37,414 bases of DNA from a virus. Numbering within the stretch: the first letter of the stretch is position 1; every line of letters starts with the position of its first letter. Shown here piece by piece: positions 1-37,414 of the stretch. A model generated the notes under the pieces. It had not been told where the DNA came from, searched no databases, and saw only the letters and a program-made list of their open reading frames with translations. The position numbers were made by a program, and so were the translations under genes. The stretch is from positions 1 through 37,414 of the IMG/VR virus record IMGVR_UViG_3300002835_006509; one strand, 5' to 3'.

Positions 1-50
1 AGGTTTATTAAACGCATATTATTGTCTATTAATTGAATATAATTATATGA

Positions 51-59
51 TATAAATAT
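51..59 (-). promoter_or_regulatory. ATATTTATA motif, putative promoter for a gene beyond the window
   Basis: Perfect coding-strand copy just downstream of the polymerase stop. Bases 1-65 hold no gene; the motif suggests a further minus-strand gene starts just outside the window. Confidence 0.4.
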
Positions 60-65
60 AAAATT

Positions 66-1337
66 TTAACTTATAACCTCTAAATTGTTATAATTCTCTC
101 CTTCTTCAACTTTAACCGGGAAACCACCCTTCTCCATTATCTCTCTAATGTCGTTTAAGATATTTTCTCTTTCAATAGGATGTGTGTCTATAATGAACGC
201 ATCATAGGTATAAAGTATCATTTTTGACATTCTCCCACTCAAATACTCTATGACCTCACCAATCTTCATATAATTGATTTCAGTCTCCAGGGATTGTAAT
301 AAATAGTTAAATACCTTTTGTTCGTTACCACCTTCAATTCTACTAAAAGGAATTTCTCTTTTATATAAGAGTGTCGTAAGTTTTCCCGAAATGACGAACG
401 ATTGGTATAATTTTTTAATATACTCATCAACCTTTTGGAAAAATGGAATTCCTCTTGCATTATCATCTAATCCCCCATAAAGATATGTAAAGGTTATCTT
501 CTTTGCCGTCTCATAATCACACCCATAAAGGTTTGCAAGATGTTGGTGAGCGGTCTCTCCCTTTGGAAATTCATACCCAACCATTTTCGCAATCAAACGA
601 ATGTGATACGACTCATAGTCAAATTGAATCAATGTACCTTTGGGATGACGACTTACAAAACACTCTCTACTACCATCCGACTTATTTAACGCAGAGTAGT
701 TGATATTAAGGTGTCTATTCGATGGTCTACCCGTTGTTGTATAAGGATTGTATTGTGTGTAGACGATATTATTCTTTCGCAGGTATTGCTCGTTGAAGTT
801 AAAACTATCAATAAATTTTTCTCTAACGACTTTTACCCCAGCCCCTTCCAGCCTTCCCAATGTGTTGATTGCTGTTGTATATTTTCTATACCATTCTGCT
901 CTTGTACTGATATTTGGGATTGTTTTTAGGACTTCATACCACTTCATTAAAGGTACACAATCATTCAACTCTTTAAAGTCGTTTCTATACCCTCTATAAA
1001 CCGATTCTACGACCTCATTAAAGATAAATGGTTTCCCATTCTCTTCAAATGATACCCACTCATAATCCAGTCCTATGGTCTTTAAATACCTATTGTCTAA
1101 AACTAATGTATTGACATGAACTATTTTGGATATGTCTAACTTGTCTAATTTCTTTGCATCTATGTGATTGAAATTAATTATACCATCACTTCCGTCACTT
1201 TGTCTATAATATAAAAAAGACAAACGATTTCCCAATGGATGTGCTCTGTGAGAACTCCATACAGGAATGATAAGGTCAATATTTACATTACCCTTTAAAA
1301 ACAAAAGTAGGGTATGTTTATCTTCAATTAGATTCAT
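66..1337 (-). CDS. Compact family A DNA polymerase (polymerase domain only)
   Basis: Probable template-directed DNA polymerase of the Pol I family, 423 aa, acting in phage DNA synthesis or repair. Visible landmarks are a thumb-like helix around residues 150-172, TGRPSN at 202-207, motif A with catalytic D240 followed by YESYHIR, motif B at 278-289 with K279, F283, Y287 and G288, Q348 in a helix, and motif C with D379 in TYDAF. Both metal-binding aspartates are therefore present. The first 145 residues show no DxE exonuclease motif, so proofreading and 5'-nuclease domains appear absent; Klenow fragment is about 605 aa. The steric-gate Glu of motif A is His, the motif B Arg is not evident, and the HDE of motif C reads YDA. 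The gene lies alone after the tail genes, 39 bases after the oxygenase gene. Assignment to family A is firm; activity is inferred. Confidence 0.85.
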   Translation of the reverse strand: MNLIEDKHTLLLFLKGNVNIDLIIPVWSSHRAHPLGNRLSFLYYRQSDGSDGIINFNHIDAKKLDKLDISKIVHVNTLVLDNRYLKTIGLDYEWVSFEENGKPFIFNEVVESVYRGYRNDFKELNDCVPLMKWYEVLKTIPNISTRAEWYRKYTTAINTLGRLEGAGVKVVREKFIDSFNFNEQYLRKNNIVYTQYNPYTTTGRPSNRHLNINYSALNKSDGSRECFVSRHPKGTLIQFDYESYHIRLIAKMVGYEFPKGETAHQHLANLYGCDYETAKKITFTYLYGGLDDNARGIPFFQKVDEYIKKLYQSFVISGKLTTLLYKREIPFSRIEGGNEQKVFNYLLQSLETEINYMKIGEVIEYLSGRMSKMILYTYDAFIIDTHPIERENILNDIREIMEKGGFPVKVEEGENYNNLEVIS

Positions 1338-1376
1338 ACCCCACTAATATACTAAAAATATTTTGATTTACAAAAT

Positions 1377-2153
1377 TTATTCTCCCCAATGCTTCTTTCT
1401 TAATTCGTACATATCAATTGGTTCTCTTTTCATTTGATTGCCAGGATGAAAATATGCACCTTCTTTAAGATATCCACCTAAGAAATTTCTTCTCATTCTA
1501 TTTGGGTCTCTATTTGGTTCAGAACCATGTATTACATGCGAATGTAAAAGTGCAACTTGTCCTCTTTTCAAATAACCTTCTACCTTACGGAAATCATGTC
1601 CTTCAGGCATTACACAACTCTTACCTCTCTCACTTCTCCAATTATCAGTATTTGTTGCTTTTCTTTCTTCGTTATCTTCAATTGGTAAAACTGGTAATCT
1701 ATGTGAACCTTCGTAATTCCATACCGCTCCATTTTCAGGGTCGTGATTATCCAATGCCAATGCAGTGTTGATAATTTCATTGTGGCCACATCCTGTGTAG
1801 AATGCGTTTTGATGTTGGTCTCTACCCAATTCACCTTTTGGTTTGTAATAACCCCAAGTTTGTAAACCAACAACATTTCCTTCCATTAGAAATTCCGCAG
1901 CTTCTATAATTTTTGGATGTGAGAATAATTTAGCAATTAATTCCGAATCTTTATGTGGATACATGATAGGTTCAAACTCTTGCCACTTACCTGGTTCGTT
2001 TTGATTTCTTTCTAATCTCAATCTATCTAATTCTGCGTTAACTTCATCCACTTCCGTTTCGGTTAATAATTCTAAAACTGTGAATCCTCTGTATCTCCAA
2101 TCAAAAGACATTTGTTGAAGTTCTTCCGTTGTAAGGTGTTTGTAATGTGCCAT
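1377..2153 (-). CDS. Phytanoyl-CoA dioxygenase (PhyH) family 2OG-Fe(II) oxygenase-like protein
   Basis: 258-aa protein of the PhyH superfamily, non-haem iron enzymes that hydroxylate small molecules using 2-oxoglutarate. The N-terminus has the usual LTxEEL and GF(T/x)V pattern (residues 7-26). The core shows H114-Q-N116-AFY, a central ALALDNHDPENGAVWNYEGSH segment, and H209-GSEPN followed by R221, the normal position of the 2-oxoglutarate-binding Arg. The metal triad of the family is HxD...H; here the Asp position is Asn116 (codon AAC on the coding strand), so iron binding or chemistry may differ. Length is typical of the family. It follows the small structural gene after a 76-base gap. Substrate unknown; roles in modifying a host metabolite, nucleobase or glycan are all possible and none is shown by the sequence. 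Confidence 0.85.
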   Translation of the reverse strand: MAHYKHLTTEELQQMSFDWRYRGFTVLELLTETEVDEVNAELDRLRLERNQNEPGKWQEFEPIMYPHKDSELIAKLFSHPKIIEAAEFLMEGNVVGLQTWGYYKPKGELGRDQHQNAFYTGCGHNEIINTALALDNHDPENGAVWNYEGSHRLPVLPIEDNEERKATNTDNWRSERGKSCVMPEGHDFRKVEGYLKRGQVALLHSHVIHGSEPNRDPNRMRRNFLGGYLKEGAYFHPGNQMKREPIDMYELRKKHWGE

Positions 2154-2229
2154 AACTTAATTTGTTTATATAATTAAATATAATGAAAATTATTTTAATT
2201 ACCAAATTTTTATATGATTTTCGTCAATT

Positions 2230-2604
2230 CTATTTATGAAATTGTAAAATATTTGGAAGATATAATTTTACATTTTTTATTTTTTCAGAAATAATTGAAA
2301 TAGATGCATTGTTTGATTCAATAACACCTTTATCGGTTAATATACCATCAATATTATAAACAGGTGATATGGGGCCTGTTATTCTCCATTTCATAATTTC
2401 CACCGCCCAATACGGATTTTCAAATAAATTAAAATATACTTCTTTATCTATTTCAAAAACATATGAATTTTTATCATTTACTTTTTGAGTAAAATATCTT
2501 TCTATAAACCCATTTTCATAATCGGTATCCGATGGGGTTGGTACTATTGTTTTTGGAAAATCTAAAGAATAATTTGTTTTTTCACTTATTAAATCATTAT
2601 ACAT
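2230..2604 (-). CDS. Small conserved phage structural protein, probably baseplate-associated
   Basis: 124 aa, acidic to neutral, with no signal peptide or membrane segment. A region around residues 30-80 (ERYFTQKVNDKN, then WAVEIMKWRITGP) resembles small proteins I have seen beside baseplate genes of marine T4-like phages, but I cannot name a characterised family. It begins one base after the stop of the hub gene and has no promoter motif, so it is almost certainly co-transcribed with the hub, wedge and initiator genes. That placement makes a baseplate or assembly role likely. Function is otherwise unknown. Confidence 0.7.
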   Translation of the reverse strand: MYNDLISEKTNYSLDFPKTIVPTPSDTDYENGFIERYFTQKVNDKNSYVFEIDKEVYFNLFENPYWAVEIMKWRITGPISPVYNIDGILTDKGVIESNNASISIISEKIKNVKLYLPNILQFHK

Positions 2605-2605
2605 A

Positions 2606-4870
2606 TTATTCGGTTTTTATTAAAAATCCAGCTTCTATTGTAGTTTTCCAACCAGTTTCATCAATTCCTTGTTTAACATTTAATATTTGAAAATATCCCC
2701 TTTGATTATAAATTTCAGGAATACCTTCTATGTTAAAATATTCACCACAACTAAATCCGGCGATGCCATCTATTCCCAATGTTATATTCAAATAACTCAA
2801 TGCCAATGAATTTTTATTAGTTTTGGGTACTAAATATAATTGTATTAATCCGGAATCTTGATAAACTAAATTTTTTATCTTACCACCTGGCATTAAAAAT
2901 TTAGTATATTTTGATGTTTTAACTTCTTCCAATTGTTCCTTTTCTGCTTTTTGTTCTTCGGCCGTTCTTTCGGTTTTTGGAACTGGCATTTTTTTTATTA
3001 TGGATATTTCCATATCATTTATTGCAAAGTATCCATCCGAATTGGGTGCATACGATAAATCTGCAGAAACAAAATTATCTATTTCTTTTGATGCATCGGT
3101 GTTTGTTTTTTTATTTTGTTTTGCAATAGCTAATTGTATTGAGTATAATGCTTGAGCCTGCATTAGAGTACTCATTTCCATATTAAAACTAAGATTTTTA
3201 ACAATTGAAGCATGTGGTTTACCATCTTCTGAAATTCCCGTTGTTCCTATTTTAAATTTATAGGTTGGTGCGGATGTTGAGGATGCCGCCGATTTCATTT
3301 CATTTGTAATATTGTGTTGTGTTTTTCTATCTACTATTTCTAACTTTCCAACACTAGGTGAATCATTTATTTTTTGAATTTGTAAATCACACAATCCCAA
3401 CATTGTATCATTTATTGCAGTTAAAATTGGAGTTAGAATTTGTGTCAATGAATCTGCAGAATCTACAATTTCTAAAAATCTTTCGTAAGATATAAATATA
3501 TTTAATAAATTTCCAGTATTTGCAAATATTTTTAATTTTTTACCTGTAACCTTTGATTCGATTTCAATTTCTGGTACATCTAACGCTTTATTAGATTCAA
3601 AATCATATATTTTTGTATTATTTAAATTAAAAGATTTTCCATTTATTAAACAATCCTGTCTTTCTTTATCATCGGTAGATACAACTATTTTATTTTCCGT
3701 TTCAATGGTGACTACTTTTATATTTGGTAATTTTCCAGGAATTAGTATGTATGAATTTGTTGACATTATATAAGGATTTGATGTAACAGGTATTAAATCT
3801 TTATTGTCAAATTTATATGTATCATATTTGATTCCTTCATGGTCGTTTTGAACTATTTTTAAATTATTTATTATTTCTAAAACTGCTTTAAATGAAATGT
3901 ATGGTGTTTTTGAAACAATCGTATCTTTTTGTTTTTCGTTTGTTATTCCATAATTAAAAAATTCGTCTTTCCATGTCTTTTTAGGAAATATTGTTTGCAA
4001 ATTATTCATTTTTAAATCTGCATTCATTTTTGCAATAAATGATTCATAATTGTTAACTATTTTATTATTTTTTTTATCCGTATTTGATGAACTTCTAGCA
4101 GCTCTATATGCAGGCCATAATTGTAATTCGTTACCCGCCGATACTTGTAAATCAATATCATATGTTCCGTCTACGTTTGGTGAATAAGTAAAATTTGTAA
4201 CTCTACCAATCATAAAATCATAATTACCATCCGTTTCTTTTAATATTCGTGTATAATCATTTATAGTTGATTTATCAGTGAAAAAATTAACATAGTCTTT
4301 TTTATATGTTTCCCAATTCTTTTTTGCAAATAAATGTTTTTCTATTGTAAAATTTTTTTGAAGACCAGAAAATGCACCACCGGCTCTAATATCAGTATTC
4401 CATCCATATTCTAAAACAACATTCATTGATGGTCTTAGAAAAAATAATTCAAACATTTCTAATTGTTTCAATGTAAATACTTTAATTTTAATCTGTGCTA
4501 CTTTTAAAGTATTATTTCCTCCGGATGTATCAATTTCTATACTTTCTATTATTGGTGGAGAAACTCTTCTGTTTTTTTCGCCCTCAACTACAATTTCTTT
4601 ACCATTTAAATCATAACCGACTATGGTTTTTCCTGTTTGATATAGTTTAGATGTGTCGGTAGTATTAGTTAAAACACACCCATAGTATGCATCCTTTCCA
4701 TAATCTTGTGAGCTTAATAATTGTTTTACACTCCCACCCTTTAATACCACAGCACCACTTGTTAACATTGCAAAGGGAGATGACAATATTGATGATTGTG
4801 GATTGGCTTCTTTCTTTTCTAATTTAAGTTTAATCCAATCTTTTAAAGGGGCAATAAACGGAAATGGCAT
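2606..4870 (-). CDS. Baseplate hub protein (gp27 / late-control-D-like)
   Basis: 754-aa baseplate protein, likely the hub that joins the tail tube to the central spike. Residues 23-45 (PQSS, then AMLTSGAVVLKGG) are typical of hub proteins in marine T4-like phages. Residues 125-160 contain IKIKVFTLKQLEMFELFFLRPS and the hallmark EYGWN at 154-158, seen in hub/VgrG-type folds. A NYDFMIGRVTNF(x)YSPNVDGTYDIDL stretch follows near residue 220, and the C-terminus (about 680-754) has the GFSCGEYF...GYFQI...GWKTTIEAGF pattern of a barrel domain. Longer than T4 gp27 (391 aa), so it may also hold part of the spike function. It follows the LysM wedge gene by 3 bases and precedes the small structural gene by 1 base. 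Assignment rests on motif recognition and gene order. Confidence 0.75.
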   Translation of the reverse strand: MPFPFIAPLKDWIKLKLEKKEANPQSSILSSPFAMLTSGAVVLKGGSVKQLLSSQDYGKDAYYGCVLTNTTDTSKLYQTGKTIVGYDLNGKEIVVEGEKNRRVSPPIIESIEIDTSGGNNTLKVAQIKIKVFTLKQLEMFELFFLRPSMNVVLEYGWNTDIRAGGAFSGLQKNFTIEKHLFAKKNWETYKKDYVNFFTDKSTINDYTRILKETDGNYDFMIGRVTNFTYSPNVDGTYDIDLQVSAGNELQLWPAYRAARSSSNTDKKNNKIVNNYESFIAKMNADLKMNNLQTIFPKKTWKDEFFNYGITNEKQKDTIVSKTPYISFKAVLEIINNLKIVQNDHEGIKYDTYKFDNKDLIPVTSNPYIMSTNSYILIPGKLPNIKVVTIETENKIVVSTDDKERQDCLINGKSFNLNNTKIYDFESNKALDVPEIEIESKVTGKKLKIFANTGNLLNIFISYERFLEIVDSADSLTQILTPILTAINDTMLGLCDLQIQKINDSPSVGKLEIVDRKTQHNITNEMKSAASSTSAPTYKFKIGTTGISEDGKPHASIVKNLSFNMEMSTLMQAQALYSIQLAIAKQNKKTNTDASKEIDNFVSADLSYAPNSDGYFAINDMEISIIKKMPVPKTERTAEEQKAEKEQLEEVKTSKYTKFLMPGGKIKNLVYQDSGLIQLYLVPKTNKNSLALSYLNITLGIDGIAGFSCGEYFNIEGIPEIYNQRGYFQILNVKQGIDETGWKTTIEAGFLIKTE

Positions 4871-4873
4871 AAC

Positions 4874-5176
4874 TTATTTATTTATTTTTTCCAAATCATT
4901 TAATATCTTAGAAATGTTTGATGGTATTCTCATTTGTGTACCAGGTGTAATCGATAAAGATGCATCGTTTAGATTATTTGCAGTTGCAATAATCCACCAA
5001 AGAGTTTTATCGTTATAATATTTGGATGCAAGAATATCTAATCTATCACCACCTTCAGATATTATATAAAGGTCATCATTTGATGCTTTTATTTTTGGAT
5101 AAATTATACTACTTAAATACTTTTTTTTTGTATTTTTAGTAATTAATGTGTTTGAATATTGATATCTATTTGCCAT
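4874..5176 (-). CDS. LysM-domain baseplate wedge protein (gp53-like)
   Basis: 100 aa. A LysM-like fold covers residues about 34-86: DDLYIISEGGDRLDILASKYY, then LWWIIATANNL and a PGTQMRIPS end, the standard arrangement of small LysM proteins in contractile-tail baseplates (T4 gp53, phage gpX types). Such proteins clamp the wedge or hub to the tube and inner baseplate. T4 gp53 is 196 aa, so this is a minimal version. It lies between the tube-initiator-like gene (14-base gap) and the hub gene (3-base gap), as expected for a baseplate operon. No promoter motif precedes it, so expression from the motif at 6523 is likely. Confidence 0.8.
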   Translation of the reverse strand: MANRYQYSNTLITKNTKKKYLSSIIYPKIKASNDDLYIISEGGDRLDILASKYYNDKTLWWIIATANNLNDASLSITPGTQMRIPSNISKILNDLEKINK

Positions 5177-5190
5177 TTTTGAAATTTTTA

Positions 5191-6501
5191 TTAACCAACA
5201 AGCCCAGATTTCATAGAATATGTTGATTCACCTGGGCCTTCATCATATTTTTGATTTACGGAAGCTTCTGTTTTTTTCTGTTCTTCTTTCTTTGGATTTT
5301 TTACGATTGGGCCTCTACCATCAAAGTTATATCTATATTTGGTTATACCACCAGCTGTTTTTTCTACTTTATGATTTTCAATAAGTTTCATTGATATTGA
5401 AACATCTATAACCGACGGGTACATATAATTGGATTCGTCTTCAGTTCCCAGTGATGGCCATGTAACAGTATCTTCTACTTGAAAAGATATATTTTCAAGA
5501 AGTCCAAATACATTTTTATACATATCTCCAATTGAAATATAAAATAAATTTGGAGAAAATGCATATTGTGAAGTTTGGTTATCACCACCATATGTCATTT
5601 CCGAAATTTCTTCATATGGGAATGCAAGTGATTTTAAAAAGTTTATTTTACTTATCATTTTTTCTTTTTGGCGGGGATTAAAATAATATAATTTTAAACT
5701 AAACTTTAGACTACGTTCTACACCTTGATATTTGTATATTTTAAATGGTGAACCCAAATATTTAAAATTATTCCATTCAGATTGTACATCTTCACTTAAA
5801 CCATTTAATGTTGATTGAAATGGTATTGTAACCGAAGTGCCATATTTTTTAAATAAAATTGGTACTACATTTTTTCCTGCATATTTTTTTATGGTTTCTA
5901 CTAATTTATCTTCCTGTATTTCATCTATATCATTTATAGAATCCACATCCCATCTATTATTAAAATCAATTGTATTTGAAAAATTATCTTTTTTGGTATA
6001 TATCGGTAATTCTGTACCATCTGTTAATGTGATAGTTTTACCAGTTTTTTTCTTTTTTAATGAATCTGATAATTTTTTTAAACCACCCTTTGTTACGGCG
6101 TTTATTGCTAGATTGGTTGCAACACCTTGTAAACTAGATGCACCTGAATTTAAAGATGAAATTATTGAACCAGGTGCAGGACTTTCTTTTACAATATAAT
6201 CGGTATCCTTTGTGACTGCGTTTCTTAAACCTTGTTGTGATTTAAATAATGATATTGGTTTATTTAAAACACTAGTTCCTTTTGCTGCAACAAATATAGT
6301 ATCAGATGGTCTATTAGCGGAACCACCCAAAGCACCACCTATTTGATTGCCAATTAAATCACCAAGTGCACTTGGTGACGATGTAAGTAATGCCGCCGCT
6401 CTTGGTGGGTTTATTAATCCTCTACTTTCAATAATGGCTTTACCACTAAGTCCGTAAATTTCTTTATTTTGTTGTTTAAATAAGTCAGATATTGTTGCCA
6501 T
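5191..6501 (-). CDS. Baseplate tail-tube initiator-like protein (gp48/gp54-like)
   Basis: 436 aa. The N-terminal third is Gly/Ala/Ser-rich (LGDLIGNQIGGALGGSA). The C-terminal half (about 225-385) has a tube-like pattern: EWNNFKYLGSPFKIYKYQGVERS, LKLYYFNPRQKEKMISKINFLKSLAFP, FSPNLFYISIGDMYKNVFGLLENISF, then YPSVIDVSISMKLIENH. This pattern is widespread in phage baseplate proteins that start tube polymerisation. It directly follows the tape measure gene, the same order as T4 29-48-54, which supports the assignment. Promoter motif at 6523-6531 lies 21 bases upstream of the start. The last residues (EEQKKTEASVNQKYDEGPGES) look disordered. Whether it is the gp48 or gp54 counterpart, or a merged protein, cannot be decided here. 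Confidence 0.6.
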   Translation of the reverse strand: MATISDLFKQQNKEIYGLSGKAIIESRGLINPPRAAALLTSSPSALGDLIGNQIGGALGGSANRPSDTIFVAAKGTSVLNKPISLFKSQQGLRNAVTKDTDYIVKESPAPGSIISSLNSGASSLQGVATNLAINAVTKGGLKKLSDSLKKKKTGKTITLTDGTELPIYTKKDNFSNTIDFNNRWDVDSINDIDEIQEDKLVETIKKYAGKNVVPILFKKYGTSVTIPFQSTLNGLSEDVQSEWNNFKYLGSPFKIYKYQGVERSLKFSLKLYYFNPRQKEKMISKINFLKSLAFPYEEISEMTYGGDNQTSQYAFSPNLFYISIGDMYKNVFGLLENISFQVEDTVTWPSLGTEDESNYMYPSVIDVSISMKLIENHKVEKTAGGITKYRYNFDGRGPIVKNPKKEEQKKTEASVNQKYDEGPGESTYSMKSGLVG

Positions 6502-6522
6502 TTGTAAATAATACTATTTAAT

Positions 6523-6531
6523 TATAAATAT
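6523..6531 (-). promoter_or_regulatory. ATATTTATA motif, putative phage promoter for baseplate operon
   Basis: Perfect copy on the coding strand, 21 bases before the start of the initiator-like gene. It overlaps one arm of an AT-only hairpin (6528-6546, 7-bp stem) just after the tape measure stop. Confidence 0.5.
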
Positions 6532-6545
6532 CTATATCGTAGATA

Positions 6546-9371
6546 TTATTCAGTTCTTGATATAGCGTAATTTTTACGTGCCTCATTTAATAATGATTGT
6601 GTTAAACTTCTACCATATAATGTAATACTCCCCTTCTCTCCTTTAGTATTTTCCATAATTCTATTAAGTATTTGTGAACTTAATCCTAATAATGCAACCA
6701 TTTCTTGTTGAAGCTTAAATTCATATTCAGCATTAGTTAACATTGTTTTTTGTTGTACTATTATTTCACCTTGTTTAACTGTTTGGACATTTGCAGCATT
6801 TACTACTAATTTATTTCCTTCTGCAGTTGCCGCAGCAGTTCCCTTTCCGTCCAATGGTTTTGGAATTGTTTGTTTTAAACCATTTATAAATTCTGCATTG
6901 TTACCCCTTTGCCAGTTCTTAACATTACCTTGACCTTTTGATTTTTCAAATTCTTTAAATAATTCAGGATATAGTTTTTCTGCAGATGCTATTGAATCAT
7001 CTAAAGCCTTTACTTGGGCCTTAGTTGCACTTCCTCTATCTTTACCACTATCTATAACATTTTGTGCATTTACTATGGCTTGAAATGCTGCAATTTGTGC
7101 ATTAGTTTCACTCGTTTTTTTAGTTACCGCTTCATTGTATTGTTTTATTTCTCCACCAAATGATTTTGTCATTGCATCAGACAATTTTTGTGCAATCATT
7201 TCAGGAGTATTTACTAAATTTCCTTTTTTATCTTTTGCTCCTGCGGTTTGTAAAATATCATCCTTTGCACTTAAATAATTAGCCAATCGCATATCCGTAC
7301 CTTTGACTGCACCACTACTAATTAATGTACTAAGTCCGGAATCAACACCACTAATAGTTTTGGTAAAATCACCTATGGCTGCGTCACTTAAACCTTGTCT
7401 ATCCAATCCACTTGCAGTTCCTGCCGTCATATTCGAACTAAATTTTGAAGCCTGGTCTTTTATCATCTCCATTGCCATAGTATTCTTTGCATCTTCATAA
7501 CCCTTTGCGGCTATCAATGCTCTATACTTTTGTTCTAATGCAATACCATCCATTCTTTGAGCCTGTTCTAATGTCAACATAATTAAACGCTGTCTTTGTT
7601 CAAACGCCAACATTTTAGCTCTTTGCTCTTGTTCTAATTTCATTTTAGCAGATGCATTTGCTATATCTTGATTTAATGCACCATCTGCAAATGCTTTACC
7701 TTTATTTTGTTCAGCTTTTAATTCCCCACTTAATCCTCCACCTTTTCCTTGTTGTAATCCCATCAAAGCCGATATATCCATTCCTGTTGCCTGTGTCAAT
7801 GCTTGTTTTTGAAATGCGTTCATCGCGCCGACATCAATTCCACCCAATGCGGTTTTTAATGCAGATGCTGCGCCTGCTTGGTCTCCACTCATTAAACGTG
7901 CTCTTACTTCAGATAAGTTTACATTTTTACCTAACATAGCCGATAAACTCATTTCAGCTTTAATACTATCCTTATAGTTAAGAACCATTGAATCCGATGC
8001 CTTCATCATTTGAGACATAGATACACTCATCTTAGTAAGTAAACCTGCCTGCTTTACAAAGTTTTCTGCAGTACCACTACTAAATTTGTATATATCTTCA
8101 CCCGCGTCTTTGATTTGTGCGAATATTGCCTGTGGTGATAATTTATTTAAATCTGCAAATGCAGTAATACCATTAATTAAATTTTGTGCAGTTTTTGCAG
8201 TTGTCTTTCCCATTAAACGGAAAAGATTTGTCATATTTTGAACATCATCTGCACCTACTCCAAAATGATATGCTAACCCTTGTGCGTTTTCTGATAATTC
8301 AAAACTTTCTTTTACACTACCACCAAAAATTTGTTGAAATTTAGAAATTCCTTCTACAATCATTTTTGTAGAAGAACCAATTGCTCTAAGAGCTCTTTCT
8401 GAAATTGTAGAATATTGATTTATAAATGACATTCCGGATGCTTGAATATCTTTTCTTTTACTCATTTCAGCATCCAATGTTTCCATTGCTTGCTGGAATT
8501 GAAATTGCATGGCATCTTTCCTCAACCCCATTTCGTATTCTAACTTATCTTTAACTAAACCTTGACTATAATTTAATGAATCTTGTTCAATACCTTTATT
8601 GTATTGTAACATATCATCTGCCGCCTGTTGTTTTAGTTGTAATGGTACTGCATAGTTATATTCCGCATTAAGTTTACGCATTTGTTCCGTACCTTCCAAT
8701 GAACTTTTAACATCTTCTAAGTCAGATGCCTTATTCATTTTATTACCACCCAACATTTTAAGTCCAACTTTCATTTTTGCAAAACCACCACTATCCCAAA
8801 AATCAAATGCCATTTTTGCAACGCCTGCAATTGCTCCAATAGGGCCGGCTGCTCTTAAAACACCACCCGCAATACTACCTAATCCACCCATTGCTTTACC
8901 CATCATACCCGCACCAAATCCACCTCCACCTTTAGGGCCGATAGCACCTGCAAATTTAGCCATACCCCTTGTCATAGTTTGAGAGGCTTTTTTTCCAAAT
9001 ACATCACCAGTAAATTTTTGTAATCGTTCAATACCTAATTTAGAAGCTTGTGTTTGAAATTTATCTAATCCTTTTTGAGTTTTTTTAGCCCAAGCTTGGT
9101 TTTTACTTGCCGGCGCATCAGGTGAGCTTCCCCCTGATTTTTTATCCTTATCCCTATCCTTTTTATCTTTTTCCTTTGTTTTTTTATCTTCTTCGGTTGA
9201 TTTTTTAAATGCATCTACCGATTTAGTAAATGTATCTATACTTTTAACAAGTTTGTCCGTTGATGATGAAAAATTTGTGACATTTTTATTAAAGTATGCT
9301 ATACTCCTCTCCATAGAGTTGTCATCGGTATTCGTAGTTACGGGTTTGTATTTATAGGGTTTTTTTGCCAT
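6546..9371 (-). CDS. Tail tape measure protein
   Basis: 941 aa, the longest gene between the tube and baseplate genes, as expected for a tape measure that sets tail length and fills the tube. Residues 55-82 are a Lys/Asp-rich charged stretch (KDKKDRDKDKK), followed by a Gly/Ala-rich hydrophobic segment at about 145-190 (MMGKAMGGLGSIAGG, AAGPIGAIAGVAKMAF) that could insert in a membrane at ejection. Residues 240-320 and 580-680 are rich in Gln/Glu/Lys/Met heptads and likely coiled coil; 495-560 has the Ala/Gly/Met-rich text common in tape measures. At about 0.15 nm per helical residue this allows a tail of roughly 140 nm at most. No lysozyme or peptidase motif was seen. Promoter motif with one mismatch at 9390-9398. 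Confidence 0.9.
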   Translation of the reverse strand: MAKKPYKYKPVTTNTDDNSMERSIAYFNKNVTNFSSSTDKLVKSIDTFTKSVDAFKKSTEEDKKTKEKDKKDRDKDKKSGGSSPDAPASKNQAWAKKTQKGLDKFQTQASKLGIERLQKFTGDVFGKKASQTMTRGMAKFAGAIGPKGGGGFGAGMMGKAMGGLGSIAGGVLRAAGPIGAIAGVAKMAFDFWDSGGFAKMKVGLKMLGGNKMNKASDLEDVKSSLEGTEQMRKLNAEYNYAVPLQLKQQAADDMLQYNKGIEQDSLNYSQGLVKDKLEYEMGLRKDAMQFQFQQAMETLDAEMSKRKDIQASGMSFINQYSTISERALRAIGSSTKMIVEGISKFQQIFGGSVKESFELSENAQGLAYHFGVGADDVQNMTNLFRLMGKTTAKTAQNLINGITAFADLNKLSPQAIFAQIKDAGEDIYKFSSGTAENFVKQAGLLTKMSVSMSQMMKASDSMVLNYKDSIKAEMSLSAMLGKNVNLSEVRARLMSGDQAGAASALKTALGGIDVGAMNAFQKQALTQATGMDISALMGLQQGKGGGLSGELKAEQNKGKAFADGALNQDIANASAKMKLEQEQRAKMLAFEQRQRLIMLTLEQAQRMDGIALEQKYRALIAAKGYEDAKNTMAMEMIKDQASKFSSNMTAGTASGLDRQGLSDAAIGDFTKTISGVDSGLSTLISSGAVKGTDMRLANYLSAKDDILQTAGAKDKKGNLVNTPEMIAQKLSDAMTKSFGGEIKQYNEAVTKKTSETNAQIAAFQAIVNAQNVIDSGKDRGSATKAQVKALDDSIASAEKLYPELFKEFEKSKGQGNVKNWQRGNNAEFINGLKQTIPKPLDGKGTAAATAEGNKLVVNAANVQTVKQGEIIVQQKTMLTNAEYEFKLQQEMVALLGLSSQILNRIMENTKGEKGSITLYGRSLTQSLLNEARKNYAISRTE

Positions 9372-9389
9372 TCATTGGGTTATTCTTAC

Positions 9390-9398
9390 AATAAATAT
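9390..9398 (-). promoter_or_regulatory. ATATTTATA motif (one mismatch), putative tape measure promoter
   Basis: The coding strand reads ATATTTATT, 18 bases before the tape measure start, in the gap after the chaperone ORF pair. One base differs from the consensus found elsewhere in the window. Confidence 0.4.
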
Positions 9399-9414
9399 AA
9401 ACTATATTAGTTTA

Positions 9415-9717
9415 TCATCTCCTAGATGCTTTACTGGAGTTTTTTGTATTAGATTTTATTGCTTTATCGTATACGGCTGATTCTGCATCTTTTGCTTTTA
9501 CTAATTCTCTCCAATAAAAGTCTCTTAATTTAATAGGCATAAAATATACATCATTCCAATTAAAACCACCATTGGAATTATAAATTAAACTAAATATTTG
9601 TTGATGTAAAGTTACGGAATAATTAGTCGGTAGGGTAAAAAAAGTCAAGTCCGATTGGGACTTTAAGAGCCTCCTTCTCTCCAGTAAATGGGGATGTGTA
9701 CTCAAACGATAAATCAA
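9415..9717 (-). CDS. gp51-like second ORF of the tail-chaperone pair, probably made by frameshifting
   Basis: 100-codon open frame overlapping the end of the gp26-like gene by 95 bases. Its only early start is TTG with no ribosome-binding site, an in-frame TAA lies 9 bases further upstream, and the first internal ATG is two-thirds in (FMPIKLRDFYW). The part after the overlap (residues 31-80: SVTLHQQIFSLIYNSNGGFNWNDVYFMP, then LRDFYWREL) reads like a real conserved domain of the kind found beside gp26 in marine T4-like phages. This frame equals the gp26 frame plus one, and both frames share the U7 tract. The most likely product is a gp26-51 fusion of 344 aa (+1 slip) or 345 aa (-2 slip). Separate translation from TTG or coupled initiation is the alternative. 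Confidence 0.65.
   Translation of the reverse strand: MIYRLSTHPHLLERRRLLKSQSDLTFFTLPTNYSVTLHQQIFSLIYNSNGGFNWNDVYFMPIKLRDFYWRELVKAKDAESAVYDKAIKSNTKNSSKASRR
9623..9643 (-). promoter_or_regulatory. Putative programmed +1/-2 frameshift site (U7 tract before gp26 stop)
   Basis: On the coding strand the gp26 frame reads GAC TTT TTT TAC CCT ACC GAC TAA. The seven T's are at plus-strand 9637-9643, and the stop is 9623-9625. A P-site tRNA-Phe on the second TTT can move +1 or -2 and still pair with TTT, after which reading enters the downstream frame at ACC CTA CCG. An AAGGAGG sequence lies at 9670-9676, 26 bases upstream, further than known stimulatory Shine-Dalgarno elements. No obvious strong downstream hairpin was found by eye. 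Confidence 0.55.
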
Positions 9718-10450
9718 TATCGGGTGTTAATGCTTGAATGTGTTTTCTAAGTGCTCTTGAATCGGCAGCTTGTAGTTGATTTATAACATAATTACTTATA
9801 TATCCTAAATCTCTATTTCCTTCTACTTCAATTATAACTCTTCTTAATCTAGTTGTTATTTCATTACCTTGTTTCAATGCCTTTTCACTTGCTTCAATAT
9901 CTTTTTGAATTGCAAGTTCATCCATATGTGATAATAACTTAAATTTAATATTCATTCCCGTTTTTGGAAGTGTAAATTCGTATTCGTTATTTCTATTTAG
10001 TTGACTTTCATCAATTTCTTTTATTTTCAATTTTGTCATATCAACTACAACATCAACTGGCTCATTTTCATTTGGGTCTGTGATTGTCACATTGTATTCT
10101 GGGCCATATGCTAATATTCTACTTGAAATTAATATTGCATTTTTATCACCAATCAATAAATCGTTAATATGAACACCTGGTTCAACTACAATTGATTCTA
10201 ATAACTTATCTAATACAATGCCTTTTCTTAATAGGTTTGTAGAAGTTAGAATATCTTCTTCTTTTGCAGTCATTAACTTAATTGTAAGTTCACCTTTTGA
10301 TAATGGATTACCTTCAGGATATGTTAATCCTTTTGATGGTAGACTAATAACTTCCGTTGGAAATGGATAGTCTTTTCTTACTTGTTGGTATTGTTGTTGT
10401 GCTTGTGCACCTAATCCTCTTGTAACTTGTTGTTCGATATTTTCGTTCAT
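9623..10450 (-). CDS. T4 gp26-like baseplate/tail assembly protein (PF12322-type)
   Basis: 275 aa. Residues 28-125 carry the family signature: YPFPTEVISLPSKGL, GELTIKLMTAKEEDILTSTNL, KGIVLDKLLESIV, then DLLIGDKNAILISSRILAYGPEY. T4 gp26 is 208 aa, and this one has the usual extra C-terminal region. It sits between the tube and tape measure genes, the position held in most tailed phages by tail assembly chaperones, so a chaperone role for the tape measure is likely (inference). The gene begins after a hairpin terminator and has at best a two-mismatch form of the promoter motif (10467-10475), which suggests lower expression than the tube gene. Its 3' end overlaps the gp51-like ORF at a U7 tract. 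Confidence 0.8.
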   Translation of the reverse strand: MNENIEQQVTRGLGAQAQQQYQQVRKDYPFPTEVISLPSKGLTYPEGNPLSKGELTIKLMTAKEEDILTSTNLLRKGIVLDKLLESIVVEPGVHINDLLIGDKNAILISSRILAYGPEYNVTITDPNENEPVDVVVDMTKLKIKEIDESQLNRNNEYEFTLPKTGMNIKFKLLSHMDELAIQKDIEASEKALKQGNEITTRLRRVIIEVEGNRDLGYISNYVINQLQAADSRALRKHIQALTPDIDLSFEYTSPFTGEKEALKVPIGLDFFYPTD

Positions 10451-10491
10451 AATATAACTTTGTGTTTAATAATATATATACACTTTTCAAA

Positions 10492-10528
10492 AAATAAAAA
10501 AGGAGATAACATTTCTGCATCCCCTTCT
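10492..10528 (-). terminator. Rho-independent terminator after the tail tube gene
   Basis: On the coding strand, AGAAGGGGAT and ATCTCCTTTT form a 7-10 bp stem (with G-U pairs) around an 11-base loop, followed by a T-rich run (TTTTTTATTTTTT). It lies 22 bases after the tube gene stop and 42 bases before the gp26-like start. Confidence 0.75.
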
Positions 10529-10549
10529 TTTTATAATTTTTACTCTAAA

Positions 10550-11038
10550 TTAGAATTCTAAGATAGCGTAGTCATAAGTCAAAGTTAATTCAATTGACAA
10601 CGGGTCGTTTGAAGCCCAATCCAACTCACCGAAGTTTGCTGAACTAATAAATGCTCCTTTTAAAGTCCATTGTTCAATCTTATCACCTACTGGGCCTAAT
10701 AAATAGAAAGTAATATCTTTCTTATAGAATGCAGAGTATCCATCTCTACCTGTTAATGACTCATGTGATTGTCTTACCCACTCCATAACTTGCTGTGCAC
10801 CTGATGGTACAATTGGGTCATAAAGAGTGATATTCACATCATCCCATGTTGATTTACCTTTAAGCTTTCTTTTTACATTGATATGGTCTAATTCAACTAT
10901 CTCCGATGTGAAAGTTGGTCTTGCTGCTGTTTTGATGATGTACGATTCGATACCATTGATTTCCATAATGAATCTGTTACCCATTTTTGGTTCAAAATTC
11001 TTATAGAACATCTTATCAAACTCTAATATTTCTGGCAT
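10550..11038 (-). CDS. gp19: Tail tube protein (gp19-like)
   Basis: 162 aa, almost exactly the length of T4 gp19 (163 aa). This protein stacks as hexameric rings to form the inner tail tube through which DNA passes. Features include NRFIMEINGIESYIIKTAARP (residues 21-41), the WDDVNITLYDPIVPSGAQQVMEW segment around 66-88 and a C-terminal GAFISSANFGELDWASNDPLSIELTLTYDYAIL pattern that is diagnostic of the family. It directly follows the sheath gene, has its own promoter motif 24 bases upstream and is closed by a terminator, so it can be expressed as a separate, strong unit, in line with the high copy number needed. Confidence 0.93.
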   Translation of the reverse strand: MPEILEFDKMFYKNFEPKMGNRFIMEINGIESYIIKTAARPTFTSEIVELDHINVKRKLKGKSTWDDVNITLYDPIVPSGAQQVMEWVRQSHESLTGRDGYSAFYKKDITFYLLGPVGDKIEQWTLKGAFISSANFGELDWASNDPLSIELTLTYDYAILEF

Positions 11039-11062
11039 TTTACTTTATTTTTAATTCTTTTA

Positions 11063-11071
11063 TATAAATAT
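11063..11071 (-). promoter_or_regulatory. ATATTTATA motif, putative tail tube promoter
   Basis: Perfect coding-strand copy in the 45-base gap between sheath and tube genes, 24 bases before the tube start. Confidence 0.5.
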
Positions 11072-11083
11072 CTGTTTTCTAAA

Positions 11084-13360
11084 TTATCCGTTAAATGCTG
11101 CTCCAGTTGGTAAGATGTTGAAATCAATTTGAATGAATTCAGCCGTCTTAGTTGGTTGTAAGTAGATAGCTCCTTTCATAATGTTTCTATCAATTACATC
11201 TGGTGTGTTATTAGAATCGTCCATTACAACACGGAATGCGTACAAACCTTGTCTTTGTTGGATTGATTCTAAATAAGGGTTAACAATATTTAAAAATCTG
11301 TTTCTTGTCTCTGCTGTGTTTTGTTCGAATACTAAATATCTTGAAGTAGATGCGATATACTTTCTTACAGTTAATAATAATCTTCTAACATTGATTCTGT
11401 CTAATGCAGATGGTTTATCTTGTAAAGTTTTTTGACCGAATACTACGATACCTTGTCCTGGGAACTGAACGATTGGGTTTACTTTGTTTTCGTATAAATC
11501 ATCTTTTTCAGACTGAGTTAATCTATTCAATACACTAACTGCTCCAATCAATCCACCTCTATTCAAACCTGCTGGTGCGAACCACTCAGCTGCTACTCTA
11601 TCGTTTGCTGCGAATACACCCGGAAGTAATACTGATGGTGGAACTGAAATTAATTTGTTTGTATTAACATCAATTGTCTTAACCCATGGGTAGTAAGTTG
11701 CAGTCATATTTGAATCTACTGCGTCGGATTGTGCAGTCGCTTGTGGAATTGAATCACCTGCTGCTGTTGTATCCATAATATAGAAACAATCATCTCTTTG
11801 TTCAACCATATCTAAAACCGAAGTTGCTACTGAAGTATGCAATCTTCTAATAACACCCGGAGTTACTACCATATTGATATCAAATTCGTCAGCGTTAGAT
11901 AATGCAGATATGTGTTTACCATATGCTACTGAACCACTTTTTAAAGGTGTTGATAAATCAAATCCTTGTGAGTTAGTTTCACTTATATTTGTTCCAGTAT
12001 AAATTGGAGTTGCCGGCGACATACCATCAAATCCTTCTTGGAATCCAATTATAAATTGTGCTCTAGTATCACCAACTGCTAAGTTTGTAGTTGCCGCAGT
12101 TAATGAAGTAAGTGAATCTAATCCAAATACAGAATTAGAACCTACACTTGCTCCTGTTGGAATTGGTTTCAAATATATTGAGTTATCAGTATTGAAATCC
12201 AAATTAATACCACAAAGTGCAAGACTTCCCGATTGGTCAACCGAACCTGTTGAGAATGTTACTGCAGGAATCAATGCTCCAACACCTGCTGATGCGGATA
12301 TTGGTAATTTATATGCTGCGTGTCCGAATGGAACTGCCTGAACGGGTGCGTTATAATTAAATGTTAAAGAATTAATTCTAATATATTTTGAATTATTAAC
12401 CCAATCACCTGTTTCAGTTATTTTACCTTCGGAATTGATTGATAATTTTCTATCACCAATTACTCTACTAATATAGTTTGGAGAATTGGGGTCAAGATTT
12501 ACATTAGAATATGTTTCTAATACATTCTTTTTCTTATCCGTATCACCAAATGCTCTTACTACGACCGTAAATGTACCATAATCAGTTCCGTTTACAGAAC
12601 CAGCTGCTTTAATATTTGTAATACCAATTTTAACTTTTGTATTTGCTGAATTACCTGCTCCTAATGTTTCAAATTGGAAAAGGTCATATCTTTGACCACT
12701 AATAGTTTGTGATTTAATCATTGGAGTTAATGCTTCTTGTGCATCATCTGTAAAATCCTGTGAATTTAATACAGTTACCGAAGATGAACAACTTGCATCA
12801 AATGTTATAGATGAATTTTTAAAAAACCCATAAACATATGCGGTTTTTGAACCTAATGCCGATGTCCCAAATACTGCTTCAATATCGTTTGTATCAGACG
12901 GGTCTAAAGATGCCGATAATGATAAACTACCACTATTAGTTCTTAATACAAAATCACCTGCTCCGGTTTGAGAACCACTAACTTGTGCTCCGAATAAACC
13001 TGCATTTGAGTTTGTAGATGTATTGAACAAAATACCCAATGATGCGGATACTGAGCCAGAAGTTGCTGTTAATAATAAAGGTGCGGTTTCGGTATATCCA
13101 CCAATACCCGCTACTCTACAAATTGTTGCAGTTCCTGCTTCTCTTAAATAGTTTTGTACTGCTAATGGAGTATAATATGTTCCATCAGCTGCTCCAAATA
13201 ATTCAGCAAACTCAGCTTGTGAATTTACGATTGTTGGAACTACTGGTCCTTCTAAGAAAGGGCCTATGAATGCTGCTCCGATGTCGGCTACACCTTGTTG
13301 TAAAAATGAAAGGTCGTTTTCTCTTGTAAATACACCTGGTGATACTATCTTTTCTGCCAT
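11084..13360 (-). CDS. gp18: Contractile tail sheath protein (gp18-like)
   Basis: 758 aa. This protein polymerises around the tube and contracts to drive it into the host. The N-terminus (VSPGVFTRENDLSFL, residues 6-20; FIGPFLEGP at 32-40) and the C-terminal domain (ALDRINVRRLLLTVRKYIA, LVFEQNTAETRNRF, GLYAFRVVMDD, then AEFIQIDFNILPTGA) are the conserved core of sheath proteins, so the fold is secure. T4 gp18 is 659 aa; the extra length lies mainly in residues about 90-400, a Ser/Gly/Thr-rich insertion likely exposed on the outside of the sheath. Own promoter motif 35 bases upstream. It is the first gene of the core tail block after the adhesins. Confidence 0.95.
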   Translation of the reverse strand: MAEKIVSPGVFTRENDLSFLQQGVADIGAAFIGPFLEGPVVPTIVNSQAEFAELFGAADGTYYTPLAVQNYLREAGTATICRVAGIGGYTETAPLLLTATSGSVSASLGILFNTSTNSNAGLFGAQVSGSQTGAGDFVLRTNSGSLSLSASLDPSDTNDIEAVFGTSALGSKTAYVYGFFKNSSITFDASCSSSVTVLNSQDFTDDAQEALTPMIKSQTISGQRYDLFQFETLGAGNSANTKVKIGITNIKAAGSVNGTDYGTFTVVVRAFGDTDKKKNVLETYSNVNLDPNSPNYISRVIGDRKLSINSEGKITETGDWVNNSKYIRINSLTFNYNAPVQAVPFGHAAYKLPISASAGVGALIPAVTFSTGSVDQSGSLALCGINLDFNTDNSIYLKPIPTGASVGSNSVFGLDSLTSLTAATTNLAVGDTRAQFIIGFQEGFDGMSPATPIYTGTNISETNSQGFDLSTPLKSGSVAYGKHISALSNADEFDINMVVTPGVIRRLHTSVATSVLDMVEQRDDCFYIMDTTAAGDSIPQATAQSDAVDSNMTATYYPWVKTIDVNTNKLISVPPSVLLPGVFAANDRVAAEWFAPAGLNRGGLIGAVSVLNRLTQSEKDDLYENKVNPIVQFPGQGIVVFGQKTLQDKPSALDRINVRRLLLTVRKYIASTSRYLVFEQNTAETRNRFLNIVNPYLESIQQRQGLYAFRVVMDDSNNTPDVIDRNIMKGAIYLQPTKTAEFIQIDFNILPTGAAFNG

Positions 13361-13395
13361 TTTATATGCTTTAATTTAAATTTATTAATTCTTAA

Positions 13396-13404
13396 TATAA
13401 ATAT
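13396..13404 (-). promoter_or_regulatory. ATATTTATA motif, putative tail sheath promoter
   Basis: Perfect coding-strand copy in the 69-base gap before the sheath gene, preceded by a T on the coding strand so that the site reads TATATTTATA. Confidence 0.5.
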
Positions 13405-13429
13405 AAAAATTTATCTCAAAACAATAATG

Positions 13430-15166
13430 TTACTTATAGTTTGGAGAAAAATAACTATATGTTCTAGTTACTGCGGTTGCATCTTGTAATACACTATAAA
13501 ACAACACAGGCCCTATTTGACCATTCCAAAATGTTGTTCTTGCACTATTTGCACCAATTGTTAAATAGTTTGTAGATGCAGGTGCCGTAAACGCTGCTGC
13601 TGTAAATGTTCCTACCGATGTTCCGTCTACATAAACTGTTACAGTTCCTGATGGTTGGAATGTTGCAGAAATCATATACCAAACGTTTGCTGATAATGAT
13701 GTCGTTAATTGTGCACTATTACCTAATGTACTACCATAGAATTTAACTCTATCTAATGTAGAACTATTTGATGATTCAATTGCTAAACCAAAAAACCCAC
13801 CATAGTCAAAAATGTGTCTTGTAGTTGTACCCAATGTTGTTGTAGGTCTTACCCAAACGTGAATTGTACCAGTATTAGTATTAAATTGAGAAATACCACC
13901 ATTAATATTTGATGCTGTATCTTTATAAAATAAATCACCACCATCAAACGCATAATATCTTTCTTTTCTACTTGCACCATTATTATAAGATGGGTTACCA
14001 CCTGCTAATGATAAAGGAGATTGTGCTCCAGGTCTAACACCCGTACCATATCCACTCATGTCCAATACATCAACCGATGGTGTACCAGTTGATGGTAGTG
14101 TAGACGATGCAAATGATGCCGTTTTAGCCGGTTCAATATACATTTTTAATCCAGATGCTGGTATAGAAGATTGTGTAGTTGTACCTTTATTGTGTGATAC
14201 TACTCCATTTGCTAAATAAACGTCAGATTCTTCAACATTTATAGTTACAATCTCTACATCACTTGTCACTTGTTCTATATTAGTAACTTCAACTTCTACA
14301 TCACTTTCCATTACTAATTTATCACCAATTAATATATTTTCTACGTTTTTAAATTTATATTTTTGTATTTCGTTATCAAAAACATACAATGGGTGAGTTC
14401 CTGTTGTTTTAATTAAACCATTGTTGATAGAATAATATCCACTTGCAAAGTTAAAAGTTAAATCTGAAATTATTACATTTTGTGCAGTTCCGGATACTTC
14501 ATCTTTATACCAAAATCTCCATTCAGTTTCTCCAGTATCAGTTCCGTCTAAATTCTCATCAGGTAATCCTGCTGGAACCCAAGCTTTAATTTCGTCACCT
14601 ACATTTAAATCTTCAACATTTATTTCATTACCATTTGCTAAAGTTACCTTTGTACCAAATAATAAACAAAAATCAGGTTGGTTAATTGTATTATAAACGT
14701 CTACTGCGTATAAAGTTTTTGTAGATGTAGTATTATAGTTTGTTGCTGCGGTATTATATCCGTCAGCATATGTCATTGATAATACTGAACTAGCTTCTGA
14801 ATAGTTTGCTGCTGCAATTGATGCCGGTGTGATTGGAAATGATGGTGATGCTCCTAATGTTGCAGTACCTACTGTAAAGTTAGCATTATTAAATGTTACC
14901 GAATAATTTGCTGCTACACTTCCAATTCTTGTTCCATGTAATGCACCTGCTGAACCAAATGAAAACGTTGCCGCTTCTTCGGTACTTTCTACTATATAAG
15001 TAAATGTTGGTTGATTTATTGTTATAGAGTCAACTGCAAATGCTAACATTGATGCTGCGGTTCCTGCTGATGCGTTCATAGCATTTAAAGAAACTGCTTG
15101 ACTGGTTCTTGCCGAACCCTGTGTTGCTCTATATAAATTACCTAACGATAGATTTGTTCTTGCCAT
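13430..15166 (-). CDS. Tail adhesin with internal Hint (mini-intein-like) domain and LamG domain
   Basis: 578 aa in three parts. Residues 1-166 are Ser/Ala/Thr-rich and contain two related segments (ITINQPTFTYI near 49 and NTINQPDF just before the Hint domain). Residues 167-326 are a Hint domain: C167-LLFGTKVTLANG (block A), IEDL/VGDEI-like text (NVEDLNVGDEI), T255-G-T-H258-P (block B), and YLANGVVSH325-N326 (blocks F/G). Residues 327-578 are LamG/concanavalin-like, with GTIHVWVRP, RHIFDYGG, WYMISATFQPSGTVTVYVDG and a final NGQIGPVLFYS. The residue after N326 is Lys, not Cys/Ser/Thr, so cleavage rather than efficient splicing is the simple prediction. No homing endonuclease is present. Preceded by the glycosyltransferase gene (11-base gap). 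Exact virion position is unknown. Confidence 0.85.
   Translation of the reverse strand: MARTNLSLGNLYRATQGSARTSQAVSLNAMNASAGTAASMLAFAVDSITINQPTFTYIVESTEEAATFSFGSAGALHGTRIGSVAANYSVTFNNANFTVGTATLGASPSFPITPASIAAANYSEASSVLSMTYADGYNTAATNYNTTSTKTLYAVDVYNTINQPDFCLLFGTKVTLANGNEINVEDLNVGDEIKAWVPAGLPDENLDGTDTGETEWRFWYKDEVSGTAQNVIISDLTFNFASGYYSINNGLIKTTGTHPLYVFDNEIQKYKFKNVENILIGDKLVMESDVEVEVTNIEQVTSDVEIVTINVEESDVYLANGVVSHNKGTTTQSSIPASGLKMYIEPAKTASFASSTLPSTGTPSVDVLDMSGYGTGVRPGAQSPLSLAGGNPSYNNGASRKERYYAFDGGDLFYKDTASNINGGISQFNTNTGTIHVWVRPTTTLGTTTRHIFDYGGFFGLAIESSNSSTLDRVKFYGSTLGNSAQLTTSLSANVWYMISATFQPSGTVTVYVDGTSVGTFTAAAFTAPASTNYLTIGANSARTTFWNGQIGPVLFYSVLQDATAVTRTYSYFSPNYK
14189..14668 (-). other. Hint / bacterial-intein-like domain coding segment
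   Basis: Encodes residues 167-326 of the adhesin, from the Cys at the N-terminal junction to the His-Asn pair at the C-terminal junction. The 160-residue length fits a mini-intein or bacterial-intein-like domain without endonuclease. The key residues Cys1, TxxH and HN are all present; the +1 residue is Lys. Confidence 0.85.
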
Positions 15167-15177
15167 AGTATAAAGTG

Positions 15178-16176
15178 TTATTCTCCGTTATAAATATCTA
15201 AAAGTTTATCTTTCCATTCATCTTTATTAGAAAAGTTTTTAATCATCCAATTTTTAAGTTTTTCAAATTCTACTTTACGGGTTTCGTAATCATCCTGACA
15301 AATTGTTTCGTAGGTTTTTTTAAATGTTTCCTCATCAATCGCTTTGTACTTATAGTCAAGTGGAACATGCCATGTTTCATGTAATATTGGTAATTTACCC
15401 CAATCGACTGCTTCAAATATTCCATATCCAAATGGTTCATATTGAAAGCAAGAATGAGATATTCCCCAATCAAGTCCATAGAACCTTTCTTTATATTTGT
15501 AATCAAACTTGTAAATTTTTGCTTTTTCAAATTTGTATCCATATTTCTTTTTATAATATTTGTTGAATGTTTCTGAATTAGTAGAAATGAATCCACCTAA
15601 CCCATCCATGTATTCAACATTTTTTCTACCTTCAACTCTTGCTGCATATCCTAATTCTACTGATGTTGAAAGTTCTTTATTTTGTGTGAATGTATAATTA
15701 TTTGGAATATGATGTAAATTTTCCGTTTCATATGGAAAATGATACAATCCTACCCAAACTTTATTTTTAATTTTATCAATTAATTCGTTTTCATATTCCC
15801 AATTTCCGTACCAATGTAGATATTCTTCTTTTCCCATCTGTGCCATTAAAGACACTTTGGTTAAATTATGGAAAACAATTGAATCAATCTTTTCTAAATT
15901 TTGATGAACTGCTTTGGTTGGGGTGTAATGTCCATGTAATATATGTATGCGTCTTGCACCTTCAAAGATTTCAATAATTTTATCTTCGTTGGTTTCCCAA
16001 ACATGGTCAATATCAATTGGAAATTCTTCGTAATTTATAGGTTTGTGTCTATGGAAAATAAGAAGTGGCTTAACTTCTAAGTTAGGAGCCACTTCTTTTA
16101 TCCAATTAGTTACCCATATATCAGCACCACTGTTGAACCAGGGTCCTCCAGCGGTGGTGTAATATACATCATACAT
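15178..16176 (-). CDS. GT-B fold glycosyltransferase (GT4-like)
   Basis: 332 aa. Shows a Gly-rich N-terminal nucleotide-fold start (TTAGGPWFNSGAD, residues 7-19), a central LGYAAR180-VEGR184-K185-N segment that matches the phosphate-binding Arg/Lys of GT4 enzymes, and a C-terminal QYE247-PFGYGIFE255 giving the E-x7-E motif. Such enzymes move a sugar from a nucleotide-sugar donor. No signal peptide or membrane segment is visible, so it should act in the cytoplasm. It lies 3 bases after the 603-aa fibre gene and 11 bases before the Hint-LamG adhesin gene, inside the tail fibre cassette, which suggests (inference) that it glycosylates a virion adhesin. Modification of host surface glycan or of phage DNA is the alternative. 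Donor and acceptor cannot be read from the sequence. Confidence 0.8.
   Translation of the reverse strand: MYDVYYTTAGGPWFNSGADIWVTNWIKEVAPNLEVKPLLIFHRHKPINYEEFPIDIDHVWETNEDKIIEIFEGARRIHILHGHYTPTKAVHQNLEKIDSIVFHNLTKVSLMAQMGKEEYLHWYGNWEYENELIDKIKNKVWVGLYHFPYETENLHHIPNNYTFTQNKELSTSVELGYAARVEGRKNVEYMDGLGGFISTNSETFNKYYKKKYGYKFEKAKIYKFDYKYKERFYGLDWGISHSCFQYEPFGYGIFEAVDWGKLPILHETWHVPLDYKYKAIDEETFKKTYETICQDDYETRKVEFEKLKNWMIKNFSNKDEWKDKLLDIYNGE
15189..15197 (-). promoter_or_regulatory. ATATTTATA motif overlapping the glycosyltransferase 3' end
   Basis: Perfect coding-strand copy, 22 bases before the Hint-LamG adhesin start. It overlaps the codons for Asp-Ile-Tyr-Asn near the glycosyltransferase C-terminus, so the adhesin may have its own promoter. 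Confidence 0.4.
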
Positions 16177-16179
16177 TTA

Positions 16180-17991
16180 TTATAAACCTTTTGATTCTTT
16201 TAACTTTTCGATTTCGATTGTTAAAGAATGAATTTGTGTTTGTTGTTCTTTGATACCTTCAATTAATAATGCTACTAATTTATCGTATTTAACTGCTTTG
16301 AAACCACTTTCTCTTGTTTGAACTAATTGAGGTAATACTGCTTCAATTTCTTGTGCGATTACACCCACATCGTTTCCTTCGTATCCATGCTCAATTTTAT
16401 TTTCAGCTTTCCAATCATAAGTGTTACCACTAATTTTAGAAATCTTATCCAATGCGTTTTCAATTGGAACAATATTTTCTTTAAAACGAATATCTGAAGA
16501 TGAGAATGCAACTACGTCATTTGTTGCGTCAATTCTACCTGCAGTTGCTGATGCTGCCATTCCAACTCCTAATGAATTGAATTGAACATTTGAAGATGTT
16601 GCTACTGCTTGACCGATTGCGATTGATGGGGTTGCATTTTCACCACTATTATTTGTGATTGTAACACCCGTTGATGCTACTAAACTTGCAACATAATCAC
16701 CGGTTGTTTGAGTTGCCAATGCGATATTTCCACTAGCAGAACCTAAACTTACTTGAGATGAGCCACTTACTATTCCTGCTGGGATAGATGAGATACTTGC
16801 GTATGTAATTTGAGATGAACCCGAAACTACACCATTAGTTGATGCAATTGAACCATATAAAGTACCTACTGATAAATCTGCTAATGCAAATGTACCATGT
16901 GCCGTATCTATTGATTGAGATGGTTCTGGAGTATAATTTTTGAAAATCTTAAAGATACCACTATCCGATGCGTCTCTAAACATACCAGCGTGTCTATAAG
17001 TTCCATCATTATAATTACCTGTCCAACCTAAGTCAGGGTTTGTAATATTACTACCTTCATTAAGATATATTAAGTTATCAGTTATAGATAAATTACTTGC
17101 ACTAATTGTTGTTGTTGTACCTTCAATATTTAAGTTACCATATACAGTCAAATTTGAACCTGTTACTGATAATGCTCCTTTTAATGATGATGTATATGAA
17201 TTTATATTTGTAATTGCAATATTTGATGAACCCGTTGTAATTCTTAATTCATTTAATGTAGTTGAAATTGAAGATGAAAGGGTTGATAAAGTTAATCCGT
17301 TTATAGCTCCAGTAGTAGTAATAGAACCAGTTACTACTAAATCATTTCCAAATACTATATTAGTTCCACCTGAACTTAAAAATTTAGCCGTACCATCTTG
17401 CATGCTAACATTTCCTTTAACAGAAATTATACCAGTAGTTGGGTCTAATAATACATCACCACCACCTGAAGATTTTAATTCAATATCTCCATCTACAGTT
17501 TGCATTGTAATATTATCAGTACCTAATTCATTAAATTTAATTCCTTGACCGGTATCGGTTGTAAATATCAATTCTGTTGCATTTGATGAAATTACTTGAG
17601 TTCCATCAATATATAATGATGCAGATGATAAATATAAGTCTCTCCATTGTTTACTAGGAGAACCTAAATCAAATACACTATCCGATGAAGGAATAAGTGA
17701 AGAACTTAAAGATGCTACAACAGTTACATTATCGGCAGTATTATCACCAATTGTAATGTTACCACCCAATCTTAAGTTACCATCAATTTTTGCATTTCCT
17801 GTGATGTCTAATGAAGAACCGGATATACCAGCAAATGAACCCTGACTTCCTGTTCCAGATGCACCCAATGTAATATCACCTGCCGTTCCACCTACTTGTA
17901 ATGTTCCTAAGTCTGTATTTACATAGGGTTCTCCGAATGCCAACGAACCTGATTTCTGTGCGGTGGTACCGCGTCTAAATTTAAGTCCCAT
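16180..17991 (-). CDS. Tail fibre with C-terminal S74 intramolecular chaperone
   Basis: 603 aa. It begins with the short head MGLKFRRGTTAQKSGSLAFGEP shared in style with other fibres here. Residues about 75-250 form a beta module (DLGSPSKQWRDLYLSS, TDTGQGIKFNELGTDN, DGDIELKSSGGGDVLLDPTTG) paralogous to one in the 899-aa fibre. Several SGSSQ(I/V) motifs follow. The C-terminus (from residue 498: S-S499-D500-IRFK504-ENI, later GVIAQEIEAVLPQLV) is a peptidase S74 endosialidase-type chaperone, known in this family to assist trimer folding and then cleave itself before the Ser of the SD motif; a coiled coil ends the protein. Cleavage would leave about 498 residues on the virion. Promoter motif 50 bases upstream. 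Confidence 0.85.
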   Translation of the reverse strand: MGLKFRRGTTAQKSGSLAFGEPYVNTDLGTLQVGGTAGDITLGASGTGSQGSFAGISGSSLDITGNAKIDGNLRLGGNITIGDNTADNVTVVASLSSSLIPSSDSVFDLGSPSKQWRDLYLSSASLYIDGTQVISSNATELIFTTDTGQGIKFNELGTDNITMQTVDGDIELKSSGGGDVLLDPTTGIISVKGNVSMQDGTAKFLSSGGTNIVFGNDLVVTGSITTTGAINGLTLSTLSSSISTTLNELRITTGSSNIAITNINSYTSSLKGALSVTGSNLTVYGNLNIEGTTTTISASNLSITDNLIYLNEGSNITNPDLGWTGNYNDGTYRHAGMFRDASDSGIFKIFKNYTPEPSQSIDTAHGTFALADLSVGTLYGSIASTNGVVSGSSQITYASISSIPAGIVSGSSQVSLGSASGNIALATQTTGDYVASLVASTGVTITNNSGENATPSIAIGQAVATSSNVQFNSLGVGMAASATAGRIDATNDVVAFSSSDIRFKENIVPIENALDKISKISGNTYDWKAENKIEHGYEGNDVGVIAQEIEAVLPQLVQTRESGFKAVKYDKLVALLIEGIKEQQTQIHSLTIEIEKLKESKGL

Positions 17992-18041
17992 TTTAGTTTA
18001 CTCTTTTTTTTAGTTAAAGTATAAGAATTTTCCTATACCAT

Positions 18042-18050
18042 TATAAATAT
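18042..18050 (-). promoter_or_regulatory. ATATTTATA motif, putative promoter of the 603-aa fibre
   Basis: Perfect coding-strand copy beginning right after the stop codon of the 1661-aa fibre and 50 bases before the next start. The leader behind it can form a 20-base hairpin (18019-18038) of unknown meaning. Confidence 0.5.
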
Positions 18051-21000
18051 CTATTTCTTTTCTAATTCCTTTAATTTTGCTGATAATTCTTTTATAGCTT
18101 CAATTAATACTGGAACTAATTTTTCATAATCTACTGCTAAGTATCCGTTTTCTCTTTCAATAACTACTTCAGGGAATACCGATTGTACTTCTTGTGCTAT
18201 AACTCCCAAATCTTTACCACTTCTAGCTTTTTGTAATTCCTCATTCCATTCAAAAGTATATCCACCCAATTGATTTAATTTATCTAATGCATTAACAATT
18301 GGTTCTATGTTATTTTTTAATCTTTTATCCGATGTATTATATGCAACGATGTCACCACTTGCTGCAATATCACCTTCTACTTTTAATTCATATGTTGCAT
18401 CGGGTGTAGTTCCAATTCCCAATGTTGCAAATTGAACACCACTGGATGTTGTACCTAAATTTTGATTAATTGTAGTAATGTATGTTTGATTTGAACCACT
18501 TAATACATTCGAACTATTTAATACTTGTGATGAACCCGAAACTACACCAGATGGAAGTAATAATGTTATTTGAGATGAACCACTTACAATACCTCTACCA
18601 TTTGTTTCGTATGAACTTGTTACGGCTTCTATGTTATTTAATCTACTATTTGCAGATGAAGTAAACGAATTTATTTGAGATACGGATGAATTTAAACTTG
18701 CGGTTGTACTTTCTAAATTTGTTAATCTACTATTTGCAGATGCAGTAAATGATTGTAAAGATGCAGTAGCTTGGTTTATTTTATCTAATTGAGCAACAAG
18801 TCCTCCACCAAATAAAGATGCGGTATATTCTACTTCATTCAATCTATAATCAACCGATGCACTAAATCCACCATTTGCTAAAGAAGCAGTAAAGTTATTA
18901 TAAAATGCATCCATTGATGCACTAAATGTGTTTAATGATGATGTTGTATATCCGATTGCATTAAATTTACTTTCAAATGAACCCGTTTTAGTATTAATAT
19001 CCGTTATGTGTCCGTTTACACTTGCACTAAATGTGTTTAATGATGATGTACTTTCTTCAATTCTATTTAATCTAGTTAAAGCACTTGCGGAGAATGTATT
19101 TAATGAAGATGTTGTATTTTCTAATGCAGTAAATCTTGTTTCAATCGAACCTGTATAAATTCCCAAAGTTGTAAATCTACTATCTACCGATGTTGTATAT
19201 GTGTTTAAAGATGCAGTATAACTATTTAATGATGAACTAACTATATTTAAATTTAGACTTGAACTTTCTAAATTTGTTATTCTTTCATTTGATTGAGTTA
19301 CAAATGCACCAATTGCAATTCCACCAATAGTTCCTTCAACATTTATTGAACCGGAAAAATTAAAGTTTGGAAAAGATAAAGTTCTTATTATACTTGTTAA
19401 ATTTGTTCTACGAACCGCTTTTACAAAACCAACAGATGTACGGTTATCAGGAACACTAAACATAACACCATTACCTAATCCTGCATTAGTAAATAAATAA
19501 TCATTTTTATTACCATCACCTGCATAATAAGTTTTTGATGCATCAGAATCCGCAGTTGATGACCAATATCTAACATATCTAACACCGGCTAAACTTGCCG
19601 CCATTAAATTTGTATTACTTGCAATTAATGCCAATTCTCTAGTAGATGGTAAATACCAATCTGTATAACCTCCACCTGTAAAATCACTACAAAGTTTTGC
19701 GGGATTTTGTTGTCCTCCCGTAGATGCAGTAATTGCATTTGTATTTGTAATACCACCACCAATTACACTACTATTTGCACCGGCTACTCTTGTAAAATTA
19801 GAAGAATTAACCTCACCAATATCATCTTTATTTACTATATAAGAAAATCCATTTACAGTATCTACATAATAAACTATACCACCTTGTAAATAATCACCAA
19901 CCTCAACAGGAACAACATCAGTTGTACCAAATATGGGGTTGTTATTCATATAAACGGTACTAGAAGATAAATAAACATCCCCAAATCCATTTGTTGGTGA
20001 ACCTAAATCATATACAAAGTTACCACTTGGAATTAAAGAACCGGTTAAATATAAATTACCATTTATAGATTGGCTTCCGTTAAATGAGTTTGAACCAGTT
20101 GTAGCGTATCCTAAATTTGCTATTTGAGATGAACCACTTATTACTGAATCACCGCCTGCTAATAAAAGTTTACTTTCATTTCCTAACGTTCCACCTTTCC
20201 AATAATCTAAAGTTGAATCCCATAATAGAGAACCCGATATTGTTGATGCTGCGGTTGGGTCTTTAATCAACAACCCTCCATTTGCAATACCTGTACCATT
20301 TAATTCAATAATATTATCACCAATTTGTACAGTCGTTGAATCCAATGTTGTTTGTGTTCCTTGAACTACTAAATTTCCTTTAATCGTAGTAGTTGATGCT
20401 GCATCGGTGCCAGTAACAGTAATCGCCTGTTTGAGGGATGCTGTATATGAGTTTAAACTTCCAGTCGATGTTTCTAATAATGCTAATCTAGTTAAAGTTG
20501 AGCTACTAAATGTATTTAAACTTTCAGTTGAAGTTTCTAATAATCCCAATCGAGTTAGAGTTGAACCACTAAATGCATTAAGTGAACCAGAAGTTTGTTC
20601 CAATTTATTCAATCTTGCATCTCTAATATCAATATATCCTTTTACTGCAAATTGTGTTGGAACAGTATCTTCACCTGTAATTCCTTGTGCGTTTAATAAA
20701 GTTGTATTATTACTAACTTCGTTTAATACAACACCGACACCTACTCCGTTTCTTTTGAATGGGCCGATTGCACTTAAACCTCCTAAATTAAATTGGTTTG
20801 CATCAATTGTAACTTCTCCGGTTAATTGATTTACTGCAAAGAAATCACCAATTTTTAAATTACCTATATTGTCAACTGTTGAATAAAATACTCTACCTGG
20901 AGCATATTCAACAATTTCTCTATTTCTATTTGGAACTCCACCGAATTTAGGAAGTGCGTTATATGTTACACCACTACCAACATATTCCATTACCAATCCA

Positions 21001-23036
21001 CCTGTTGAGATGTTTGATAATTGGTGGAAATAAACATTATCTCCGGTTGTAATTGAAGGTGGTGCAGGATAAACTGTTACATATCTTTCATTTGCAGAAC
21101 TACCGGTTGCAACATTCGTTACTAAATAATTAGAACCACTTAAAATCATATTTGAAGAAATATCAATACCTCTACTTCCACTTTCTAATTGGAATAATAT
21201 TGCAGCAATACCACTAATTTCAGCTTTTTCTGCCACAGTTGTAGCTTGTATTGCACCTGGACCAGTTGGTGCTGCAATTGTAAGAGTTGGTTGTGATTTA
21301 TATCCACTACCAGGAGTTAAAATTACAATTTCATCAATTGAACCATTTGCATTAACAGTTGCTTCTGCAGTTGCATTTACACTTGCTTCACCACCGGTAA
21401 TAGTGACTGTTGCAACTGAACCCGTATAACCTGCTCCGTCTTGTTGAATAACTGCACCAACTACTGTTGATGTTAATGTTTGTGAAGAAGAACCTGTATT
21501 ATATGTTTGTGGGAAATAAGTTTTAGATACTAAACCTTTTGCACCGAAGTCAATTACTGAATTTGAAATATTTGCAAAACCGCCATTTGCTACTTTGAAA
21601 CCATAAGTACAAAATGTAGTAAAACAAGATACGAATTGTGCATATCCTTTGTTGATTACCAAGTGACCAGGTCCACCCTGATTAACTTGAGTAAATGCAT
21701 CTGCTACAAATGATTCTAATGGTGATGAACCACTTACTAAGTTACCATCGATTCTAATACCACCACCTGCACCTTGTTCATCGATTATACCTGAACCAAT
21801 TACGGCATTAGATGCATTTCGTACATCATTTATGTTATATGGAAGTGGTGCGTAATTTGGACTAGCTGGATTTAAAGATAAAGCAGTACCATCTGTTGTT
21901 ATAGGACCTGTAATTGATGAACAATTCTGAATATATGGTGATGTCCCAATTACTGGTCTTTTTGATGATGGTGCTTGGATTGATATGTGTGGTTTTTCAC
22001 CTACAACATATCCACTACCATTACTTACCATATTAATTGAAAGAGTACCTCCACTTACAGTTGCCGTTGCAGTTGCAACACTTCCACTTGCATCAGGTCC
22101 TTCTATAATTACATTAACACTCTCACCATTAACATATCCACTTTCAGTATGTATCATTGTTAACCCACTAACACCACCAGCACTTATTGTACCGATTGCA
22201 GTAGAACATGGGTATGAAAATGCAAACGCAGGATGTTTTAAATCTAAAAATCTCAAACCATAAAAATAGTTTGAATCGTGACAATGGAAATAATCTTTTG
22301 TAGGATTTGATGCAGTTAATCTAACCGTTCTTAATGTATCACCAACAATTGCAACTCCGGGTGGAACTGCTATTGGATTGTTTTCAGTATAGTTACCACT
22401 ACCTATAAAAATTGTAGTTCTTTGTATATTTGATGCAATTGCTGAACCTAATGATTCAACTGCTGCTTTAATTGTTCTAAATGGAGTAGATGGGTCTTTA
22501 CCATCATAACTATCACTACCACTTGGAGAAACATATAATCTATTTGAACCACTCATAGCATTATCATATAAAGATGATGATGCTTCTACTCTATCCAATC
22601 TTAAATCAACCGATGTACTAAACGATGTTGGGTCGCCCATTCCAAAAAGAGAACCAGTAAATGCGGATGCCGATACACTATTTATAAACATTCTTCCCCA
22701 TCTCTTTGAATCACTACCTAAATTATGAGTGTCTGTTGGGTTTGGTATTAAATTAGATGTAAATTCACCCGTTGCAGTAATTGTATCAGAACCACTATTT
22801 CCTAAAATTAAGTTTCCAGATATGTGTAAATTACCACTAATATATGCATTAGATGCAGTAATATCTCCGGATAAGTTTAATGAACCTGAATTTGGTTGGT
22901 CTAATCTAGCTAATGTTATAGGATTTCCATTTCCCAATGAAACTTGTAAAGAGCCTGAACTTTTATCTAAATATAATTCACCATCAACTAATGATACTGA
23001 ACCTGAACCTCTTCTAATTTGAAATATTGCTGCCAT
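18051..23036 (-). CDS. Giant tail fibre: beta-helix, DUF1566/Lcl-type domain, coiled coil and S74 chaperone
   Basis: 1661 aa. In order: head MAAIFQIRRGSGSVSLVDGE; a right-handed beta-helix region at about 165-765 starting RLYVSPSGSDSYDG and containing TIFIGSGNYTENNPI and VPPGVAIVGDTLR, a pattern common in cyanophage fibres; a QIGDNIIELNGTG module near 900-960; a DUF1566/Lcl C-terminal-like domain at about 1045-1212 (DYLQGGIVYYVD, GGYTDWYLPSTRELALI, YWSSTAD, KAVRRTN); heptad-like SLNTFSAS repeats at about 1250-1480; and an S74 chaperone from about 1566 (S1569-D1570-KRLK1574, GVIAQEVQSVFPEVV) with a terminal coiled coil. It is likely a long homotrimeric fibre with a lectin-like receptor-binding insert. 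Promoter motif 19 bases upstream; stop is immediately followed by the next motif. Confidence 0.85.
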   Translation of the reverse strand: MAAIFQIRRGSGSVSLVDGELYLDKSSGSLQVSLGNGNPITLARLDQPNSGSLNLSGDITASNAYISGNLHISGNLILGNSGSDTITATGEFTSNLIPNPTDTHNLGSDSKRWGRMFINSVSASAFTGSLFGMGDPTSFSTSVDLRLDRVEASSSLYDNAMSGSNRLYVSPSGSDSYDGKDPSTPFRTIKAAVESLGSAIASNIQRTTIFIGSGNYTENNPIAVPPGVAIVGDTLRTVRLTASNPTKDYFHCHDSNYFYGLRFLDLKHPAFAFSYPCSTAIGTISAGGVSGLTMIHTESGYVNGESVNVIIEGPDASGSVATATATVSGGTLSINMVSNGSGYVVGEKPHISIQAPSSKRPVIGTSPYIQNCSSITGPITTDGTALSLNPASPNYAPLPYNINDVRNASNAVIGSGIIDEQGAGGGIRIDGNLVSGSSPLESFVADAFTQVNQGGPGHLVINKGYAQFVSCFTTFCTYGFKVANGGFANISNSVIDFGAKGLVSKTYFPQTYNTGSSSQTLTSTVVGAVIQQDGAGYTGSVATVTITGGEASVNATAEATVNANGSIDEIVILTPGSGYKSQPTLTIAAPTGPGAIQATTVAEKAEISGIAAILFQLESGSRGIDISSNMILSGSNYLVTNVATGSSANERYVTVYPAPPSITTGDNVYFHQLSNISTGGLVMEYVGSGVTYNALPKFGGVPNRNREIVEYAPGRVFYSTVDNIGNLKIGDFFAVNQLTGEVTIDANQFNLGGLSAIGPFKRNGVGVGVVLNEVSNNTTLLNAQGITGEDTVPTQFAVKGYIDIRDARLNKLEQTSGSLNAFSGSTLTRLGLLETSTESLNTFSSSTLTRLALLETSTGSLNSYTASLKQAITVTGTDAASTTTIKGNLVVQGTQTTLDSTTVQIGDNIIELNGTGIANGGLLIKDPTAASTISGSLLWDSTLDYWKGGTLGNESKLLLAGGDSVISGSSQIANLGYATTGSNSFNGSQSINGNLYLTGSLIPSGNFVYDLGSPTNGFGDVYLSSSTVYMNNNPIFGTTDVVPVEVGDYLQGGIVYYVDTVNGFSYIVNKDDIGEVNSSNFTRVAGANSSVIGGGITNTNAITASTGGQQNPAKLCSDFTGGGYTDWYLPSTRELALIASNTNLMAASLAGVRYVRYWSSTADSDASKTYYAGDGNKNDYLFTNAGLGNGVMFSVPDNRTSVGFVKAVRRTNLTSIIRTLSFPNFNFSGSINVEGTIGGIAIGAFVTQSNERITNLESSSLNLNIVSSSLNSYTASLNTYTTSVDSRFTTLGIYTGSIETRFTALENTTSSLNTFSASALTRLNRIEESTSSLNTFSASVNGHITDINTKTGSFESKFNAIGYTTSSLNTFSASMDAFYNNFTASLANGGFSASVDYRLNEVEYTASLFGGGLVAQLDKINQATASLQSFTASANSRLTNLESTTASLNSSVSQINSFTSSANSRLNNIEAVTSSYETNGRGIVSGSSQITLLLPSGVVSGSSQVLNSSNVLSGSNQTYITTINQNLGTTSSGVQFATLGIGTTPDATYELKVEGDIAASGDIVAYNTSDKRLKNNIEPIVNALDKLNQLGGYTFEWNEELQKARSGKDLGVIAQEVQSVFPEVVIERENGYLAVDYEKLVPVLIEAIKELSAKLKELEKK

Positions 23037-23055
23037 TTAATTCTTTTGTGTTTCT

Positions 23056-23064
23056 TATAAATAT
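23056..23064 (-). promoter_or_regulatory. ATATTTATA motif, putative promoter of the 1661-aa fibre
   Basis: Perfect coding-strand copy, 19 bases before the start, in the 49-base gap after the LamG tip gene. Confidence 0.5.
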
Positions 23065-23085
23065 AATAATATCTTTTTTCTTTAA

Positions 23086-23862
23086 TTATAGTCCGAATCT
23101 ACTTTTTTGTGCGTTGTAATTTTGTAAAACTTCTCCGGCACTTATTCCTCTACTATATACTCTAAATAAGCCCATTCTACATGCACCATAATATCCATCA
23201 TAGTTTCCTGCAATTCTTCCTATTGCTATACCATTACCTGCAGTAGATGTTGGATAATTTGGACCAGAAGTTTGTCCTCTACCTGAAACCGAATTTGCTA
23301 ATACACCATTTACATAACAACTGACTGTGCTTGGGCTAATTCCTGTTCCTGTTTTTGACCAAACGACATGTACATATGTATTCAACGGATAATCTACCTG
23401 ACTATCTACACGAGATGAATCCCATAAATCCATATGTATTCTATTATCGGTAGGAGTCCATCCTTGTACGGCTAATCCTTGCGTACCCCCTTGTCCTAAT
23501 CCCCAATATGCTCCCGTTGTTCCAACCAAAGTTGCCGTTCTCTTTACAAAAAATTCAATTGTAAAATTTGGGTCACCATTTAGTATTGTTGAATTTATAT
23601 TTGCTTGAGCATATTGATTACTTCCATTAAAATTAAGTGAACCATTTCCATCTGATGAACTAAATGATGGTGAATTATATAATGTACCATGATTACCATT
23701 TCCACTTAAATCTGTCCAAGTTGTACCCGAACCTGCATATGAATTTTTATTAGCAGCATCTAAATGTAATACCAATCCATCGGTTGATATTTGTTTTACA
23801 ACTTCACCTTTTGGGCCAATTGATGTACTATTTAATTTATTTCCGTTTAAATCTAATGGCAT
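23086..23862 (-). CDS. Small LamG/concanavalin-like tail tip protein
   Basis: 258 aa from the ATG chosen here. A longer reading from 23910 is open, but it overlaps the preceding gene, and the MPLDLNGN start matches the heads of its neighbours (MPIDINGN, MPFNIGG). A LamG-type fold is visible: GLVLHLDAANKNSYAGSGTTWTDLSGNGN, FTIEFFVKRTA, YVHVVWSKTG, STVSCYVNGVLA, and a conserved C-terminal GLFRVYSRGISAGEVLQNYNAQKSRFGL. Such domains bind glycans or surface proteins. It is 60-70% alike by eye to the 24476-25198 protein and shares an exact 24-base DNA run with it (23729-23752 against 25069-25092). Starts 4 bases after the Cys-rich tip gene, in the operon headed by the 899-aa fibre. Confidence 0.8.
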   Translation of the reverse strand: MPLDLNGNKLNSTSIGPKGEVVKQISTDGLVLHLDAANKNSYAGSGTTWTDLSGNGNHGTLYNSPSFSSSDGNGSLNFNGSNQYAQANINSTILNGDPNFTIEFFVKRTATLVGTTGAYWGLGQGGTQGLAVQGWTPTDNRIHMDLWDSSRVDSQVDYPLNTYVHVVWSKTGTGISPSTVSCYVNGVLANSVSGRGQTSGPNYPTSTAGNGIAIGRIAGNYDGYYGACRMGLFRVYSRGISAGEVLQNYNAQKSRFGL

Positions 23863-23866
23863 AATG

Positions 23867-24463
23867 TTATAATATATAAATTTCTGATATTGTACAATAT
23901 GAACCACCACCGGTGGAATTACAAGACCTTCCGTGGCCTACACCTGCAATAGCACCACTATTTCTTCTCATAAAACTATAAAATGATTTTACACCACTAA
24001 ATCTCATAAAATTGGTTGCTTCGTTATCACACGCACCAAGTTGTACATTGTATGCTGTATTTTCAAATGCATTTGATGCGTCCCAACGAAATATAATGTC
24101 ACCTAAGCCCGTATTATAAGATGCTAAATTGGGTGCAATTCCTCCATATCCATTTTGATTAAACGTCCAACAGGCGGCAGTTCCTTCGTTTGTAAATTTA
24201 CAAAGTATTCTTGACCAAGGAATTGTATTTTTTATTGTAAAATATAAACCAGAATCGGCACCACCACATCCACCTAAATTAAAATAATAAGATATTGAAT
24301 ACCCACCGGTACTATCATTACCTTGAGATGTGATTGTACAGTTTTGATTATAAACAGTATCAACCATATCACTTGTAACTCTTTTAAAGTTTTTTGGTAA
24401 TATAACACCATCCGGTGTTAACATTGATGACGATAAAGTAGAACCTCCTATATTAAATGGCAT
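23867..24463 (-). CDS. Cys-rich small tail tip protein with shared head
   Basis: 198 aa. The head MPFNIGGSTLSSSMLTPDG matches the heads of the flanking LamG proteins, but the body is unrelated to LamG: Cys-containing segments NQNCTITSQG, LGGCGGADSGLYF, RILCKFTNEGTAACW, LGACDNEATNF and a C-terminal GVGHGRSCNSTGGGSYCTISEIYIL. At least eight cysteines are unusual in this window and could form disulfides outside the cell or bind metal. No signal peptide is seen, as expected for a virion protein. Placed between two LamG tip genes, it looks like an alternative receptor-binding or decoration module on a common anchor (inference). I do not recognise a characterised family for the body. Confidence 0.75.
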   Translation of the reverse strand: MPFNIGGSTLSSSMLTPDGVILPKNFKRVTSDMVDTVYNQNCTITSQGNDSTGGYSISYYFNLGGCGGADSGLYFTIKNTIPWSRILCKFTNEGTAACWTFNQNGYGGIAPNLASYNTGLGDIIFRWDASNAFENTAYNVQLGACDNEATNFMRFSGVKSFYSFMRRNSGAIAGVGHGRSCNSTGGGSYCTISEIYIL

Positions 24464-24475
24464 ATTTTTTTATTT

Positions 24476-25198
24476 TTATAAACCAAATCTAGATTTAGTT
24501 GAGTAGTAATTGTTTAAAATTTCGGCCTTATGTAAAGGTCTATTATATATACGAACAGCACCTACTCTACCATTTGCGTATGCACCATTTGGGCCACCAT
24601 AAATTGCACCGATATTAAATTGTCCTGTTCCACCATACGCGTTTTGTACGGATGACCCCGGTTTTATTAAATCTCCATTCGCGTAAAATCGTTTTTCATA
24701 ATTTGAACCATTATATGTAAAAACCCAATTAAACCATTGACCGGTTGATGGTCTATAATTTTCATTATAATCATTATCATTACTATACATCCCATAAATC
24801 ATACCACGTGAACCTGTATCATAAAATATATGTAACCCTGTATTAAGTGCAGGTGGGCCTTGCCCAAATAATCCAAACCCACCAGATGCCGAAGTCATAT
24901 ATGTCCAAATTTCCAATGAAAATCCAGCAGTTAAATTTAAACTAGAAATACTTGCATATCCGTTAGTTCCATTTAATACCATATATCCACCATTTCCACT
25001 ATTGTATGTAATATTATTTAGAGTAAAATTATTTCCATTTCCAGTTAAGTCTGTCCATGTTACTCCTGAACCTGCATATGAATTTTTATTACCCGCATCT
25101 AAATGACATATTAACCCATTAGTAATAATAGAATTACTAAATGTACTTCCGGTAATTGAAGTTGATGATATTATATTTCCATTTATATCGATTGGCAT
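24476..25198 (-). CDS. Small LamG/concanavalin-like tail tip protein
   Basis: 240 aa. Head MPIDINGNIISSTS, then SIITNGLICHLDAGNKNSYAGSG and TWTDLTGNGN, followed by jelly-roll strands FSLEIWTYMT, WFNWVFTYNGSNYEKRFYANGDLI, and the C-terminal GRVGAVRIYNRPLHKAEILNNYYSTKSRFGL, all typical of LamG-like carbohydrate-binding folds in phage tails. Paralogous to 23086-23862 and to the partial gene at 36749-37414. It starts 2 bases after the 72-aa gene and ends 12 bases before the Cys-rich tip gene, so the four small genes behind the 899-aa fibre form one operon. Function as an adhesin tip or tail decoration is inferred from the fold and context. Confidence 0.8.
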   Translation of the reverse strand: MPIDINGNIISSTSITGSTFSNSIITNGLICHLDAGNKNSYAGSGVTWTDLTGNGNNFTLNNITYNSGNGGYMVLNGTNGYASISSLNLTAGFSLEIWTYMTSASGGFGLFGQGPPALNTGLHIFYDTGSRGMIYGMYSNDNDYNENYRPSTGQWFNWVFTYNGSNYEKRFYANGDLIKPGSSVQNAYGGTGQFNIGAIYGGPNGAYANGRVGAVRIYNRPLHKAEILNNYYSTKSRFGL

Positions 25199-25200
25199 AA

Positions 25201-25419
25201 TTAAAAATCGTTTGTTTCTTTTATTTTCAATTCTCTACCAATATATCTACTATCATTCAATAGTTCTAATCTTTTATTTTCAGCTTCTTCCAAAGTATCA
25301 TATACAAACATTTCATCGTTTTCAATACAAATACATTTTGTTATGAAATTCATATTCTCATCATAATCAGGTGTGCCTTTCAACGATGGTAATAATTCTT
25401 TTAATATAATATATCTCAT
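25201..25419 (-). CDS. Small hypothetical protein in fibre operon
   Basis: 72 aa, starting 3 bases after the stop of the 899-aa fibre gene and ending 2 bases before the LamG gene. Mixed-charge sequence with a likely beta segment (KCICIENDEMFVYDT) followed by a helix (LEEAENKRLELLN). No membrane or signal segment and no repeats. Not recognised as a known family. Its tight coupling to the fibre and its size would fit a fibre assembly factor, but the sequence itself does not show that. Confidence 0.6.
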   Translation of the reverse strand: MRYIILKELLPSLKGTPDYDENMNFITKCICIENDEMFVYDTLEEAENKRLELLNDSRYIGRELKIKETNDF

Positions 25420-25422
25420 AAC

Positions 25423-28122
25423 TTACGATTTTTTAGGAGTTGCCATATTTGGGTCAACTTCAGTTAATGCAAATTTATAAACTTTTCCTTTTTTATTATT
25501 GTATAGGAATAAATCATCTTCACCTTCTACAATTGTCCAATCACCAATTCCGTTATTTAAGGATAAATCCGATGTATAAACAGTTGACCATCGTTGAGAA
25601 GTAGAACCTAAATCTTGTGTACCATTTGCCGCAGGTAATACATTGCCATAAAAAGTTTGTGTAGTTCTTACAAAATCGGCAACAGTTGTTCTTGCTGATG
25701 AACCCCCACCATTTGATACTTGAAATCTAAATCCAGAATTTATAGCAGTAGAAGAAACCGAAGTTTGTATTGCGTTTGTTTCACTATTGTTGCTCGAATA
25801 TTGAGATACAAATGCATCTGCAAATGTACCATCTACCCCCGCCGATGTTGATGTTACTTTACTATTAATTGTTATACCTGCAAAAGTAGGAGATGATGTA
25901 GTTAATACCGCTTGATTTATATATGTTCCGAATCCAGTAGTAGATGATAATGTAATTTGTGAAGAACCACTTACTAATGTAGGAAGTGAACTAATTCCAC
26001 TAAAAGTTATTTGTGAAGAGCCACTAACAATTCCTCTACCTTTTGTTTCGTATGATGATGTTGCTGTATTTAAATTACTTACCGATGTATTCAAACTTGC
26101 AGTTGTAGTATTTATATTACTTATTGAAATATTTACACTTCCGGATGTCGTTTCTAAATTGTTTAATCTATTTACACTTGCGGTATAAAAAGATGCAAAG
26201 GTACTATCGTTTGAAGTATCTACTGAATTAATTAATGTTACTATTTCTACAAATGTATCTTTGTCTGCATCTGCTGCTAATAAAATTGCATCAACTCTAC
26301 CTTTTTCAGTTGTAATTCTACTATCTACTGATGTTGAATATGTTGAAAATCCGGTTGTAGATGAAATCGTTATTTGTGAACTTCCACTTACTATGCCTGA
26401 TGGAATAGAACTAATATCTGCATATGTTATTTGTGAAGAGCCACTAACCAATCCTCTACCTTTTGTTTCGTAAGATGAAGTTGCTGTATTTTGATTTAAA
26501 AAAGTAGATGCAATTGAAGAACTAAATGTAGTCAAATTTATACCATTAACATTTCCGGTACTTTCAAATGAACCACTCACTACTATATTATTACCAAAAA
26601 CAATACCATTTCCACCCGAAGAAGTTATTTTATTACCATCTTGTATTTGTAAAGTTCCTCTAACATCAATTAAACCAGTCGTTGGGTCAAATAATAAGTT
26701 ACCACCACCTGATGTTTTTAATTGTATATCACCATCTGCTGATTGTAAAATAATATTATCACTACCTGCTTCTAAAATCTTAATCGATTGTCCTACATCA
26801 GTTGTGATTTGTAATTCTTGGTTTGTTGAACCCAATACCTTTGTTCCATCTATATAAAGTGAACCAGATGAAACATATATATCTCTCCATTGATAAGTTG
26901 CTGAACCTAAATCATATGTATTGTCGATTGCAGGTAGAATAGAACCACTCATTGTTTGAGTCCCTCTAAACGTATTAGAACCCGTTGTGGCTAATACTGA
27001 TGATGTTAATTGTGAAGAACCACTTATTATTCCGGAAGGTTTTGATGCAATGTTATCCCAAGTTGTTTGAGTAATACTACCACTTAAAACATATCTTGCA
27101 TCATATGAACTTGTCAATTGTGAAGAACCACTCACAGTTCCTGCAGGTGTAGTTGCTACGATACCATTTATTCCAATTGATGCAACTAAATTATCTCTAA
27201 CAATGAAATCAATACTATCTAATGTAGGTAATATTTGTGTACTACCTGATACATTTGTCATAAATCCTTTAAAACCAACCGGTGTTCCCACCGCAGTTGA
27301 TTGTGATTGCTCAAAATCTATATAATATTTATCCGATGTGTTATTAAAATCACTTATAGATGCTGAACTATTTGAATCATAATCCCAACCATCTCTCGGT
27401 ATATCATCACTTATTACTCCTCTTAATCCACTACCATCACCACTAAATGAACCCGTAAATGAACCACTATTAGATGAAGCTCCTACGGCTACACCATTTA
27501 AATATAATGAACCGGTTACATTAACTGAACCTGTAAAATCGTGTGTGTCATCGGATGTATTACCAAATCTAGAACTACCACTTTCGAAAAGGACAGATGA
27601 AGAAATTACTGAAATATTGAATTGTCTTGCATTAACTGCCCCTAATATAGTTAAGTCGGCCGTTACTAATGCCGAACCACTAATTATTGCTTCACCATGA
27701 TTAATAGTAAGAGTGTCGTTGACTTTTAAAGAACCAAATGAACCAGTTCCGGTTGCTCTTAAAGAACCGGTAATATTTTGGTCTGCTTTGAATTGATTTG
27801 AACCTGTGGTTGCGTATGAAGCAGTGTAAGAGTTTAATGAAGAGAGTATTCCGACTATTTGAGATGAACCACTCACCACACCATTGGATGCTGATATTGA
27901 ACCTACAATGGACTCTGCCGTCAATGTTCCTGTAATGGTTACGGAACCTGTGTTTAAAACATTTGTTGTTACTACTTCTTGGATTGTGTCTGTCGAACCT
28001 GAGCGTCTAAAAAATATCTTACCATCGTAAGTATTTAATGCTAATTCTCCTAAATTAAGTGAACCTGTACCAGGTACCTTACCCGATAACGCAGAGCGTT
28101 TGAGTTGAACGATTGATGACAT
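25423..28122 (-). CDS. Tail fibre protein with LKRS/LNTYDGK head
   Basis: 899 aa. The head (SSIVQLKRSALSGKVPGTGSLNLGELALNTYDGKIFFRR) is the attachment region widespread in fibres of marine T4-like phages. It is followed by repeated VSGSSQ(I/L)T motifs, a beta module at about 405-545 (YDLGSATYQWRDIYVSSGSLYIDG, VGQSIKILEAGSDNI, DGDIQLKTSGGGNLLFDPTTG) paralogous to the 603-aa fibre, a segment GRVDAILLAADADKDTFVEIVTLINSVD common in such fibres, short coiled-coil repeats (NLETTSGSVN, INTTTASLN), and a C-terminal DLGSTSQRWSTVYT, then WTIVEGEDDLFLYNNKKGK tip. No S74 domain, unlike the next two fibres. Promoter motif (one mismatch) 50 bases upstream, behind a terminator, so it heads a new operon of five genes. 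Confidence 0.85.
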   Translation of the reverse strand: MSSIVQLKRSALSGKVPGTGSLNLGELALNTYDGKIFFRRSGSTDTIQEVVTTNVLNTGSVTITGTLTAESIVGSISASNGVVSGSSQIVGILSSLNSYTASYATTGSNQFKADQNITGSLRATGTGSFGSLKVNDTLTINHGEAIISGSALVTADLTILGAVNARQFNISVISSSVLFESGSSRFGNTSDDTHDFTGSVNVTGSLYLNGVAVGASSNSGSFTGSFSGDGSGLRGVISDDIPRDGWDYDSNSSASISDFNNTSDKYYIDFEQSQSTAVGTPVGFKGFMTNVSGSTQILPTLDSIDFIVRDNLVASIGINGIVATTPAGTVSGSSQLTSSYDARYVLSGSITQTTWDNIASKPSGIISGSSQLTSSVLATTGSNTFRGTQTMSGSILPAIDNTYDLGSATYQWRDIYVSSGSLYIDGTKVLGSTNQELQITTDVGQSIKILEAGSDNIILQSADGDIQLKTSGGGNLLFDPTTGLIDVRGTLQIQDGNKITSSGGNGIVFGNNIVVSGSFESTGNVNGINLTTFSSSIASTFLNQNTATSSYETKGRGLVSGSSQITYADISSIPSGIVSGSSQITISSTTGFSTYSTSVDSRITTEKGRVDAILLAADADKDTFVEIVTLINSVDTSNDSTFASFYTASVNRLNNLETTSGSVNISISNINTTTASLNTSVSNLNTATSSYETKGRGIVSGSSQITFSGISSLPTLVSGSSQITLSSTTGFGTYINQAVLTTSSPTFAGITINSKVTSTSAGVDGTFADAFVSQYSSNNSETNAIQTSVSSTAINSGFRFQVSNGGGSSARTTVADFVRTTQTFYGNVLPAANGTQDLGSTSQRWSTVYTSDLSLNNGIGDWTIVEGEDDLFLYNNKKGKVYKFALTEVDPNMATPKKS

Positions 28123-28172
28123 ATGTCTAATCCTTTAAAGTTATCTAACAAAAATGTAGTATATACTACTGA

Positions 28173-28181
28173 CATAAATAT
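28173..28181 (-). promoter_or_regulatory. ATATTTATA motif (one mismatch), putative promoter of the 899-aa fibre operon
   Basis: The coding strand reads ATATTTATG, between the terminator and the fibre start, 50 bases upstream of the start. Confidence 0.45.
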
Positions 28182-28191
28182 ATTATAAAAT

Positions 28192-28218
28192 AAAAAAAAC
28201 CCCTACTAAGAGGGGTTT
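28192..28218 (-). terminator. Rho-independent terminator between the 182-aa and 899-aa fibre genes
   Basis: On the coding strand AAACCCCT and AGGGGTTT form an 8-bp stem with a 6-base loop, followed by eight T's. It lies 21 bases after the stop of the 182-aa gene and is the clearest terminator in the window. Confidence 0.88.
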
Positions 28219-28239
28219 CTATTATAATTTTATTTACTA

Positions 28240-28788
28240 TTAAAGTTCTCCACCATCTGGACCAAGTGATGCTGATATTTCTAAGTTGAATAATCTACCT
28301 GCTACTGACCCACTAAATGCTAATACATCACCAATTCCGTAAAGAGAACCACTAAATCCTGACCCTGTTGTGATAGTTGCGATTGTTACATCGTTATATC
28401 TAAAATCAACTGAACCAACTGTAGTTGCTACTTTGTAAAGAGAACCACTAGCTTGAATATATCCAATTGTTCCTGCGAACGGGTCAGAGTTAAAATCAAA
28501 GTCATCAGGTCTCATTGATGCGGTTACACCAGTCAATGCTCCACCATAACCTGCGAAAGCTGATGCGGTAACTGCTCCACTAAGATTGATTGAACCGGTT
28601 ACATTTGCTCCGGCAACTACGATTTCTACTACCTCATCGGTTGAACCCGACTTGTGTAAAAAGGCTTTACCATCATAGGTATTTAATGCTATTTCACCTA
28701 CCTGCAACGATGTGGTTGTAGGTACCGAACCCGCAACGCCTGAACGTTTTAATAAAATCGATGAAGTTGGGTTGTTATTTGTTGCCAT
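28240..28788 (-). CDS. Short tail fibre / fibre adaptor with LNTYDGK head
   Basis: 182 aa. The head (ILLKRSGVAGSVPTTTSLQVGEIALNTYDGKAFLHKSGSTDEVVEIV) is clearly paralogous to that of the 899-aa fibre, but the remainder is only about 120 residues: a VTGSINLSGAVTASAF strand-turn region, GYIQASGSLYKVATTVGSVDFRYNDV, and a final helix-like VAGRLFNLEISASLG. It lacks a recognisable tip, so it may be an adaptor or anchor, or a fibre reduced by deletion. It follows the 1254-aa fibre by 29 bases and is closed by the strong terminator at 28192-28218. Confidence 0.75.
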   Translation of the reverse strand: MATNNNPTSSILLKRSGVAGSVPTTTSLQVGEIALNTYDGKAFLHKSGSTDEVVEIVVAGANVTGSINLSGAVTASAFAGYGGALTGVTASMRPDDFDFNSDPFAGTIGYIQASGSLYKVATTVGSVDFRYNDVTIATITTGSGFSGSLYGIGDVLAFSGSVAGRLFNLEISASLGPDGGEL

Positions 28789-28817
28789 ATATTTTTATTT
28801 ATTCTTTCTTTTTGTTA

Positions 28818-31800
28818 TTAATAAGTTCCTCCGTCTATTAATGAAATTCTCGTTTCAATTGAACTACTAAATGTACTAAATCCGGTAGTTGCTGTAATAT
28901 CAACCTGAACTGAACCACTTACAATTCCACCTGGTTTTCCAACTAAGTTATCCCAAGTTGCTCCTGCTACTGATGCGCTTATTGAAGTTGCAATTGAACT
29001 ACTAAATGTTGAATATCCGGTTGTATCAGTAATTGTAATTTGTGATGAACCACTTATTACACCTTCAACGTTTAATTTAGTTTTAATTGTAGTATCAATC
29101 GAAGAACTAAATGAATTTAAACTTCCAGATGTAGTTTCTAAATTATCTAATCTACCATTTTGTGTAGCTTGAGAAGATGCGAATGAAGAACTCAATGATG
29201 TTTGAGATGCTGCACTTGCACTAAATGAAGTTGCTACCGATGAACTAAAGTTTCCAGTTACATTTGCTACACTTGCAGATAATGAAGTGATACTTGCATT
29301 ACTTGCTGAGAATGAAGTTTCTACTGAACTACTATATGTAGTAAATCCGTCTACTTGTGTTAAAAGTATTTGTTGAGATGCTGTAACAACATTGTCACCA
29401 CCTGCTCTTAGTAATTTACTTTCAGCTCCTACTGCTCCTGCTTTCCAGTAGTCGTTTGTAGAATCCCAAAGTAAAGAACCACTTACCGTATTAGGTGCAG
29501 TTGGGTCTTTAACTAATAATCCACCATTTGCAGCTCCAGTACCATTTAATTCAATGATATTATCACCTAATTGAATTGTATTTGATTCTACTGATGTCGT
29601 TGTACCTCTTACAGTAAAGTCACCTAATACTATAACATTAGAACCAGTTAATTCAAATGCTGATTTTAATGATGATGAATATGAATTTAAAGCTGATACC
29701 GAAGTATTTACACTTGCAGAAGTTGCTTCTAAGTTTGTTAATCTACCTAAGTTCGAAGCACTTACAACATTTAAAGCGTCAATGCTAATTTGTTGAGATG
29801 CGGTTGAACTATTTAAAGCAGTTACAGAATTATTTACACTTGCAGATGTTGCTTCTAAGTTAGATAGTCTACCTAAGTTTGATGCACTTACTGTATTTAA
29901 AGCATCTACTGAAGTATTTAAACTTGCAGTTGTTGCTTCTAAGTTAGTCAATCTACCATCTGCAGATGCCGTAAATGCGTTTAATGCAGTTGTTGAAGTG
30001 TTTGAACTTGTATAACTATTCAATGCATCAATACTAATTTGTTGAGAAGCAGTTGAACTATTTAAAGCCGTTATTGAATTATTTACACTTGCGGATGTTG
30101 TTTCAATATTTGTTAATCTATCTAAAGTAGAACCACTAAATGTATTTAAAGATGCAGATGTAACATTTAATGCGTCAATGCTAATTTGTTGAGAAGCAGT
30201 TGATGTATTTAATGCCGTTACTGAGTTATTTACACTAGCCGATGTGCTTTCTAAATTAGTTAATCTACCCAATGTAGAACTACTAAATGTATTTAAAGAT
30301 GCAGATGTTACATTTAATGCGTCAATGCTAATTTGCTGAGATGCTGAAGATGTATTTAAAGCTGCTACCGAAGTATTTACACTTGCTGATGTAGTTTCTA
30401 AGTTTGTTAATCTTCCATCTGCAGATGCTGTAAATGCGTTTAGAGCAGTTGTTGAAGTATTTGAACTAGTATATGAATTTAAAGCTGCAATCGATGTATC
30501 AACACTTGAAGATTTACTTTCTAAGTTTGTTAATCTACCATCTGCAGATGCTGTAAATGTGTTTAACGATGCAGATGTTACATTTAATGCGTCAATACTG
30601 ATTTGTTGAGAAGCAGTTGAACTATTTAAAGCAGTTACCGATGTATTTACACTTGCTGATGTGCTTTCTAAGTTAGTTAATCTACCTAAGTTTGAACTAC
30701 TTACAACATTCAATGCGTCAATGCTAATTTGCTGAGATGCTGAAGATGTATTTAAAGCTGCTACTGAAGTATTTACACTTGCAGAAGTTGTTTCAATGTT
30801 AGTTAATCTACCTAAAGTAGAACCGCTAAATATATTTAACGATGCAGATGTTACATTTAATGCGTCAATACTGATTTGTTGAGAAGCAGATGATGTGTTT
30901 AAAGCTGCAACTGAAGTATTTACACTTGCTGATGTACTTTCTAAATTTGTTAATCTACCTAAATTTGAACCACTAACTATATTTAATGCATCAATACTAA
31001 TTTGTTGAGAAGCAGATGATGTATTTAAAGCTGCAACTGAAGTATTTACACTTGCAGAAGTTAATTCAATATTTGATAATCTACCATCAACACTTGCAGA
31101 TGTACTTTCTATATTAGTTAGTCTACCTAAAGTAGAAGAAGTGAATGAATTTAAGTTTGTTATTGAAACTCCAACACCTGAACCCACATTTGCAATAACT
31201 TCTGCAAATGATGCCGAAACTGAACCACTATATGTATCAAATCCAGTTGTTGATGAAATGGTAATTTGTGATGAACCACTAACTACACTATCTCCACCCG
31301 CTAATAATATTTTTGATTCAGCATCTTTAGCTCCTGCTTTCCAGTAGTCATTTGTAGAATCCCAAATTATTGAACCTGTTGCAGTGTTTGGATTGGTTAC
31401 ATCTTTAACATATAATCCACCATTTGCAGCTGCACTTCCGTTTAATTCAATGATATTATCACCCAATTGAACAGTTGTAGAATCTACAATAGTTTGAGTA
31501 CCTCTAACTGTAAAGTTACCAGGAATAGTTACATCACCACTAAATGTTACATTGGCACCACTTGCAGTAAATGCTTGTTTTAATGAAGATGAATATGAGT
31601 TTAATTCCGTAACCGAAATATCAACACTTGCCGATTTAGATTCTAAGTTTGTTAATCTACCTAATGTAGAACCACTAAAAGTATTTATGTTAGAAATTGA
31701 AACATCTACACTTGCTGATTTAGTTTGTAATTCCCCTAAACTTGCAATCGTACTTGCCGAAAAACTATTAATATTAGTTATTGAAGTATTTACACTTGCT

Positions 31801-32582
31801 GATGTACTTTCTAAGTTTGTCAATCTACCATCTGCAGATGCAGTGAATGCGTTTAGAGCAGTTGTAGATGTATTTGAAGAAGTATAACTATTTAATGCAT
31901 CAATACTTGTTTGTTGAGATGCAGATGATGTATTTAAAGCCGCAATTGAAATATTAACACTTGCAGAAGTTGATTCTAAATTTGTCAATCTTCCAGCTGC
32001 AGATGCTGTAAATGTGTTTACACTTGCTGATGTTACATTCAATGCATCTATACTTATTTGTTGAGATGCAGATGAAGTATTTAAAGCTTCTACTGAAGTA
32101 TTTACACTTGCTGATGTACTTTCTAAATTGGTCAATCTACCCAATGTAGAACCACTAAATGTATTTAATAAACTTACTGAATTACCAATTGTACCACTAC
32201 CAATAGATTGTGATAATGCATTTATTGAAACCGCAACTGATGAACTAAAGTTACTAATGTTACCCGTTAAATCTGGTATATCATTTTTGTCAGAACCAAG
32301 TAAGTATAAAGTTGAACTACCACTTGCGTAGTAAGGAACACCTTTAACTAATCCGTTGTATGTACTTGAAGCAAATGTGTTTGGTGCGTTATCACCAATC
32401 ATAAATCTATTAACTGCTTCAACTGAACCACTTTCGGTTGCTGCAAACAAAATAGATGAACCATTGGTTGTCGTTAAGTTGGACGAACCTGAGGTTATTA
32501 TTAATTCACCTTTTTGGAATGATGCGGTTGCTGCCGATAAACGTTCTAACGAACCACGTCTGTTTTTAATGATTTGTGCCAT
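28818..32582 (-). CDS. Repeat-rich coiled-coil tail fibre
   Basis: 1254 aa. The first 120 residues (RRGSLERL, then SSILFAATESGSVEAVNRFMIG, LVKGVPYYASGSSTLYLLGSD) are paralogous to the head of the 961-aa protein. Two arrays of RLTN(L/I)E...SASV units follow (about residues 149-330 and 480-970), mostly 14, 28, 42, 49 or 56 residues long, i.e. multiples of a heptad with hydrophobic residues at positions 2 and 5. Each array ends with the same module (VRGT, TVQLGDNIIELNG, GGLYVKD, LLWDSTNDYWKAG), so that block is duplicated inside the protein. The C-terminal region has Ser-rich repeats (SSSVATSFSAS) and SGSSQITIT motifs, with no S74 domain. Likely a long trimeric coiled-coil fibre. Promoter motif 42 bases upstream. 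Confidence 0.85.
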   Translation of the reverse strand: MAQIIKNRRGSLERLSAATASFQKGELIITSGSSNLTTTNGSSILFAATESGSVEAVNRFMIGDNAPNTFASSTYNGLVKGVPYYASGSSTLYLLGSDKNDIPDLTGNISNFSSSVAVSINALSQSIGSGTIGNSVSLLNTFSGSTLGRLTNLESTSASVNTSVEALNTSSASQQISIDALNVTSASVNTFTASAAGRLTNLESTSASVNISIAALNTSSASQQTSIDALNSYTSSNTSTTALNAFTASADGRLTNLESTSASVNTSITNINSFSASTIASLGELQTKSASVDVSISNINTFSGSTLGRLTNLESKSASVDISVTELNSYSSSLKQAFTASGANVTFSGDVTIPGNFTVRGTQTIVDSTTVQLGDNIIELNGSAAANGGLYVKDVTNPNTATGSIIWDSTNDYWKAGAKDAESKILLAGGDSVVSGSSQITISSTTGFDTYSGSVSASFAEVIANVGSGVGVSITNLNSFTSSTLGRLTNIESTSASVDGRLSNIELTSASVNTSVAALNTSSASQQISIDALNIVSGSNLGRLTNLESTSASVNTSVAALNTSSASQQISIDALNVTSASLNIFSGSTLGRLTNIETTSASVNTSVAALNTSSASQQISIDALNVVSSSNLGRLTNLESTSASVNTSVTALNSSTASQQISIDALNVTSASLNTFTASADGRLTNLESKSSSVDTSIAALNSYTSSNTSTTALNAFTASADGRLTNLETTSASVNTSVAALNTSSASQQISIDALNVTSASLNTFSSSTLGRLTNLESTSASVNNSVTALNTSTASQQISIDALNVTSASLNTFSGSTLDRLTNIETTSASVNNSITALNSSTASQQISIDALNSYTSSNTSTTALNAFTASADGRLTNLEATTASLNTSVDALNTVSASNLGRLSNLEATSASVNNSVTALNSSTASQQISIDALNVVSASNLGRLTNLEATSASVNTSVSALNSYSSSLKSAFELTGSNVIVLGDFTVRGTTTSVESNTIQLGDNIIELNGTGAANGGLLVKDPTAPNTVSGSLLWDSTNDYWKAGAVGAESKLLRAGGDNVVTASQQILLTQVDGFTTYSSSVETSFSASNASITSLSASVANVTGNFSSSVATSFSASAASQTSLSSSFASSQATQNGRLDNLETTSGSLNSFSSSIDTTIKTKLNVEGVISGSSQITITDTTGYSTFSSSIATSISASVAGATWDNLVGKPGGIVSGSVQVDITATTGFSTFSSSIETRISLIDGGTY
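29670..31140 (-). repeat. Tandem heptad-quantised repeat array 2 in the 1254-aa fibre
   Basis: Twelve units starting RL(T/S)N(L/I)E, of 14, 42, 49, 42, 49, 41, 49, 49, 55, 28 and 42 residues plus a final partial one. The DNA repeats are visible directly as recurrent GCGTCAATGCTAATTTG-type runs on the plus strand. The 41- and 55-residue units share one segment (SYTSSNTSTTALNAF) that carries a one-residue stutter. Confidence 0.85.
31590..32160 (-). repeat. Tandem heptad-quantised repeat array 1 in the 1254-aa fibre
   Basis: Four units starting RLTNLES, of 49, 55 and 56 residues plus a partial one, ending at the first copy of the GDNIIELNG module. Same unit type as array 2. Confidence 0.85.
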
Positions 32583-32624
32583 ATTTTTTTGGGGTTATTC
32601 TCTTACTTTATGTTAGTATTCCGA

Positions 32625-32633
32625 TATAAATAT
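32625..32633 (-). promoter_or_regulatory. ATATTTATA motif, putative promoter of the 1254-aa fibre
   Basis: Perfect coding-strand copy, 42 bases before the start, in a 125-base gap that is the longest in the window and otherwise holds only AT-rich sequence with a weak imperfect hairpin. Confidence 0.5.
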
Positions 32634-32707
32634 TTAATTTCATACAAACAATGTAAGAATTTTGATTTAATTCTATATATTTTTATTTTTAATGTCTTAT
32701 GTAACTA

Positions 32708-33469
32708 TTAAAACTCTCCTGCATCCAAATTCGAAGATGTAACAAATAACTCATTATCTGTTGCGAATGTAGTATCTACTGTTGTGGCCATCGTAGAACC
32801 TGATGTGAAGTTTGCGTTAAATATTGCTATTACCTGTGCAGAACTACTAATTAATCCAGAAGGTAAACTACCTGCTGGGTTTGAAATGTAATCTGATAAT
32901 TTTCTACCCACATATTGATATGCCGTAATGGTTACAACTTGTCCGTTTGATGGCATTAAGGCCGATGATGCAAATTGTAAAACACCTGTCTTATAATCAA
33001 AGGTATAGTTATTTACTGAAACTTGTGTTCCTGCTACAATTACTTTTGCACCATAACCCGGAGTTGCATCTTCCGTATTTGCGTTTGCTAATGCAGGTAC
33101 AGAATATTTTGGTGATACAAAGTTTGTTTGTTGGTTTGCATCTATCAATTGTGCACCTATACCACTATTAGAACCAGATGGATTTAAGAAAAACCAAACC
33201 TCATTATTAGTGTCTGATTTAGTTAGTGGTTGTCTATACCAATATTTTACAACATCTTGGCCATTTAACGAATATGTATTTCCACTTTGTCCACTACCGC
33301 TAAACGGTAATGATGCAGTTGGAATTAAATTGGCATCTATATAAATTTCACTAGAATTAATGTCCAATGTAGATGTAAACGCTTCCTGTGCATCCGTAAA
33401 GGTGTCATGCGTATATCTTCTACTTTGAAGTAATCTAGCTGATTTGAATGTATTATTTATTGCTGCCAT
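32708..33469 (-). CDS. Putative virion/tail fibre-associated protein
   Basis: 253 aa. Recognisable segments are DAQEAFTSTLDINSSEIYID (about 26-45), VVKYWYRQPLTKSDTNNEVWFFLNPSG (74-100), ISPKYS-like NFVSPKYSVPALANANTEDATPGY (115-140), VNNYTFDYKTGVLQFAS (152-168), and VVTITAYQYVGRKLSDYI (180-197). I have the impression of similar text in tail proteins of marine phages, but no characterised function is known to me. The C-terminal SGLISSSAQVIAIFNANFTSGSTMATTVDTTFATDNELFVTSSNLDAGEF resembles the end of the 107-aa protein at 36403 (TFATDLEVYQTASAIIDQGEF). It starts 5 bases after the 961-aa fibre and is likely its partner. Confidence 0.65.
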   Translation of the reverse strand: MAAINNTFKSARLLQSRRYTHDTFTDAQEAFTSTLDINSSEIYIDANLIPTASLPFSGSGQSGNTYSLNGQDVVKYWYRQPLTKSDTNNEVWFFLNPSGSNSGIGAQLIDANQQTNFVSPKYSVPALANANTEDATPGYGAKVIVAGTQVSVNNYTFDYKTGVLQFASSALMPSNGQVVTITAYQYVGRKLSDYISNPAGSLPSGLISSSAQVIAIFNANFTSGSTMATTVDTTFATDNELFVTSSNLDAGEF

Positions 33470-33474
33470 TTCTA

Positions 33475-36360
33475 TTAACTAAATGTTGTTGTTATTGAAG
33501 TAACTGGTGATGGGTCTCCTTTATATCTTACAATCACATAAATTTCATCATAGGTTGCATTTACATTCATACCGTCTACACTTCTTAATGGAATTGTATA
33601 TGTTGTTGATGATAAACTACCTCCTGTATTACCATATAAGTCCATGTTGACACCAAAAGGATTTTGTCCGTCAGTATTTGCGGTTAATGTTGATACAAAG
33701 TTAGATAGAGTTTTTGTTGGGTCATATACTCTTGCTGGTGTATAAATTGTATTTTTAGATGACTCAAATAGGATAACTGCTGCTGCAGAGTTATCAGTTG
33801 TTGCATCCCATGCTACCAATGTTTTTCCTAAATTTAATGTCATAGATGATTTTGCCGATGTTGCTCCTGAATTAAATTTACGAATATAATATTTGTAATC
33901 ACTTGCAGTTGATGGATTTCCTAACCAATATGCGTAAGTACCACCCGGTTTTACTAAATATCCAGGTTTAACTTGTAAATCAGTTGCTCCTAAATTGTAT
34001 AATCCAAATGTAGTTGTCCAAGCAGTTCCGTTGAATGCTAATACATTGTCTGCTAATTCAATTCTATAACTTTCTCCTGTAAATGACTCTATTAATGTAG
34101 TCGAACTATCTCCACCTTGTGTTCTTGTATAATATGCTAATGAACCACTACCTACGGGCTGTCCAAAATCTCCTGCCGTATGATAATTAAATGTATTTAC
34201 TTTTGTAACCGCAGTACCATTATTATAGTTTTGTCCGTTGACTGTTGCAGTAAAAGTTGTTGGAGTAAATGAAGTTTGACCTATGTTTGTAATATTTGCC
34301 GTACCACCAAATGTATATAATCCGTTTAATCTAACTACATCTGTTTCAAATGGAATTGTAGAAGTAGTTCTAACTGTTGTGTTTGTTGTATCAAAAACAC
34401 CATTTGCAGTTGATATTGTTCCTCCCGATGTTGCAACTGAATTTACACCTGATGTGTAAGCTACACCTGTACCACTTAATGCAATTGAACCAACTGTTCC
34501 GTTATAGAATAGTGGGTTAAATAAATTTGTTACTGATGATGATATAGTATAAGTAGAAGTTAATAAATAAGGTGCTCCACTTAATGAACGAGATGTTGCT
34601 GATACACTAACTAATGTTGTACTACCCGTTAGTGATGTTTGAACAGGAACGTTTGTTGAGATTGTAGTTAATGGTGCCCAAAATACTTCCGTACCATTTG
34701 CCACTATTGCGGTTGAATATCCACTACTACCACTTGCTATTTGAATAGATGATGATATGTGATAGTATCCACTTGCACTTACTGCCGTTGCAGAACCACT
34801 ATAAAGAGTTTGACCCAATGCCGACGCAAATTTTCCATCTTGATATCCTGGAGGAATAACTGCAGGATTTACTGTATTGATTAATGCCAATGTTACACCA
34901 CTAGTTGTACCTGCTCCTGTTTGTGTTATACTTACAATAGATGATGAAGTTGCCGTATCTGTTTTTGCACTATTATCTTTAAATCTAAATGTAAATGAAC
35001 CGCTTACTTTAAAGTTTGTCGGTGTTCCACTACTTAAATTACCTAATCCAAATAATTGTGCGTCTAATGATGAGGTTGCAGTTGTTGTACCTGCTGCTAC
35101 CGATGTATAGTTGTATCCGTAATTTGCTGTGTAAATTGGAGTAACACCACTAAAAATTGTAGAACCTGCAGTTGCAAATCCTTTACCATTTAAATATGTA
35201 ATTGTTGTATTGGTAGAAGTTTGAGGAATTCTACCTGTCAATGCCGTACCTGTTGTTGTGTTTTGTGCAGTTGCCGTTACTGAACTTAATGTTCTTGTAT
35301 TTGGTGATGCATCCGGTGCTGACGATGATAATAAACCTGCAACAAATCTTAAAATCTCAGATACATTTGTTTCCGATGTGAAATTATTAAAATAAGAACC
35401 ATTCAAATTACTTTGCCATGCATTTGCAGTAGGAATACCAACTGTTACATTATCTGGGTCGATTGTTCCACTTACTTTTAAACTACCTGTAATTTCTATA
35501 TTGTTAGTCGTTGCGTAAGCTGAACCCGTTTGTAAAAATATACCTGTATTAGCTGCTAAATTTGCACTTAAAGTTGCTAACGATGTTGATACCGAAGAAC
35601 TTAAACTTGTAATCGATGCAGCACTTCCACTTAAAGTCTCTGCAATTGATGTACTAATTGAAGATGATATTAAAGCTTGTGACGATGATAATGATGCACT
35701 AACAATTGTAACTTCTATATCCGTTGCTATTACTGATAATGAGCTACTCAATGATGCACTTACAATTTCAATAATAGATGCAGATATCGAAGAACTCAAT
35801 GTTGTTATACTTGCATTACTTGCAGATATTGATGTTGCAATTGATGAACTTAATATCGTTTCGGCAGCTTGACTTGAACTAAATGAAGTTGCTACTGACG
35901 AACTTAATGCAATTTGTGATGCATTACTTGCACTAAATGATGTTGCAACTGACGAACTAAAATCTCCCGTTATACTTGCTATACTCGCATTACTTGCACT
36001 AAATGAAGTTGCTACCGATGCACTAAATACACTAATGTTACCTGTTAAGTTTATTGGAGTATTACCATCACTTCCTAACAAATATAAAGTACCACTGCCA
36101 CTATCGTAATAAGGGACTCCATTTACTAACCCACCATAAGTCGATGTAGGAAATTCATTTGGTGCCGAACTACCTATTATAAACCTATTCGTAGCTTGTA
36201 CTGAACCACTTTCAGTTGCTGCAAATAAAATAGATGAACCATTTGAAGATGTAATATTAGATGAACCAGTTACAATTAATATTTCTCCTTTTTGTAGAGA
36301 ACCTGTAATTATGGATAACCTTTCTAACCTACCTCTTTTATGTTGTATTAATTGAGCCAT
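33475..36360 (-). CDS. Large beta-rich tail fibre/adhesin
   Basis: 961 aa. Residues 1-120 share a head with the 1254-aa fibre (SSILFAATESGSV, RFIIGSSAPNEFPTSTYGGLVNGVPYYDSGSGTLYLLGSD). Residues about 120-290 are Ser/Ala heptad-like repeats (FSSSVATSFSASNAS, repeated) that may form a short coiled-coil stalk. From about 305 a conserved-looking start (DPDNVTVGIPTANAWQSNLNGSYFNNFTSETNVSEILRFVAGLLS) leads into roughly 600 residues of Thr/Ser/Gly/Asn-rich beta sequence with no enzyme motif that I recognise, including GESYRIELADNVLAFNG and YLVKPGGTYAYWLGNPS. This reads as a receptor-binding or structural domain. No S74 chaperone. Promoter motif 21 bases upstream. Confidence 0.75.
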   Translation of the reverse strand: MAQLIQHKRGRLERLSIITGSLQKGEILIVTGSSNITSSNGSSILFAATESGSVQATNRFIIGSSAPNEFPTSTYGGLVNGVPYYDSGSGTLYLLGSDGNTPINLTGNISVFSASVATSFSASNASIASITGDFSSSVATSFSASNASQIALSSSVATSFSSSQAAETILSSSIATSISASNASITTLSSSISASIIEIVSASLSSSLSVIATDIEVTIVSASLSSSQALISSSISTSIAETLSGSAASITSLSSSVSTSLATLSANLAANTGIFLQTGSAYATTNNIEITGSLKVSGTIDPDNVTVGIPTANAWQSNLNGSYFNNFTSETNVSEILRFVAGLLSSSAPDASPNTRTLSSVTATAQNTTTGTALTGRIPQTSTNTTITYLNGKGFATAGSTIFSGVTPIYTANYGYNYTSVAAGTTTATSSLDAQLFGLGNLSSGTPTNFKVSGSFTFRFKDNSAKTDTATSSSIVSITQTGAGTTSGVTLALINTVNPAVIPPGYQDGKFASALGQTLYSGSATAVSASGYYHISSSIQIASGSSGYSTAIVANGTEVFWAPLTTISTNVPVQTSLTGSTTLVSVSATSRSLSGAPYLLTSTYTISSSVTNLFNPLFYNGTVGSIALSGTGVAYTSGVNSVATSGGTISTANGVFDTTNTTVRTTSTIPFETDVVRLNGLYTFGGTANITNIGQTSFTPTTFTATVNGQNYNNGTAVTKVNTFNYHTAGDFGQPVGSGSLAYYTRTQGGDSSTTLIESFTGESYRIELADNVLAFNGTAWTTTFGLYNLGATDLQVKPGYLVKPGGTYAYWLGNPSTASDYKYYIRKFNSGATSAKSSMTLNLGKTLVAWDATTDNSAAAVILFESSKNTIYTPARVYDPTKTLSNFVSTLTANTDGQNPFGVNMDLYGNTGGSLSSTTYTIPLRSVDGMNVNATYDEIYVIVRYKGDPSPVTSITTTFS

Positions 36361-36381
36361 CTATTTATTCGTAATATTGTT

Positions 36382-36390
36382 TATAAATAT
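36382..36390 (-). promoter_or_regulatory. ATATTTATA motif, putative promoter of the 961-aa fibre
   Basis: Perfect coding-strand copy in the 42-base gap, 21 bases before the start. Confidence 0.5.
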
Positions 36391-36402
36391 GAATTTTTAT
36401 TA

Positions 36403-36726
36403 TTAAAACTCACCCTGGTCAATAATAGCAGACGCAGTTTGATAAACCTCCAAGTCTGTTGCGAATGTGTTTCCCAAAGATGCAGTGTATGCATGAAAAG
36501 ATGAAGTTGTTACAAGTCCCACACCAGTTGCTACTATACCAATACTTGCAGCAATTGATGCACTTATTGCTGCAACTTCTACATCGGTTGCAATTATAGC
36601 TAAAGCTCCACTTAATGATGAACTAACAATGCCAATAACTGAACCACTTATATCTGTTCCAATATTTGCTGCACTTGTTAATGCGGAACCGCTTTCTATT
36701 TGTTTTAATCTTATTAAGTTTGCCAT
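36403..36726 (-). CDS. Small fibre-like protein (head plus Ser/Ala stalk)
   Basis: 107 aa. Head MANLIRLKQIESGSALTSAANIG has the same style as other fibre heads here, followed by a Ser/Ala/Ile-rich stalk (SGSVIGIVSSSLSGALAIIATDVEVAAISASIAASIGIVATGV) and an end (TFATDLEVYQTASAIIDQGEF) related to that of the 253-aa protein. The stalk segment IIATDVEV... closely matches IATDIEVTIVSASLSSS in the 961-aa fibre, so this looks like a miniature or reduced paralogue. It may be a real small fibre or adaptor. The promoter motif lies only 4 bases before the ATG. Confidence 0.7.
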   Translation of the reverse strand: MANLIRLKQIESGSALTSAANIGTDISGSVIGIVSSSLSGALAIIATDVEVAAISASIAASIGIVATGVGLVTTSSFHAYTASLGNTFATDLEVYQTASAIIDQGEF

Positions 36727-36730
36727 ATCC

Positions 36731-36739
36731 TATAAATAT
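36731..36739 (-). promoter_or_regulatory. ATATTTATA motif immediately before the 107-aa gene
   Basis: Perfect coding-strand copy, 4 bases before the ATG. If it is a -10-type element the transcript would begin near or inside the start codon, so either the mRNA is leaderless or the motif has another role here. Confidence 0.4.
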
Positions 36740-36748
36740 CTTATATTC

Positions 36749-37414
36749 TTATAATCCGTAAGTCGGTTTTATTGCATTATAATTTTGTGTTATTTCCTCA
36801 ATTGATAATTTTCTATTATACAAATAAAGATTTGCAACATGTCCAAAAGGTTGACCGGCGGTATCATTATTACCCCACCCCCAATGTGTTCTTCCACCCG
36901 AACCGAAAGCAATTGTATTTCCTGCCTGTGAACCATTTATGTAGAATGTTTGAGATGCACTATCTCCAACTACCGCGTATTGAGTCCAAACCCCAACAAA
37001 AGATGTAAGGTCAAATCCTGAACTTCTAAATGCACTATCCCAATATCCTAATGTATTTGTTCCATTAGGAATAGTAATTGGTGTATATTTAGGCGAGTTT
37101 GTATAAAGTAATGTTCTAAATCCGGAATTATTATTTATCAATCTTGCCCAAGTTACATAGGTGTATCCTGTTGTTGGTAAAGTTGGGCCTGTTCCATTTA
37201 CAACAACTCTATTATTTCCCGATGTACACTCAAAACATTTTATCCCATTCAATGTGGTAAATGTAGCACCAATCAATGTATGGTTATATGAATTAGTTAA
37301 ATCATAAACAGTTGTTCCACTACCAGGATAACTTGTTAAATTATTTGCGTCCAATTGAAGTAATAATCCATTGGTTATTATGGTGGGTAATATACTAAAT
37401 CCTTTTGAAAATGA
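36749..37414 (-). CDS. LamG-type tail tip protein (5' end outside window)
   Basis: The frame is open without interruption to the window edge, giving at least 221 residues; the TTG at 37354 should not be taken as the start, because the upstream codons continue the homology (PTIITNGLLLQLDANN matches SIITNGLICHLDAGNKN in the gene at 24476). The body has SYPGSGTTVYDLTNSYNHTLIG, YTYVTWARLINNNSG, WTQYAVVGDSASQTFYINGSQAG and a C-terminal HVANLYLYNRKLSIEEITQNYNAIKPTYGL, the same LamG layout and ending as its two paralogues. Likely a glycan- or surface-binding tail tip. It ends 22 bases before the 107-aa gene. Confidence 0.8.
   Translation of the reverse strand, partial: SFSKGFSILPTIITNGLLLQLDANNLTSYPGSGTTVYDLTNSYNHTLIGATFTTLNGIKCFECTSGNNRVVVNGTGPTLPTTGYTYVTWARLINNNSGFRTLLYTNSPKYTPITIPNGTNTLGYWDSAFRSSGFDLTSFVGVWTQYAVVGDSASQTFYINGSQAGNTIAFGSGGRTHWGWGNNDTAGQPFGHVANLYLYNRKLSIEEITQNYNAIKPTYGL

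Follow-up and report, generated by a model that had tools for sequence, protein, structure and literature searches.

The window, the whole 37,414-nt stretch of viral DNA analysed here (IMG/VR record IMGVR_UViG_3300002835_006509), carries on its minus strand a gp26-like gene (9623..10450; frame 0) that starts with ATG and encodes a protein of 275 aa. The locus sits between the tail tube gp19 gene upstream (10550..11038, minus strand; PF06841, E 1.9e-9; phrog_4542, E 1e-31) and a tape-measure-sized gene downstream (6546..9371, minus strand). The 941-aa product of the downstream gene has no family match among the Pfam and PHROG profiles. It is probably the tape measure protein, as its gene occupies the position of the annotated tape measure gene of Flavobacterium phage immuto, in which the gene order is the same.

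A second open reading frame, called mechanically at 9415-9717 on the minus strand, overlaps the gp26-like gene by 95 bases (9623-9717). In the window its only start codon is a TTG (9715..9717), which is not conserved and has no Shine-Dalgarno (SD)-like sequence upstream, and we judge it not to be a real start. At the junction, frame 0 reads GTC CCA ATC GGA CTT GAC TTT TTT TAC CCT ACC GAC TAA. A run of seven T residues (T7; 9637..9643, read TTT TTT T(AC)) is separated by exactly 11 bases from the TAA (9623..9625, minus strand) that ends the gp26-like gene. The +1 frame reads ACT TTT TTT ACC CTA and then stays open to 9415. A +1 slip on T7 would add the domain encoded by 9415..9636 (TAC-C) to the gp26-like protein (TAC-N) and yield a fusion of 344 aa (TAC-NC). 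The original prediction had read this junction as a programmed +1 or -2 frameshift that joins two frames into a product of about 344 aa. Its overlap, T7 position, spacing to the stop and +1 frame are all correct on re-reading, the product length is that given by the +1 slip, and the lack of a ribosome-binding site at the TTG is confirmed.

Two further elements precede the slip site on the same strand: a predicted 5´ hairpin, AAGUCC-CAAUC-GGACUU (9647..9663), located 3 nt before T7, and an SD-like GGAGG (9670..9674), located 26 nt before T7, with approximately 9 unpaired nt left between the two when the hairpin forms. T7 by itself is not rare, with TTTTTTTACC expected 0.5 times per window; the case rests on conservation, phase and context. 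The combination GGAGG-N15-30-TTTTTTTAC occurs once in the window versus 0.02 expected.

Homologues of the locus were gathered from viral contigs and phage records. The end of gp26 is readable in 339 homologous loci and the downstream frame is complete in 324, of which 322 keep the +1 frame open for 181-325 nt beyond the gp26 stop. This gives strong comparative support to the proposal of a programmed frameshift between the gp26-like frame and a second domain. The non-redundant set (<90% identity) contains 210 loci, or 208 when the two loci with separate genes are removed. The slip codons in the 210 loci are TTT TTT TGG (128), TTT TTT TAC (40) and TTT CTT TGG (21), with TTC TTT TGG, CTT TTT TGG, TTT TTT TAT, TTT CTA TGG and singletons as minor forms. 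Across the 208 loci the site is nearly always UUU UUU U(GG/AC): TTT occupies the first slip codon in 199 and the second in 182, and in every one of them the next codon is a sense codon, such as UAC or UGG. Phe at the second codon is never encoded by TTC, versus 23% TTC and 77% TTT among the Phe codons of the same genes. Both the overlap frame (324 complete loci) and the slippery T-run (208 non-redundant loci) on which the original prediction relied are kept among the homologous pairs.

The TAC-C region is most divergent at codon position 3 and least divergent at position 2 of frame +1 in all four main groups, a pattern indicating that TAC-C evolves as coding sequence in that frame. In two loci (L189 and L194) TAC-C is a separate, ATG-started gene just after the gp26 stop (HMM E 3e-27 and 2e-26) and has an extra N-terminal segment. 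Separate genes, the case that the original prediction had set against itself, do exist in these 2 of the 324 loci, but the slip site is lost there too, having decayed to TTC TTG TAT and TTC CTT TGG. The Firmicute-type phages SP-15, LIS04 and GXN1 keep the arrangement, with TTT TTT C, TTT TTT A and TTC TTT C as candidate sites of uncertain exact position; in one scan with the SP-15 protein, SP-15 itself was the only match. TAC-C is annotated as a separate hypothetical gene in the isolate Microcystis phage Mel-JY01, and its annotation is partial or absent in immuto, LIS04 and SP-15.

The gp26-like protein of the window matches PF12322 (T4_baseplate; E 3.6e-8) and phrog_150 (positions 13-232; E 3e-11), and the fused product extends the latter match to position 250. 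T4 gp26 and T4 gp51 both belong to PF12322 (E 9e-64 and 4e-52), and their phrog_150 matches reach position 280 in gp51 and only 235 in gp26. An HMM of TAC-C built from the relatives matches the 57-aa "gp51" of cyanophage S-PM2 (E 6e-7 in a three-sequence search). The C-terminus of T4 gp51 aligns weakly with TAC-C at the matching place (P = 0.02), and direct profile comparison is weak. Because of the PF12322 and phrog_150 coverage and the S-PM2 match, the gp26-like protein is assigned as the short chaperone TAC-N and the fusion as the gp51-like long form TAC-NC. The gp26/gp51 pair of the original prediction thus holds in substance, except that the second open reading frame is the C-terminal domain only and the fusion is the equivalent of gp51.

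The S-PM2-like (cyanophage-type) loci resemble the window in that a homologous TAC-N ends at a Phe-Phe pair and is followed by a homologous TAC-C. In contrast to the window family, their matching Phe-Phe pair is encoded by T_TTT_TTC in 37/37 non-redundant loci, with the -1 frame open in 37/37 and the +1 frame open in 0/37. They have no 5´ hairpin; the stretch before their site is less structured than random (-0.88 versus -1.34, t +3.9). An SD-like 5-mer lies directly 6-24 nt upstream of the S-PM2-type site in 62% of the loci, whereas the GGAGG of the window lies at 26 nt. The U_UUU_UUC heptamer with a -1 frame is not found at the window, where C precedes T7 and the frame is +1. The base before the slip pair is T in 0/202 loci with TTT or CTT as the first codon, although codons ending in T are frequent in other parts of these AT-rich genes. 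The jumbo phages PA5oct and XacN1 (L360 and L361) have -1 arrangements at T TTT TTC and T TTT TTT at the end of the gp26-like gene, and T4 gp26, which ends in GAG TTC TTT GAG TTA CTA TAA, keeps the Phe pair without a slippery site.

The hairpin of the window has a minimum free energy (MFE) of -6.9 kcal/mol (z -3.3); with the first UUU placed in the P site, it immediately precedes the codon in the E site. To compare the relatives, windows of eight codons ending just before the slip were folded with native and with synonymous codons. The mean MFE over the 208 loci is -4.84 kcal/mol for native codons versus -2.80 for synonymous ones (t -12.8). When codons are shuffled within columns, so that the composition of each column is preserved, the native stretch stands at z -9.1 for all loci together and at -3.0 to -5.9 for the four main groups; the loci are phylogenetically related, and these t and z values overstate their independence. 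In the commonest form of the hairpin, nt -18..-14 are paired with -9..-5. Pairing is found in 92%, 95% and 91% in three groups and is weaker (65% of cells) in the group with TGG CCT. Codon choice, above all GGG for Gly, is the main source of the excess of structure, and this choice could serve another purpose; part of the excess may be due to GC bias, which the column shuffle does control for. In windows more than approximately 25 codons upstream of the slip, native and synonymous MFE differ little, and the 101-nt region as a whole has an unremarkable MFE (z -0.5), which shows that the hairpin signal is local. Codons -22 to -12 show a second, milder excess over synonymous random sequences, with t between about -4 and -7 across the 208 loci. 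A long-range stem of nt -39..-33 with the T7/ACC region, suggested by folding, was set aside, as a ribosome at the slip site would open it.

Most of the strong SD-like 5-mers end 24-29 nt before T7, and such 5-mers occur in 93% of the group with TAC, to which the window belongs, 100% of the TTT CTT group, 62% of the TGG CCT group and 5% of the TGG CCA group, versus 0-13% in the control windows of the window's group and 0-15% in those of the four groups together. At its linear distance GGAGG is beyond the normal reach of the anti-SD, and it is absent from 38% of the loci; SD pairing at that distance was rejected as too far. We propose that the effective spacing, which in the window would come down to approximately 9 nt, is shortened by the folded hairpin. 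Where the SD-like element is lacking, in the TGG CCA clade, a 3´ stem-loop of 6 bp occurs instead (nt 12-17/27-32); its six core pairs are unbroken in 39/39 loci and two pairs show compensatory changes (C-G to G-C in 4, C-G to U-A in 3). At the gp26 starts, an SD at or below -6 kcal/mol is found in 0-2% of the window's and immuto groups and in 100% of the TGG CCA clade. An internal SD and an SD at the gene start tend to exclude each other (9/50/119/30; Fisher 4e-18, computed on one gene start and ignoring kinship among loci). Ribosomes of Bacteroidia occlude the anti-SD, and yet the RF2 shift of F. johnsoniae retains a perfect SD (PMC8710568), a finding that would fit a recoding-specific use of the SD.

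The same fusion could be made by a -2 frameshift, as in the tail genes of phage Mu, with one more residue inserted. On a perfect T7, UUU re-pairs with UUU equally well after either slip and the resulting frame is identical. The +1 re-pairing of the natural variants is of the kinds UUU_U, UUU_C and CUU_U, whereas at the conserved position neither TTC TTT T (6 loci) nor TTT CTA (4 loci) offers a cognate codon after a -2 slip, contrary to what is expected of a Mu-type site. TTT CTT T (22 loci) permits +1 via the RF2-type CUU_U or via UUU_C, and -2 only with a first-position mismatch. In the six TTC TTT loci only the second codon can serve for the slip, which puts it 3 nt further away from the hairpin. 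UUU_Ynn is a tetranucleotide class reported to be particularly prone to +1 shifting in bacteria, and the RF2 site is CUU_U (PMC5009743); a CUU_U or UUU_U slip codon of the RF2 type is present here. A hairpin next to the E site would moreover oppose backward movement (PMC6321510), and we regard -2 slippage as improbable. Of the two directions originally predicted, +1 is retained. Slippage of RNA polymerase on T7, which would give transcripts one base shorter or two longer and dispense with a ribosomal shift, would suit the homopolymer at the junction and the strict avoidance of T just before it. However, approximately 32 of the 208 loci have no run of more than five T's (TTT CTT, TTT CTA, TTC TTT) and nevertheless keep the overlap and the frame, which argues against polymerase slippage, and this process would need no 5´ RNA hairpin; we rate it as very improbable. 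The variants mostly exclude both -2 and polymerase slippage, and it is very likely that a +1 programmed ribosomal frameshift makes the long tail assembly chaperone.

Independent translation of TAC-C, by internal initiation or stop-start coupling and without fusion, would be compatible with the TTG of the window, with GGAGG as an internal ribosome-binding site and with the ATG-started genes of L189 and L194. But 73 of the 208 loci have no ATG, GTG or TTG in the +1 frame before the slip site (147 have no ATG), protein similarity of TAC-C continues right up to the slip site (FFTLP / FFGLP), and the site decays exactly where a separate gene exists; we rate such an origin, too, as very improbable. 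Homopolymers are error-prone and the record is a contig of an uncultured virus, so the split could in principle be an error of sequencing or assembly that divides one fused gene. Comparison with the relatives has already refuted this: the same T7 split is found in hundreds of contigs and in Mel-JY01, whose site is TTT TTT TGG, and immuto has a non-homopolymer site, TTT CTT TGG, which reduces the chance of an error to a negligible level. An alternative of another kind accepts the frameshift and regards the hairpin and GGAGG as by-products of amino-acid and codon constraints, with slippage needing only UUU UUU U. Pro-X-Gly is conserved in the protein and its CC...GG pairs by itself; most hairpin pairs involve these conserved amino acids, with little pairwise covariation. 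The protein-preserving synonymous randomisation and the column shuffle described above nonetheless leave the native stretch more stable than expected, and the homologous -1 family is without such structure. We consider the by-product explanation unlikely, albeit the most serious of the alternatives.

The best explanation is that one gene specifies two tail assembly chaperones, TAC-N by normal termination and TAC-NC by a +1 slip on UUU UUU U, an explanation to which we assign a probability of approximately 0.85 on comparative grounds. From the overlap, frame, slip site, hairpin, GGAGG and lack of starts, as compared among the relatives, we infer the efficiency of the shift, the role of each element and the function of the products as follows. 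Most ribosomes would stop at 9623 and release TAC-N, the gp26-like protein of 275 aa, while a minority would slip one base forward, with tRNA-Phe shifting from UUU to the overlapping +1 UUU, and add TAC-C to give the 344-aa TAC-NC. As the ribosome reaches T7, the hairpin at 9647-9663 would refold inside the mRNA exit channel, beside the E site, and act like an internal SD duplex that favours forward slippage and blocks backward slippage. GGAGG, which would move closer when the hairpin folds, may reinforce this effect, and the lack of a U before the first UUU would remove -1 re-pairing. By analogy with lambda gpG/gpGT, TAC-NC would help the tube subunits to assemble around the tape measure protein.

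The fusion strategy of T4-like tail chaperones is itself not new. Vladimirov, Gautam and Davidson (Virology, 2022), who proposed it, reportedly identified the tail assembly chaperones of T4-like phages, with gp26 as TAC-N and gp51 as TAC-NC. Like the window, these chaperones have PF12322 and phrog_150, lie between the tube and tape measure genes and give two products with a common N-domain; T4 itself has separate genes, whereas the window has one gene and a proposed shift. Xu, Hendrix and Duda are said to have described lambda G/GT and other tail assembly chaperone frameshifts in 2004. Lambda G/GT resembles the window in its overlapping genes before the tape measure gene and its minor, C-terminally extended product, as predicted for the window, and differs in using a -1 shift on another heptamer. 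The bacterial prfB (RF2) +1 frameshift site is AGGRGGUAUCUUUGAC. It shares with the window family, as predicted there, the +1 slip on YUU_U and an upstream duplex near the E site, and the CUU_UGG C variants of the family closely resemble its CUU_UGA C. However, prfB has UGA in the A site, where the window family has a sense codon (UAC/UGG), and its duplex is formed between rRNA and an mRNA SD 3 nt before the slip codon, in contrast to the mRNA hairpin and the SD-like element 26 nt away in the window family.

In PMC12846349, the sites cited from Vladimirov et al. are poly-T -1 sites, in contrast to the window family with its +1 direction, 5´ hairpin and frequent GGAGG. Huang, Cho and Chang (2018) reported that engineered hairpins juxtaposing the E site raise +1 and attenuate -1 shifting in 70S translation (PMC6321510). 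Like the window hairpin, theirs adjoin the codon in the E site on its 5´ side, and the site is +1-prone; they were engineered and studied with reporters and in vitro translation, in a text that contains no natural or phage example, whereas the window hairpin is natural and predicted from sequence comparison. Among open papers, to which the search was confined and in which absence is weak evidence, we found no natural phage example of a 5´ hairpin stimulating +1 shifting and no description of the +1 direction in the window's group, of the hairpin or of the switch in direction. As far as the accessible literature shows, the apparent difference in shift direction between lineages at the matching Phe-Phe pair, together with the base before it, is new here. 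The GGAGG lying about 26 nt upstream in many loci and the covarying 3´ stem-loop of one clade are likewise new to this analysis.

We lean, with reserve, towards a more specific proposal. The site would be a natural cassette in which an E-site hairpin, rather than an SD duplex alone, drives the +1 shift on UUU UUU U. At one homologous Phe-Phe site, the direction in T4-like phages would flip between -1 and +1 with the preceding base and the hairpin, and in Bacteroidota-like phages, with gene starts that lack an SD, a GGAGG would persist at the recoding site, its distance reduced by the hairpin. If true, this would be a natural counterpart of a hairpin effect so far shown in synthetic constructs. 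Opposite directions at the same Phe-Phe pair, with clean sequence correlates, open the question of direction to a direct test in which only a few bases are exchanged. Should the hosts be Bacteroidota, in which the anti-SD is occluded (PMC8710568), the site would also bear on recoding on ribosomes that rarely use SD pairing. The analysis also extends the known frameshift strategy to a large, mostly uncultured group of T4-like phages and corrects the annotation of TAC-C.

Other genes on the minus strand of the window were noted in passing. The protein encoded at 13430-15166 has a Laminin_G_3 domain (E 1e-16) and a segment that looks Hint/intein-like by eye (CLLFGTKVTLANG...VEDLNVGDEI...ANGVVSHN); this segment drew no Pfam hit. 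Two open reading frames at 23086-23910 and 23867-24463 overlap by 44 bases, the second encoding a Laminin_G_3 protein with a GTG start; they are probably an ordinary gene pair, since an ATG lies further in. The product of 16180-17991 is tail-fibre-like, carries Mtd_N and ends in an endosialidase chaperone (Peptidase_S74), and a gene of the Phytanoyl-CoA dioxygenase family (PhyH, E 2e-15) lies at 1377-2153, near the structural genes.
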